A stretch of 64,000 nucleotides of DNA, from NCBI GenBank assembly GCA_902634935.1, contig CACPMF010000005.1:18596-82595 (forward strand). Reading direction: 5' to 3'. The notes under the pieces are model-generated. The model did not search any database, was not told the DNA's origin, and saw nothing but the letters and a program-made list of their open reading frames with translations. Made by a program: the position numbers and the translations under genes. Below are positions 1 to 64,000 of the stretch, one piece after another (position 1 is the first letter of the stretch; every line of letters begins with the position of its first letter). Source of the stretch: an uncultured Pelagibacteraceae bacterium (GTDB lineage: Bacteria > Pseudomonadota > Alphaproteobacteria > Pelagibacterales > Pelagibacteraceae).

Positions 1-503
1 CGTAGGCGATAATAATTTTATTTATATTCTTTATACCCTTAAGACCTTTGGATATTTGTCTTTTTAAAACTTGGAATGTAATTTTTTTTTTCTTTTCATC
101 TATTGTTTCGCCTATACAAAATATAATACTTAATTTTTCCTTTAATACTGATTTAATTTTTTGATTAATAAGTAAATCTGTTTCTCCTTCATTTCTATTT
201 TCAGAATGTCCTAATATGATGTATTTTGCCCCAGCAGATTTGACGAGCTTTGCATTTACATTTCCTGTGTACGGACCATAATCATCTTTATAATGACAGT
301 TTTGAGCACCTATATAAAGTTTGGTATTTTTAAAATAATTTGAAAAGGATTTAAGCAATGTAAATGGTGGACAATAAATTATCTTAATCTTTTTATACTT
401 TTTATTTTTAATCAAATTTAAAACAGTTTTTACCTTTGAAATATCATTAAAATTGCCATGCATTTTCCAGTTAGCTACAAAAATCATATTAATATTTGTC
501 ATA
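1..503 (-). CDS. tpiA: Triosephosphate isomerase (partial, C-terminus runs off the window)
   Basis: Reverse-strand reading from ATG at 503: MTNINMIFVANWKMHGNFNDISK...IIYCPPFTLL...LYIGAQNCHYKDDYGPYTGNVNAKLVKSAGAKYIILGHSENR; TIM motifs ANWKMHG and GAQN. Confidence 0.93.
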
Positions 504-562
504 TACAATATTTTAATTTATAGGTTTGTTTTTTGTAGTTCAATATATAAACGATTTTACTG

Positions 563-1984
563 ATGTTAAAAAACTTAAGAGGATTTTCAAACACTAAATT
601 AGCTGGTGTTCTTATTGCTATAATTATTGTTCCATTTGTATTTTGGGGAATGGGAAGTGTATTTAGTGGAGGCAATACTAACAATGTTGCCAAAATAAAT
701 AATAAATCAATTTCGACACAAGATTTTTTACAATATGTAAATCAGTCAAGAATTAACTTAGAGTATGTAAAAGAAAATATAGAAAATAATGTTATTGAAG
801 AAATATTAACTGGTCTTGTCTCAAATAAATTATTACAAATGGAAATAGAAAGCTTAAACGCATCATTGTCTGAAAACATATTAGCAAGTAAAATTAGAGG
901 TGATGAAAAATTTGTTGATGATAAAAATTCATTTTCGAGACTGAAATATGAAAAATTTCTTTTAGAGAATAATCTTACAGCACCAATTTATGAAATAAAA
1001 CTGAAGGATCAGGAATTAAAGAAAAATTTATTTGATTATGTAAGTGGAGGACTAATTTCACCATACTTTCTTAAAAATAAAATTTATATCAATGAAAACA
1101 AAGAACTTGAAATTGAATATTTTAATCTAGATCAAGTTTATAAAACCAATACATCTAAATCTGAGATCGATAAATTTATTAAAGAGAATGAAGATAATCT
1201 AAAAGAAGAGTTAATAGATATTAAATATACAAAAATTACACCAAAGACTCTTTTGGATATTAGTGAATTTAATGACGATTTTTTTAAAAAAATTGATGAA
1301 ATAGAAAATAGTATATTTAATGGCTCTAAATTAAATGAAATTCAAAAATTACATAATTTAAAAATTGAGGTAGTTTCAAATTTTAACAATGAGATGGATT
1401 CAAATGAGATTCTACAAGAAATATATTCTAAAAGAAAAGAGGACAAAACTCAAATCATTGATAAAAATGACTTTTATCTTTTATATGAGATATCAAACAT
1501 AAAAAAAATTTTACCAGACTTAAATAATTTAAATTTTATTGAAAAAGTAAAAAATCAATTAGTGATGAAACAAAAAATTGATTACAACAAAAACCTATTT
1601 AAAAAAATTCAAGATAAAAAATTTTCAAATGCTGAATTTTATAATATTGCAAAGAATGAAAGTAATATTAAACAATTGAAAATCAATTCATCCAATTTTG
1701 ATGAAACTTTCAGTAGAGAGTCAGTAGAATTATTATATTCGCTCCCTAACAAAAGTTTTGTTTTGATTGCAGATAAAAATAATGATGTCTATTTATCTAA
1801 AATATCAAATATAAATACAAGTATGCTTAATAAAGATACTGATAAAGTTAATGAGTATAAATTAAAGTCAAACAGTCAAGTAATAGGAGAAATATATAGT
1901 ACTTATGATTTGTCTTTGAGTAAAAAATATAATGTTAAATTATTTAATAGCACACTTGAGAGAATTAAAAATAATTTCAGATAA
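563..1984 (+). CDS. Membrane-anchored SurA-N/PpiD-like periplasmic folding factor
   Basis: N-terminal TM segment (LAGVLIAIIIVPFVFWGMGSVF) followed by a SurA_N-like segment (VAKINNKSISTQDFLQYVNQSR); position divergent from tpiA and upstream of trpE matches alphaproteobacterial ppiD-like genes. Confidence 0.75.
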   Translation: MLKNLRGFSNTKLAGVLIAIIIVPFVFWGMGSVFSGGNTNNVAKINNKSISTQDFLQYVNQSRINLEYVKENIENNVIEEILTGLVSNKLLQMEIESLNASLSENILASKIRGDEKFVDDKNSFSRLKYEKFLLENNLTAPIYEIKLKDQELKKNLFDYVSGGLISPYFLKNKIYINENKELEIEYFNLDQVYKTNTSKSEIDKFIKENEDNLKEELIDIKYTKITPKTLLDISEFNDDFFKKIDEIENSIFNGSKLNEIQKLHNLKIEVVSNFNNEMDSNEILQEIYSKRKEDKTQIIDKNDFYLLYEISNIKKILPDLNNLNFIEKVKNQLVMKQKIDYNKNLFKKIQDKKFSNAEFYNIAKNESNIKQLKINSSNFDETFSRESVELLYSLPNKSFVLIADKNNDVYLSKISNINTSMLNKDTDKVNEYKLKSNSQVIGEIYSTYDLSLSKKYNVKLFNSTLERIKNNFR

Positions 1985-3441
1985 TGCTTAATGTCAATTT
2001 TAACCAATTTAAATCTGGTTATTTAAAAAAAAAAAATCAAGTTTTATTTTTTTCGATTAATTCAAAAGGTGAGCAAGAAATAATTAATTTAATTAATAAT
2101 TTTTTGATTGAAAAAAATAGTTTTGTTTTTGAGTCTGTAGAAAAAGGTAAAATTAAAGGTAGGTACACAATATTTGGCAGAAATCCTGATAAAATATGGG
2201 AGTTTAATAAAAATAGATGTCAAATTCAAACTGGAAACAAAAAAAAAATATTGATAGGAAATCCTAAAGAAAACATAGAAAAAATTATTGAGGAATTTAA
2301 ATTTAATACCCCTAAAAACTTACCACCAATTTGTTCACTTATATCAGGTTATTTTTCTTATGATATTATCCGTTACATTGAAAAAATACCTAATAAAAAT
2401 AAAGATGATTTAAATATACCCGATGCAAGAATATTACGTCCACGAAACCTTGTAATTCACGATAACTTAAAAAGTAAGCTGTATTTTATTGTAAATGTTT
2501 TTAGTAACGAAAAAATTCAAAATTTAAAAAGGAAATACGAAAAATCTATTAATGAAATAGAACAAATGGTTTTTCTAGCAAACTACTCTCAAAATTCCTC
2601 ATTTAATGAAAAAAAAGTAAAATTGAAACCTATCAAATCAAATACCTCAAAGAATAAATTTATATCAAATGTAAAAAAAGCAAAAAAATATATTAAAATT
2701 GGCGATATTTTTCAGGTTGTTCTAAGTCAAAGATTTGAAACTAAATTAACAAAAAAACCTTTAGAAATTTACAAGAAACTTAGAAAAACAAATCCATCAC
2801 CATTTATGTATTTTTTTAATTTTAATGATTTTCAAATTATTGGAGCTAGTCCTGAAATTCTTGTCAGATTAAGAAATAATAAAATAACAATAAGACCTAT
2901 AGCTGGTACAAGACCAAGGGGTAAAAATAAAAAAGAAGATAATTTTTTTAAAAAAGATCTTTTGCAAGATAAAAAGGAGCTTTCCGAGCATTTGATGCTT
3001 TTAGACCTTGGCAGGAATGATACGGGAAAAGTATCAAAAATAAATACTGTAAAAGTTACTGAAAGTTTTAATGTTGAAAAATATTCACATGTCATGCACA
3101 TAGTTTCGAATGTCCAAGGGGAATTTAATAATAAGTTTTCTAAATTTGACACTTTGTTGTCTGGTTTTCCTGCTGGTACTGTATCCGGAGCACCAAAAAT
3201 TAGAGCAATGGAAATAATTGATGAACTTGAGAATACAAAAAGGAAAGTATACGCAGGTGGAATTGGATATTTTTCTGCTAACGGTGATTTTGATACATGT
3301 ATTGCTTTAAGAACAGCATTAACTAAAAATAACAAATTTTATGTTCAATCTGGAGCAGGTATTGTTGCTGATAGCAAACCGTTAAATGAATTTAAAGAAA
3401 CGGTAAATAAAGCAAAAGCTTTATTAAAAGCACTAGAATAG
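1984..3441 (+). CDS. trpE: Anthranilate synthase component I
   Basis: GDIFQVVLSQRF, SPEILVR, RPIAGTRPRG, SGFPAGTVSGAPKIRAMEIIDELE, YAGGIGYFSANGDFDTCIALRT motifs. Confidence 0.96.
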   Translation: MLNVNFNQFKSGYLKKKNQVLFFSINSKGEQEIINLINNFLIEKNSFVFESVEKGKIKGRYTIFGRNPDKIWEFNKNRCQIQTGNKKKILIGNPKENIEKIIEEFKFNTPKNLPPICSLISGYFSYDIIRYIEKIPNKNKDDLNIPDARILRPRNLVIHDNLKSKLYFIVNVFSNEKIQNLKRKYEKSINEIEQMVFLANYSQNSSFNEKKVKLKPIKSNTSKNKFISNVKKAKKYIKIGDIFQVVLSQRFETKLTKKPLEIYKKLRKTNPSPFMYFFNFNDFQIIGASPEILVRLRNNKITIRPIAGTRPRGKNKKEDNFFKKDLLQDKKELSEHLMLLDLGRNDTGKVSKINTVKVTESFNVEKYSHVMHIVSNVQGEFNNKFSKFDTLLSGFPAGTVSGAPKIRAMEIIDELENTKRKVYAGGIGYFSANGDFDTCIALRTALTKNNKFYVQSGAGIVADSKPLNEFKETVNKAKALLKALE

Positions 3442-3443
3442 TT

Positions 3444-4010
3444 ATGAAAATATTACTAATAGACAACTATGACAGTTTTACATTCAACTTATATCATTAT
3501 ATTTCTGTTTATGCCAAAAAAGTTGATGTAATAAGGAATGATAAAATTAACTCTAAAGAAATTTTAAAAAGAAAATACAAAAAAATTGTTATTTCCCCTG
3601 GTCCAGGTAATCCGGATCAAGCAGGAAACTGTCTTAAAATTGTAAAGGACTTGTATAAAAAAATTCCAATTTTAGGAGTTTGTTTAGGACATCAAATAAT
3701 TGGTCAAACATTTGGTTCAAAAATAGTACAAGCCAAGGAATTAGTACATGGAAAAACAAGCAAAATTTATTCTAAAAAGAAAGGGGTTCTTAAAAAAATT
3801 CCAAAAATATTTGAAGCAACGAGGTATCACAGCTTAATAATAGACAAAAAAACATTATCAAATGAGCTTGAGATAACAGCTGAAACTCATAACGGTAATA
3901 TCATGGGTATTAAACATAAAAAATATAATACTCATGGTGTGCAATTTCATCCTGAAAGTATAAAAACTATACATGGTTTAAAAATATTGAAAAATTTTAT
4001 TAGAAATTAA
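3444..4010 (+). CDS. trpG: Anthranilate synthase component II (glutamine amidotransferase)
   Basis: LLIDNYDSFTFNLYHY, SPGPGNPDQAG, GVCLGHQ, HGVQFHPESI; follows trpE. Confidence 0.95.
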   Translation: MKILLIDNYDSFTFNLYHYISVYAKKVDVIRNDKINSKEILKRKYKKIVISPGPGNPDQAGNCLKIVKDLYKKIPILGVCLGHQIIGQTFGSKIVQAKELVHGKTSKIYSKKKGVLKKIPKIFEATRYHSLIIDKKTLSNELEITAETHNGNIMGIKHKKYNTHGVQFHPESIKTIHGLKILKNFIRN

Positions 4011-4011
4011 A

Positions 4012-5004
4012 ATGGATAAATTTTTAGATAAATTAAGAAAAAAACAAAACTTATCATTTGAAGAAAGTATTAATGCTTTTCAAATTTTAATGGATGGAAA
4101 AGCAAATGATGATGAAATATTCAAATTTTTGACTTACCTTTCTGAAAAAGGCGAGGTTTCAGATGAAATTGCAGGTGGTGTTGCGGTATTGAGAGACAAA
4201 GCAACAAAAGTGAATGTGCAGAATTGCATTGATACTTGTGGAACTGGTGGTGATGGGAAAGATACATTAAATATTTCAACTGCCTCAGCTTTGTTATTGG
4301 CAAGTATGGGAGTTAAGGTTGCAAAACACGGTAACAAAGCAGTTTCGTCCAAATGTGGCTCTGCTGATGTTTTAGAGGCATTAAAAGTAAATATCAATTT
4401 AGATTCTAAAGGTGTTGAAGATCAAATAAATAAAAACCATTTTGGTTTCATGTTCGCTCCTAACTATCATAGTGCCATGAAATATGTCGGACCAACAAGA
4501 AAAAAAATTGGCAAAAGAACAATATTTAATTTAATTGGTCCATTGAGCAGTCCAGCAAAAGTTGAAAGGCAAGTAGTGGGTGTATTTGAAAGAAATTTAC
4601 TTAAAATATTTTCTGGCGCATTAAAAAATTTAAATATCAAGTTTGCCTGGGTAGTAAATAGTGAAGATGGTTTGGATGAAATATCTCCATATCAAAAAAC
4701 TCATGTTATGCAATTGAAAAGAGGAGTATTAAGTGAAATCATTATTGATCCTGAGCAATTAAATATAAAGGCTGATAATTTTCAAACATTAGTTGGCAAA
4801 GATGCTGAATATAACTCACAAAAAATAATTGAAATATTTAAGGGTGAAGATAATGATTTTTCAAAAGCTGTTTCTTTAAATTCAGCAGCGGGATTAATAG
4901 TTACCGAAAAAGAAACTAATTTCAAAAATGCTTATGAAATGTCGAGAAATCACTTATTAAGTGGTAAAACATTAGAACATTTAAAAAAATTAAATTATGT
5001 CTAA
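4012..5004 (+). CDS. trpD: Anthranilate phosphoribosyltransferase
   Basis: DTCGTGGDGKDTLNISTA, KHGNKAVSSKCGSADVLEAL, RTIFNLIGPLSSP. Confidence 0.96.
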   Translation: MDKFLDKLRKKQNLSFEESINAFQILMDGKANDDEIFKFLTYLSEKGEVSDEIAGGVAVLRDKATKVNVQNCIDTCGTGGDGKDTLNISTASALLLASMGVKVAKHGNKAVSSKCGSADVLEALKVNINLDSKGVEDQINKNHFGFMFAPNYHSAMKYVGPTRKKIGKRTIFNLIGPLSSPAKVERQVVGVFERNLLKIFSGALKNLNIKFAWVVNSEDGLDEISPYQKTHVMQLKRGVLSEIIIDPEQLNIKADNFQTLVGKDAEYNSQKIIEIFKGEDNDFSKAVSLNSAAGLIVTEKETNFKNAYEMSRNHLLSGKTLEHLKKLNYV

Positions 5005-5788
5005 TAATGTTTTACAAAAAATCATTGACAAAAAGAAATTGAAACTTGAAAAGATAAAAAACGAAATATCCTTGGAAAATATAAATGAACAAATTGAAAA
5101 AAATAATAATTTCATTGATTTTAAAAATAAAATTCAAAATAATATAAATAATAATAATTTATCAATTATTGCAGAAATTAAGAAAGCAAGCCCTTCAGCA
5201 GGTATCATAATTGAAAACTATGATCCTCTTAGTATCGCAGAGATTTATTTTAAAAATAAAGCTACATGCTTATCGATTTTGACAGAAGAAGATTACTTTT
5301 TAGGTAAATTGGATCATATTAAAAAAATTAAACAAAAAATAAATCTTCCTGTTTTATGTAAAGATTTTTTTATAGATAAATTTCAAGTTAAACTTTCAAA
5401 AAGTTATGGAGCTGATGCAATTTTGATTATTCTTGCTGGCGTAAATGATAAAATTGCTGATGAACTTTACCAGGAAGCTATTAATCAAAAAATGTCAGTT
5501 ATTGTTGAAGTTCACACTGTAGATGAAGCAAAAAAATCTCTTAAATACCGTGATGCTTTGATAGGAATAAATAATAGAAATTTGAAAACTCTCGAAACAA
5601 ATATTAATACAACTTATGATATTCATGATGTTCTAGTAGATCACAATGGCCCTTTAATTTCTGAAAGTGGCATTAAAAGCAAAGAAGATGTTTTAAAAAT
5701 CAGAAACAGCACAAAAATAAAAACTTTTTTAATTGGTGAATCAATTCTTAAAAATTTAGATAATAACAATATTTTTTCTGTTCTTTAG
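4997..5788 (+). CDS. trpC: Indole-3-glycerol phosphate synthase
   Basis: IIAEIKKASPSAG, LSILTEEDYFLG, LCKDFFID, IGINNRNLKTLE, LISESGI. Confidence 0.95.
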   Translation: MSNNVLQKIIDKKKLKLEKIKNEISLENINEQIEKNNNFIDFKNKIQNNINNNNLSIIAEIKKASPSAGIIIENYDPLSIAEIYFKNKATCLSILTEEDYFLGKLDHIKKIKQKINLPVLCKDFFIDKFQVKLSKSYGADAILIILAGVNDKIADELYQEAINQKMSVIVEVHTVDEAKKSLKYRDALIGINNRNLKTLETNINTTYDIHDVLVDHNGPLISESGIKSKEDVLKIRNSTKIKTFLIGESILKNLDNNNIFSVL

Positions 5789-5836
5789 TCCGAAAACCTT
5801 TATTTTATTGATCTTTTTTCTGTTGTGATAATTGTA

Positions 5837-5851
5837 GAACTTTAATAGAAC
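5837..5851. promoter_or_regulatory. Alphaproteobacterial LexA (SOS) box GAAC-N7-GAAC (= GTTC-N7-GTTC on the other strand)
   Basis: gaac tttaata gaac, in the trpC-lexA intergenic, 22 nt upstream of the preferred lexA ATG at 5874. Confidence 0.8.
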
Positions 5852-5873
5852 ATCTGTGTACACAATTTGTTCT

Positions 5874-6554
5874 ATGCTTACTAAAAAACAAAAAAACTTA
5901 CTCTTATTTATCAACAAGAAGTTGAGATCTACAGGGGTATCCCCATCATATGAAGAAATGAAAGAATCTCTAAATCTTAAATCTAAATCAGGGATACATA
6001 GACTTATAAGTGCTTTAGAGGAAAGAGGTTTCATCAAAAGATTAGCTCACAAAGCAAGAGCTCTTGAAGTAGTCAAATTACCAGAAACTGCTTCTGCCAA
6101 TGATATTTATAATAGTTTTTCACCAAGTGTAATAAGAGGTGGATTAGATGATAAAAATCTTGAAGATAAATCTGGTAGTGAAATACCAGTTTTGGGAAAT
6201 ATTGCAGCGGGCACTCCTGTAGAAGCTATTCAAAATGAAGTAATGAGAATTCCGATGCCAGATAACATCGAGAAAAATGGAGAGTTTTTTGGTCTAAAGG
6301 TTAAAGGAGATTCAATGATTGAAGCGGGTATTAATGATGGAGATACCGTAATAGTAAAAAAGGCTGATACTGCTGAAAATGGTAAAATTGTTGTAGCTTT
6401 GATTGATGATAATGAAGCTATGTTAAAAAGAATTCGTAGAAAAGGAAAAACTGTGGCACTAGAAAGTGCTAACAGAAATTATGAGACTAAAATTTTTGGT
6501 CCTGACAGAGTAAAAGTACAAGGCGTACTAGTATCTTTATATAGAAACTTCTAA
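5874..6554 (+). CDS. lexA: LexA repressor (ORF can start at GTG 5856; ATG 5874 preferred)
   Basis: [17 protein letters not shown]...[31 protein letters not shown] (alphaproteobacterial LexA HTH); NIAAGTP cleavage site; GDSMIEAGI Ser motif; catalytic Lys region. Confidence 0.95.
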
Positions 6555-6577
6555 TAAAATAGTCTAAATATTTTTAG

Positions 6578-7972
6578 ATGAAAAAAGTTGCAACTCGGTT
6601 TGCACCCTCACCTACTGGGCCATTGCATATAGGTGGAGTAAGAACTGCTTTATTTAATTGGCTATATTCGAAAAACCATAATGGAAAATTTTTTTTAAGA
6701 ATTGAAGATACTGATAAGGAAAGATCAAAAGAGGAATTTAAATTACAGATTTTAAATTCTCTTAAATGGATAGGGATTAATCATGATGGAGAGGAGTATA
6801 TTCAATCAAAAAATATTGAAAGTCATACTAAAATCGTAAATAAATTATTAGAAACCGGAAATGCTTACAAATGTTATTGCTCCTCAGATGAAATAGAAGA
6901 GCAAAAACTTAGAGCTAAACAAAAAAAGATACCGTACATTTATAATAGAAAATGGAGGGATAAAAGCGAAACAGAGGCTCCTCAAGATGTCAAACCAGTT
7001 ATAAGGTTTAAAAGTAAAATTGAGGGCAGCACAAAAATAAATGATTTAGTTCAGGGAGATATAGAAATTGAAAATAATACAATTGAAGATTTTATAATTT
7101 TACGAACAGATGGAACACCAACATACAATTTATCGGCTTCAGTAGATGACCATATTATGGATATTACCCATATAATTCGAGGTGATGATCATAAAATCAA
7201 TACATTTAAACAAATTCAAATATATGAGGCGCTGCGATGGGAAACACCTTTATTTGCACATATACCTTTAATTCATACATTGGAAGGTAAAAAATTATCA
7301 AAAAGAGATAATGCTTCAACAATTGATAATTACGAAAAAATTGGAATTATGCCTGATGCCTTAAGAAATTATCTTATGAGATTGGGGTGGTCTTATAAAG
7401 ATAAAGAAATATTTTCTTTGAAAGAAAGTATTAAATATTTTAATTTAGAAGGTATTGGAAAGTCACCTTCAAAACTTGATATGTCACGAATTTTATCAAT
7501 GAATGAGTATTATATAAAAAATAAAAGTAACGATGATCTTTTCCAAAGTTTCGAGGAATATTGTAAAAATTTTAAGGAAAATATTAACAATGAAAAACTA
7601 AATATTATAAAGAAATCACTAACTTTTTTAAAAAATAAAGCAAAAACAATGGAGGATATTTATAACAATTCAAAATTTATTATAAATGATGAGATAATTA
7701 TTGAAAACGCTGAAATGAGTTTATTAACTGAAAATGCAAAAAATATAATCAAATCTTTCATGAAAAAAGTAAATGAAATAGAAGTTTTTAATAAAGAAAC
7801 ATTAGAACCAATAATAAATAATTTAATAACAGAGAATCAAACAAACTTTAAAGGTGTAGGTCAGCCATTAAGAATTATTTTAACAGGCTCAAAATTTGGA
7901 CCTGGAATATATGATATTATAATTTCGTTAGGAAAAAAAAGAGTTTTAGATAGATTAAGTAAGATAGGATAA
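6578..7972 (+). CDS. gltX: Glutamyl-tRNA synthetase
   Basis: RFAPSPTGPLHIGGVRTALFNWL, LRIEDTDKERS, KLSKRDNAST (KMSKS-type). Confidence 0.96.
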   Translation: MKKVATRFAPSPTGPLHIGGVRTALFNWLYSKNHNGKFFLRIEDTDKERSKEEFKLQILNSLKWIGINHDGEEYIQSKNIESHTKIVNKLLETGNAYKCYCSSDEIEEQKLRAKQKKIPYIYNRKWRDKSETEAPQDVKPVIRFKSKIEGSTKINDLVQGDIEIENNTIEDFIILRTDGTPTYNLSASVDDHIMDITHIIRGDDHKINTFKQIQIYEALRWETPLFAHIPLIHTLEGKKLSKRDNASTIDNYEKIGIMPDALRNYLMRLGWSYKDKEIFSLKESIKYFNLEGIGKSPSKLDMSRILSMNEYYIKNKSNDDLFQSFEEYCKNFKENINNEKLNIIKKSLTFLKNKAKTMEDIYNNSKFIINDEIIIENAEMSLLTENAKNIIKSFMKKVNEIEVFNKETLEPIINNLITENQTNFKGVGQPLRIILTGSKFGPGIYDIIISLGKKRVLDRLSKIG

Positions 7973-9088
7973 AATTACTTGAGATGCCTGGTCACTTGCA
8001 GAGGTTGAAGATTTTAAATCATCTATAGTATTTTTAACTACAGACATTTGCTCTTTAATTAAATTAGGTTTTTTCATAAAGTAATGAAAAGTTTTATAAA
8101 TCTCATTTGGATTACATTCGTTTTGTAAAAGTTCTGGTATGATTTCTTTGTTATTAATTATATTAATCATATTTACATATTTAATTTTTAATAGAAGTTT
8201 AGCTATATGATAATTAAAAAAATTCATTTTATAAATTATCATTGAAGGAATATTATTTTTACATACCTCGAGAGATACAGTTCCAGACTTGACAATTGCA
8301 AAAATCGATTTTTTTAAAACCTGTGATTTGATTTTATCATCACTAACAACTTCAACATTCGAAAAATTTTCTGTTAACAATTTATTTTTTATCATCTCTT
8401 TAAATTTTTGAGTAGAATGAAAAATATAATGATATGAATTATCTTTTAAATTCATCTTTTTTATAAAATTAATTAATAATGGAAAAAGGATTTTAATTTC
8501 ACTTTCCCTGCTGCCTGGAAACAAGGATACAATATTTTTTTTATCTACAAAATCTTTGATCTCTACATTTATTTCCTTTTCCATAGAATCTATCAAAGGA
8601 TGTCCAACAAAAGTGTTTTTTAAATTCTCCTTGTCAAAGAATTTTTTTTCAAAACAAAATAAAAGAAGGATATGATCAAGAAATTTTTTCATTTTTTTTA
8701 CTCTCCCCTCTCGCCATGCCCAAACTTTTGGTGCAATAAAATGTATTGTTTTGATTTTTGGGTTGATTTGTTTTACTTTTTCAGAAACACGTAATGAAAA
8801 ATCAGGGCTATCAACTGTAAAAAGAATACTAGGATTAAACTTAATCACTTCATTTACAGTTAAATCAATTTTTTTTTTTATTTTAAAAAAGTTTAATACG
8901 ACATCAGTAAAAGCCATATAAGTGATATCTTTTTGGTCATATATAGATTTGATTCCTAAAGATTTTAAATGATTTCCACACACTCCAAGATATTCAATAT
9001 CTTTTTTTTTATCATTAAGATTCCTAATTACATTCGAGGCCAATTTATCCCCTGAGGACTCGCCTGTTAAAATAAATATTTTTTTCAT
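7955..9088 (-). CDS. lpxB: Lipid-A-disaccharide synthase
   Basis: ILTGESSGDKLASN, YLGVCG, PKVWAWREGRVKKMK, FVGHPLID, LFPGSRESEI. Confidence 0.94.
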   Translation of the reverse strand: MKKIFILTGESSGDKLASNVIRNLNDKKKDIEYLGVCGNHLKSLGIKSIYDQKDITYMAFTDVVLNFFKIKKKIDLTVNEVIKFNPSILFTVDSPDFSLRVSEKVKQINPKIKTIHFIAPKVWAWREGRVKKMKKFLDHILLLFCFEKKFFDKENLKNTFVGHPLIDSMEKEINVEIKDFVDKKNIVSLFPGSRESEIKILFPLLINFIKKMNLKDNSYHYIFHSTQKFKEMIKNKLLTENFSNVEVVSDDKIKSQVLKKSIFAIVKSGTVSLEVCKNNIPSMIIYKMNFFNYHIAKLLLKIKYVNMINIINNKEIIPELLQNECNPNEIYKTFHYFMKKPNLIKEQMSVVKNTIDDLKSSTSASDQASQVILSYLT

Positions 9089-9876
9089 ATTACATATAAA
9101 ATCATTTTATTTTTATTTGAAAATTCAATAATTTTTTTTTTATCTAAGATTATATTTTGATTGTTTTTTAAAACTATACCTCTCAAACCAATTCTTTTAC
9201 ATTCTTTTATTGTATCAAATCCTATTGTTGGTAAATCAGCTCTTAGGTCTTGTTTTTTTTTTGGAAACTTTATTAAAAAACCGTTATTTTTTTTTACTTT
9301 GTTTATTTTTGATAACATCGACTGAGTGCCTTGCTTTTTTTCATACGAAATAAGTTTATTATTTCTAATAACAGCAGCTTGAACATGATTATGTGAGTTT
9401 ATAGAATACAAGTATCTTATACCTTTATTAATCTCTCTTTTTTGGTCTAAGTTAGGTTTTAACTTACTATAAGTTCCTTTTTTTAAGGTTAATTCGGGAT
9501 TGAATTTATTCAGTCTTAAAACTTTTATTTTATTTTCACTTAATATTTTAATTAATTCTTTTAAAATGGCAGCATCTCCAAACTTTGCTGCTTTAATAAT
9601 TCTAGGTAAATAATAAATTCCTTTTAAATCAAGTTTTAATGATGAGATCTTTGGTTTTTCAATATTTCCAGCAAATATCACTTTTTTACAATTTTTACTT
9701 TTTATTAAATTTAATATTTTTCCAAATTTTCCTATACCAATATGGAAGCTATTATCAAATTTTTTAAAGATATTTTTTTTTGTTAAATCAATAATAAAAA
9801 AATTTATTTTTTTTCTTTTTATGCTTTTAATAATTAATCTTGGTAAATTTCTATTACCGAGGAATAAACAAATCAT
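9085..9876 (-). CDS. lpxI: UDP-2,3-diacylglucosamine pyrophosphatase LpxI-type
   Basis: GNRNLPRLIIKS start, VIFAGNIEKP, LDLKG, LRADLPTIGFDTIKECKRIGLRGIVLKNNQNIILDKK; between lpxA and lpxB. Confidence 0.88.
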   Translation of the reverse strand: MICLFLGNRNLPRLIIKSIKRKKINFFIIDLTKKNIFKKFDNSFHIGIGKFGKILNLIKSKNCKKVIFAGNIEKPKISSLKLDLKGIYYLPRIIKAAKFGDAAILKELIKILSENKIKVLRLNKFNPELTLKKGTYSKLKPNLDQKREINKGIRYLYSINSHNHVQAAVIRNNKLISYEKKQGTQSMLSKINKVKKNNGFLIKFPKKKQDLRADLPTIGFDTIKECKRIGLRGIVLKNNQNIILDKKKIIEFSNKNKMILYVI

Positions 9877-10658
9877 TTTTCGTTTAAAGGAACAGATATA
9901 GGTCTTTTTTTATCGGAATTAATAAATTTAATAATATTATTCACATATTTATTTTCCTTTAATTCCTGACTTAAATTTTCAATATTTTTTCTAAATGTTT
10001 CATTGCTAAAAATAATATCATATGCACTTTGAATTTTTTTAATATCTTGATTTGAAACACCTGCTCTTCTTAAACCAATCAAATTTAATCCTGTTAAACT
10101 ATTTCTATTTCCAAGAGATAAGCCGTAAGGAATAACATCACTTAACACTCCGGTCATTCCTCCTATCATTGCAAATTCACCAATTCTCGAAAATTGATGT
10201 ATTGCACAACTTCCACCAACAATAGCGTTTTTATTTATTGAAACATGGCCACCAACTTGAACGTTGTTAGCAAGAACTATGTTATCATCAATCATACAAT
10301 CATGAGCTATATGACAATAAACCATAAATAAGTTATGATTTCCAACTTTGGTAATGTTGCCGCCCTGCTTTGTGCCTGGATTTATATTTACGTACTCTCT
10401 AAATCTATTATTATCTCCTATTGTTAAAGAATTTTTTTCACCTTTATATTTTAGATCCTGTGGAGGTGTACCAATTGAGCAAAATGAATAAATTTCATTT
10501 TTTTTTCCTATTTTTGTATTACCAACAATATTTACATGAGAATGAATTATTGTTTCGTCACCAATTTGAACATCAGGTCCAACTATAGAATATGGACCAA
10601 TTCTTACATTATTACCTATTAATGCCTTGCTATCAATTATTGCTGTTTTATGGATCAC
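9873..10658 (-). CDS. lpxA: Acyl-[ACP]-UDP-N-acetylglucosamine O-acyltransferase (GTG start)
   Basis: Left-handed beta-helix hexapeptides, MIHKTAIIDSKALIGNNVRIGPYSIVGPDVQIG, AHDCMIDDNIVLANNVQVGGHV, LNLIGLRRAG. Confidence 0.95.
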   Translation of the reverse strand: MIHKTAIIDSKALIGNNVRIGPYSIVGPDVQIGDETIIHSHVNIVGNTKIGKKNEIYSFCSIGTPPQDLKYKGEKNSLTIGDNNRFREYVNINPGTKQGGNITKVGNHNLFMVYCHIAHDCMIDDNIVLANNVQVGGHVSINKNAIVGGSCAIHQFSRIGEFAMIGGMTGVLSDVIPYGLSLGNRNSLTGLNLIGLRRAGVSNQDIKKIQSAYDIIFSNETFRKNIENLSQELKENKYVNNIIKFINSDKKRPISVPLNEK

Positions 10659-10711
10659 ATTTAAATAAATAACAAAATTATTTATTTATACTTATCAACT
10701 ATTGCTACTAT

Positions 10712-11164
10712 TTATTTCTTTCTATCAACAATTGTTGCAGCCCATTGAGCATCTGCCATTTTTTTACCATCCACAAAAGCTTCACCTTGATATTTCCAGA
10801 CTCTTCCATGAGATCTTATGGCCTCTATATTTAATTCTAATTTACAATCGGGGATTACAGGACTTCTAAATCTTGCTTTATCAACAGTCATTAAAAAAAC
10901 AAGTTTATTTTCATATGTAGATTTATCAATGCCTGTAGCTGTAAGAGCTGCTGCTGCTTGTCCAAACGCCTCAACTATTAAAACACCTGGCATCACTGGT
11001 TCTCCTGGAAAATGACCTTGAACAAAAAAACTATCTTTTTTAACATATACAATTGCCGTAGCCGATTTTAATTTCTTAATGTTTACAAGTTCATCAATTA
11101 AAAGCATAGGCTCTCTATGAGGTAATAAATTCTTAATGTCTTCTTTATTTAATTTATCTATCAT
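10712..11164 (-). CDS. fabZ: 3-hydroxyacyl-[ACP] dehydratase
   Basis: LLPHREPMLLIDEL, GHFPGEPVMPGVLIVEAFGQAAA. Confidence 0.96.
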   Translation of the reverse strand: MIDKLNKEDIKNLLPHREPMLLIDELVNIKKLKSATAIVYVKKDSFFVQGHFPGEPVMPGVLIVEAFGQAAAALTATGIDKSTYENKLVFLMTVDKARFRSPVIPDCKLELNIEAIRSHGRVWKYQGEAFVDGKKMADAQWAATIVDRKK

Positions 11165-12141
11165 TTTTTATTATCTTTTATAAATAACTTAATATCTTTT
11201 GCTGGATAGCCCATAACTTTTGTATTGTCAGGTATATTTTTAATTACGCCACTGCCACCACCTATTTGTACATTATTTCCAATTTTCAAATGTCCAGAAA
11301 TTCCAGCTTGACCACCTATTAAAACATTATCACCAATTTCAGAGCTTCCAGCAAAACCAACCTGTCCAGCTATTATACAGTTTTTACCAATTTTTACATT
11401 ATGAGCAATGTGGACTTGATTATCTAAGAATGTATTTTCTCCAATAATTGTATTCCCAAGGGAACCTCTATCGATTGTATTATTTGAACCAATCTCTACA
11501 TTGTCTTTTATTATGACCATACCTATATGCGGGTAACGTAAATTTTTGCCTTTTTTAGGAAAAAAACCAAAACCCTTTTTTCCAACAACAGCACCATCTA
11601 AAATATGAACATTATTTCCAACAACTGTTTTTTTTAAAATAACATTTGAGCCTATAGAACAGTTCTTACCAATTCTAACATTATCTTCTAATATAGAATT
11701 GTGACCTATAAAACTGTTATTACCTATCTTTACATTTTTACCTATTATAACATTTGAACCTAGAGTTACTGTTTTTGACTTAGTAAATTTTTGAGTGGAT
11801 GATGTTATGTAATTAAAATTCTCATTTAAAGACTCAGGGTAAAAGAGTTCAGTGATAATTGCAACACTAAGAAGAACGTTGTCAACTAAAAGTATATTTT
11901 TGGTAGGGAAATATTTTTTAAATTTGGATGATGTAATTATAAAATTTGACTTAATTTTGGGAATTAGTCTCAAGTATTTTGAAGAGTGCAAAAAAGTCAA
12001 ATCTTTTTTCGATGCATCGTTTAAAGTTTTTATATCATTTAAATAAATATTTTTTTTTGTGATATTTTTTATTTTTAGTTTTTTGCAAATATCATTAACA
12101 GAAATTTTTTTTATTTTTTTAAAAAAAATATTTTTATTCAT
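11161..12141 (-). CDS. lpxD: UDP-3-O-(3-hydroxyacyl)glucosamine N-acyltransferase
   Basis: N-terminal LpxD domain then hexapeptide repeats; GNNVHILDGAVVGKKGFGF, IDRGSLGNTIIG, LDNQVHIAHNVKIG. Confidence 0.94.
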   Translation of the reverse strand: MNKNIFFKKIKKISVNDICKKLKIKNITKKNIYLNDIKTLNDASKKDLTFLHSSKYLRLIPKIKSNFIITSSKFKKYFPTKNILLVDNVLLSVAIITELFYPESLNENFNYITSSTQKFTKSKTVTLGSNVIIGKNVKIGNNSFIGHNSILEDNVRIGKNCSIGSNVILKKTVVGNNVHILDGAVVGKKGFGFFPKKGKNLRYPHIGMVIIKDNVEIGSNNTIDRGSLGNTIIGENTFLDNQVHIAHNVKIGKNCIIAGQVGFAGSSEIGDNVLIGGQAGISGHLKIGNNVQIGGGSGVIKNIPDNTKVMGYPAKDIKLFIKDNKK

Positions 12142-12655
12142 TAAAATTAACTTTTTGAACCGATTTATCTAATATTTCAAGTATTTGCTCCGTAATATCT
12201 AAATCTTTTTTTCCTATAATTATCATTTTTTTTGGAAGAACCATGGTAATTGAATTTTTTTCGACATAGTTTGAAATTATTGGATTAAGTTTTTCAAGTA
12301 ATAAATTGTTATATTTTATTTTTTTTTTGTTTAAATTTGCGTTAAAATTTTGTCTTTCTAATTTATAATTATTAATTCTTATTCTAATCTCATCTACTTT
12401 TTTATTATAAAGACTTTCCTCAATAATATTTTTTTTTGAAATAAGCTCATTTTCATCTTTTTTAATTTCACTCTCTATTACTTTAAAATCTTTATTTTTT
12501 TCTTTACTTAAATCAGTGATGAAAGTGTTTATTGACTTTCCAGCCACAGAATTACTTATTATGTGGTTTAAATCAATAAAAGCAATATTTTCACTACTAC
12601 TAGCTAAATTACACTTGATGATTATTAGGAAAATTATAGAAAAAAAAGATCTCAT
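12134..12655 (-). CDS. OmpH/Skp-family periplasmic chaperone
   Basis: Signal peptide then IAFIDLNHIISNSVAGKS, coiled-coil middle, NPIISNYVEKNSITMVLPK; between bamA and lpxD. Confidence 0.82.
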   Translation of the reverse strand: MRSFFSIIFLIIIKCNLASSSENIAFIDLNHIISNSVAGKSINTFITDLSKEKNKDFKVIESEIKKDENELISKKNIIEESLYNKKVDEIRIRINNYKLERQNFNANLNKKKIKYNNLLLEKLNPIISNYVEKNSITMVLPKKMIIIGKKDLDITEQILEILDKSVQKVNFNE

Positions 12656-14907
12656 TAAAATGATGTTCCAATTTGAAATCTAAAAGATTCTGTTTTATCT
12701 GTGCTCGCATCTGTTATGGGTATAGCATATGAAAAAGACAAAGGTCCAACAGCTGTAAACCAATCAACTGCTACACCAGTTGACGATCTTATTTTATCAG
12801 AGTCTAAAGAACTATCATAATCAACATGCCATAAATTTGCTGCATCAACAAACAAATTTAAATCAAGATTTTCAAATTCATTAAAAAATTTTGGAAATGA
12901 TGAAGTAAAGTTTATAGCAGCGCCGTAATTACCACCAATATATTGACTTCCATCTTTGGGCCCAATTTTACCTGACTCAAAACCTCTTAGTCTGCTTGAT
13001 GGTATATAAACTCTTTTGGATACTCTTACGTCATCGTCGAGAGAATTAACTGCCTTCACAAATAATTTACTAGCAACTAGAAAACTATCAGTTATTGAAT
13101 AAAACTTTGATGCCAATAAAGTGTTCTCAAAAGCGTTATCATCAGAATATATAGGTATTGATTGACTAAATTTTGTGAAAAAACCATCTGTTGGTTGGAA
13201 ATTTTGATTTAATTTGTTTAAGGTAATCGAATATAAAAATAAATTTTCAAAGTAATCTCCTTCTTGTTTTTTTTTGATATCAGTTGCTTTGTCTGATGTT
13301 ACTAATTTTTCATAATAATTTGATATATCAAAATTTACAAAAACATCTTGGTATTGCTCAAAACCAGTACCAAGACTTAAACCAGTTCTAGTAGTTTTAT
13401 ACCCACTAGAGCTCATAAAATCAGATGTAGTGCTCTCTATTGTTGTGTTTAAAGATCTATCAGTATTTCTAAAATTAGGATTTATAACACTAAACTTTCC
13501 TCTTATTTCGTCATCAGATAACGCCAAATTTGTGTCTAATGTAATACCTTTGCCTAAATAATTTTTTTCTTTCAACCCTGCAGAAAATGAAGAGCCAGCT
13601 GTACCTGTTCCAATACCAGCAAAGATTTCACCAGTTGGTTTTTCTTCAACAATAATATTTATAATTTTATTATTTTTATCGTCATTTGTTAAAATTTGAC
13701 TTTTTACGCTTTTAAAGATTCCTTTTGATTTTACATTGCTTATTGATTTATCAAATAATATTTTATTGTAAGGATCGCCCTCATCAACAATCAATGAATT
13801 TCTTATGACTTTTTCTTCTGTTATAAAATTTCCAAAAATATTTATTTTATCGACATAAGATTTTTCTAATTGATCTAAGAAGAAATTGACATCAATTTTA
13901 TTTTCACCAACAATCTTGGTATTAAATTTAGCATTTATAAAAACGAATTCCTTTTGTAAAGCAATTTTATCTATCGTATTTTTAATTTTGTTTATTGATT
14001 TGACAGAATATGTAGAACCTTTTAAATCATCAAAGGACTCTTGTAAATTTGAGAAACTTTCATTTGAATAATCATCAGATATTTTTAAAAAAAAGTTATT
14101 AAAGAAAAACTTTTCACCCGCATCAATTGAAAATATTAATTTAAAATTTCTACTATTTTCTACAATAGCGTACGAAGATTTTATTTGAACATTATAATAA
14201 CCTTTGTTTTTATAATATCGATTGAGTAAATCCACATCTGCTGAAATTCTATTAGGATTTAAAAATTTATTTTTAGTTATAAATTTCCATGGACGTGTCT
14301 CTTCAGACAAAATTATTTTTCTCAATTTCCTACTATTAAATATTTTTTTTCCAGTAAAATTGATTTCATTAATTTTAGCTCTTTCGCCTAGATCAAAAGT
14401 ATATATCAAATTTATTGAATTATTATTATTATCAATAACTTGTGTTTTTATATCAGCAAAATAAAAACCACTCATCCTAACTATATTATTTAGTTGATTT
14501 TTTTGATTTATAACTTTTGATTCAATAAATGGATATTTTTCAGTTTTTCTAGTAATCTTCTCCAACTCTCTCAAAATAGATTTATTTTTAATCCCAACAA
14601 TTTTAATCTCTTGAATAATTGGATTCTCTATAACGGTTATTTTTAAATTACCTGATTCAAAATTTATTTTTAAATCTTTGAAATAATCTGTCTCAAAAAG
14701 ACTTTTAAATGTATTATTTATAATATTTGAGTCAATATCATCGCCTATTTCTAAATTAGAGAATATTACTATTGTTTCATCGGCTAATCTATCATTACCA
14801 AAAATTTCAATTTTTTTAATCTGTTCAGAATAAACGTTGTTAATAAAAAAAAATTTTATGAAAAATAGAAAAATAAAATATTTTATATTATTGGAAAATT
14901 TTATCAT
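12655..14907 (-). CDS. bamA: Outer membrane protein assembly factor BamA
   Basis: POTRA repeats (IKKIEIFGNDRLADETIV...) and C-terminal barrel with RLRGFESGKIGPKDGSQYIGGNYGAAINF and terminal FRFQIGTSF. Confidence 0.95.
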   Translation of the reverse strand: MIKFSNNIKYFIFLFFIKFFFINNVYSEQIKKIEIFGNDRLADETIVIFSNLEIGDDIDSNIINNTFKSLFETDYFKDLKINFESGNLKITVIENPIIQEIKIVGIKNKSILRELEKITRKTEKYPFIESKVINQKNQLNNIVRMSGFYFADIKTQVIDNNNNSINLIYTFDLGERAKINEINFTGKKIFNSRKLRKIILSEETRPWKFITKNKFLNPNRISADVDLLNRYYKNKGYYNVQIKSSYAIVENSRNFKLIFSIDAGEKFFFNNFFLKISDDYSNESFSNLQESFDDLKGSTYSVKSINKIKNTIDKIALQKEFVFINAKFNTKIVGENKIDVNFFLDQLEKSYVDKINIFGNFITEEKVIRNSLIVDEGDPYNKILFDKSISNVKSKGIFKSVKSQILTNDDKNNKIINIIVEEKPTGEIFAGIGTGTAGSSFSAGLKEKNYLGKGITLDTNLALSDDEIRGKFSVINPNFRNTDRSLNTTIESTTSDFMSSSGYKTTRTGLSLGTGFEQYQDVFVNFDISNYYEKLVTSDKATDIKKKQEGDYFENLFLYSITLNKLNQNFQPTDGFFTKFSQSIPIYSDDNAFENTLLASKFYSITDSFLVASKLFVKAVNSLDDDVRVSKRVYIPSSRLRGFESGKIGPKDGSQYIGGNYGAAINFTSSFPKFFNEFENLDLNLFVDAANLWHVDYDSSLDSDKIRSSTGVAVDWFTAVGPLSFSYAIPITDASTDKTESFRFQIGTSF

Positions 14908-16063
14908 ATTTAATTAATAATTTTTTTACATTATTGACCATTAAATTTATATCATTAATATTTTTTGGTTGCTTATTATAATACTTTTTAAAAACACTTC
15001 CTTTAATAAGTTTAATTAATAATTTTTGCATATTTATAAAAGAAATTTTTTTACTAAGAAATAAATTAACTAATTCATCATTGATTGTAACCAGGATTAC
15101 TTCAAAATAAGTATTTTTTTTTTTGTAATCACTTAGGAGATTAACATATGGAAATTTTTTATTATTGGGCTTTATAAAATTGGTGCCATTTAATTTTTCG
15201 AAATTTAGAACTGTTTTATCATAAAACATAGTGTTATTTTTTTCAAAAATAATATTAAAAATTGGAATTTCCATATTAGTTTCATGCATTAAAATTTTAA
15301 TTAGTCCGTTATTGAAAACTACTAATGCATGAATTATAGATTTTGGATGTATAATTATTTTAATTTTGCTCATATCTAAATTAAAAATTTTTGAGGCCTC
15401 TATTACTTCAAAAACTTTATTCATCATTGTTGCAGAGTCTGTAGATATTTTTTTTCCCATCGACCAATTTGGGTGATTAATAACGTTTTTTACGTTTACA
15501 TAATTTAATTTTTTTTTTGAGGCATTTAAAAAAGGACCGCCAGATGCAGTCAAATAAATTTTTGAAACTAGATGTTTGTCATTATTAATTAATGACCAGA
15601 TGGAAAAATGTTCAGAATCAATTGGTATAAATTTTGTTTTAAATTTTTTTAGTTTGGCATTTATAAATTTCCAGCCACAGATAATTGACTCTTTATTTGC
15701 GCTCGCGAGATTTTTTGTAAAAGGTATTATTTTTAATGTAGGATCTAATCCTTCAAATCCTGAAATACCAATAATAGTTAAATCTATTTTTTTTTTATTT
15801 TTTTTTAGATATTCAGAAATACTTGGAAATAAATTTATTTTTTTTTTTTTCAGAAAACTCTTAGCTTTTAAAAAACTTTTAGAATCATTTATTATTAAGT
15901 TCTGAACATTGAATAATTCAGCTTGTCTGTAAAGTTTTTTAAAATTTTTATTTGATGACATACATACAATTTCAATATTATTTCGGTAATTTTTAATTAC
16001 TTTAAGCGTAGATTTTCCAATTGAACCAGTTGATCCAAGAATTAAAATTTTTTTTATTTTCAT
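14888..16063 (-). CDS. dxr: 1-deoxy-D-xylulose-5-phosphate reductoisomerase
   Basis: ILGSTGSIGKSTL, LASANKESIICGW, PIDSEHFSIW, LTASGGPF, HPNWSMGKKISTDSATMMNK. Confidence 0.96.
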   Translation of the reverse strand: MKIKKILILGSTGSIGKSTLKVIKNYRNNIEIVCMSSNKNFKKLYRQAELFNVQNLIINDSKSFLKAKSFLKKKKINLFPSISEYLKKNKKKIDLTIIGISGFEGLDPTLKIIPFTKNLASANKESIICGWKFINAKLKKFKTKFIPIDSEHFSIWSLINNDKHLVSKIYLTASGGPFLNASKKKLNYVNVKNVINHPNWSMGKKISTDSATMMNKVFEVIEASKIFNLDMSKIKIIIHPKSIIHALVVFNNGLIKILMHETNMEIPIFNIIFEKNNTMFYDKTVLNFEKLNGTNFIKPNNKKFPYVNLLSDYKKKNTYFEVILVTINDELVNLFLSKKISFINMQKLLIKLIKGSVFKKYYNKQPKNINDINLMVNNVKKLLIKYDKIFQ

Positions 16064-16704
16064 TTAAATATAAATAATAAATTTATTCCAAATGGTATTG
16101 CAAAAATCATACCATCAATTCTATCTAAAATCCCACCATGTCCAGGTAACAAATTACCTGTATTCTTTACTTTTGCTTTTCGTTTTAAATAAGAAATAAA
16201 TAAATCTCCAATCTGTGAGACTAATGAAATTAAATAGGTAAATATTAACAAACTATAAGAAAATTTAAATTGATGATAGAAATAAAAAAATACTAGTGAT
16301 GATAAAACATAAGATCCAATTAAGCCAGAATATGTTTTATTGGGACTGATTTTAGTTAATTTTTTTCCTTTAAATAAATTTCCAAATATATAACCACCTA
16401 TATCTGTAGCGACACAAATAGTTAGGAAGAAGACGAAAAATAATTTATTATTATTATCAAAATTTACAAATAACGACAATTGAGTAAAAAAAAATGTCAA
16501 ATAAATAATAGTAATTAAATTTAAAAGAAAAATTCCACTTTTATTTTGATTTAATATATTTTTAGTTAAGTTAAACATCTCATCAATTACAAAAAAACTG
16601 ATAGCTATAAGTAGTAAAAAAAATACAAATTGATTTGATAAACTTAGGTATATAATAAATATTAATGCAATAGATGTGAGGCTTCTTTGAAACAAATTTT
16701 TCAT
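16060..16704 (-). CDS. cdsA: Phosphatidate cytidylyltransferase
   Basis: ATDIGGYIFGNLFKGKKLTKISPNKTYSGLIG and SQIGDLFISYLKRKAKVKNTGNLLPGHGGILDRIDG (CDS signature). Confidence 0.95.
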   Translation of the reverse strand: MKNLFQRSLTSIALIFIIYLSLSNQFVFFLLLIAISFFVIDEMFNLTKNILNQNKSGIFLLNLITIIYLTFFFTQLSLFVNFDNNNKLFFVFFLTICVATDIGGYIFGNLFKGKKLTKISPNKTYSGLIGSYVLSSLVFFYFYHQFKFSYSLLIFTYLISLVSQIGDLFISYLKRKAKVKNTGNLLPGHGGILDRIDGMIFAIPFGINLLFIFK

Positions 16705-17381
16705 TAAATACCACCAAAATTTCTTTTTATTTTGTTATATTTTTCTAAAATTTTATAAAAATCATTCTGATTAAAATCAGGCCACAATTTTCTCTCAAAG
16801 AAAATCTCACTATATTGTGATTGCCACAATAAAAAGTTACTTAATCTATTAGTATTTCCAGTTCGTATTAAAATATCAGGATCAGGAATATTTTTGGTGT
16901 ATAAATTTTGACTAATTGTTTCTTGGTTTATTTTTATTTTTTTTTTGTTTATGCTTTTAAATGCTTTAAGGATTTCCTCCCTTGATCCATAATTAAGAGC
17001 AACATTAATTTGTAATAAAGTATTTTTTTTTGTTAACTTCTCAGTTTTTTTTAATTTTTTTTTTAAATTTCTAGGAATTTTTTTTAAGTTACCTATAATT
17101 TTTATCTTGATTTGTTTTTTAATTAAATTTTTTAATTCTTTATCTACATAACTTTCTAAAATTCTAAATAAAAAATTTATTTCTGTTTTTGGTCTCTTCC
17201 AGTTATCTGTCGAAAATGTATATAGTGTTAAAAATTTCAAGTTTTTTTTCAATGATGCATGAATTATTTTTTCAACGGTTTTAATCCCTTGAAGATGGCC
17301 ATGATTTCTTGTTTTATTTTTTTTTAATCCCCATCTACCGTTTCCATCCATTATAATGGCCACATGTTTGGGTGATGTCAT
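16704..17381 (-). CDS. uppS: Isoprenyl transferase (undecaprenyl diphosphate synthase)
   Basis: HVAIIMDGNGRWGLKK, GHLQGIKTVEKII, LTLYTFSTDNWKRP, LNYGSREEI, DPDILIRTGNTNRLSNFLLWQSQYSEIFF. Confidence 0.96.
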   Translation of the reverse strand: MTSPKHVAIIMDGNGRWGLKKNKTRNHGHLQGIKTVEKIIHASLKKNLKFLTLYTFSTDNWKRPKTEINFLFRILESYVDKELKNLIKKQIKIKIIGNLKKIPRNLKKKLKKTEKLTKKNTLLQINVALNYGSREEILKAFKSINKKKIKINQETISQNLYTKNIPDPDILIRTGNTNRLSNFLLWQSQYSEIFFERKLWPDFNQNDFYKILEKYNKIKRNFGGI

Positions 17382-17929
17382 ATAGTCATTATGTCTTTCT
17401 CTTTAGACATAACTTTTTCATCAATCATTTTTATATATTTATCCGTGTGGTCTTGAATAATTTTTTCATTTTTTTTGAGCTCATCCTCAGAAATTTCTTT
17501 ATTTTTTAGGTTTTTCTTTAATTCATCATTTCCGTCTCTTCGAATATTTCTAATTGATACCTTACATTTTTCACCCATAGATCTTACAATTTTTTTCATT
17601 TCGCCTCTTCTCTCCTCACTAAGATCTGGTACTGGTAGTCTTATCAATTGACCATCTATTTGAGGATTTAGGCCAAGTTCAGATTTTTTAATTGCTGCGT
17701 CTATTATATTAACGTTGTTTATATCCCAAACTTGAATATTAATAGTTCTAGGTTCAGGTGTTGTTATACTACCTAACTGATTTATAGGCATTTGTTGACC
17801 GTATACATCAACTCTAACTAAATCTAGCATACTAGCATTAGCTCTACCTGTTCTTAAAGATGAAAGTTCTTTTGCAAAAACGTCTAATGTTTTTGACATT
17901 TTTTCATCATACAAAGATGAATTAAACAT
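17378..17929 (-). CDS. frr: Ribosome recycling factor
   Basis: LRTGRANASMLDLVRVDVYG, PINQLGSITTPEPRTINIQVWD, LPVPDLSEERRGEMKKIVR. Confidence 0.97.
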   Translation of the reverse strand: MFNSSLYDEKMSKTLDVFAKELSSLRTGRANASMLDLVRVDVYGQQMPINQLGSITTPEPRTINIQVWDINNVNIIDAAIKKSELGLNPQIDGQLIRLPVPDLSEERRGEMKKIVRSMGEKCKVSIRNIRRDGNDELKKNLKNKEISEDELKKNEKIIQDHTDKYIKMIDEKVMSKEKDIMTI

Positions 17930-18780
17930 TATTCCCCAATTTTTATTCTTTTAAACTCTTTAATTTTAAGTTTTGGTATTTTTATTTCATTTAAAATATC
18001 TTTAACTTTTTTCTTTGGTTCCATTACCCAATCTTGTGTCATTAAACTATTTTCTTCTTTAAATTTATTAATTTTACCTAAACTTATTTTTTTTGCAATT
18101 TCCTCTGGTTTTCCTGAATTTTTTAACTCCTCTGCTATCAATTCTTGCTCTTTTTTAATAATATCCTCTTTTATCTCATCTGAGTTTAAGGCAATTGGAT
18201 TTGACGCAGCAATATGCATAGAAAGTTGTTTTCCAAAAGATTTTATTTGATCATTATCCTCTGAAGGTTCAATAGAAACAACAACACCTAATTTTGAAAC
18301 ATTGTCTTTAATGACGGAATGTTGATAAATAAAATTTTGTGCATTTGAATTTTCTATTGTTGATGTTTTTCCGATTGTAATTTTTTCACCTATTTTAGCA
18401 ATTAAAGCGACCAAATTTTCCTCAACTGTTTTTCCATTGGCCATAGCTGATTTATTTAATTTTTCTATATCTGAAGAACAATCATTATTTATTTCACTTA
18501 ATTCCTTAACAAAATTTAAAAAATTATCGTTTTTTGCAACAAAATCAGTTTCACAATTTACTTCAATTAGTGAAGTCTTTTGAGTGTCACCAGTAACAAC
18601 TATAACCCCTTCTTTTGCATCTCGTGACATTTTTTTTGATGCCTTTGCAATACCTTTAATCCTTAAGATTTCTGCAGCCTTATCCAGATTTCCTTTGGAC
18701 TCTTTTAATGCAGCATTGCAATCTTTAAAACCTGCACCTGTAGATTGTCTTAGTTTTTTAATATTTTCAATGTCACTCAT
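17929..18780 (-). CDS. tsf: Translation elongation factor Ts
   Basis: [47 protein letters not shown]. Confidence 0.97.
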
Positions 18781-18803
18781 TATTTCACGTTTAAGTTAAA
18801 TAA

Positions 18804-19580
18804 TTAATTTATTATTATATTCTTATTTTCTTTTGTTGATTTCTCACTAATATCTATTTTTTTTTCTTCAGATTTAGTTTCTACTTCTTGTGGCAAATCC
18901 TTTTTCGCATTATTAATAGTTTCTTTTAATAAATTACAATAAAGATCAATTGATCTCCTTGCATCATCATTACCAGGAATTGGAAAGTCTATACCCTCTG
19001 GATCAGAATTTGTATCTAATATTGCTACAATTGGTATACTTAATTTAATAGATTCTTTAATTGCAAGTGATTCATAATTTGTGTCGATTATGAAAACAAG
19101 ATCAGGTACTTTTTTCATTTCTGCAATTCCACCTAAGGATCTTTGCAGTTTATCTCTTTGACCGCTCATCTTTAAAAGTTCTTTTTTTGTAAAGCCTCTA
19201 TTTTCAGATGATAGATCTAAATTTATCTTATTTAATTTTTTAATAGAATTTGAGATTGTGCCCCAGTTAGTTAACATTCCGCCAAGCCATCTATAATTTA
19301 CATAATATTGATTAGTATTTTTGGCTAATTCTGCGATAGCCTCTGAAGCTTGTTTCTTTGTTGATATAAAAAGTATTTTTCCACCATTTGAAATTGTTGA
19401 ATATACTTTTTCTAATGCAACATTAGTTAGTTCTAATGTTTGTGTTAAATCGATTATATGTATTGAGTCTCTTTTTCCAAAAATATATTTTTTCATTTTT
19501 GGATTCCATCTTAATGTTTTGTGGCCAAGATGAACGCCAGCTTCTAATAGTTGTTCAATTGTTAGGTTAGGTATTTTCAT
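18804..19580 (-). CDS. rpsB: 30S ribosomal protein S2
   Basis: [67 protein letters not shown]. Confidence 0.97.
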
Positions 19581-19583
19581 ATT

Positions 19584-19655
19584 TTTTCCCGGTTATGCCA
19601 CCACAATTATTGCCCCAAAGGGACCGGAGGTATAAAACCAAAAATTGTGTGCGTA
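19584..19655 (-). ncRNA. Candidate structured rpsB mRNA leader (pseudoknot occluding the ribosome-binding region)
   Basis: On the minus strand: CACACAAUU (+ 19643-19651) pairs with AAUUGUGGUG (+ 19599-19608); inner hairpin CCC-UUU-GGG; UCCGGU (+ 19623-19628) pairs with ACCGGG (+ 19588-19593), which lies 7 nt upstream of the rpsB ATG. Confidence 0.65.
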
Positions 19656-19705
19656 TTAATTTTAGAACTAAATACAATTTAAAAATATAATATCAAGAAT
19701 TTTTT

Positions 19706-22700
19706 TTACTCAATTATTAAATTTTCCTTGATTTTAAGCGAATTTAGCTGCTCGAAGTCAATTTTTCTTTTATCTTTTAAACCAAAAACAAGTTTATTTT
19801 GCTTATCCTGTATTTCAAATTTAATTGTTGTCTTGCCCTCTTTCTTTTTAAGATGTTTAATTTTTTCCAATTCTGATAAATCATTAAAATTAAGTTTTAA
19901 TAAATCAAATGGCTTGCTAATTACTTCTTTTAAAGTAATAATTTTTTTAACGTTAATTTTTTTTTGTATTTTTTTCTCATCAACATAATTTTTCATTAAA
20001 GTCAGCATTAGAGAATTTCCCTCTTTTAAAACTTCGCGATTAATTTCAAAAATGTCTGAAAAAACAAATAATTCAAAAACACTATGTAAGTCTGAAAATT
20101 TAATTATTGCATAAGATGTTCCTTTTTGTGTTTTTTTTTCTTGAGTTTTTAAGACTGTGCAAGCAATATTAGAGCTCAATAAATTTTCATCGTTTTGAAA
20201 ATTATCATAACTTACAATATTGTATTGATCGAATATAGATTCGTACTGATTTAATGGATGATCAGAAATATAAAAACCCAATGTTTCAAACTCTTTTGTA
20301 AGTCTGATATCAATATTCCAGTCTGCAGTATCTTCTAGAATGTTTTCTTCATTACTTAGTTTATCATCAAATAAATCAAATTGGTTAGCTTGTTTATTTT
20401 CAAAATTGTTTTTTGACTTTAATATAATATTTGGAATAGAATTATATATTGATTGTCTATTATTATTTAAATTATCAAATGCACCAGCTCTAACTAAACC
20501 CTCTAGTTGAAGTTTATTTATATCCTTTGGATCAACTCTTTTTACAAATTCAGATATGTTTTTATACTCTCCATTGTTTTGTCTTTCTTTAACTATATTT
20601 GAAATTGCTTCATAACCAACATTTTTTATAGCGCCAAGTGCATAAAAAAACTGTTTACCGTTTGATGTAAAATCTACAAAACATTTATTTATATCTGGTC
20701 TAATAATTTCAATATTTAGTCTTTTAAGTTCTTCATAAAATTCACTCAATTTTTTTTGATTAGATAGTTCCATTGACATTGATGCTGCAAAGAAGTCATG
20801 AGGATAATATGTTTTTAAATATGCAGTTTGATAGGCTATTACTGCATATGCTGCTGCGTGGCTTTTATTAAATCCATACTCAGCAAAAGGTTCTATTTTA
20901 AGAAAAATGCCTGCTGCAATGTCTTTACTAATACCATTTTTGAATGCTCCCTCAACAAATCTTTGTTTTTGTTTTTCAAGCTCTGCTCTTTTCTTTTTTC
21001 CCATTGCTCTTCTTAAAATATCTGCTTCACCAGCTGTAAAACCAGATAATGTTTGTGCAATTTGCATGACCTGTTCTTGATAAATTATTACTCCATAGGT
21101 TGGCTTTAAAATTTCTTCTAATTTTGGATGAAGATAATCAGGTTCTTTAAGTCCATGTTTGCAATCATTATAGATTGGTATATTGCTCATTGGCCCAGGT
21201 CTATATAGAGCAACTAAAGCAATAATATCTTCTAATCTATTAGGTTTCATATGCACTAAAGCATCTTTCATTCCGGAGCTTTCAAGTTGAAATAATCCGA
21301 CTGTTTTTCCACTAGATAATAAATCATATACTTTTTGATCCTCGTAATTAATTTTATCTATTCTAAAATTAGGATCTTTTTCATTTACTAGTTTTTGTGT
21401 TTTATCTATTACAGTTAAAGTTTTTAAACCTAAAAAATCAAATTTTACCAATCCAGCATTTTCGGCAGAATACATGTCAAATTGAGTCGAAGGTAATAAT
21501 AGGTCTGATCCAGAGTCTTTGTAAAGTGGTGTAGTTTCAGTTAATTTTTTATCTGCTATAACAACTCCCGCTGCATGCGTTGCGACGTTTCTATTAAGGC
21601 CTTCTAATTTTAATGATAATTCTATAAGCCTATTAACTCTCTTATCATCCTGTATTAATTTTTGAAGTCTAGGCTCAACATTTATGCATTCTTGTAAATT
21701 TGATGGTCTTGAGGGATCAAATGGAATCATTTTACAAATACCATCTATAAAACCATAGGGTAATCCTAATACCCTACCAACGTCTCTGATAACCATCCTA
21801 GCTTTTAATTTACCAAAAGTAATTATATGAGCTACACTGTTAGAATATTTTGTTGTTAGATATTCAAAGACTAAATCCCTTTTTTCCTCGCAAAAATCTA
21901 TATCAAAATCTGGCATTGAAATTCTATCTGGGTTTAAAAATCTCTCAAAAATCAAGTTAAATTTAATTGGATCAATATCTGTAATTGAAAGACACCATGC
22001 AACTAAAGAACCTGCTCCAGACCCTCTTCCTGGTCCAACTGGAATATTATTATTTTTTGCCCACTTAATATAATCAGAAACTATTAAAAAATAACCAGAG
22101 TAATTCATTTTGGTTATAATGCTAATTTCATGATCTAATCTTATTTTATATTTTTTATAATCATCATTAGTATTTAATTTGTTTTCATTTACGTTGAAAA
22201 TTTTTTCGAATTTTTCTTTAAGACCATTTAAAGATTCATTTATGAGAGCTTGGTTTGCATCAATGTCATTATCTGAAATATTTGGCAAAATTGGCTTTGA
22301 TGGTAATGGTCTATAATTGCATCTATAAGGAAGACTAAAATTATTTTCAAGTGCCTCTGGAAGATCTTTGAACAATTCTATCATTTCATCAGAACTTTTT
22401 AAGTAATGATTATTAGAAAGCCTATTTCTATTACCATCATTGACATATGTTTTTTGTCCAATACACATTAAAGCGTCATGAGCTTCATGCATTGATTTAT
22501 CAATGTAGAAAACTTCGTTAGAGGCAATGATTGGTAAATTCAAATTTTTAGATTGATCTAAATTATAACTTTCAAATTGTTTTTCATTAGCATCATTGTG
22601 TCTTTGTATTTCTATATAAAAATTGTCAGCAAAGTTTTCTGAAAAAGTTTTATAAATACTACTCAATTCCTCTAACAACCCTTTGTTAAAAAGATTTCCT

Positions 22701-23116
22701 GATAATGAGTTAATTGATCCTGAGAGGATGATAATACCTTCTTTAAAATGTATTAAATCTTCAAATTTACAATGTGGATCATTTAAAGAGTCATTTTCTA
22801 GATAAGATTTAGAAGATAATTCGATTATGTTTTTATAGCCAATATAATTTTTAGCTATTAAAGGAATTAATCCATAATAATCTTTATATTTAAAGTTAAT
22901 TTGAGTACCTATTATTGGCTGGGTACCAACAGACGCTATACTCTCAGAAAATTCTAGGGCTCCACATAAATTTGCTGTGTCAGATATTCCTAAGGATTGT
23001 ACTTTGTTTGATTTACAATACTCTTTAAGCAGATCTATTTTAGCGGCACCCTCACAAATAGAATATTGTGTATGTATTTTGAAATGATTAAATGTTTTGC
23101 TAATCGACTCTTGCAT
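19706..23116 (-). CDS. dnaE: DNA polymerase III subunit alpha
   Basis: PHP N-terminus (FNHFKIHTQYSICEGAAKI), VGPGRGSGAGSLVAWCL, MPDFDIDFCEEKRD, ATHAAGVVIA, YRPGPMSNIP, YGFNKSHAAAYAVIAYQTAYLK. Confidence 0.97.
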   Translation of the reverse strand: MQESISKTFNHFKIHTQYSICEGAAKIDLLKEYCKSNKVQSLGISDTANLCGALEFSESIASVGTQPIIGTQINFKYKDYYGLIPLIAKNYIGYKNIIELSSKSYLENDSLNDPHCKFEDLIHFKEGIIILSGSINSLSGNLFNKGLLEELSSIYKTFSENFADNFYIEIQRHNDANEKQFESYNLDQSKNLNLPIIASNEVFYIDKSMHEAHDALMCIGQKTYVNDGNRNRLSNNHYLKSSDEMIELFKDLPEALENNFSLPYRCNYRPLPSKPILPNISDNDIDANQALINESLNGLKEKFEKIFNVNENKLNTNDDYKKYKIRLDHEISIITKMNYSGYFLIVSDYIKWAKNNNIPVGPGRGSGAGSLVAWCLSITDIDPIKFNLIFERFLNPDRISMPDFDIDFCEEKRDLVFEYLTTKYSNSVAHIITFGKLKARMVIRDVGRVLGLPYGFIDGICKMIPFDPSRPSNLQECINVEPRLQKLIQDDKRVNRLIELSLKLEGLNRNVATHAAGVVIADKKLTETTPLYKDSGSDLLLPSTQFDMYSAENAGLVKFDFLGLKTLTVIDKTQKLVNEKDPNFRIDKINYEDQKVYDLLSSGKTVGLFQLESSGMKDALVHMKPNRLEDIIALVALYRPGPMSNIPIYNDCKHGLKEPDYLHPKLEEILKPTYGVIIYQEQVMQIAQTLSGFTAGEADILRRAMGKKKRAELEKQKQRFVEGAFKNGISKDIAAGIFLKIEPFAEYGFNKSHAAAYAVIAYQTAYLKTYYPHDFFAASMSMELSNQKKLSEFYEELKRLNIEIIRPDINKCFVDFTSNGKQFFYALGAIKNVGYEAISNIVKERQNNGEYKNISEFVKRVDPKDINKLQLEGLVRAGAFDNLNNNRQSIYNSIPNIILKSKNNFENKQANQFDLFDDKLSNEENILEDTADWNIDIRLTKEFETLGFYISDHPLNQYESIFDQYNIVSYDNFQNDENLLSSNIACTVLKTQEKKTQKGTSYAIIKFSDLHSVFELFVFSDIFEINREVLKEGNSLMLTLMKNYVDEKKIQKKINVKKIITLKEVISKPFDLLKLNFNDLSELEKIKHLKKKEGKTTIKFEIQDKQNKLVFGLKDKRKIDFEQLNSLKIKENLIIE

Positions 23117-23786
23117 TGGTAAGTTTTATCTTACCATTTATCATTTGCAATTTACAATCGGCCATATTTGCAAAATATCTATTATGAGTTGCAAAAATTA
23201 TAACTCGATTTTTATTTTTTAAGTTGAATAAAATTTTAAATATTTGTTTAGCATTATCAAAATCTAAGCTTCCCGTTGGTTCATCTGCTAATATTATCTC
23301 TGGTTCATTTATTAATGCTCTAGATATGGCAACTCTCTGAATCTCTCCACCTGATAACTCTGATGGATAATGATTTAACCTTGAGGTTAAATTAACTTTT
23401 TTACTAATTTTTTTAGCCTCCTCAATCGAGTTTTTTTTATCATTAGTTAATAATAATTTTGGTAAATAAATATTTTCTAGAGCAGTAAAATCATTTAACA
23501 GGTTTTTATCCTGATAAATTATCCCAATTTTTGCAGATCTAATTTTATCATTTTCTACTTTTTTCTGAAAATTTATTTTTTTACTTAAAATTTCAATCGA
23601 TCCAGAGTTTGGCTTATCTACTAAAGACAACAAATTTAAAAGTGTTGATTTACCCGAACCAGATGGTCCAACTAAAGAATAAATTTTACCTTTTTCAAAA
23701 GTAAAACTAATATCATTTAAAACTTTTATATTGGTGTGTGAGAAATATTTTTTTTCAATATTTTTTAATACAATTGATTTACTCAT
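23100..23786 (-). CDS. lolD: Lipoprotein-releasing ABC transporter ATP-binding protein
   Basis: GPSGSGKSTLLNLL Walker A, LSGGEIQRVAISRAL signature, ILADEPTGSLD Walker B; adjacent to LolC/E-family permease. Confidence 0.92.
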   Translation of the reverse strand: MSKSIVLKNIEKKYFSHTNIKVLNDISFTFEKGKIYSLVGPSGSGKSTLLNLLSLVDKPNSGSIEILSKKINFQKKVENDKIRSAKIGIIYQDKNLLNDFTALENIYLPKLLLTNDKKNSIEEAKKISKKVNLTSRLNHYPSELSGGEIQRVAISRALINEPEIILADEPTGSLDFDNAKQIFKILFNLKNKNRVIIFATHNRYFANMADCKLQMINGKIKLTNARVD

Positions 23787-25008
23787 ATTTTAAAGTTTTG
23801 ACTGCATCTAATTTAGCTGCCTGTGTGGCAGGAAAAATTGATACAATAACTGTTGAGATAATTGAGCAAAAAGAAATTAAAATAATAGATTGAGGATCAA
23901 TTTCAGATGGCATTTTACTTAAAAAATAAATTTCTTCTGGAAATAAAGTGATATTAAAAATTTCGCTAATAAAATTTCGGATATTTTCTATATAAATCGA
24001 GAATAGAGTACCAATCATAACACCAAAGACTGTAGCAGAAGTGCCAATTATAAAACCAATCATGAAAAATATTTTTTTTATTGAAGAATTTTGAACTCCT
24101 ATAGATTTTAATATACCAATATCTCTTGTTTTATTTTTAACTAAAATTGTTAAGCCAGATATAATATTGAATGCCGCTACGATAATTATTAGTGATAAAA
24201 TAATGAACATCACATTCCTTTCAACTTTTAAAGCAGAAAATAACGAAGAATTCAAATCAGCCCAAGTATAAACATATTCTTCACTGTATATATTTGATAA
24301 TTTATTTTTTAGGCTATCTGCTTCATGAGGGTTTTTAAAATAAAATTCTAGAAATCTTTGATTTTCATTTTTATCAAACAAGTTTTCTAAAGTTTTTAGA
24401 TTTATATATGCAACATTTTCATTATAATCGGATAAACCACTATCAAATATTGAGGTAATCTTAAATATTTCCTGTTTAGGAAGATTTCCAACCAAAGTTT
24501 GTACACCCACTGGTGACATAATTGTTATTTTGTCACCTATATCTAAATTAAAATTAATACTTAGATCTTTTCCGATTGATATTTCATTTTCATTTAATGT
24601 TTTTAATCCAAAAAAATTTTTATTTTGCAAAACATTGAGTTTGGTAAAATCTTGGGATAAAAAACCTTTTAATAAAACGCCTTTGGTTGAGTTTTTATTA
24701 ATTATAACAGCCTCACCATCGTTACTTAAAATTATGTTATCTACTTCCTCAGAAATATTTTTGGTTGTTTCAAAATCAATATTTAACTTTTTATCGTAAG
24801 ATTTAACAACTGCATGTGCATTGAAACCAACTATTTTGTTGATTAATTCGGTTCTAAATCCATTCATCACGGACATAACTATAATTAAAACTGCCACACC
24901 TAGCGTGATGCCTATAAATGAAAAAATTGAAATTAAATTTAAAAAACTATCTTTTTTCCTGCTTTTAAGAAATCTAAAGATTATCTCTTTTTCTAACTTA
25001 TTTATCAA
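23779..25008 (-). CDS. Lipoprotein-releasing ABC transporter permease (LolC/LolE family)
   Basis: RFLKSRKKDSFLNLISIFSFIGITLGVAVLIIVMSVMNGFRTELINKI (LolC/E N-terminus); VKNKTRDIGILKSIGVQNSSI. Confidence 0.92.
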   Translation of the reverse strand: MINKLEKEIIFRFLKSRKKDSFLNLISIFSFIGITLGVAVLIIVMSVMNGFRTELINKIVGFNAHAVVKSYDKKLNIDFETTKNISEEVDNIILSNDGEAVIINKNSTKGVLLKGFLSQDFTKLNVLQNKNFFGLKTLNENEISIGKDLSINFNLDIGDKITIMSPVGVQTLVGNLPKQEIFKITSIFDSGLSDYNENVAYINLKTLENLFDKNENQRFLEFYFKNPHEADSLKNKLSNIYSEEYVYTWADLNSSLFSALKVERNVMFIILSLIIIVAAFNIISGLTILVKNKTRDIGILKSIGVQNSSIKKIFFMIGFIIGTSATVFGVMIGTLFSIYIENIRNFISEIFNITLFPEEIYFLSKMPSEIDPQSIILISFCSIISTVIVSIFPATQAAKLDAVKTLKYE

Positions 25009-26333
25009 TTTGATTTTGCTTTTTTAATTTGAGTAATTATTTCTTCAATTTTCAAATTTTGTGTTTCTTTTCCAACTTCTTTGAATTCAAAAGTATCTCC
25101 TTCTGATTTTTTTCCCAATATCAATTGAAATGGGATTCCAATTAAATTAAATTTTTTTATCTTTGCTGAAATATTTTCTTCGGTATCATCGATAATGGTA
25201 TCAATGTTATTTTTATTCAAATCTTTTAAAATTTTATTTGATTTTTCTAAATTAGAATCATTATTTTTATTTATCATTGGTAATATTGCACAGTCATAAG
25301 GAGCTACTGAAATTGGCCATTTCATGATTTCGTTTTTATCATCATATTTTGCCTCAATTATGGCGCCTACTAATCTTGATACACCTATTCCATAAGATCC
25401 CATTTTAACGAATTCCTTTTTTCCATTAAAATCAACTGCTGCATTCATTGGTTTAGAATATTTATCTCCAAAGTAAAATATGTGCCCCACTTCAATCCCT
25501 TTAGTATTAATTCTTTGGTTTTCCGAAACTTTTTTTTCAAACTCCTCTTTATCAAATTTTTCATCTGTTACTGCATAAAATTTTTCATACTCTTCTCTTA
25601 ATGAATTTAATGAATTTTTTTCAATGTTAGCAATTTCACTATCAACTTCAAAAATTCTTTTATCTGTGTAAATTTTACTCTCACCTGTTTCAGCTAATAT
25701 AATAAATTCATGTGATAAATTTCCTCCAATAGGTCCAGTGTCTGCTGCCATTGGTATAGCTGATAAGTTCAATCTTTTAAACGTTCTTAGATAAGAAAGA
25801 AAAAATTTATTGTAAGAAAAAAATGCATCATCATCTGTCAAATCAAATGAGTAAGCATCTTTCATATAAAACTCTCTACATCTCATGATTCCAAATCTTG
25901 GACGCAATTCGTCTCTAAATTTCCATTGAATATGGTAGAGTAACTGTGGAAGTGATTTATATGATTTAATACTAGATCTAAAAATTTCAGTAACTAGCTC
26001 CTCATTTGTAGGTCCGTAAAGCATTTCTCTGTTTTGACGATCTTTTATACGTAACATTTCTTCACCATAATCATCGTAACGACCACTTTCCTTCCAGATT
26101 TCTGATGATTGAATTGTTGGCATTAATATTTCTTGGACGCCAACTCTATCTTGTTCTTCTCTTACAATTTGTTCAATTTTTTTCATCACTTTAAAGCCTA
26201 ATGGTAACCATGAGTAAATTCCAGCAGAGGACTGTTTGATCATTCCTACTCTTAACATTAATTGATGAGATTTTATTTTAGCCTCTGTGGGATTATTTTT
26301 AAGAATTGGAATAAATGATTTTGAAAAATACAT
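25005..26333 (-). CDS. proS: Prolyl-tRNA synthetase (short form without editing insertion)
   Basis: KIKSHQLMLRVGMIKQSSAGIYSWLPLGFKVMKKIEQIVREE, REMLYGPTNEELVTEI, RPRFGIMRCREFYMKDAYSFD; 442 aa. Confidence 0.95.
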   Translation of the reverse strand: MYFSKSFIPILKNNPTEAKIKSHQLMLRVGMIKQSSAGIYSWLPLGFKVMKKIEQIVREEQDRVGVQEILMPTIQSSEIWKESGRYDDYGEEMLRIKDRQNREMLYGPTNEELVTEIFRSSIKSYKSLPQLLYHIQWKFRDELRPRFGIMRCREFYMKDAYSFDLTDDDAFFSYNKFFLSYLRTFKRLNLSAIPMAADTGPIGGNLSHEFIILAETGESKIYTDKRIFEVDSEIANIEKNSLNSLREEYEKFYAVTDEKFDKEEFEKKVSENQRINTKGIEVGHIFYFGDKYSKPMNAAVDFNGKKEFVKMGSYGIGVSRLVGAIIEAKYDDKNEIMKWPISVAPYDCAILPMINKNNDSNLEKSNKILKDLNKNNIDTIIDDTEENISAKIKKFNLIGIPFQLILGKKSEGDTFEFKEVGKETQNLKIEEIITQIKKAKSN

Positions 26334-26578
26334 TAGTTGATAAAGTTTCTTAAATTAAAATATTCATATTTTACTAATAAATAAATGATTATAAATATAA
26401 TTGATGTAATCAAAGTAGAATAACCAATTTTTTTTAAAATTTTAGGATTTTCGGGAGCTCCTGGATCAACACCTTCTATATTTTCTTTTTTTTCCCTATT
26501 TACATCAATTGGCAGTATTGCGAAAAATATAATCCACCATAGACAAACAAAAACTACTAATGATCCTGTAATACTCAA
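26333..26578 (-). CDS. DUF1467-family small membrane protein
   Basis: LVVFVCLWWIIFFAILPIDVNREKKENIEGVDPGAPENPKILKK with a second TM; next to proS/rnj as in other alphaproteobacteria. Confidence 0.8.
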   Translation of the reverse strand: MSITGSLVVFVCLWWIIFFAILPIDVNREKKENIEGVDPGAPENPKILKKIGYSTLITSIIFIIIYLLVKYEYFNLRNFIN

Positions 26579-28237
26579 CTATATCCTCACTAAATTTATA
26601 TTTGTGAGGGGCCTTTTGCCAGTTTTTTCTTTTGTATATTTTCTACAAGTTGATTTTAAAGCCTCAATAAGATTTGTTTCCTGTTTTTTATTATTCATTG
26701 AAAATGTTTTTGTAGTTTTTTCAATTTCTTCCTCAAGACCGTGTTGAAATTCTTCTTTTTCATAGATAGGTAAACCTTTGAAAGTTAATAAAGGCCTATT
26801 ATGAATATTTCCCTTCGGAGTAATCAAAATTGTTGCCTCAACAAAACCATTTGCTGATAAATTTTTTCTTTCTTTTATTGATTGTGCGTCTTCTTCAACA
26901 CTAATATTACCATCAACATACAACTTTCCACTCGGGGCTTTATCACAAACTTCTGGTTTTTCTCCTGGATATAGTCTTACAATATCTCCGTTTTCTACTT
27001 TAACAGGATAAGGAACTTGCATTTCTTTTGCAAAGTTTATGTGTTCTATCATGTGTCGATGTTCGCCGTGCACTGGAATTACAGACTTAGGTTTAATCCA
27101 ATTATACATATCTTTTAAATCTTCTCTATTTGGGTGACCTGATACGTGTATAAATTCACTATCCTCAGAAATAACTTCAATACCCTCTTTAACTAATTGA
27201 TTATGCAGTTTATATAATTTTTTTTCATTACCAGGAATTATCTTTGATGAAAAAATAACTGCATCACCCCTCTCTATAAATACGTCGGGATGAATATAAT
27301 TAGCTATTCTAGTCATGGCACCCATAGGCTCTCCTTGACTGCCTGTGCATAAGTAAACAATTTTTTCTCTTGATATATTTTTTACATCTCTAGAGTCTAG
27401 GGGTTCAATTACGGTATTTAAATATCCACATTGTCTTGCAGCTTTATAGATTCTATGCATTGATCTTCCAACTAAAGCAATTTGTCTTCCAGTCTTTTCT
27501 GCACAATAAAATGCACTCTCCATTCTTGCTACATTTGAAGCGAACGAAGTAATAATAATTCGCTTATCAAGTCTTTCCATTACTTTCAGCATATTTTTTC
27601 TTACATCTAATTCTGAGCCTGCTCTTCCAGCGCTAAATACATTTGTTGAGTCACAAATCATTGCAAGAACACCTTCTTTGCCGATCTCTTTTAATCTATT
27701 AGAGTTTATATTTTCACCAATCAGTGGGTCAGGATCACATTTCCAGTCGCCTGTATGAAGTATATTTCCTACAGGTGTTTCTATTTTTAGACCGTTTGGC
27801 TCAAGAATTGAATGAGTTAAGGTTACAAACTCAATCTTAAATGGAGTAAGATTTAATGTACTGTTTAATTGAACAATTTTTAAATATTCTGAAATGTCTA
27901 TTTTTTTCTCTTTAAATTTTTCATTAATTAGAACCGATGTAAATGGTGTTGCAAAAATTTTACATTTTAATTTTGGCCAAATGTGCGCTATGGCCCCTAT
28001 GTGATCTTCGTGTGCATGAGTCAAAACTATCCCGAGTAAATCATCTCTTTTATCAACTATGAAACCAGGGTCGGGGTATATTAAATCTACGCCAGGTACA
28101 GTATCATCTGCAAATGTAACACCTATATCAACAATTATCCATTTTTGATTATCAGCTTTACCATAAGCAAATAGGTTCATATTCATGCCGATCTCTCCAG
28201 ATCCACCTAAAGGACAAAAAATTAATTCTTCTTTCAT
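26579..28237 (-). CDS. rnj: Ribonuclease J (metallo-beta-lactamase/beta-CASP)
   Basis: PLGGSGEIGMNMNL, LTHAHEDHIGAI, HTGDWKCDPDPL, CDSTNVFSAGRAGSE, YLCTGSQGEPMGAM, IPVHGEHRHM. Confidence 0.94.
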   Translation of the reverse strand: MKEELIFCPLGGSGEIGMNMNLFAYGKADNQKWIIVDIGVTFADDTVPGVDLIYPDPGFIVDKRDDLLGIVLTHAHEDHIGAIAHIWPKLKCKIFATPFTSVLINEKFKEKKIDISEYLKIVQLNSTLNLTPFKIEFVTLTHSILEPNGLKIETPVGNILHTGDWKCDPDPLIGENINSNRLKEIGKEGVLAMICDSTNVFSAGRAGSELDVRKNMLKVMERLDKRIIITSFASNVARMESAFYCAEKTGRQIALVGRSMHRIYKAARQCGYLNTVIEPLDSRDVKNISREKIVYLCTGSQGEPMGAMTRIANYIHPDVFIERGDAVIFSSKIIPGNEKKLYKLHNQLVKEGIEVISEDSEFIHVSGHPNREDLKDMYNWIKPKSVIPVHGEHRHMIEHINFAKEMQVPYPVKVENGDIVRLYPGEKPEVCDKAPSGKLYVDGNISVEEDAQSIKERKNLSANGFVEATILITPKGNIHNRPLLTFKGLPIYEKEEFQHGLEEEIEKTTKTFSMNNKKQETNLIEALKSTCRKYTKEKTGKRPLTNINLVRI

Positions 28238-28242
28238 TTTAA

Positions 28243-28989
28243 TTACTTAATTAAATCTGATGCTTTCAATACACCATTTATCGTTAAATCTTTGTCTAGT
28301 TTAACTTTTCTATTTATTGAATTTTTGAATAAGTGAGACAAACCACCAGTTAAAACAATCATAAATTTTTTTCGAGTTTGTTTAATAATCAATTTAATTA
28401 TATTGTCAATTAAACCGTTATAACCAAGATAAAAACCAGAATTAATTGCAGAAGTTGTATTTTTTCCTATAACATTTTTAATTTTTTTTAAATTTATTTT
28501 AGGAATTAAGGAGGCTTTGTAAGTTAGATTATCAAGCGACAATTGAACACCTGGAGCAATAACGCCTCCAATATAATTTTTATTAATTACTATATCAAAA
28601 GTTGTTGCTGTTCCAAAATCTATAATAATAAAATTTTTATTAGGTTCTAAAACTGATATTGCATTTGCAAGTCTATCAGACCCTACTTGATTTTTTTTTA
28701 CTTTAATTTTAATTAATTTTTCAATTTTAAGTTTTTTTAATTCATAACATTTTTTATTAGTAATTTTTTCAAAATATTTTTTTATTTTTATAAATTTATT
28801 TGGAACCACTGAACAAAATAAAATTTTATCTATACCTTTTAAATATTTTTTCAAGAAACTAAAATGTAAGCTTAATTTATTCAGATTTAATAAAATTGGA
28901 TTAATCCTCTTTTTCAAGATTAATTTTTTATAATTACTATATAAAGAAATCTTTATATCTGTGTTACCAATATCGCCTACTAAAATCAT
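28243..28989 (-). CDS. coaX: Type III pantothenate kinase
   Basis: MILVGDIGNTDIKISLY, NQVGSDRLANAI, IIDFGTATTFDIV, GGVIAPGVQLSLDNL, VLTGGL. Confidence 0.92.
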   Translation of the reverse strand: MILVGDIGNTDIKISLYSNYKKLILKKRINPILLNLNKLSLHFSFLKKYLKGIDKILFCSVVPNKFIKIKKYFEKITNKKCYELKKLKIEKLIKIKVKKNQVGSDRLANAISVLEPNKNFIIIDFGTATTFDIVINKNYIGGVIAPGVQLSLDNLTYKASLIPKINLKKIKNVIGKNTTSAINSGFYLGYNGLIDNIIKLIIKQTRKKFMIVLTGGLSHLFKNSINRKVKLDKDLTINGVLKASDLIK

Positions 28990-29510
28990 TATATTAAATT
29001 TTCAATTTTTTTCTCAAAGTTTGTTTTCAACTCTTTTATTAATTCAAATTTTTTAATTTTTTTTTTACTATATTTATTTAGATATGATGTACAATAATTT
29101 GGTATAATCGGACTATTATTTAAATTAATCCCAATTCCAATGATTATGTACTTCATATTATTTTTAAAAATTGTTTCCTGGAGTATTCCACAAATTTTTG
29201 ATTGATTTATCAGTATATCATTTGGAAGTTTAATATTTATCTTTTCATTAATATGTTTTTTAATAACTTTTTTAACTACGTTTAAATTTATTTTAGTTAT
29301 ATTTTTTATAGACAAGTTTTTTTTTATAGGAAAAAATATAGATAAAAAAATATTTCCATATTTTGATATCCACTTATTTGTCCGCTGGCCTCTTCCTTTA
29401 TATTGTCTTTCTGAGGTGACTAATCCAAATTTTATATTCTGATTAATTAATCTTATCGCTGTAGAATTTGTGCTTTTAACTTTTTTAAAAGGGAATATTT
29501 TCAATTTCAT
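28989..29510 (-). CDS. birA: Biotin-[acetyl-CoA-carboxylase] ligase (BirA catalytic domain)
   Basis: VTSERQYKGRGQRTNKWISKYGNIFLSIFFP, KLPNDILINQSKICGILQE, IIGIGINLNN; no HTH domain. Confidence 0.9.
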   Translation of the reverse strand: MKLKIFPFKKVKSTNSTAIRLINQNIKFGLVTSERQYKGRGQRTNKWISKYGNIFLSIFFPIKKNLSIKNITKINLNVVKKVIKKHINEKINIKLPNDILINQSKICGILQETIFKNNMKYIIIGIGINLNNSPIIPNYCTSYLNKYSKKKIKKFELIKELKTNFEKKIENLI

Positions 29511-30925
29511 TAAATAATATTTATTTTTGAAACTATCTCAGTTAAACCGCTGGGATAAATAAAATATGCTAAAATAAATATAGTTGATACAGCCAATGTT
29601 AACTTTAATCCAAGATGATGGTCTGTTTCAAATTTTTCTTTTTCTTTATCAAAATATATAATTTTTATAATTCTTAGGTAATAAAAAGCAGCTATAACAG
29701 TAGATAGTAATCCCACAATCGCCAAAAAATACATTTTTTGCTCAATTACAGCCATAAATACATAAAATTTTGCAAAAAAACCTGCAAGTGGAGGTATGCC
29801 TGCGAGTGAAAATAATATTATAAGTAATGAAAATGATAACAATGGGTGATTTTTGGAAAGACCAGATAAATCCTCAATGCTTTCATAATACTCATTATTT
29901 CTTCGCAGCATGAACATGCAGCTAAAGAAAGCTAAATTCATAACTAGGTAAATTGCAATATAGCTTATAGATCCTTGTATTCCCTGATTTGTTCCAGCAG
30001 CTAAACCAGTTAAAGCATATCCCATATGCCCTATTGAGCTGTAAGCTATAAGTCGTTTTAGATTTTTTTGACCTATTGCAGCAACAGCTCCAAAAATCAT
30101 AGATGCAATAGATAAAAATATAATAATCATTTGCCATTGATCGTTCATTTCAGCAAATGGGACATACAAAAATCTTATAAAAACCGATAAGGCTGCAATT
30201 TTTGGCAGTACCGCAAAAAATGTTGTTACTGAAGTTGGGGATCCTTGATAAACATCTGGAGCCCACATGTGAAATGGAACTGCTGAGATTTTAAATGCTA
30301 ATCCAACTAATATAAAAACAATACCAAAAGTAATTCCATATTGGCCTGCATTTGAATTTTCTAAAATAATATTAAAATTTGTAGATCCTGAAAAACCATA
30401 TATTAATGAACAACCATAGAGTAACAAACCTGATGACAGGGCGCTTAGTACAAAATATTTAAGACCAGACTCTGTAGATAAAAGATTTTCTCTATTAAAA
30501 GATGCAAGTACATATAGTGCTAAAGATTGTAATTCAAGACCCATGTAAAATACAATTAAATCGTTTGAACTGATCATTACCATCATTCCTAAAATAGAAC
30601 TTAATATTAAAATTGGATATTCCATTTTGCTAATATTGTTTATTTCAATATATTTTGAGGAAGTAAGCATCACAAAAATCCCAGACCCAATGGTCAATAA
30701 TTTCATGAATGTTGCCAAACTATCAACTTTGTAACTATTGTTAAAAATTGATAAATCTGAAACTTGGTAAAGATTTAATAATAAGGCAAATATTATAATC
30801 AAACTGAAAGTTGTTAAATTATATATTAATTTTGAACTATTATTTTTAAAAACCCCAAATAGAAGTAAGAACATTATTATTAGTGATAAAAATATTTCAG
30901 GTAAGATTATTTCTAAATTTTCCAT
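29510..30925 (-). CDS. nuoN: NADH-quinone oxidoreductase subunit N
   Basis: Multi-TM protein with FSLLIILFSLAGIPPLAGFFAKFYVF and KNLKRLIAYSSIGHMGY; last gene of the nuo operon. Confidence 0.95.
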   Translation of the reverse strand: MENLEIILPEIFLSLIIMFLLLFGVFKNNSSKLIYNLTTFSLIIIFALLLNLYQVSDLSIFNNSYKVDSLATFMKLLTIGSGIFVMLTSSKYIEINNISKMEYPILILSSILGMMVMISSNDLIVFYMGLELQSLALYVLASFNRENLLSTESGLKYFVLSALSSGLLLYGCSLIYGFSGSTNFNIILENSNAGQYGITFGIVFILVGLAFKISAVPFHMWAPDVYQGSPTSVTTFFAVLPKIAALSVFIRFLYVPFAEMNDQWQMIIIFLSIASMIFGAVAAIGQKNLKRLIAYSSIGHMGYALTGLAAGTNQGIQGSISYIAIYLVMNLAFFSCMFMLRRNNEYYESIEDLSGLSKNHPLLSFSLLIILFSLAGIPPLAGFFAKFYVFMAVIEQKMYFLAIVGLLSTVIAAFYYLRIIKIIYFDKEKEKFETDHHLGLKLTLAVSTIFILAYFIYPSGLTEIVSKINII

Positions 30926-32418
30926 TATTTCTTTGCAATACTTTGTGTTAAATTTGTATTATAGTTATCTAATAAACTTGTTACAGATGTTTCAATTGAA
31001 TTTATTAATGGCTCTGGATAAAATCCGAAAAATATAATTGGTATTGCTAATAAAATAAGAATTAATAACTCAAATTTTTTTAGATCTTTCATACTTTTAA
31101 TTTCTTCATGAATTATTTCACCAAATACAACTCTTTTGTACATCCAAAGTATGTAAGCTGCTCCTAAAATAACACCTAAACTTGCAATAGTTGCAACTAG
31201 AAAACTTTTTTTGAATGTGCCCATTAAGATTAGAAATTCGCCAATAAATCCGCTTGTACCTGGAAGTCCTAGAGAACCTAGGGCAAATATCATAAATACA
31301 ATACCATATTTTGGCATCACAGTTACTAACCCGCCATATTTTTTTATCAATCTTGTATGATTTCTATCGTAAACAACACCAACGCTTAAGAATAGAGCTG
31401 CTGACACTAATCCATGACTGATCATTTGAAATATACTGCCCTCAATGCCTTGTTGCGTCATGGTAAAAATTCCAAGTGTTACAAAACCCATATGCGCAAC
31501 TGAAGAATAAGCAATCAACTTTTTCATATCTTCCTGCATTAGAGCAACTAAAGATGTGTAAATAATTGCAATCAAACTTAATGCAAAGACAAGTGGCACA
31601 AAATATTCAGAAGCTAATGGAAATAATCCTAAAGAAAATCTTATAAATCCATACCCAGCCATTTTTAGTAATATTGCTGCAAGTAAAACAGATCCTGCAG
31701 TTGGTGCCTCAACGTGAGCATCTGGCAACCAAGTGTGTACCGGCCACATAGGTGTTTTTACTGCAAATGAACTAAAGAAAGCTAGCCATAAAAGTTTTTG
31801 ATATTGTTCTCCAATTCCAATTTCATACAACTTTTCAACATCAGTTGTTCCAGATATCCAATAAATAGATATTATTGCAATCAACATTAAAACTGAACCT
31901 AGCAAGGTATATAAAAAGAATTTGAAGGCTGAATAAACTCTTCTTTCACCACCCCAGATACCGATAATTAGGAACATAGGTATTAAGCCACCTTCAAAAA
32001 ATAAATAGAAAATTATTAAATCGAGGGAGCAGAAAACTCCAATCATTAGAGTTTCCATTATAAGTATTGCTATTAAAAAATCTTTTAAACGGTGCTTAAT
32101 TGTTGAAATTACAGAAATTATACAAATTGGTGTTATAAAAGTTGTAAGTAAAATAAATAAAATTGAAATTCCATCAACCCCTACTTTATAGTTAATAAAA
32201 CCAGATAACCATTCTCTATTTTCTACAAATTGAAAATTAATAGAAGATTTATCAAAAATTAACCAAAGATATATTGAGAGAATAAAGTTTGCTAAAGATA
32301 TGAATAATGCAACATATTTACTGCTTTGATATTTACTATTTGATGATTTTGTAAATAAAATAAACAAAGCACCAATTGTTGGCAGTATTATTAAAGATGA
32401 AATGATTGGAAAGTCCAT
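30925..32418 (-). CDS. nuoM: NADH-quinone oxidoreductase subunit M
   Basis: KTPMWPVHTWLPDAHVEAPTAGSVLLAAILLKMAGYGFIRFSL, KKLIAYSSVAHMGFVTLGIF. Confidence 0.95.
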   Translation of the reverse strand: MDFPIISSLIILPTIGALFILFTKSSNSKYQSSKYVALFISLANFILSIYLWLIFDKSSINFQFVENREWLSGFINYKVGVDGISILFILLTTFITPICIISVISTIKHRLKDFLIAILIMETLMIGVFCSLDLIIFYLFFEGGLIPMFLIIGIWGGERRVYSAFKFFLYTLLGSVLMLIAIISIYWISGTTDVEKLYEIGIGEQYQKLLWLAFFSSFAVKTPMWPVHTWLPDAHVEAPTAGSVLLAAILLKMAGYGFIRFSLGLFPLASEYFVPLVFALSLIAIIYTSLVALMQEDMKKLIAYSSVAHMGFVTLGIFTMTQQGIEGSIFQMISHGLVSAALFLSVGVVYDRNHTRLIKKYGGLVTVMPKYGIVFMIFALGSLGLPGTSGFIGEFLILMGTFKKSFLVATIASLGVILGAAYILWMYKRVVFGEIIHEEIKSMKDLKKFELLILILLAIPIIFFGFYPEPLINSIETSVTSLLDNYNTNLTQSIAKK

Positions 32419-34331
32419 TATACTAAAATTAATAAAGTTAGTAAAACTGAGAAACCAAGAAGCATTATAAATGCATATTGGTAGATATACCCACTTTGAA
32501 ATTTAACAGCTCTAGCTGAAAAATTTTTTATCACTTTAGATATTCCATCAGGTCCGAATCTATCAATAACTGACCCATCAATTTGTTTCCATAAAAATTT
32601 TCCAATTCTTTTTGACGGATTTACAAAAATAAAGTCATAAAGTTCATCGAAATACCATTTTTTTTGTAAAAAAATATAAAGTGGTTTATTTATTTTAGCA
32701 ATTTCATCTACAACTGACAAATTTCTTACAAACAGAAAAAATGATAATGGTATTGATATGACAACTAGAGATGGGGTTAAAAATAAAAACCAATTAGGTG
32801 GATGATCTGTACTTAATGGTTCAAGAAATTTAATTGAACTATTCCAAAATACATAAGATAATTCTTTCCCAATAAATAGATCTTTAAATAGCATGCCAGC
32901 AAAAATTGCACCAATTGCAAGAATAATAAGTGGTATAAGCATTGTTGGTGGTGACTCATGCATATTATCAATATTTAATTCTGAATTATTATAAGTGCCA
33001 TGAAAAGTTTTAAAAATAAGTCTCCATGAATATATTGATGTTAAAAAGGCTGTGAAAATTCCGACGTAGGCTGCATACATTCCAACATTGTTCCCACTTA
33101 AATATGCAAACTCAATAATTGCATCTTTTGAGTAAAATCCTGATAACAAAGGAAATCCGGTGAGTGCTAGGGTTCCAATTATCATTAAACTATATGTGTA
33201 AGGTATTTTTTTCCAGACACCTCCCATTAAATTAATATTTTGCTCATCTTTAAACGAATGAATTACAGAACCAGAGCCTAAAAATAAAAGTGCTTTAAAA
33301 AAGGCATGAGTAAATAAATGAAACATTGCAACATTATATGCTCCAACACCTGCCGCAAAAAACATATACCCTAATTGACTACAGGTTGAATAAGCAATAA
33401 TTTTTTTAATATCTGTCTGAACTAAAGCAACACTCGCAGCAAAAATTGCTGTTACCATTCCAATAATAGTTACAACAGATAAAGCTAATTCAGAATATTC
33501 ATAAATTGGTGAACATCTTACGACCAGAAATACTCCAGCTGTTACCATTGTTGCAGCATGAATAAGTGCTGATACGGGCGTAGGGCCTTCCATTGCGTCT
33601 GGTAACCATGTGTGAAGTAAAAATTGTGCAGATTTACCCATTGCACCGACGAATAAAAGTAAACAAATTAAGTCTACAGAATTGATGTCAAAACTAAGGA
33701 AATTTAATTCCTTATCTAATATATTTGGAATTTGTTGAAAAACTTCATCGTAGTTTACTGTCCCAAATAAATAAAAAATTAAAAAAATACCTAAAGCAAA
33801 TCCAAAATCACCAACCCGGTTTACAATAAATGCTTTAATCGCTGCTTTATTTGCACTTTCTTTCTTAAACCAGAACCCAATTAAAAAGTATGAACATAAT
33901 CCAACTCCTTCCCAGCCAAAAAACAATTGTATAAAATTATCAGATGTAACAAGAGTTAACATTGCAAATGTGAATAATGATAAATAAGACATGAAACGTG
34001 ACTTATGTGGATCATGAGACATGTAACCAATTGAATATATATGCACTATGGCCGAGACCAATGTAACAACGACAAGCATAACTGCAGAAAGTGAATCAAT
34101 ATTTACTGACCAATTTACATTAAGACTTCCTGAATTTATCCATTTAGCAATAATTAAGTTTTCTGAGTATCCAGTAGCTATAACATTATATAAAACAATA
34201 ACTGATAAAAAAGCTGATATGGAAACAAACAAACTTGTAATTAATTGAGATGCTTTGTCTCCAATTAATTTTCCAAAAAATCCAGATATTATTGATGCAG
34301 CGAGTGGTAAAAATAAAATATAATATCCCAT
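32418..34331 (-). CDS. nuoL: NADH-quinone oxidoreductase subunit L
   Basis: FFGWEGVGLCSYFLIGFW, LHTWLPDAMEGPTPVSALIHAATMVTAGVFLVVR, KKIIAYSTCSQLGYMFFA. Confidence 0.95.
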   Translation of the reverse strand: MGYYILFLPLAASIISGFFGKLIGDKASQLITSLFVSISAFLSVIVLYNVIATGYSENLIIAKWINSGSLNVNWSVNIDSLSAVMLVVVTLVSAIVHIYSIGYMSHDPHKSRFMSYLSLFTFAMLTLVTSDNFIQLFFGWEGVGLCSYFLIGFWFKKESANKAAIKAFIVNRVGDFGFALGIFLIFYLFGTVNYDEVFQQIPNILDKELNFLSFDINSVDLICLLLFVGAMGKSAQFLLHTWLPDAMEGPTPVSALIHAATMVTAGVFLVVRCSPIYEYSELALSVVTIIGMVTAIFAASVALVQTDIKKIIAYSTCSQLGYMFFAAGVGAYNVAMFHLFTHAFFKALLFLGSGSVIHSFKDEQNINLMGGVWKKIPYTYSLMIIGTLALTGFPLLSGFYSKDAIIEFAYLSGNNVGMYAAYVGIFTAFLTSIYSWRLIFKTFHGTYNNSELNIDNMHESPPTMLIPLIILAIGAIFAGMLFKDLFIGKELSYVFWNSSIKFLEPLSTDHPPNWFLFLTPSLVVISIPLSFFLFVRNLSVVDEIAKINKPLYIFLQKKWYFDELYDFIFVNPSKRIGKFLWKQIDGSVIDRFGPDGISKVIKNFSARAVKFQSGYIYQYAFIMLLGFSVLLTLLILV

Positions 34332-34332
34332 T

Positions 34333-34644
34333 TCATCCTTTTAAACTGTCAATCTCTTCAACTCTAATTGTTCCTGAATTCCTATAATAAATAACTATAA
34401 TTGCTAATCCTATAGCAGCCTCAGCTGCAGCTACTGTTAATATAAATAGTGTAAAAACTTGACCACTGAGATCATTAATAAAAATTGAAAAGGAAACCAA
34501 GTTAATATTTACGGATAACAAAATTAATTCAATACTCATCAAAATAACAATAACGTTTTTTCTATTTAAAAAAATACCAACCACTCCAATAGTAAATATA
34601 ATAGCAGCAAGGGTTAAATAATGACCGAGACCAATACTAAGCAT
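34333..34644 (-). CDS. nuoK: NADH-quinone oxidoreductase subunit K
   Basis: [62 protein letters not shown]. Confidence 0.95.
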
Positions 34645-35269
34645 CTATTTTAACTCCTTTTTTTGTTTCTACGTCTATCAATTCAACGCCTTCATTTCTT
34701 TCCCTGGAAATTTGTTTAAAATAGCTTTGTGTTTTTACGCCAGATCGTTTCCTAAAAGTGAGCACAATTGCTCCGATCATAGCAACCAAAAGCACCATTC
34801 CTGATAATTGAAATAAGTGAACATAGTCAGTGTAAATAACATTACCCAAAGACTGGGTATTTGTTAAATTTAAATTCAGATTTATATTTATAGATTCTTG
34901 CAGTTCAGCTTTGTACTTCCATCCACCTATGACAATCAGTAATTCTGAAAAAATTACTAAACTAACTAAGAGACCTACGGGTATATGAGAGCTACTATCA
35001 CTTGCTACGAACCATTCATTTTTCTGCTGTGCAACATTTAACATCATTACAACAAAAAGAAATAAAACTGCAACTGCCCCCACATAAACGATTAACATTA
35101 TCATTCCTAAAAATTCTGCTCCTATCATAATAAAAAGGCAGGATATGCTTATGAAATCTAAGATTAAAAAAAAAACTGAATGAACAGTATTTCTTGAAAC
35201 TGTTACCATTATTGCTGAAACAATTGCAATCAAAGAAAAAATATAAAAAACAACTGCGTGTGCTATCAT
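34637..35269 (-). CDS. nuoJ: NADH-quinone oxidoreductase subunit J
   Basis: [52 protein letters not shown]. Confidence 0.94.
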
Positions 35270-35273
35270 CTAT

Positions 35274-35759
35274 TTATCGATGAGAACTGTCAGCTTTAAT
35301 ATTTGCTGCTAAGATACTTTCCCATCTGTCTCCATTTTCTAATAACTTATCCTTGTTATAATAAAGTTCTTCTCTTGTTTGTGTGGCAAATTCAAAATTT
35401 GGTCCTTGTACTATAGCATCTACAGGACATGATTGTTCGCACAATCCACAATATATACATTTTAGCATATCAATATCATATCTAGTCGTTTTACGACTGC
35501 CGTCTGATCTTTCCTGCGACTCAATAGTAATTGCTTGTGCTGGGCAAACTGCTTCACATAATTTACACGCTATACATCTTTCTTCTCCATTTGGATATCT
35601 TCTTAAAGCGTGCTCACCTCTTGCGCGTGGGCTAACAAATCCTTTTTCAAATGGATAATTTATAGTTTTTTTTTGTCGAAAAGACTCTTTAATCGCTATT
35701 AATAATCCAGATACAAAATCGATCATTAAAATTGTTTTAAAAAATCTTTTTATTTTCAT
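35274..35759 (-). CDS. nuoI: NADH-quinone oxidoreductase subunit I (2x 4Fe-4S)
   Basis: [34 protein letters not shown] and [36 protein letters not shown]. Confidence 0.97.
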
Positions 35760-35760
35760 T

Positions 35761-36762
35761 TTAATTTCCCGGTAATAAATCGAAATACATTAAATATCCT
35801 GCTGTTAACACCACCCAAGTTAAAGACAAAGGTAAGAAAACTTTCCAACCAAGTCGCATTAATTGATCGTATCTATATCTTGGAACAATAGCTTTTACTA
35901 AAGCAAATAAGATAAATAATAATAAAATTTTTAGTATTAACCATATTGGTGAGGGAATAACATTAAATGGAAAAATATCTATAGGTGACAACCACCCGCC
36001 TAAGAATAAGATAGACCCTAATGCACACATTAATAAAATATTAGCATATTCACCTAACCAGAACATTGCATACATCATCCCTGAATATTCAGTTTGATAA
36101 CCTGCAACAAGTTCTGCCTCGGCTTCTGGTAAATCAAAAGGAGGTCTATTTGTTTCAGCTAATGCTGAAATAAAAAATATAACAAACATTGGAAATAATG
36201 GAATTATATACCAAACATTTTCCTGTGCTTTTACAATGTCAGATAAATTTAATGATCCCACGCACAAAAGTACATTTATAATAATTATTCCGATGGAAAC
36301 TTCGTAAGAAACCATTTGAGCAGCTGACCTTATTGCTCCAAGAAATGGATACTTTGAGTTAGATGCCCATCCTCCCATTATAATTCCATAAACTCCTAAG
36401 GATGATACAGCAAATAAATACAGTATTCCTACGTTAATATCTGCAAGAACAAAATCTTCACTAAATGGAATTACTGCCCATGATATTAAAGCAAGAGTCA
36501 TTGTAATAATTGGGGCTAAAATAAAAATTACTTTATTTGAACTAGCAGGGATAATTATTTCTTTAAAAATATATTTTAAAGCGTCAGCTAAAGATTGAAA
36601 TAAACCAAATGGTCCAACAACATTTGGGCCTCTTCTTTTTTGAACAAACGCCCAAACACGTCTGTCTAGCCACACTATCATTGCCACCGAAACCAAAACA
36701 GGTATTAGCAACATTAAGATTTTCAGAACTTCGGAAAAAAGGAGTGATGCGTAATCTGGCAT
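35761..36762 (-). CDS. nuoH: NADH-quinone oxidoreductase subunit H
   Basis: ERR-like region [60 protein letters not shown]. Confidence 0.97.
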
Positions 36763-38792
36763 TATCCCTCAGTACCTGTTTTCTTAAAATTTGTCCTTAA
36801 ACTTTTACACTCACCCATAGTTTTTGATGCACGTGCAATAACATTAGAGTGATAATAATCAATATCGTCCATTAGTATTTTTTCGTTCAAGAATTTATAA
36901 TTTGGTGTCATAAATTTTTTATTTGTTGGGTTTATATTTAAGAAGTTAAACATTGCATTATCAAGATCTTCTTTTTTATCATAAAGTTTTTTTCTTTTTA
37001 TAGATGATGCTAATTCATTAACTATTTCCCAATCTTCTTTTGCATCTCCAGGGGGGTAAGAAGACTTGTATGATTTTTGTATTTTTCCTTCTAAATTAGC
37101 AAAGTATCCATCTTGCTCTGTAAAGGCTGCACCGGGCAAAATTATATCTGCTAAAGAAGCGCCTCTATCTCCATGACTTCCAACATAAATAATAAACTCA
37201 TTTTTTTTTCTAAACTTTAGATTTTCTTGGCCAAATAAAAAAAGCACTTCGATTTCATTGTTTTGAATTTTTTTAAGTGTTTGGTTAGACCCATCATCTG
37301 AGCTTAAAATGTCTAAATAATATGATCCAACTGTAGAAGCATTATTTGATAGTATATTTAATGAATTCCATTCTTCATTTATTTTATCTTTACTTTGAAG
37401 ATATTTTTTTAATTCCTCAAATATATAAATAGATGAATTTAGTTTTAATGCTGTTTGACCAATGATAAAAATAGGCTTTATTGAATTAAAAATCTCTTCG
37501 GAAATTTTGTGAGTATGATTTACTATATCTTTAATTGTTTTTGTTGAGTTATCTAAAATTTTATAGGGATAAGTTAAATCACCAACATCTCCCAAAGAAT
37601 AAATTTGTGTTTTATTTTTAATATAATTTTTTCTTATTCTGGAATTAAGCATTGTTGCTTCAAATCTTGGATTTGCACCTATTAAAATAATTAAATCAGA
37701 CTCTTCAATCCCCTCAATTTTAGAATTAAATATAAAATTTTCTCTTTCTGACTTATTTACATAAAAATTTTCAGATCTTGAGTCTAGATTTTCAGATCTT
37801 AATGTTTTTTCAAAGAAATCCTTTAATGCAAACATTGTTTCCATATTTGTCATATCGCCTGTCAAAGCTGCAATTTTATCAGATTGAGTTTTAGAAATTT
37901 TTTCGAAAATTTTTGTATAAGCATCTTTCCATGAAATTTTTTCAAATTTTTTATTTTTTTTATAATAAGGTGTATCTAAACGTTGATTTTTTAAACCATC
38001 GCATGCATACCTAGTTTTATCGGAAATCCATTCTTCATTTATTTCCTCATTTATTCTAGGTAATACCCTTTTTACTTCCCAGCCATAAGTATCAACTCTT
38101 ATATTTGAGCCAACAGCATCCATAACATCTATGGTTTCAGTTTTTTTTAATTCCCATGGTCTTGCCTCAAAAACATAAGGTTTCGATGTAAGTGCTCCAA
38201 CAGGACATAAATCAATTACATTAGCTGATAGCTCTGACTCCATAGCTTTTTCTAAGTAAGTGGTGATTTGCATATCTTCACCTCTTCCTATCGCACCTAG
38301 CTCAGGAACACCTGCAACTTCAGTTGCAAATCTTACACATCTAGTACAATGTATACACCTTGTCATCTGGGTTTTTATCAAAGGACCCATATATTTTTCA
38401 GGCACGTACCTTTTGTTTTCTTTAAATCTACTTTTATCAATTCCATAGAACATAGACTGGTCTTGCAAGTCACATTCTCCACCTTGATCACAAACAGGAC
38501 AATCTAAAGGGTGATTTGCTAATAAAAATTCCATAACACCTTTTCTTGATTTCTCAACTTTTTCAGTATTTGTTCTTATTACCATTCCATCAGCTGCAGG
38601 CATTGCACATGAAGCTACAGGTTTTGGAGATTTTTCCATTTCTACTAGACACATTCTGCAATTTCCAGCAATAGACAATTTTTCGTGATAACAAAATCTT
38701 GGAATTTCTACTCCTGCCTGTTCACAAGCTTGTAGAACTGTCAAACCTTCTTCAACTTCAACATCAATGTCATTAACTTTTAATTTAAGCAT
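36762..38792 (-). CDS. nuoG: NADH-quinone oxidoreductase subunit G
   Basis: N-terminal 2Fe-2S domain ([24 protein letters not shown]), [26 protein letters not shown], molybdopterin-like C-terminus. Confidence 0.95.
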
Positions 38793-40116
38793 TTTCTTTT
38801 TCCAAAAGATGTTGATCTACTAAATAAGGAACTTCTTTCTTTCTTTGAATTAATGGATCATATTTATTTCTCTCTAAAATTTCATCTTTAAAATTTCTTA
38901 TTAAACCTTGTACTGGCCATGATGAACCTTCGCCAAATGCACAAATTGTATGTCCCTCAATTTGTTTTGTAACATCCATCAACATGTCAACCTCGTCTCT
39001 AGTTGCCTCACCCTTTGCCATTCTCTCTAACATTCTCCACATCCAGCCAGATCCCTCTCTACATGGGGTACATTGTCCACAGCTTTCGTGTTTATAAAAT
39101 CTGGCAATCCTTGCCATACATTTAATTATGTCTTGATCTTTATTAATAACAACAATACCAGCAGTTCCAAGCCCGGTTTTATTTTCGACACAAGCGTCAA
39201 AATCCATTTTTATAGTATCACAAACTTCTCTTGGTAATAAAGGCATTGAGGATCCACCAGGTATAACAGCTTTTAAATTATCCCAGCCTCCGACAACTCC
39301 CCCCGCATGTTTCTCAATTAAATCTTTTAAAGGTACACCCATTTCTTCCTCAACATTGCATGGATTATTTACATTGCCTGAAATACAAAAAATTTTTGTT
39401 CCTGTGTTTTTTTCTCTACCTAAAGAAGAGAACCATTTACCTCCTCTTCTTAATATTGTTGGAACAACTGCAATTGTTTCAACATTATTAATAATTGTTG
39501 GACAGCCATACAAACCTATCAATGCTGGAAAAGGTGGTTTTAGTCTTGGTTGACCTTTATTTCCCTCTAAACTTTCTAAAAGCGCAGTTTCCTCTCCACA
39601 TATATATGCGCCAGCTCCATAGTGAATGAATATATCAAAATCCCATCCAGTAGATGATGCATTTTTCCCAATTAATCCATTGCTATAAGCTTCATCAATA
39701 GCTTTTTGAAGTTTTTGACCTTCATTAAAATATTCACCTCTTATATAAATGTAGCAGGTATGGGCTTTGACTGCGTATGAAGCTATTAGACACCCCTCTA
39801 TTAATTTATGAGGTTCAAATCTTAGAATATCTCTATCCTTACACGTTCCTGGTTCAGACTCGTCAGCATTAATAACCAAATAATGAGGTTTCGAACCTAC
39901 TTCTTTGGGGGCAAAAGACCACTTCAAACCTGTTGGAAAACCTGCTCCACCACGACCACGCAATTGAGAAGTTTTAATTTCCTCAATTATCCAACTTCGA
40001 CCTTTATTAAAAATTTCCTTAGTTTCTAACCAGTCTCCACGTTTTTTAGCAGAGTCCAATTCTGCTCCAAAGTCGTTGTATAAATTTTGAAATATTCTGT
40101 CTTCGTCTTTAAGCAT
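38785..40116 (-). CDS. nuoF: NADH-quinone oxidoreductase subunit F
   Basis: [67 protein letters not shown]. Confidence 0.97.
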
Positions 40117-40717
40117 TTTTGTTACTCAATAAAGTTTTTCTAATATTTTCAGGCTCTGAGCTTAATCTTCCTCTGTATGAACCTGGTTCTGGTTTCTGAT
40201 TTTTATCAATTTGATCTATAATTTTACTAAATTTTTCCTCATCTAAATCCTCAAAATAATCGTCATTAATTTGAACCATTGGAGAATTAACGCAAGCTCC
40301 TAGACATTCGACTTCCATCCATGATGATTTACCATTTTTAGAAATTTCAGACTCGTTTTCAGAAATTTTTTTTTTACAAACATCTACTAATTTATATGCT
40401 CCTCTAATCATACATGGGGTTGTTGTACAAACTTGAAAAAAATAATCTCCTACAGGAGTTAAATTATACATACTATAGAAGGTTGCAACTTCATAAACTT
40501 TTATGTAAGGCATATCCAACATCTTTGCTATATATTTCATTGCTGATAAGGGTATCCAATTATTATTTTGTTTCTGGGCAATATAAAGTAAAGCCATTAC
40601 AGCACTTTTTTGTTTACCTTTTGGATAATTTGTAATTATTTTTTCAGCTTCTTCTAAATTTTTGCTATCAAATTCAAAATTATCTGGTTGATTTTTTGAA
40701 ATTTTTTTTAGACTCAT
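40109..40717 (-). CDS. nuoE: NADH-quinone oxidoreductase subunit E (thioredoxin-like 2Fe-2S)
   Basis: [37 protein letters not shown] and [23 protein letters not shown]. Confidence 0.95.
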
Positions 40718-41889
40718 CTATCAACCTCTCCAAATACTATATCCATAGAACCTAATACTGCAGGCACATCTGCTAACATGTGACCTTTAATTAAATAGTC
40801 CATTGCTTGAAGATGAGAAAATCCTGGAGCTCTTATTTTGCATTTGTAGGGTTTACTAGATCCATCAGAAATTAAATAAACTCCAAACTCTCCTTTTGGC
40901 GCCTCAACAGCTGTATAAATTTCATCTTCATCTACTCTGTAACCTTCGGTAAAAAGTTTAAAGTGATGAATTAAAGCTTCCATGGACTGCTTTATTTCTT
41001 TTTTTGATGGTGGGCTTAACTTTCCATCATTTGTTTTGATAGGACCTTTTGGTAAATTTGCAAGACACTGATTGATAATATTTACGCTCTCTCTCATCTC
41101 CTCAATTCTGCATAAGTATCTATCATAACAATCACCATTTTTTCCCACAGGAATTTTAAATTCTACTTGTTCATAACAATCATACGGCTGAGATTTTCTT
41201 AAGTCCCATGGAACTCCAGATCCTCTTAGCATTACACCTGAAAAGGAATAATCGAGTGCGTCTTGTTTAGAAACAATACCTATATCAACATTTCTTTGTT
41301 TAAATATTCTGTTATCAGTTAATAATGTTTCAAGATCATCGATAATTTTCGGAAATTTTTCACAAAACTCAGCAATTTCAGAATCTAGACCTTTTGGTAG
41401 ATCTTGATGTACTCCACCAGCTCTAAAATAATTAGCGTGTAATCTTGAACCTGAAACCTTTTCATAAAATCCCATTAATGTTTCTCTTTCTTCAAAACCC
41501 CAAAGTGTTGGGGTAAGAGCTCCTACATCCATTGCTTGAGTTGTTACATTTAATATATGGCTTAAAATTCTTCCTATTTCACAAAAAATTACTCTTATAA
41601 ATTGGGCTCTTGCTGGAACATTTATTTTTAAGATTTTTTCAATCGCTAATGCAAATGCATGCTCTTGATTCATTGGTGCTACATAATCAAGTCTATCAAA
41701 GTAAGGTACTGCTTGTGCGTAAGTTTTATTTTCAATCAATTTTTCTGTACCTCTGTGTAACAACCCAATGTGTGGATCTGCCTTTTCAACTACCTCGCCA
41801 TCTAACTGAAGAATTAATCTTAATACACCATGAGCAGCAGGATGCTGAGGTCCAAAATTTAAATTTAGTTTTTTTACTTCTTTTGCCAT
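40714..41889 (-). CDS. nuoD: NADH-quinone oxidoreductase subunit D
   Basis: [55 protein letters not shown], terminal DIVFGEVDR. Confidence 0.97.
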
Positions 41890-42479
41890 TATTTTTTAGA
41901 TTGTTCTTTTATGTATTTTGTTCCTTCCCAAGGGCTTTCATAATCAAAATTTCTATAATTTTGCTCTAATTTAACTGGTTCATAAATTACTTTTTTATCT
42001 TCTTCGCTGTATCGAACCTCATTATGACCTGTTAAAGGAAAATCTTTTCTTAAAGGATGTCCTTTAAATCCATAGTCTGTTAGAATTCTTCTTAAATCAG
42101 GATGATCTTTAAATTCTACACCATACATATCAAAAACTTCTCTCTCCATCCAATTGGCTGAAGGAAATATCGAAGTTAAGGAAGATAAAATTTCACCTTC
42201 TTTCATATCAAATTCAATTTTAATTCTTGAGTTTTTTTCATGACTTAATAGCAAATAAACCATTTTAAATCTTTTGTCTCTCTCAGGATAATCAACTGCA
42301 GTTATATCAATTAATTGTTTGAATTTTGTAGATGAATGTGTTTTTAAAAAAATCATTACTTCAATTAAATTGTTATACTCGATACATATATTAATTTGAT
42401 CATGTTTTATTTTTGAAGATATAATTTTTGTTGTTAGTTCTGAATTAATAGCCTTTTCAAGGCTTTCCAAATTTTCCAT
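41889..42479 (-). CDS. nuoC: NADH-quinone oxidoreductase subunit C
   Basis: [68 protein letters not shown]. Confidence 0.96.
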
Positions 42480-42485
42480 TAAATT

Positions 42486-43007
42486 TTATCTTTCTAGTGA
42501 ACCTTTGTTCCTAATCTTTTTTTGCAATTGCATTATTCCATACAAAAGTGCTTCCGCTGAGGGCGGACAACCTGGTACATAAACATCTACTGGCACAATC
42601 TTATCACAACCACGTACTACAGAGTATGAATAATGATAGTAACCTCCTCCATTTGCGCAACTGCCCATTGAAATTACGTATCTTGGTTCTGGCATTTGGT
42701 CATAAACTTTTCTTAAGGCTGGTGCCATTTTATTTGTTAAAGTTCCTGCAACTATCATCACATCTGATTGTCTTGGTGAGGCTCTTGGGGCTGCTCCAAA
42801 TCTCTCTAAATCATATCTAGGCATTGACGTTTGCATCATCTCTACGGCACAACAAGCTAAACCAAATGTCATCCAATGTAGTGAGCCTGTTCGAGCCCAA
42901 TTAGCCAGGTTGTCTAGTGAAGTAGTAATAAAACCATTATCACTAAAATCTTGAGCTAATTGTTTAAACTCATCAGGTATTTTATCTTTTCTTTGCTCTA
43001 AATTCAT
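42486..43007 (-). CDS. nuoB: NADH-quinone oxidoreductase subunit B (ORF extends to 43022; ATG 43007 preferred)
   Basis: [108 protein letters not shown]. Confidence 0.97.
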
Positions 43008-43008
43008 T

Positions 43009-43377
43009 TTACTCCCAATCAAGTGCTCCTTTTTTCCATTCGTAGATAAATCCCACAGTCAAAATAAATAAAAATATCATCATAGAAACGAAACCAAACA
43101 ATCCTATTTTTCCTAAGGATATAGCCCAAGGAAATAGAAATGCTATTTCTAAATCAAATATAATAAAAAGTATCGCTACTAGATAAAATCTAACATCAAA
43201 TTCCATACGTGAGTCATTGAATGGCTCAAAACCGCATTCATATGCAGATAATTTCTCTGGATCTGGTTTTTTAGGAGATGCCAGGTAATTAATTGCAACA
43301 AAAGCCATACTTAGCCCTAGTGCAATCACAAGGAACAGTATTATTGATAAGTAATCTTTTAAAAATTCCGCAAGCAT
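43009..43377 (-). CDS. nuoA: NADH-quinone oxidoreductase subunit A (ORF extends to GTG 43395; ATG 43377 preferred)
   Basis: [39 protein letters not shown]. Confidence 0.95.
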
Positions 43378-43461
43378 CGTGAATCTATATAGCACCTTTT
43401 ATATCAACTAAAAGAGCAGATAGGTCACATTTTTAGTGTAAAATAGTATTGATTTTATTGG

Positions 43462-43538
43462 TGGCGGGAGTGAAGGGACTCGAACCCTCGGCCCCGTGCG
43501 TGACAGGCACGTGCTCTAACCAACTGAGCTACACCCCC
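43462..43538 (-). tRNA. tRNA-Asp (anticodon GTC)
   Basis: Reverse strand gggggtgtagctcagttggttagagcacgtgcctGTCacgcacggggccgagggttcgagtcccttcactcccgCCA; intact cloverleaf, encoded CCA. Confidence 0.96.
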
Positions 43539-43545
43539 TTAATTT

Positions 43546-43621
43546 TGGTGGGCAGTAAAGGACTCGAACCTTTGACCCCCTCGGTGTAAACGAGATGCTC
43601 TACCAACTGAGCTAACCGCCC
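43546..43621 (-). tRNA. tRNA-Val (anticodon TAC)
   Basis: Reverse strand gggcggttagctcagttggtagagcatctcgttTACaccgagggggtcaaaggttcgagtcctttactgcccaCCA; encoded CCA. Confidence 0.96.
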
Positions 43622-43706
43622 AAAACCAAAAATTAACGTGTTTATATCTTTTAGAACGTGTAGGTCAAGATTTTTAGGCAATGAAAACGGGCTAAAATTT
43701 TTAGAT

Positions 43707-45191
43707 TTAATTTTCAAAAATTCTAATAAAATATAATATTGAGGGATTTTCACCTATAACTAAGTACTGATTATATTTTAGGTGAACAATATCTCTTAAT
43801 CTATTATCAATTTTAATAGCGTCGTGATCTAAAATTTTTTCTGAGTCAGCTTTAAATAGATTTATAGCTTGACCATATTTTTTATTGGGACCAGCCATTG
43901 TTAGAACTAAAAATTTATTTTCATTTATATTCAAAGATGGTTTGTCTGTTATTAATTTTTCAATTGCTGAAACTGCGGGTGAAATTTTGTAATATTTTAG
44001 TGGTTCAATAAAACCATATTTTGAGTGAGATTTGTGTAATGGAGCATCTTTTTTTTTTTTACCATCATAATGATTTCCATAAGAACTAATCGGCCAACCG
44101 AAATTTAATATTTTAGTCTGATCAAATTTTTGAAAATTTATCTCATCCCCTCCTTTTGGGCCATGTTCAGTAGAAAGTACAAATTTTTTTTCAAAGTCAT
44201 AATATATGCCTTGTGGATTACGATGACCTAAAGAAAAAACACTTTTATCTTTATTTTTTAAATTAATTAAAAGTATTTTACCAAAATTAGAATTTTGATC
44301 TTGGGCTTTTTTATATTTTCTATAATCACCTATTGAAAAAAATATGTTATTATCATCAAGCTTTTCAATATAACCACCTGATTGTAAACCATGAAAACTT
44401 CCTTCAAGTGCATTTGCACACTCTTCATAATCAAAAAAAATTTCGAAATTTAAGTATTGCATATCCATTTTAGATTTTAATATAGAAGTATTATAACAGT
44501 CTTTACTTTTAGTATTAGTAAAACTGACATAGACATTGTTATCAATTATTGACATTCCTTTTATACTCATCCATCGTGCCCCACCTTTTTCTAAGTATGA
44601 TGAAATTGTGTAAAATCTCTTATCTGTAATAATTTCTTTTATGTTTGAATTAACGCGATTAATTTTAATATCATTATTACTTTTTAATGAATCATAATCA
44701 AAATAAATTACTTCACCGTAAGAATTAATTATAAAAATTTTATCGTTATATTTTGATAAATATCCACTTGGCTTAGTGGTAATTTCATAACTTAAATTAG
44801 GTAATAGATAAGACATAACCTCAATTTTAAAATTTCCATTTTGAGAATTTATTGTCAATTGTTCTTTTAATTTTAAATTGTCTTTTTGATATAGTAGAGA
44901 CAAATATTCTTTACCCAGTATTTCTAGTTTTGATACCGATTCTTCATTTACCTTTTTTAAATATTCATATTTTGACTCTAAGGAATTAAGCTGTTCATTC
45001 ACTATTTTTAAATTGGACTCAAATTTATCTTTTAGTTCTTCAATTCTAGAATTTGGTGATATAAATTTTTTTAAACTACCTTTACTCAAAGACAAACTGT
45101 TTATCAAAAAGTCTTTATTTAGTGAGGCAATGATAATTATTATTGTTAAGAAAATAAAAGCTGAAATGAATGATTTGTACTTTTTAGTCAT
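43707..45191 (-). CDS. Membrane-anchored coiled-coil plus PQQ/sorbosone-dehydrogenase-like beta-propeller protein
   Basis: N-terminal TM (SAFIFLTIIIIIASLN), coiled-coil (KLKDKFESNLKIVNEQLNSLESKYEYLKK), then GHRNPQGIYYD, STEHGPKGGDEIN, NFGWPISSYGNHYDG typical of glucose/sorbosone dehydrogenase-like propellers. Confidence 0.7.
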   Translation of the reverse strand: MTKKYKSFISAFIFLTIIIIIASLNKDFLINSLSLSKGSLKKFISPNSRIEELKDKFESNLKIVNEQLNSLESKYEYLKKVNEESVSKLEILGKEYLSLLYQKDNLKLKEQLTINSQNGNFKIEVMSYLLPNLSYEITTKPSGYLSKYNDKIFIINSYGEVIYFDYDSLKSNNDIKINRVNSNIKEIITDKRFYTISSYLEKGGARWMSIKGMSIIDNNVYVSFTNTKSKDCYNTSILKSKMDMQYLNFEIFFDYEECANALEGSFHGLQSGGYIEKLDDNNIFFSIGDYRKYKKAQDQNSNFGKILLINLKNKDKSVFSLGHRNPQGIYYDFEKKFVLSTEHGPKGGDEINFQKFDQTKILNFGWPISSYGNHYDGKKKKDAPLHKSHSKYGFIEPLKYYKISPAVSAIEKLITDKPSLNINENKFLVLTMAGPNKKYGQAINLFKADSEKILDHDAIKIDNRLRDIVHLKYNQYLVIGENPSILYFIRIFEN

Positions 45192-45495
45192 TATTTTTAG
45201 AGATGATTTTTAAAGCTTGATCATAATTTTTTAAGAATGCATTTGTCGCATCTAAAGTATCTTCCATATATTCTTGTATAGGCATATGTCTTGTATTATA
45301 TCTTATGGTGTCATATTTAATGCTATCAAACTTATCGAATATATCTAAGAACTGTTGATCAACTTTTTTTTCTAATTTTAACAATGAGTTGTGACTTTCT
45401 TTGTTAATATAATAGTTAAAAGTAAAATAAATAATAGTTGCTATTAAAATAAAAAAAAAAATTTTTATGACATAGACTCTGAATGACCTACTCAT
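45184..45495 (-). CDS. Small single-TM protein, unknown function, translationally coupled to the downstream propeller gene
   Basis: 103-aa ORF, N-terminal TM (IKIFFFILIATIIYFTFNYYI), 8-nt overlap with 43707..45191. Confidence 0.6.
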   Translation of the reverse strand: MSRSFRVYVIKIFFFILIATIIYFTFNYYINKESHNSLLKLEKKVDQQFLDIFDKFDSIKYDTIRYNTRHMPIQEYMEDTLDATNAFLKNYDQALKIISKNND

Positions 45496-45505
45496 TAAAA
45501 ATTAA

Positions 45506-47893
45506 CTACTGAATACTAGCTTGAGATTTATCGTCTTTTTTAGTATCTGATATTTTTTCAACTTCTGTCCACTCAACAGGTTTAAGTTCTTTAGTTAAAG
45601 CTAATTTTAATACCTCGTGTGCAGATTCTACAGGTATAATATTTATATCATCTTTAACTTTTTGTGGAACATCCGCTAGATCTTTTTCATTTTCTTTTGG
45701 AATTAAAACTTTTTTAACACCAGCTCGATGAGCAGCTAATAATTTTTCTTTTAAACCACCTATTGCTAAAACTTGACCTGTTACAGTAACTTCTCCTGTC
45801 ATAGCTATTTCTCTATTTACAGGAATATTAGTTATAGATGATACAATTGATGTTACCATTGCAATACCTGCAGAGGGTCCATCTTTAGGAGTGGCACCTT
45901 CAGGTACATGAATATGAAAATCTTTTTTTTCAAACAAAGGAGGAATTATTCCATACTCTAAACTCTTTGATCTTACAAAAGATTTTGCTGCTTTTACAGA
46001 CTCTTGCATAACGTCACCAAGTTTTCCAGTAATTTGCATTCTTCCTTTTCCTGGCATATTTACAGTTTCTATTTTTAGAATTTCACCACCAAACTCTGTC
46101 CAAGCTAATCCAATTACAATACCTGTCTTATTTTCTGATTCTAATTCACCAAACTTGAATTTTTTAATTCCTAAAAAGTCGGAAACATTTTTTGCGTTTA
46201 CATCAACTTTTTTTTCTTCATTATTTACAACTTTTTTAACAACTTTTCTTGTGACTTTAGAAATTTCTCTTTCTAGATTTCGAACACCAGACTCTCTTGT
46301 GTAACTTCTTATTATTTCTTTAATAGTTCCATCCTCTAAATTCATCTCTCCATCTTTAACTCCATTGTCTTTTACTTGTTTTGGTAGAAGATATTTATTT
46401 GCAATATTGATTTTTTCATCCTCTGTATATCCTGGAATTCTTATTACTTCCATTCTATCTAAGAGTGGAGGTAAAATGTTAAGAGTGTTTGCGGTCGTAA
46501 CAAACATCACATCTGATAAATCATAATCTACTTCTAAATAATGATCATTAAAAGTTGTATTTTGCTCCGGGTCTAAAGCTTCCAATAACGCTGAGGATGG
46601 ATCTCCTCTATAATCATTTCCTATTTTATCTATTTCATCTAATAAAAATAATGGATTTTTTGTTCCAGCTTTTTTCATCATTTGAATTATTTTTCCAGGA
46701 AGTGAACCAATATATGTTCTTCTATGACCTCTTACTTCAGCTTCATCTCTAACACCGCCCAATGACATTCTTATAAACTGTCTGTTAGTCGCTTTTGCGA
46801 TAGATTTTCCTAATGAAGTTTTTCCAACACCGGGGGGACCTACTAAACAAAGAATTGGACCTTTGATTTTATCCATTCTTTTTTGAACTGCTAAAAACTC
46901 AATAATTCTCTCTTTAACCTTTTCTAATCCAAAGTGGTCTTCATCCAAGATTTTTAAAGCTTTATTTAAATCAATATCAACTTTATCTTTTTTAAACCAC
47001 GGAATGTCTGTCATCCAATCTAAATAATTTCTTACTACTGTGGCTTCTGCTGACATTGGGCTCATATTCTTCAATTTTTTAAGTTCTGCCATACATTTTT
47101 TCTCAACTTCTTTAGGCATTTTAGCTTTTTGAATTGATTTCTTTAAACTTGTTGTTTCATCTTTACCATCTTCAATTTCGCCAAGTTCTTTTTGAATAGC
47201 CTTTAACTGCTCATTTAAATAGTATTCTCTCTGAGTTTTCTCCATTTGTGTTTTGACACGACCTCGAATTCTCTTCTCAACACCAATAATACTTGTCTCA
47301 TTTTCCATTATTTTGATAACACCATTCAATCTTTTTTTGACATCCAATGTTTCAAATATCTGTTGTTTTTCAGAAATTGTTGCATTCAAATGAGATGCAA
47401 TATTATCTGCAATTTTTGACGAGTCCTTAAGTTGTTTAATATTGTTAATAGTTTCTGTCGAAACTTTTTTATTTATTGAAGTTAATTTTTCTAATCTTCT
47501 TACAGCTGTTAGTGCAAGAGGAAGTAGATCTTCATCTTTAGCCGAAATATCTTTTTGATACTCAAATGAACAAGAAATAAATTTTTCATCGTCTTTAAAA
47601 TCGACAATCTTTACTCTTTTAATTCCCTCAACTAGAACTTTGACTGTACCATCAGGTAATTTTAACAGTTGTAAAATATTACTTTCACATCCATAAGAAA
47701 ATACATCATTTTTTTTTGGATCATCTACCTCTGAATTTTTTTGGGTTACTAAAACAATTTTTTTGTCGCCTTTCATAACTTCATTTAGTGCTGTGATAGA
47801 TTTATCTCTACCAACGAATAATGGTATGACCATGCTTGGAAAGACTACTATGTCTCTTAATGGTAATAACGGTTCTGTAACTTTAACTTCCAT
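45506..47893 (-). CDS. lon: ATP-dependent protease Lon
   Basis: LPLRDIVVFPSMVIPLFVGR, CLVGPPGVGKTSLGKSIA, IHVPEGATPKDGPSAGIAMVTSI, TGEVTVTGQVLAIGGLKEK. Confidence 0.97.
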   Translation of the reverse strand: MEVKVTEPLLPLRDIVVFPSMVIPLFVGRDKSITALNEVMKGDKKIVLVTQKNSEVDDPKKNDVFSYGCESNILQLLKLPDGTVKVLVEGIKRVKIVDFKDDEKFISCSFEYQKDISAKDEDLLPLALTAVRRLEKLTSINKKVSTETINNIKQLKDSSKIADNIASHLNATISEKQQIFETLDVKKRLNGVIKIMENETSIIGVEKRIRGRVKTQMEKTQREYYLNEQLKAIQKELGEIEDGKDETTSLKKSIQKAKMPKEVEKKCMAELKKLKNMSPMSAEATVVRNYLDWMTDIPWFKKDKVDIDLNKALKILDEDHFGLEKVKERIIEFLAVQKRMDKIKGPILCLVGPPGVGKTSLGKSIAKATNRQFIRMSLGGVRDEAEVRGHRRTYIGSLPGKIIQMMKKAGTKNPLFLLDEIDKIGNDYRGDPSSALLEALDPEQNTTFNDHYLEVDYDLSDVMFVTTANTLNILPPLLDRMEVIRIPGYTEDEKINIANKYLLPKQVKDNGVKDGEMNLEDGTIKEIIRSYTRESGVRNLEREISKVTRKVVKKVVNNEEKKVDVNAKNVSDFLGIKKFKFGELESENKTGIVIGLAWTEFGGEILKIETVNMPGKGRMQITGKLGDVMQESVKAAKSFVRSKSLEYGIIPPLFEKKDFHIHVPEGATPKDGPSAGIAMVTSIVSSITNIPVNREIAMTGEVTVTGQVLAIGGLKEKLLAAHRAGVKKVLIPKENEKDLADVPQKVKDDINIIPVESAHEVLKLALTKELKPVEWTEVEKISDTKKDDKSQASIQ

Positions 47894-47955
47894 AATTCAA
47901 ATATGGATATTAAATAATTTTTTGCAATAGAAAATAGCTCTTTATTAACGAATAT

Positions 47956-49215
47956 TTAAGCCGCTGAAGTCTTATCAGACTTAGATTTGTTCTTAGAATG
48001 CACAATAACGGGTTGAGAAACACCTTTCGCCGCACCAGAATCGATAATCACCTCCTCTATATTTTCCTGGCTAGGTAGATCAAACATTGTTTTTAATAAA
48101 ATGTTTTCAAGTATCGATCTCAATCCTCTTGCGCCTGTTTTTTTACTAATTGCTTTATTTGCAATATCCTTAACAGCTTGATCTTTAAAAGTAAGTTTTA
48201 CTCCTTCAAGCTTAAATAGTTCTTGATATTGTTTTATTAAAGAATTTTTTGGTTCTAATAAAATTTTAACCAATGATTTCTCATCTAAATCTTCTAATGT
48301 TGCTGTGATTGGAAGTCGTCCTATAAATTCTGGTATTAAACCATATTTTAATAAATCTTCAGGCTCAAGATTCTTCATCCATTCTCCAATTTTCTTATCC
48401 TCAATACTTTTAACCTCCGCACCAAAACCAATTGATGAACCTTTATCTCTTTGAGAAATTATTTTATCCAAACCAGCAAATGCGCCTCCACAAATAAATA
48501 ATATATTAGTAGTATCTACCTGAAGAAATTCTTGTTGCGGATGTTTTCTTCCACCTTGAGGAGGAACACTTGCAACTGTGCCTTCCATTATTTTTAATAA
48601 AGCTTGCTGAACACCTTCTCCCGATACATCTCTTGTGATAGATGGATTCTCAGACTTACGACTAATTTTATCAACCTCATCTATATAAACAATTCCTCTT
48701 TGTGCTTTTTCAACATTGTAATCCGCAGCTTGTAGTAGTTTTAGAATTATGTTTTCGACATCTTCACCAACATATCCTGCTTCTGTTAAAGTTGTTGCAT
48801 CAGCCATAGTAAATGGAACATCTAAAATTCGTGCTAGTGTTTGAGCAAGTAAAGTTTTACCACACCCAGTTGGTCCGACTAACATTATATTTGATTTAGA
48901 TAGCTCAACTGTTTTACTGGTTTTATTTTCGTAATTTAATCTTTTATAATGATTGTGAACTGCAACAGACAAAACTTTTTTTGCGTGATCTTGGCCAATT
49001 ACATAGTCATCTAATACAGTGCAGATTTCTTTTGGTGATGGTAAACCATCTTGATGTTTAACAAATGTATCTTTGCTCTCTTCTTTGATAATATCCATGC
49101 AAAGCTCAACACATTCATCACAAATAAAAACAGTTGGACCTGCAATTAATTTTCTAACCTCGTGTTGGCTCTTGCCGCAAAATGAACAGTAAAGAATATT
49201 TTTGTTATTACTCAT
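47956..49215 (-). CDS. clpX: ATP-dependent Clp protease ATP-binding subunit ClpX
   Basis: [30 protein letters not shown] zinc finger, [26 protein letters not shown]. Confidence 0.97.
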
Positions 49216-49306
49216 AAATTTTTTTTTATCGAATCAATTTTAATACTTTATTACAATTAACTCTTCTTAATCAAGTGGAGGTTGTGGATTAACTAGATAT
49301 AGTTGT

Positions 49307-49918
49307 CTATTGTCTTTTCTCTACTACTTTATCTATCAAACCAAAATCTTTTGCATTATCTGGGGTCATGAAATTATCTCTTTCTAACGCAGATTTAATT
49401 TCATCAACTGACTTCCCTGTGTGTTTTGAATAAATTTCATTTAATCTTTTTTTCAAAGATAAAACCTCATTTGCATGTATTTCTATGTCAGTAGCTTGAC
49501 CTTGAAATCCTGCTGATGGTTGATGAACCATAATTCTTGAATTTGGAAGTGAAAATCTTTTTCCTTTTGCACCTGCAGCTAATAAAAAAGATCCCATACT
49601 TGCAGCCTGTCCGATACATAAAGTGTTAACTTCTGGTTTAATATATTGCATAGTATCATATATACCTAATCCAGCAGTTACTAGCCCACCTGGACTGTTA
49701 ATGTATAAAGATATTTCTTTTTTTGGATCTTCACTTTCAAGAAATAATAGCTGAGCTGTAACTAATGATGCAACAGTGTCATTTATTGGCCCAACTACAA
49801 ATACAATTCTTTCTTTGAGAAGTCTTGAGTAAATATCGTAAGCTCTTTCTCCTCTGCTGGATTGCTCTACCACCATCGGAACAAGAGTGTTTAGTTGTTC
49901 AAATAATTTTGAAGTCAT
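49307..49918 (-). CDS. clpP: ATP-dependent Clp protease proteolytic subunit
   Basis: [77 protein letters not shown]. Confidence 0.97.
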
Positions 49919-49951
49919 AAGTTGATTCGAATTAACTTATACAACTTGTGA

Positions 49952-51388
49952 TTACTTTTTGCTAACTTTTTTTGATCCAGTTTTTTTCTTTGCGGGAGTT
50001 TTGGCTTTTTTTGATACTGTTTCTTTCTTTGCTTCGGCTTTTGTTTTCTTATCAACGCTGCTTTGTTTAGCTAATTTCTCTTGCTCTTTTAAGTTCTTTT
50101 CGTTTTCAGCTTTTAATATTTTTTCAGCCTCATCTTTTGAAATTTGTTTTTTATTTACTTTAGCTGATTTTTTTATTTCATTGATAATTTTTTCCTCATA
50201 AATGGATCCTCTAATTCCATCAATTGCAGATGGATTTTTTTCATAATACTCTTTAACCATTTTTTCTTGACCTGGCATCATTCTTAATTGTTTTTGAATT
50301 TCAGTATTCACTTCATCTTGAGAAACTTTGATATTATTTTTTTCCCCAAAAGCATTTAGAATTAAGCCTGTTTTTATTCTTTTTTGTGCTTGTTCCTCAA
50401 GAGATTTCTTATTTTTCTTTAATTCTTCTTCTTTCATTCCTTGAGATAAGATCTGAACTTCTTGTTCAATTAAATTCTGAGGAAGATCATCTAATTTTTG
50501 TTTTTCTATTTGTTCTAAAATTTGTTTTTTAGATATTAAATCAAGTGAATTTTTAAACTCATCATTTATTTGTTTTGATATTAATTCTTTTAAATTATTT
50601 AAATCCGTAGCACCTAATGTTTTTGCAAAATCATCATTAATTTTTACATCTTCAGGAGTTTTTACAGAATTAATTTTACAGTCAAATACTGCTTTTTTAT
50701 TTATTAATTCTTTTTTTGGAAAGTTTTCTGGAAGATTTACTTCAACTTTTTTAGTGTCATTTTTTTTTACACCTTCTAATTGTTTATCAAAGCCTTTGAT
50801 AAACAGATCTTTGCCAAGCACTAATTGTGTATTCTTTCCTTCGTTTCCTTCAAAGTCATTACCATCAACTGTTGCTTTATAATCAAACACTACTAAGTCT
50901 TTAGTTTTTGCGGCGTATTTTTTATCTACTTCTTTAAAATTATTTTGGTTCTTTGCAATTTGATCAATTCTTTTATCTGTTTCGGTATTATCAATTTTCA
51001 CCTCATAATCATCTACTTTGATATTGTTGATAGATGAAACATCTATATTTGGTAATTCTGTTACAGTAATTATATATTCTAGGTCTTTTCCTTCTCCAAA
51101 AGATTTTAAATCAATTTTAGGCTGTCCAGCTGGTTTAATTTTATTCTCTTCAAGCGCTTTTGTAGTTGTATCTTTTAAAACTTTGTCAATTACTTCTCCA
51201 TATACAGCTTTCCCAAACTGTCTTTTAAGAATTTCTGTTGGAACTTTTCCAGGTCTAAAACCCTTAAGAACTACATCTTTTCTAATTTCATCGTATTTTT
51301 CATCCATATATCCAGAGATAGTTTTTTTATCGATGAAGACTTTAAGATCTTTTTGTAAGCCTTTTTTATTTTCTACTGTTACTTTCAT
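49952..51388 (-). CDS. tig: Trigger factor (true start ATG 51388; the longer ORF runs into tRNA-Leu)
   Basis: MKVTVENKKGLQKDLKVFI, GFRPGKVPTEILKRQFG, VVFDYKATVDGNDFEGNEG; Lys-rich C-terminal tail; upstream of clpP-clpX-lon. Confidence 0.93.
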   Translation of the reverse strand: MKVTVENKKGLQKDLKVFIDKKTISGYMDEKYDEIRKDVVLKGFRPGKVPTEILKRQFGKAVYGEVIDKVLKDTTTKALEENKIKPAGQPKIDLKSFGEGKDLEYIITVTELPNIDVSSINNIKVDDYEVKIDNTETDKRIDQIAKNQNNFKEVDKKYAAKTKDLVVFDYKATVDGNDFEGNEGKNTQLVLGKDLFIKGFDKQLEGVKKNDTKKVEVNLPENFPKKELINKKAVFDCKINSVKTPEDVKINDDFAKTLGATDLNNLKELISKQINDEFKNSLDLISKKQILEQIEKQKLDDLPQNLIEQEVQILSQGMKEEELKKNKKSLEEQAQKRIKTGLILNAFGEKNNIKVSQDEVNTEIQKQLRMMPGQEKMVKEYYEKNPSAIDGIRGSIYEEKIINEIKKSAKVNKKQISKDEAEKILKAENEKNLKEQEKLAKQSSVDKKTKAEAKKETVSKKAKTPAKKKTGSKKVSKK

Positions 51389-51397
51389 AATTTTAAA

Positions 51398-51482
51398 TGG
51401 TAGGGCGAAAAGGACTCGAACCTTCACCGATTGCTCGACTGGTTCCTAAGACCAGCGCGTCTACCAATTCCGCCATCGCCCC
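51398..51482 (-). tRNA. tRNA-Leu (anticodon TAG)
   Basis: Reverse strand ggggcgatggcggaattggtagacgcgctggtctTAGgaaccagtcgagcaatcggtgaaggttcgagtccttttcgccctaCCA; long variable arm, class II tRNA. Confidence 0.95.
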
Positions 51483-51568
51483 AATTAAATTATGCAGTTT
51501 TATATATTATTGAACTAATTTGTCCAATCAGAATAATAGTGTAAAAGTATATATAATATTTATAAAAT

Positions 51569-51817
51569 ATGACTGTTTCACCTTGCATTAGTATTTGCAG
51601 AACTGATCCTGTAACTGGCTATTGTTATGGCTGTGCTAGAAGTAATGAAGAAAAAAGAATATGGAAAGATCCAGCTACAACTGATGAGTGGAAAAATAAA
51701 AACCTTAAAGAAATTCAAGAACGAATGAATGGTTGGCAATTAGAAAGCTTTAAAGAGTCTTATGATCATAAAGTAAACAAAGGTATTTCATTATTTAAGA
51801 AGAGTCTTGCAAAATGA
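51569..51817 (+). CDS. DUF1289-family small Cys-rich protein
   Basis: SPCISICRTDPVTGYCYGCARSNEEKRIW, the DUF1289 Cys pattern. Confidence 0.85.
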   Translation: MTVSPCISICRTDPVTGYCYGCARSNEEKRIWKDPATTDEWKNKNLKEIQERMNGWQLESFKESYDHKVNKGISLFKKSLAK

Positions 51818-51981
51818 GTAAAACAAATTTGGCAATTATAATTTATGTAATTGGTATTGTTATTGGGATGTTTGTATTAGATATATGGAGCGCTGAAACT
51901 AGTCCAAAAGCCATTTTAGGAATGCTTTGGACAGCTATTTTTGCAATTGCCTTATACTACGCAGAAAAAAAAGAAAATTAA
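51814..51981 (+). CDS. Small two-TM membrane protein (55 aa), coupled by ATGA overlap to the DUF1289 gene
   Basis: MSKTNLAIIIYVIGIVIGMFVLDIWSAETSPKAILGMLWTAIFAIALYYAEKKEN; not in the supplied ORF track because of its size. Confidence 0.65.
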   Translation: MSKTNLAIIIYVIGIVIGMFVLDIWSAETSPKAILGMLWTAIFAIALYYAEKKEN

Positions 51982-51993
51982 TTCAATTTTATA

Positions 51994-52134
51994 TTATTTT
52001 TTTGTTAAAAATTTCGATTTCGTATTCCTTATAGTTTTTTTTTTAAATGGATTATTATTGTTTGATGAAAAATTATTTTTAAATCGAGCATAGCTTTGTT
52101 TTTGTGCTTGTTTCATTGCTCTTTTTGACGACAT
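51994..52134 (-). CDS. Small basic protein (46 aa), unknown
   Basis: MSSKRAMKQAQKQSYARFKNNFSSNNNNPFKKKTIRNTKSKFLTKK; fills the gap between neighbouring genes. Confidence 0.4.
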   Translation of the reverse strand: MSSKRAMKQAQKQSYARFKNNFSSNNNNPFKKKTIRNTKSKFLTKK

Positions 52135-52157
52135 AAATTAATTAAATATAACTATAT

Positions 52158-52712
52158 TTACATTGTATCAATTGATCCAATAATTTCGTAATTTTTATCA
52201 GAAATAACTATTTCACCCGAACTTACTGCTATATTCAATATTGATGAAATAACCACATAATGCGTAACCAGAATTAAATTTTTATTACTTTTCCAATTTT
52301 TAATATAATTTTTAAGATCCTTAATTTGTTTTTTTTCATTTTTTGCAAATTTTGCAGAAAAAAAAGAATTAAGTGCATCAAAGGTTTCAAAATCATTAAA
52401 AGCAAATTTTGCAGTATCCTTACACCTGCACCATTCGCTTGATAAAACTTTATCTATTTTAATTTTATGAGTTTTAAAAAACTCTCCAATCAATTTTGAT
52501 TGATTTATACCTTTATCACTTAAATTTCTTTGTGTAGAACAATCATTTATATTAAAATTTCGTGGATCACCTCCACCAGGTGCATAAGCATGTCTAATAA
52601 ATATTATTTTACCACCCTCTTTTAAACTTTCTAAAATTTTATCCTCAGAAAATACTTGGTTTGAAAATGTTAAAGATATAAGGATTAGTAAAAATAATTT
52701 AAATATTTTCAT
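52158..52712 (-). CDS. Secreted histidine phosphatase-family protein
   Basis: Signal peptide; IIFIRHAYAPGGGDP (RH motif), SDKGINQSKLIGEFF, LSSEWCRCKDTAKFAF, LVTHYVVI. Confidence 0.85.
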   Translation of the reverse strand: MKIFKLFLLILISLTFSNQVFSEDKILESLKEGGKIIFIRHAYAPGGGDPRNFNINDCSTQRNLSDKGINQSKLIGEFFKTHKIKIDKVLSSEWCRCKDTAKFAFNDFETFDALNSFFSAKFAKNEKKQIKDLKNYIKNWKSNKNLILVTHYVVISSILNIAVSSGEIVISDKNYEIIGSIDTM

Positions 52713-52715
52713 TTA

Positions 52716-53390
52716 ATGAAAAAAAATTTTAATAAACTTAATAATTCTATTATTAAATGTATCAAATGCAAAAGACTAGTAAATTTTAGAACGAAAATTT
52801 CTATTCAAAAACGAAAACAATTTATTAATGAAAAATATTGGGGAAAACCGATTACAGGCTATGGAGACACAAATGGAAAAATTTTACTTGTTGGATTAGC
52901 ACCAGCAGCTCATGGTGGAAATAGAACGGGAAGAGTTTTTACAGGCGATAAATCGTCGGATTTTTTATACAAGTGTTTGCACAAAGTAAAAATCGCTAAT
53001 CAACCAAACTCAAATTATATTGATGATGGACTGAAATTAAAAAATGCGTTTATTACTACTGCTTTAAAATGTGTTCCACCTGAAGATAAACCATTAAAAA
53101 AAGAATTAGATCAATGTTTTAAATACTTTAATCAAGAAATAAATTTTCTTAAAGACCTTAAAGTTATAGTTGCACTAGGAAAAATTGCATTTGATGCCTG
53201 TAAATACTTTTACAAATCTAATTATAACTTTAATGAAAATATTAAATTTGAACACAATAAAGTATTTAAATTACCCAATAATATATTATTGATTGGCTGC
53301 TATCATCCAAGTCCTAGAAATGTAAATACTGGAAGAATAAATGAAAAGAAAATGGTACAGTTATTCAACAGAGTTTTGAAATTAATTTAA
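52716..53390 (+). CDS. Uracil-DNA glycosylase, family 5 (UDGb-like)
   Basis: CIKCKRLV, LLVGLAPAAHGGNRTGRVFTGDKSSDFL, IGCYHPSPRNVNTGRI; Fe-S-type Cys positions. Confidence 0.85.
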   Translation: MKKNFNKLNNSIIKCIKCKRLVNFRTKISIQKRKQFINEKYWGKPITGYGDTNGKILLVGLAPAAHGGNRTGRVFTGDKSSDFLYKCLHKVKIANQPNSNYIDDGLKLKNAFITTALKCVPPEDKPLKKELDQCFKYFNQEINFLKDLKVIVALGKIAFDACKYFYKSNYNFNENIKFEHNKVFKLPNNILLIGCYHPSPRNVNTGRINEKKMVQLFNRVLKLI

Positions 53391-53777
53391 TAAGTTATTT
53401 AAAATTTCAGGTATTTTAATTGGTTTACCCTCTTTATTTACAGTTACTAATTGAACTGTAGCTTCAGATATTATTTCTTTATTCTTTTTTATTATTTGTA
53501 ACATTGTAAAAGAAGTTTTAGTTTTTGATAATATTGAAGATATTATTTCTAGTTCATCTTCAAATTTTGCAGGTTTTTTGTATTCAATATTGCAAGACTT
53601 TACGATTATTAATGTATCATGATTTTTTTGAAGTTTAGTATTTGTAAATCCTAACGAATATATTGCTTCGGATCGAGCTCTCTCTAAATATTTTAAATAA
53701 TTTGCATAATAAACTATGCCACCTGAATCTGTGTCTTCATAGTAAATCTTAAACTTGTATTTAAAATATTTAGACAT
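53382..53777 (-). CDS. YbgC/4-hydroxybenzoyl-CoA-type acyl-CoA thioesterase
   Basis: FKIYYEDTDSGGIVYYANYLKYLERARSEAIYSLG hotdog signature. Confidence 0.9.
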   Translation of the reverse strand: MSKYFKYKFKIYYEDTDSGGIVYYANYLKYLERARSEAIYSLGFTNTKLQKNHDTLIIVKSCNIEYKKPAKFEDELEIISSILSKTKTSFTMLQIIKKNKEIISEATVQLVTVNKEGKPIKIPEILNNLLN

Positions 53778-53828
53778 ATATCTATTCTAATTTCGTTATT
53801 AATTTTATCAACACTCATAAGAAATTTA

Positions 53829-55271
53829 TTAATCTACTATTAATGTATCTTTAGATCCTCCACCTTGAGAACTGTTAACAATTGTACTTCCTTTACGAAG
53901 AGCAACTCTAGTCAATCCTCCAGTTGTAACATAATTAGTTTTACCACTTAAAATAAATGGTCTTAAATCCAAATGTCTAGGTTCTATATTTTTGTCAGTA
54001 ATAGTTGGGGCAGTTGATAAAACTTCTAGAGGTTGGGCAATATATTCCCTGGGATTTTGTCTTATTTTTTCTGCTACTTCTCCTCTTTCTTTATCAGATG
54101 CTTTGGGACCTATCATTATTCCGTATCCACCAGAAGCATTAGCTGGTTTGACAACTAGCTTAGATAAATTTTCTAAAACATATTCTCTTTGTTTTTCATC
54201 GTGGCATAAATAAGTTTCAACTTGATTAAGAATAGGTTGTTCTCCTAAATAATAAACAATCATTTTATTAACATATGAATAAACTACTTTGTCATCAGCA
54301 ATACCAGTTCCTATTGCATTTATAATACCAACATTTTTTTTTAACCAACATTTAAATAATCCAGGAACACCTATGAGCGAGTGTTTATTGAATGCTTTTG
54401 GATCTAAAAAATTATCATCAAGTCTTCTGTATATACAATCAACTCTTAAAGGTCCTTTCACAGTTTTCATATAAACATGATCATTTTCAACAAACAGATC
54501 TTTTCCCTCCACTAAAGCTATACCCATTTGTTGAGCTAAAAAAGAATGCTCAAAATACGCGGAATTATAAATTCCAGGAGTAAGAACAACCATGTGAGGA
54601 TTATTATTTTTTTTTGGTATACATTCATTCATGCAGTTAAAGAGTTTATTTGTATATTGATGAATTGATGAAACTTTATATCTAGTGAATAATTCAGGAA
54701 AAACATCTCTCATAACCATCCTATTTTCAAGCATGTAAGAGACACCTGAAGGTACTCTTAAATTATCTTCTAGGACCAAATAGTCACCATTTTTATTTCT
54801 AATTAAATCAACACCAGATATGTTTGCCCAAGACTTATATTTTGGAGAGAAACCTTCACATTCTTTTACATAATAAGGTGAATTAAAAATAATTTCTTTT
54901 GGTATAATATTATCTTTAAAAATCTTTTTTTGGTTATAAGCATCATCTATAAATAAATTTAGTGCTTTTACTCTTTGTTTAAGTCCTCTTGTTACTTTAT
55001 TCCATTGAGATTTTGGAATTATTCTTGGAATAATATCTAATGGCCATTTTTTTTCTTCGGCCCTGTTGTTTGCTGCATAGACTCTAAAATTTATACCTCT
55101 TGCACTTATTGTACTCTGACAATTTTTTTCTATTTCCTGAAGTTTTTCTTTTCCATATTTTTCTAGTATGCTTGAGATTATTACTGCATGCTTTCTAAGT
55201 TTATTTTCATTAGTAAAGTATCCATCGTATGCTTTACTAGCATTGTAATTATTCCAAAGTTTACCTACCAT
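53829..55271 (-). CDS. Circularly permuted ATP-grasp type 2 family protein (COG2308-like)
   Basis: RAEEKKWPLDIIPRIIPKSQWN, ANISGVDLIRNKNGDYLVLEDNLRVPSGVSYMLENR, VVKPANASGGYGIMIGP, HLDLRPFILSG. Confidence 0.9.
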   Translation of the reverse strand: MVGKLWNNYNASKAYDGYFTNENKLRKHAVIISSILEKYGKEKLQEIEKNCQSTISARGINFRVYAANNRAEEKKWPLDIIPRIIPKSQWNKVTRGLKQRVKALNLFIDDAYNQKKIFKDNIIPKEIIFNSPYYVKECEGFSPKYKSWANISGVDLIRNKNGDYLVLEDNLRVPSGVSYMLENRMVMRDVFPELFTRYKVSSIHQYTNKLFNCMNECIPKKNNNPHMVVLTPGIYNSAYFEHSFLAQQMGIALVEGKDLFVENDHVYMKTVKGPLRVDCIYRRLDDNFLDPKAFNKHSLIGVPGLFKCWLKKNVGIINAIGTGIADDKVVYSYVNKMIVYYLGEQPILNQVETYLCHDEKQREYVLENLSKLVVKPANASGGYGIMIGPKASDKERGEVAEKIRQNPREYIAQPLEVLSTAPTITDKNIEPRHLDLRPFILSGKTNYVTTGGLTRVALRKGSTIVNSSQGGGSKDTLIVD

Positions 55272-55379
55272 TTGACAATTCTTTAATAATTAAGATAAAC
55301 TTTCAAATGCGAAATAGTTATAACAGATATGTTTGATTTCAAATATATGACAGATAAATAAACGTTATTAATTAATCTT

Positions 55380-56105
55380 ATGACATATTGTATAGGAATT
55401 AAAACTGATGATGGATTAGTCTTTGCATCAGATTCAAGAACAAATGCTGGCTTGGATAATGTAAATATTTACTCAAAAATGATGACTCACGATGTTGGGG
55501 ATAGAACAATAGTAATTGTAACATCAGGAAATTTAGGTACTTCACAAGCTGTTTACAAATCTTTAGAGAAAGATTTAAACAATTCTAATGGAATAATGAA
55601 TCTTAACACTTGTAAAGATTTTGACCAAATAGCCTCTTACATCGGATCCTTAAATATTGAACATTCATCGCCACAAGGGATAAATACTGACAATGTGTTG
55701 TTAGGTTCTACATTTGTTGTAGGTGGTCAAATTCAAGGTCAAAAACATGAACTCTATTTAGTTTATCCTCAAGGCAATTATATTAGACCAGCTGATAGCA
55801 AACCTTATCTTGTTATCGGAGAGGTAAAATACGGAAAACCAATTCTTGATAGAGTAATCAAACCCAACGTTTCAATTGGTGATGCTGCTAGATGTGCTTT
55901 GATTTCAATGGACTCGACATTAAAAAGTGATTTAACAGTTGGACCACCAATAGATTTTGCAATACTTAAAAAGGATCAAAATAAACTTGCTTCTCTTGAA
56001 TGTCTAAATATATCAGATGATACTTATTCTAAAGTTTGTAATCAATGGTCCGAGGGTATTTTTAAAGTATTCGACTCATTTCCAAGATTTGAATGGGAAA
56101 AATAA
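55380..56105 (+). CDS. Anbu-type proteasome-like peptidase (COG3484-like)
   Basis: MTYCIGIKTDDGLVFASDSRTNAGLDNVNIYSKM (Thr2 nucleophile position), VVGGQIQGQKHELYLVYPQGNYI, YLVIGEVKYGKPILDR. Confidence 0.9.
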   Translation: MTYCIGIKTDDGLVFASDSRTNAGLDNVNIYSKMMTHDVGDRTIVIVTSGNLGTSQAVYKSLEKDLNNSNGIMNLNTCKDFDQIASYIGSLNIEHSSPQGINTDNVLLGSTFVVGGQIQGQKHELYLVYPQGNYIRPADSKPYLVIGEVKYGKPILDRVIKPNVSIGDAARCALISMDSTLKSDLTVGPPIDFAILKKDQNKLASLECLNISDDTYSKVCNQWSEGIFKVFDSFPRFEWEK

Positions 56106-56119
56106 ATATTACAAGCACC

Positions 56120-56141
56120 AAAAAACTATATATTGTTTTTT
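56120..56141. terminator. Weak bidirectional hairpin between convergent genes (AAAAAAC-N8-GTTTTTT)
   Basis: 7-bp A/T-rich stem with flanking A/T tract after the Anbu gene; could serve either strand. Confidence 0.3.
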
Positions 56142-56181
56142 ATTAATTAGTTATTACTAGCGATAAATTGAATTTTTTAAT

Positions 56182-56835
56182 TTAATCTGCAGAAAAATAG
56201 ATACTTTGATAATAACTTATAGACTTATTTTTTGAGTTATCGGTATCAGACATAATTGCAACTCCATCTAATTCATTCACGTCTAAATCATGAAATTTTT
56301 TAAAATCCTCTTTAACATTGGCTTTTACAGTGACCCATTCATTAAAATTTTCATTAGTTGTTGATAAAACATTATCAATAGATTTTTTTGTATAAGGACT
56401 AGGCCAATTATCTCCTATATTTTCATTACTTGAAAAAACATAGTTTATTGCTCTATTTGATAAAGCTGTAGCACCAGTTTTTTTTATTACAAAAACTCTT
56501 GCTGCAAAATCATGTCCTTTTTTACTTTTCTCATTTATTCCTTTTAAATCTTTCTCAATTTTCCATGTAATGTTAATGAAAGGGGTAGAATTAAGGTCGA
56601 TAGTTACCTTTTTTCCAAGTCCTGAAGCCGCATTATCAGCAACCGCCTTAAGGTAGTTGCCATTTTCGTTTGAGCCAAGCAAATATTCAGTTTTATTATC
56701 AGCACCTCTAACTTTTCTAACCTCTAAAGATTGAATTTCATTCTCTGTAAAATTAAACACATTTATGTTTTCAGCATTTACAAGACTGATCGAAAAAAAC
56801 GAAAATAATAAAATTTTTAAAAAAATTATAGACAC
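56182..56835 (-). CDS. DUF3047-like secreted protein
   Basis: Signal peptide; ITWKIEKDLKG, HDFAARVFVIKK, INYVFSSNENIGDNWPSPYT, VNELDGVAIMSDTDNS. Confidence 0.8.
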   Translation of the reverse strand: MSIIFLKILLFSFFSISLVNAENINVFNFTENEIQSLEVRKVRGADNKTEYLLGSNENGNYLKAVADNAASGLGKKVTIDLNSTPFINITWKIEKDLKGINEKSKKGHDFAARVFVIKKTGATALSNRAINYVFSSNENIGDNWPSPYTKKSIDNVLSTTNENFNEWVTVKANVKEDFKKFHDLDVNELDGVAIMSDTDNSKNKSISYYQSIYFSAD

Positions 56836-57064
56836 GTCTTTGCTATAAACTAGAAATTTTTTATTACAATATTTTTTTGAAAAGTCAAAAAATTGTCAAT
56901 ATTTGAACATTCATTTTACAAAATTTAAGAGTACTTAAAAATTGTGAAAACATTTACAATTTTTAGCCTCTTAATTTATTGGTCAATCATTATATTATCG
57001 CCTGTAATTTCAAAAGATTTAAAAATAGCAAAAATAGATGAAGTTATTGTCCCTTTATCTAAAC

Positions 57065-57811
57065 CTAGTAAGTAGATCTTCCACCACTAATATCAAAAAC
57101 TGCAGCTGTTGAGAAAGAGTTTTCCTCAGATGATAACCAGCAAACCATTGAAGTTAATTCATGAACTTCTAAAAATCGACCTTTTGGGACTTTTGAAAGC
57201 ATTCTTTGAACATGTTCTTTTGACATTTGATTTAAAATCCTCGTATTAGCTCCAGCTGGAGTAACTGCATTTACTGCAATATTATTTAAAGCCAGCTCTT
57301 TTCCTAAAGATTTTGTAAGTCCTATCACTCCAGCTTTTGAGGAGCTATAAGCACTAGCATTTGCATTACCATCTTTTCCAGAAACTGATGCAATATTTAC
57401 TATTCTACCATAATTATTTTTTATCATATGTGGCACAACTGCTTTACAGCTATAGAAAATCCCATTTAAGTTAATTTCAATTATTCTTGACCAATCATCA
57501 ATAGAGTAATTCCATAACTCTGCTGTGGGTCCAGTAATTCCTGCACTATTAACTAAAATATCAATATTAGTATTTTCAGAAATTTTCTCCACAGCATTTT
57601 TTACTTGCATAAAATTTGAGACGTCAACTACATCATAACTTAAGTTTTCACTATTAATATCTTGAGAAGCTTTTTTTAATTCGGTTTCATCTATATCCCA
57701 AATTCTTACTTTGGAACCAGATTTTATAAATCTCCTAGCAATATCTAAGCCAAATCCTTGGGCTCCTCCAGTTATAATTGCGTATCTATTTTTAAGATCA
57801 AAATCGTGCAT
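57065..57811 (-). CDS. Short-chain dehydrogenase/reductase (FabG-like)
   Basis: AIITGGAQGFGLDIARRF (TGxxxGxG), LVNSAGITGP, VNIASVSGKDGNANASAYSSSKAGVIGL (YxxxK). Confidence 0.93.
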   Translation of the reverse strand: MHDFDLKNRYAIITGGAQGFGLDIARRFIKSGSKVRIWDIDETELKKASQDINSENLSYDVVDVSNFMQVKNAVEKISENTNIDILVNSAGITGPTAELWNYSIDDWSRIIEINLNGIFYSCKAVVPHMIKNNYGRIVNIASVSGKDGNANASAYSSSKAGVIGLTKSLGKELALNNIAVNAVTPAGANTRILNQMSKEHVQRMLSKVPKGRFLEVHELTSMVCWLSSEENSFSTAAVFDISGGRSTY

Positions 57812-59265
57812 TATTTTTTAAGAAGAAGATATAGGATGTATGATATAAGTGCACCTATAAGCCATCCAAAGGTTTGTAAGTGCAATAAATTTACATTCCA
57901 AATCGTAGAGGCAGAAAATATAAAACCAATAATCACTGCATAAAGTGCTTTGATATTCCAGCCACCATTATAAATATATTCTGTTGTCTCTTCTGGATAA
58001 AATAACTCTTTATGATTAATTTTCTTTTTTTTTATAAAATAGTAATCTGCAATTATCACACCAAAAATTGGTCCCAAAAAAGATGCCAAAGTATCAAAAA
58101 TACTTAAGGATAATCTTTGGCTAAATATTGAAAGCCAAAAAGTAGATACGATTAATGCAAGAATTATGATTATAACTCCAGCACTTTTGGAGTTTAAAGA
58201 GTTAGGTATAAAATTAATTAAAGTATTTTGTGAAGGAATGTAGTTGGCAATTAAGTTTGTAGAAGCGGAGGAAATAAGAATAAATATTAAAGAGATTATT
58301 GTTAGATTATTATCATTTATTTTTCCTATAATATCATTTGGATTTGTTAGTAACCTGTCAACTGTAATAGATTTTTGTGAGAGAATAATATCTGATCCCA
58401 AACAAATTAATATCGCTATTAGAGAAAATAAAACTAAATTAAGTAACAATGTAAGATTGCCTATCTTCATCTCACTGTTGTTTTTTGCATAACGCGCAAA
58501 ATCACCAAAATTTACTACTAAAATAGAAAAATATGCAAACATTGTTCCAACTACTGAAATAAACGGAAAAAAATTATTTCTAGAAATAAAATTTTCAGTG
58601 CTTGTGCTTAGTAACAAAGAGCTAATTAAAGCTACATAATTTTCAGAAATAATAATTAAGAGAAACGTTATTAGTCCAATATAAATAAATATAGAAGAAA
58701 ACTTTATAAAGTTTTTATTGAAACCAGCACCTTTAGTAAAAAGAATAAATTGAATAATTAAACAAATTATTAAAGCAAACCAATCAATAGGATTTAATCC
58801 AAAGAAAAAGATTAAGAAAAATTCGTGATTGATAAGTTGGCTATCTATTTTGAATAAAATGATTCTAAAAATATATCCTAAAGATTTTGAAATGAAAAAT
58901 GTTTGAACTCCAAACATAAATATTCCAATAAATCCTCTAATCAACCCAAGATATCTTGCACCATTAAATCCCATTGATAGCCTGAGAATAACTGGAAACG
59001 GTAGCCCACTATTTTGTGAAATGTTTCCTATAAGGTTTGTAAGAAAAAATACAATTAAACCTGCAAACAACGTACCACTCAAAACAACTAAACTGTTTAA
59101 ATCATATAATAAATACAAAGATGCGATTAGTGAAAAACCTATAATACTTTGAATTGAAACAGCCCAAAAATTAAAATAATCAAACCCACTCCAATCTCTA
59201 TTGTTTGGATTTATTGATACAAGTTCCCAATTTCTAAGTTGATATTTGTCTTTTACTGGAATCAC
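57811..59265 (-). CDS. NCS1-family nucleobase/cation symporter-type permease
   Basis: NRDWSGFDYFNFWAVSIQSIIGFSLIASLYLL, about 12 TM segments, GVIIADYYFIKKKKI ending motif. Confidence 0.82.
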   Translation of the reverse strand: MIPVKDKYQLRNWELVSINPNNRDWSGFDYFNFWAVSIQSIIGFSLIASLYLLYDLNSLVVLSGTLFAGLIVFFLTNLIGNISQNSGLPFPVILRLSMGFNGARYLGLIRGFIGIFMFGVQTFFISKSLGYIFRIILFKIDSQLINHEFFLIFFFGLNPIDWFALIICLIIQFILFTKGAGFNKNFIKFSSIFIYIGLITFLLIIISENYVALISSLLLSTSTENFISRNNFFPFISVVGTMFAYFSILVVNFGDFARYAKNNSEMKIGNLTLLLNLVLFSLIAILICLGSDIILSQKSITVDRLLTNPNDIIGKINDNNLTIISLIFILISSASTNLIANYIPSQNTLINFIPNSLNSKSAGVIIIILALIVSTFWLSIFSQRLSLSIFDTLASFLGPIFGVIIADYYFIKKKKINHKELFYPEETTEYIYNGGWNIKALYAVIIGFIFSASTIWNVNLLHLQTFGWLIGALISYILYLLLKK

Positions 59266-59289
59266 AGTGTTATATTAAACCAATATAAA

Positions 59290-60624
59290 CTACTGTCCAT
59301 ATAGCAGTGTTGGTAACCATAGAGCAATTTTGGGAAATACTATAATCAATATTAGCCCTATTATTTGTAGAACCATAAATTGCATCATTCCATAATAGAT
59401 ATCTTTTAAATCCCATTCAGGAACAACTCCTTTTAAAAAATATGCTGAAAGAGCTACAGGTGGTGAAAGCCATGCGGTCTGCAAGTTAACTGCAACCAAA
59501 ATTGCAAACCAAGTTAAATTAAACCCTAATGCTTCAACTAAAGGTAAAATAATTGGGATTATAATCATTACAATTGGTACCCACTCCAGTGGCCAACCTA
59601 GTAAAAAAATCATTGCCATAATTATTCCAAGAATTAAATATTTATTCATTTCTAAACCTAGTAAGAATTCAGTTAGTAATGTAGGTGTGCCTAATCTTGC
59701 AAATACAGCTCCAAAAAAATTTGATGCAGCAACAAGAACCATTATTAATGCAGTGATCTCTAAAGTTTTTACTAATGCGTCTTGTAGTTTTGGAAGTGTC
59801 AATTTTTTATAAGCCAATGATAAAAGTAATGCACCCATTGCCCCACAACCTGCTGCCTCTGTTGGTGTTGCAAATCCAAATAAAATACTTCCAAGTGCTG
59901 CAAAAACTAAAGCTGCAGGTGGAACTAATCCTAGTAAAAACTCGATCCAAACTTCTTTCATGCTAGCAACTCTCATATCCTCAGGTAAAACTGGTCCAAG
60001 TTTTGGATTTATCATGCATCTTATTGTCGTGTATCCTGCATATAAACTTGCAAGTAAAATTCCAGGAAGGATTGCTGCAGCAAAAAGATCAATTACTGGT
60101 ATCTCCATAATAGGACCCATAACCACTAGCATTATACTTGGTGGAATTAATATACCTAATGTTCCACCTGCAGTTATTGTTCCTGCTGCAAGTCTCACAT
60201 CATAATTAGATCTATTCATTGATTTAGCCGCCATAATTCCAAGAATTGTGACTGAAGCTCCAACAATACCAGTAGCTGCAGCAAATATTACTGAAACAAA
60301 TAAAACTGCATAATACAAAGATCCTTTAACCCTAGCTAACATCATCTGAAATGCTGAGAATAATCTTTCCATTAATCCAGCTTGTTCCATCATTATTCCC
60401 ATAAAGACAAATAACGGAACGGCGGCAAGTGTTTGTTCGGTCATGACCATAGAAAATTGCAATGTCATTAGATAAAAAACTAATTTACCAAATCCTAAGT
60501 AACCAAAAACGAAACCTAAAAAAATTAAAGTAAATGAAATAGGAAAACCAACAAAGATTGCAAAAAGCATTACACCCACAAGGATAAAACCTAATATCGC
60601 TGGATCTATAAATTCAGCAATCAT
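59290..60624 (-). CDS. dctM: TRAP transporter large permease subunit (DctM family)
   Basis: AAVPLFVFMGIMMEQAGLMERLFSAF, GTLGILIPPSIMLVVMG, FATPTEAAGCGAMGAL. Confidence 0.93.
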   Translation of the reverse strand: MIAEFIDPAILGFILVGVMLFAIFVGFPISFTLIFLGFVFGYLGFGKLVFYLMTLQFSMVMTEQTLAAVPLFVFMGIMMEQAGLMERLFSAFQMMLARVKGSLYYAVLFVSVIFAAATGIVGASVTILGIMAAKSMNRSNYDVRLAAGTITAGGTLGILIPPSIMLVVMGPIMEIPVIDLFAAAILPGILLASLYAGYTTIRCMINPKLGPVLPEDMRVASMKEVWIEFLLGLVPPAALVFAALGSILFGFATPTEAAGCGAMGALLLSLAYKKLTLPKLQDALVKTLEITALIMVLVAASNFFGAVFARLGTPTLLTEFLLGLEMNKYLILGIIMAMIFLLGWPLEWVPIVMIIIPIILPLVEALGFNLTWFAILVAVNLQTAWLSPPVALSAYFLKGVVPEWDLKDIYYGMMQFMVLQIIGLILIIVFPKIALWLPTLLYGQ

Positions 60625-61235
60625 TTATCTTCTCCAGGCCAAACACCTTTTTTTGCTGCCCAATAGCTTTTAAATAATTCTGATAATCCTTGAATCAATA
60701 AAAATATAATTCCAATTAAGAGGCATGTTTTTATTGGCCACATATATGGCATCCAAGTAGTATCCATGCCACGCTCTCCCCTTCTAATAGATTCTTCTAC
60801 AAATCCTATTGTCATGTAAAGAAATACAAATAACCCTGGAAAGTAAAATAATAGATACAACCAAAAATCAATTAAACCCTGAGTCTTTATTTTAAAATTT
60901 CTATATAAAAAGTCAGCTCTAATATGCACTCCTCTAGAAAGCGCATATCCTGCGCCTAGCATAAATAATGCACCATATAAAAATCTGCTAATGTCATATG
61001 CCCATATAGTTGGGGCTAAAAATAATTTTCTTGCAAGAACTTCGTATGTCATTGCAAAAATTAAAGGTATTAATATCCAACAAACAACACTTCCGATCCA
61101 CTTACTAAATTTATCAATATTGACAATTGATTTTGACATCCATAACGGCATATCCTCTGGCATTTTACCCGAGCCACCTCGCCTTTCGGCTATCATTTCA
61201 TCTGAAATATCAAGTTTACTTGGTTCTTCCGACAT
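60621..61235 (-). CDS. dctQ: TRAP transporter small permease subunit (DctQ family)
   Basis: 4-TM protein, YEVLARKLFLAPTIWAYDISRFLYGALFMLGAGYALSRGVHIRADFLY; ATGA overlap with dctM. Confidence 0.9.
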   Translation of the reverse strand: MSEEPSKLDISDEMIAERRGGSGKMPEDMPLWMSKSIVNIDKFSKWIGSVVCWILIPLIFAMTYEVLARKLFLAPTIWAYDISRFLYGALFMLGAGYALSRGVHIRADFLYRNFKIKTQGLIDFWLYLLFYFPGLFVFLYMTIGFVEESIRRGERGMDTTWMPYMWPIKTCLLIGIIFLLIQGLSELFKSYWAAKKGVWPGEDK

Positions 61236-61253
61236 AAAATGTTGTTAAAAAAC

Positions 61254-61279
61254 TAGAGCGGAATTTAAATTCCGCTCTA
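61254..61279 (-). terminator. Perfect 26-nt palindrome followed by GTTTTTT on the minus strand, between dctP and dctQ
   Basis: TAGAGCGGAATTTAAATTCCGCTCTA then GTTTTTTAAC, the layout of an intrinsic terminator/stability hairpin. Confidence 0.75.
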
Positions 61280-61303
61280 ATTAAATCAAGATTAATTACT
61301 TAA

Positions 61304-62395
61304 TTACTTTAATGTTGCTGCGTGAGCCATTCCTAGCTTAGCATTTGACATTTGAGCACCACTCCAAAATGGAACTGCTATATCCGCAAAGTTTTTCATT
61401 GAAGTATAAACTTCATTAAAAAATTTGTTTTCTGCAGCGTTCTTATTCAAAGAAGCTTTAGCAGCTGCCATGTATTCAGTGAAATAATCAGATGGTGTAT
61501 CTTCTAAAATTACTCCATGCTTCGTAGTCAACTCTCTTAAAGCTTTACCGTTTTCATAGATTCTGTAACTTAAAGATTTAGCTAATGAAGCATTAGCAGC
61601 AACCTCAAGTGACTTCTTCTCATGATCAGACATAGCATTATAAGTTTTTCCAGTTATATAAAAGTCAGCATTTACGACTACTTGGTGTAAACCTTGTAAG
61701 TAATAGTGTTTTAAAACTTTTTGGAAACCAAAAGTTAAGTCTGGTTTTGGACAACACCACTCAGCAGCATCAATTGTTCCTGCCTCTAAAGCTGGTAGAA
61801 TATCTCCACCACCCATTGCTACAGATGCTATACCAATGTCTTTATATGTTTGTCCTGGAATTCCTGGAGGAGTTCTGAACTTATACTTTCTAAAGTCAGC
61901 CATATCTTTAATTGGTTTTGGAAACCAACCTAAAGCCTCGGGCCCAACTGGTTGAATCATAAATCCTTTAATATCTCTTCCCATTTCTGTCCATAATCTG
62001 TCATAAAGCTCTTTTCCTCCGCCATACTGAAACCATGATAAGAATGCAATATTGTCAATACCAACTCCACCACCTGCTACTGGAGATCCGAACAACATAG
62101 CTGCAGGATGATCTCCTGACCAGTAGTGTGTCCATGCAAATCCACAGTCGATAAGACCTTTGTCTACTGCGTCTAAAGTTTCTTTTACACCAACAACAGC
62201 ACCAGCTGGTAAAATCTCAAATTTTAAAGATCCACTTGTTAGTGTTGTTACTGTATCAGTAAAGTCCTTTAACATTTTGACTTCATCTGCCTTGGTGTTA
62301 AGAACTGTCTGACATTTTAATGTTTTTGCACTAGCATTTGATATAAATCCAAACACCATCGTAGCTGCAAACAACATTGATATGATTTTTTTCAT
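61304..62395 (-). CDS. dctP: TRAP transporter substrate-binding protein (DctP family; ORF extends to 62458, ATG 62395 preferred)
   Basis: Signal peptide MKKIISMLFAATMVFGFISNASA; KFRTPPGIPGQTYKDIGIASVAMGGGDILPALEAGTIDAAEWCCP. Confidence 0.92.
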   Translation of the reverse strand: MKKIISMLFAATMVFGFISNASAKTLKCQTVLNTKADEVKMLKDFTDTVTTLTSGSLKFEILPAGAVVGVKETLDAVDKGLIDCGFAWTHYWSGDHPAAMLFGSPVAGGGVGIDNIAFLSWFQYGGGKELYDRLWTEMGRDIKGFMIQPVGPEALGWFPKPIKDMADFRKYKFRTPPGIPGQTYKDIGIASVAMGGGDILPALEAGTIDAAEWCCPKPDLTFGFQKVLKHYYLQGLHQVVVNADFYITGKTYNAMSDHEKKSLEVAANASLAKSLSYRIYENGKALRELTTKHGVILEDTPSDYFTEYMAAAKASLNKNAAENKFFNEVYTSMKNFADIAVPFWSGAQMSNAKLGMAHAATLK

Positions 62396-62507
62396 TTTAA
62401 TGTCCCTCATTGTTAAATTTAAGTGATGGATCCTCTCAGAAATTGTAAATATATACAAGTCAAATCGACTTTATTTTGATAAAAATGTATATATCTATCA
62501 AAATTTT

Positions 62508-64000
62508 ATGAATAACTTTGATTACATTATTATTGGGGCTGGTTCGGCAGGATGTGTTTTAGCAAACAGATTGTCTGCAAATCCAAAAATAAAGTTTTAC
62601 TACTTGAAGCAGGTGGAAAAGACACCTATCCATGGATTCATATTCCAGTTGGTTACTATAAAACTATGCATAATCCAAAAGTTGATTGGTGCTTTAAAAC
62701 CGAGCCTGATGAAACAATGAATAATCGATCAATAAGATATCCAAGAGGAAAAACTCTAGGTGGTAGTTCATCTATCAATGGTTTGCTATGGATACGTGGT
62801 CAGAAAGAAGATTATGATGTGTGGCGCCAACTTGGAAATACTGGGTGGAGTTGGAATGATGTTTTGCCGTATTTTTTAAAATCTGAAAACAACGAACTTG
62901 GAAAAAGTGAATTCCATAATGACAGTGGACCAATTTCGGTAGCGAATAAAAAAATAAATCTAAAATTACTTGATGAGTTTCAAAATGCTGCGGAAGAAGT
63001 TGGAATTCCAAAAACAATAGATTTTAACAAAGGTGATAATTTTGGAGTTGGTTTTTTTCAATTTACAACAAGCCACAGTAAGTTTGGTCTTAAATTAAGA
63101 TGTAGTGCTGCTAAAGGTTACTTAAATCCAATAAAAAAAAGAAAAAATTTAAAAATTATTGTTAATGCTCATGTTCAAAAACTTAATTTTAAAAACAATA
63201 CAGTAGATAGTGTGAGTTTTTTTACTGGAGATAAATTGAATCATATTAAAGTCAATAAAGAAGCTATTTTATCAGCTGGTGCAATAGGATCACCACATTT
63301 ATTACAAATATCAGGAATTGGAGATGGTGAAAAAATTAAAAAACATGGAATAGAAGTTGTACATGAACTGAAAGGCGTGGGGAAAAATTTACAAGATCAT
63401 TTGATGTTTCGACCAGTTTATAAATTAAAAAATATAAAGTCACTAAATAGAGATGTTGAGAGTTTATATTCAAAGTTTTTAATGGGTCTTCAGTATATTT
63501 TTAAACAAAGTGGCCCTATTACAATGGGTGCGAGCCAAGTGTGTGCTTTTACTAAAAGTGATCCATCACGTGCTACACCAAACTTACAATTTCACGTCCA
63601 GCCACTAAGCACAGATATTCTTGGAGTTACTCCTATGCATGATTTTGAAGGAATTACACCAACTGTTGCTAACATCAGACCATCGAGTAGAGGGGAAATC
63701 AATATATCAAGTAACGATAGTAGAGATAATCCAAAAATTAAAATGAATTATCTTTCTACAGAAGATGACAGAATAGTTGCTGCCGAAGGTTTAAAACTCG
63801 TAAGAAAAATAATGCTAGAGACAGAGACTTTTAAAAAATATCAACCTGAAGAATATAGGCCTGGGGTACATATTACTGAAGATGAAGAATTAGTTAAAGC
63901 TGGTAGTGATTTCACTCAAACAATATTTCACCCAGTTGGAACTTGTAAAATGGGAAATGATGATAGTGCAGTGGTTAATGATAAATTATCAGTTCATGGA
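62508..64000 (+). pseudogene. GMC-family oxidoreductase (choline/alcohol dehydrogenase-like), frame broken by an apparent -1 shift near 62585-62590; runs off window end
   Basis: Frame 1: [27 protein letters not shown]; after adding one A to the A5 run: [34 protein letters not shown]...RYPRGKTLGGSSSINGLLWIRGQKEDYDVW...ILSAGAIGSPHLLQISGIG...HPVGTCKMG, open to the window end. Confidence 0.85.

Follow-up and report, generated by a model that had tools for sequence, protein, structure and literature searches.

The rpsB motif was discovered in 'Ca. P. ubique', where it lies between dnaE and rpsB. It was described as consisting of P1, P2, and P3 together with a pseudoknot that joins the junction J2-3 to a 3' extension, and was connected with the autoregulation by S2 that had been demonstrated in E. 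coli (Meyer et al., 2009; PMC2704228). In E. coli, according to a review (PMC10931766), S2, helped by S1, represses via the rpsB leader, and the ribosome-binding site (RBS) lies outside the S2 operator. In Magnetospirillum, the mRNA start was mapped 6–7 nt upstream of the rpsB motif, which agrees with a leader placed at the mRNA 5' end (PMC9549626).

This study concerns the dnaE-rpsB intergenic region of a Pelagibacteraceae (SAR11) contig; the whole stretch of DNA analyzed, 64,000 nucleotides long, is referred to as the window. An original prediction, made from the sequence, had read the region as a pseudoknotted S2-type leader and had mentioned that structured rpsB leaders were proposed for SAR11. 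This was right, and the family is RF01815 (Meyer et al., 2009; PMC2704228). As motif and pseudoknot were published in 2009 from SAR11, the element in the window is not new. The only fresh detail is that the SAR11 pseudoknot appears to sit at the ribosome docking site, without a separate Shine-Dalgarno (SD) signal; in the literature, no description of this short pseudoknot-to-AUG spacing without an SD core was met for SAR11.

Results

Locus and family assignment

On the minus strand of the window, the leader has dnaE upstream of it and is followed by rpsB, tsf, and frr. Sequence, strand, and position of the leader proved to be as originally given when the letters were checked. The dnaE-rpsB intergenic region spans 19581–19705 and reads CGCACACAAUUUUUGGUUUUAUACCUCCGGUCCCUUUGGGGCAAUAAUUGUGGUGGCAUAACCGGGAAAAAAUAUG directly before rpsB. 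The rpsB AUG starts at 19580 and the pseudoknot ends at 19588, which places the motif directly upstream of the gene. The GC content of the leader is 0.39 compared to 0.28 for the window, in agreement with the GC-rich island noticed on an AT-rich background. A sigma-70 scan returned one site (1.3 expected), and therefore no promoter is claimed; no terminator-like site was found before the rpsB AUG. A homologue of S1 is present in SAR11, close to full length, with a score below the curated cut-off of its family. The order rpsB-tsf-pyrH-frr is common in bacteria; in the window (17378–18780, minus strand) frr directly follows tsf with no pyrH between them. In one alphaproteobacterium (L169, 1327–1432), the motif does not directly precede rpsB but lies approximately 70 nt ahead of its start.

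On sequence comparison, the minus-strand segment 19653–19588 is a conserved RNA leader of the known rpsB motif. RF01815 was matched end to end (window 19572–19653; 38.9 bits, E = 2.1e-6). The suggested check against the Rfam covariance models thus yielded a full-length match, at a score below the gathering score of 40, and a default Rfam 15 scan with that gathering score makes no RF01815 call at the region. With RF00127 (t44), no match up to E = 10 was obtained in 19500–19800, while the E. coli leader served as positive control (83.5 bits). Among 197 Pelagibacterales genomes, 107 match RF01815 at E ≤ 0.001 and none reaches 40 bits; at class level, the gathering score was reached in 73 of 289 genomes. 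The cut-off shuts out every sampled Pelagibacterales leader, yet the motif was first found in that group.

A leader model built from SAR11 sequences matched in 164 of the 197 genomes. Of the 33 non-matching genomes, 20 were checked, and in the assemblies of all 20 rpsB was undetectable, so the locus is absent from those assemblies; in the SAR11 genomes checked, the leader was found wherever rpsB was found. The pseudoknot of the window leader is identical to that of the 'Ca. P. ubique' motif (PMC2704228), at the same dnaE-rpsB junction. The features are summarized in Table 1.

Table 1. Features of the rpsB leader and the genes that follow it, in window coordinates
Feature	Position	Strand	Evidence or remark
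P1 and all enclosed, 10 pairs: 5' strand 19653-19643 (A19650 bulged), 3' strand 19608-19599	19599..19653	-	RF01815 alignment, RNAalifold, covariation
P2, short hairpin GGU-UUUAU-ACC	19629..19639	-	RF01815 and SAR11 alignment A1
Pseudoknot 5' strand UCCGGU, junction J2-3	19623..19628	-	No change in the inner 5 nt across 37 SAR11 leaders; covaries elsewhere
P3, short hairpin CCC-UUUG-GGG	19613..19622	-	Sequence; CC/GG kept in SAR11 alignment A1
Pseudoknot 3' strand ACCGGG, 7 nt before rpsB AUG	19588..19593	-	Inner 5 nt invariant in SAR11; mate covaries elsewhere
rpsB, ribosomal protein S2, regulated gene and presumed regulator	18804..19580	-	TIGR01011, 310.9 bits (cut-off 76.3)
tsf, elongation factor Ts, follows rpsB in the operon	17929..18780	-	TIGR00116, 248.8 bits

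Structure and covariation of P1, P2, and P3

Support for the structure comes from comparison, since the tests on the single sequence were not significant and those on alignments were. The single-sequence fold gave z = 0.30, and in 559 of 2000 composition shuffles (28%) the enclosed region and the tail could form a duplex at least as strong as the pseudoknot. With 37 distinct SAR11 leaders, unguided RNAalifold returned the inner seven pairs of P1, five of them with double changes. For the full structure, 95.9% of cells were paired in these leaders. Changes on both sides were found at 9 pairs (shuffled mean 4.4) and in 47 cells (11.6), and 0 of 500 shuffles did as well. Sliding the 3' partners by 1–3 columns lowered the pairing to 33–53%.

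In P1, 7 of the 10 pairs showed both-sided changes and 97% of cells were paired across the 37 leaders. Different relatives form the helix from CACACAAUU/AAUUGUG, CACAUAGUA/UACUAUG, CACAAGGCU/AGCUUUG, or CACGAAGAAA/UUUCUUCG. The original prediction had drawn a basal helix of 9 bp with a bulged G; the helix holds, with ten pairs, compensatory changes, and A19650 instead of G as the bulged nucleotide. In the Rfam register, the basal pairs are C19653-G19599, G19652-U19600, and C19651-G19601, with C-G replaced by A-U in three leaders and G-U by U-A in two. The register with a bulged G at the base of P1 was rejected, having no compensatory changes and pairs that break in 3 and 9 of the 37 leaders. 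P2 was paired in 88% of cells, with a UA/CG change at one pair (alignment A1), and reads GGC/GCC or GGG/CCC in other SAR11 genera. The enclosed CCC-UUU-GGG hairpin, P3, is present as predicted; most relatives keep only two CC/GG pairs, and in one leader (L035) a longer palindromic stem was found.

Pseudoknot

The pseudoknot comprises 6 bp, UCCGGU (19628–19623) with ACCGGG (19593–19588), and the complementarity pointed out originally is there, ending 7 nt before the AUG. Its inner five pairs are unchanged in 37 of 37 SAR11 leaders, so that covariation within SAR11 cannot test it. Covariation in both helices was to be looked for across SAR11, and its absence had been named beforehand as a reason to abandon the prediction. 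The prediction withstood this check: P1 covaries across SAR11 leaders, and the pseudoknot, invariant there, covaries only elsewhere in the Alphaproteobacteria.

In that class, an exact 5-mer complement of the pseudoknot 3' strand occurs in 71 of 73 distinct leaders, compared to 5.7 expected from shuffles; the count accepts the 5-mer at any place within the enclosed region. A script was used for this count because the model-fitted alignment misplaces J2-3 in many rows. Compensatory changes fall at two different pairs: CCGGU:ACCGG is replaced by CUGGU:ACCAG in three distinct leaders from different families of other Alphaproteobacteria, and by CCAGU:ACUGG in one distinct alphaproteobacterial leader. 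These changes strengthen the case for the pseudoknot. Altered pseudoknot pairs were seen in L126, L139, L130, L145, and L169, all from other Alphaproteobacteria. The ACCUCC in J2-3 was considered as an anti-SD mimic and dropped, as family f2 of SAR11 and some other genera lack CUCC.

Geometry at the start codon

In SAR11 family f1, to which the window belongs, ACCGG ends 7–10 nt (median 8) before the AUG, and an SD core follows it in 1 of 71 distinct leaders. Family f2 has ACCGGAG, with GGAG overlapping the pseudoknot, in four of four leaders. For other Alphaproteobacteria, two samples gave medians of 16 or 17 nt between ACCGG and AUG, with outliers in both directions. Nearly all of these leaders carry an SD-like core, mostly AAGGA, after the pseudoknot; the second of these core counts also takes in cores overlapping ACCGG. 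The first SD comparison used the top-scoring Rfam loci of the class, a choice biased toward SD sequences, as the 3' end of the model includes the SD. It was therefore redone with low-scoring loci and with loci located by means of the rpsB protein, and the result did not change. Given the short spacing without an SD core, the SAR11 leader has the appearance of a compact variant whose pseudoknot occupies the SD position.

SD tetramers upstream of ATG-started ORFs were found at 0.09 in the window (background 0.16; no enrichment), at 0.16 in another SAR11 genome (0.12; at background), and at 0.23 in family f2 (0.15; slightly above). They were strongly enriched in two other Alphaproteobacteria, one of 35% GC (0.49 and 0.66; background 0.17–0.18). 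In this survey, the first ATG was assigned as the start by rule; an SD signal is blurred by this but should not disappear. Little or no SD enrichment before ATG-started ORFs was seen in the window and L170–L184 (G012), unlike in the two other Alphaproteobacteria.

Discussion

Structure, conservation, family, and gene context of the leader are observed directly, and the family (RF01815) and the covarying helices support the original reading as an S2-type leader. We propose, with a probability of roughly 80%, that the rpsB-tsf mRNA of SAR11 begins with a leader that acts in cis as an autoregulatory RNA. The J2-3 strand would be presented by P1, with P2 and P3 as its caps, for pairing with the ACCGG that shortly precedes the rpsB start codon. 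S2, probably with S1, would bind when in excess over 16S rRNA and stabilize the pseudoknot, which would block 30S loading at rpsB and lower the synthesis of S2 and EF-Ts. S2 as the ligand and translational repression in SAR11 are suggested by analogy with E. coli, the only organism in which S2 autoregulation has been demonstrated. A block on the ribosome footprint itself is suggested by the geometry, which the predicted RBS occlusion fits.

How control would be exerted is answered more tentatively, at somewhat less than even odds. SAR11 may have lost the SD together with approximately 8 nt, leaving the 3' strand of the pseudoknot in its place. Control would then act by blocking the 30S footprint (in f2, with the SD of ACCGGAG overlapping the pseudoknot) and not upstream of a separate SD.

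The leader could instead be an S2-binding site with the pseudoknot as just one element of the recognition fold, and repression would then not proceed via occlusion of the start region. The review (PMC10931766) points this way for E. coli, where a small deletion lying far upstream is enough to abolish control and the RBS is reported to be no part of the operator. Blocking of the RBS itself may thus not be how control generally works. The putative E. coli pseudoknot, ending well upstream of the AUG, would also agree. The SAR11 pseudoknot, however, ends approximately 8 nt before the AUG, inside the 30S footprint, where it could hardly fail to hinder the ribosome sterically to some degree, and we lean against the recognition fold as the whole explanation, while regarding it as a real possibility.

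A constitutive structure, that is, an initiation-promoting or mRNA-protecting 5' element of a low-SD lineage and not a switch, would suit the presence of the leader alongside every rpsB found in the SAR11 genomes checked and the near absence of SD enrichment in SAR11 genes. It is improbable, because such a role needs no fold so specific and because the corresponding E. coli leader is an S2-controlled repressor site (PMC10931766). A chance fold of the GC-rich island, for which the single-sequence z score would speak, or a free sRNA, as the Rfam type field 'sRNA' of RF01815 would have it, is scarcely credible given the compensatory changes in P1 and the pseudoknot, the fixed position at the rpsB start, and the 3' end that a free sRNA would need before the AUG, where no terminator-like site was found.

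With S2 autoregulation as the preferred reading, only the compact geometry calls for an experiment. With the SAR11 form, it could be tested simply whether S2 control can work without an SD sequence. In addition, the exclusion of the leader by the RF01815 cut-off in all 197 sampled Pelagibacterales means that annotation pipelines that apply the gathering score will overlook it throughout a very abundant lineage.

Compared with RF01815, the window leader shares P1 with its bulged A, P2, J2-3, P3, the pseudoknot with the 3' extension, and the place before rpsB. It differs in length (82 nt, whereas the model has 132 positions), in its very short P2 and P3, already noted for P. ubique (PMC2704228), and in lacking an AGGA-type SD after the pseudoknot. 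With t44 (RF00127), the E. coli rpsB leader and S2 operator, it has in common the position upstream of rpsB-tsf and the helix base CACACACG..CGUGGAGG. Possible pseudoknot mates exist there as well, since the matching positions of t44 admit a reading as GGGGU paired with ACCCC, based on one sequence in which GGGGU occurs twice in the enclosed region. In contrast to the window leader, the E. coli leader forms a longer hairpin, its putative pseudoknot lies 24 nt before the AUG, and it has a separate SD, AGAGG.
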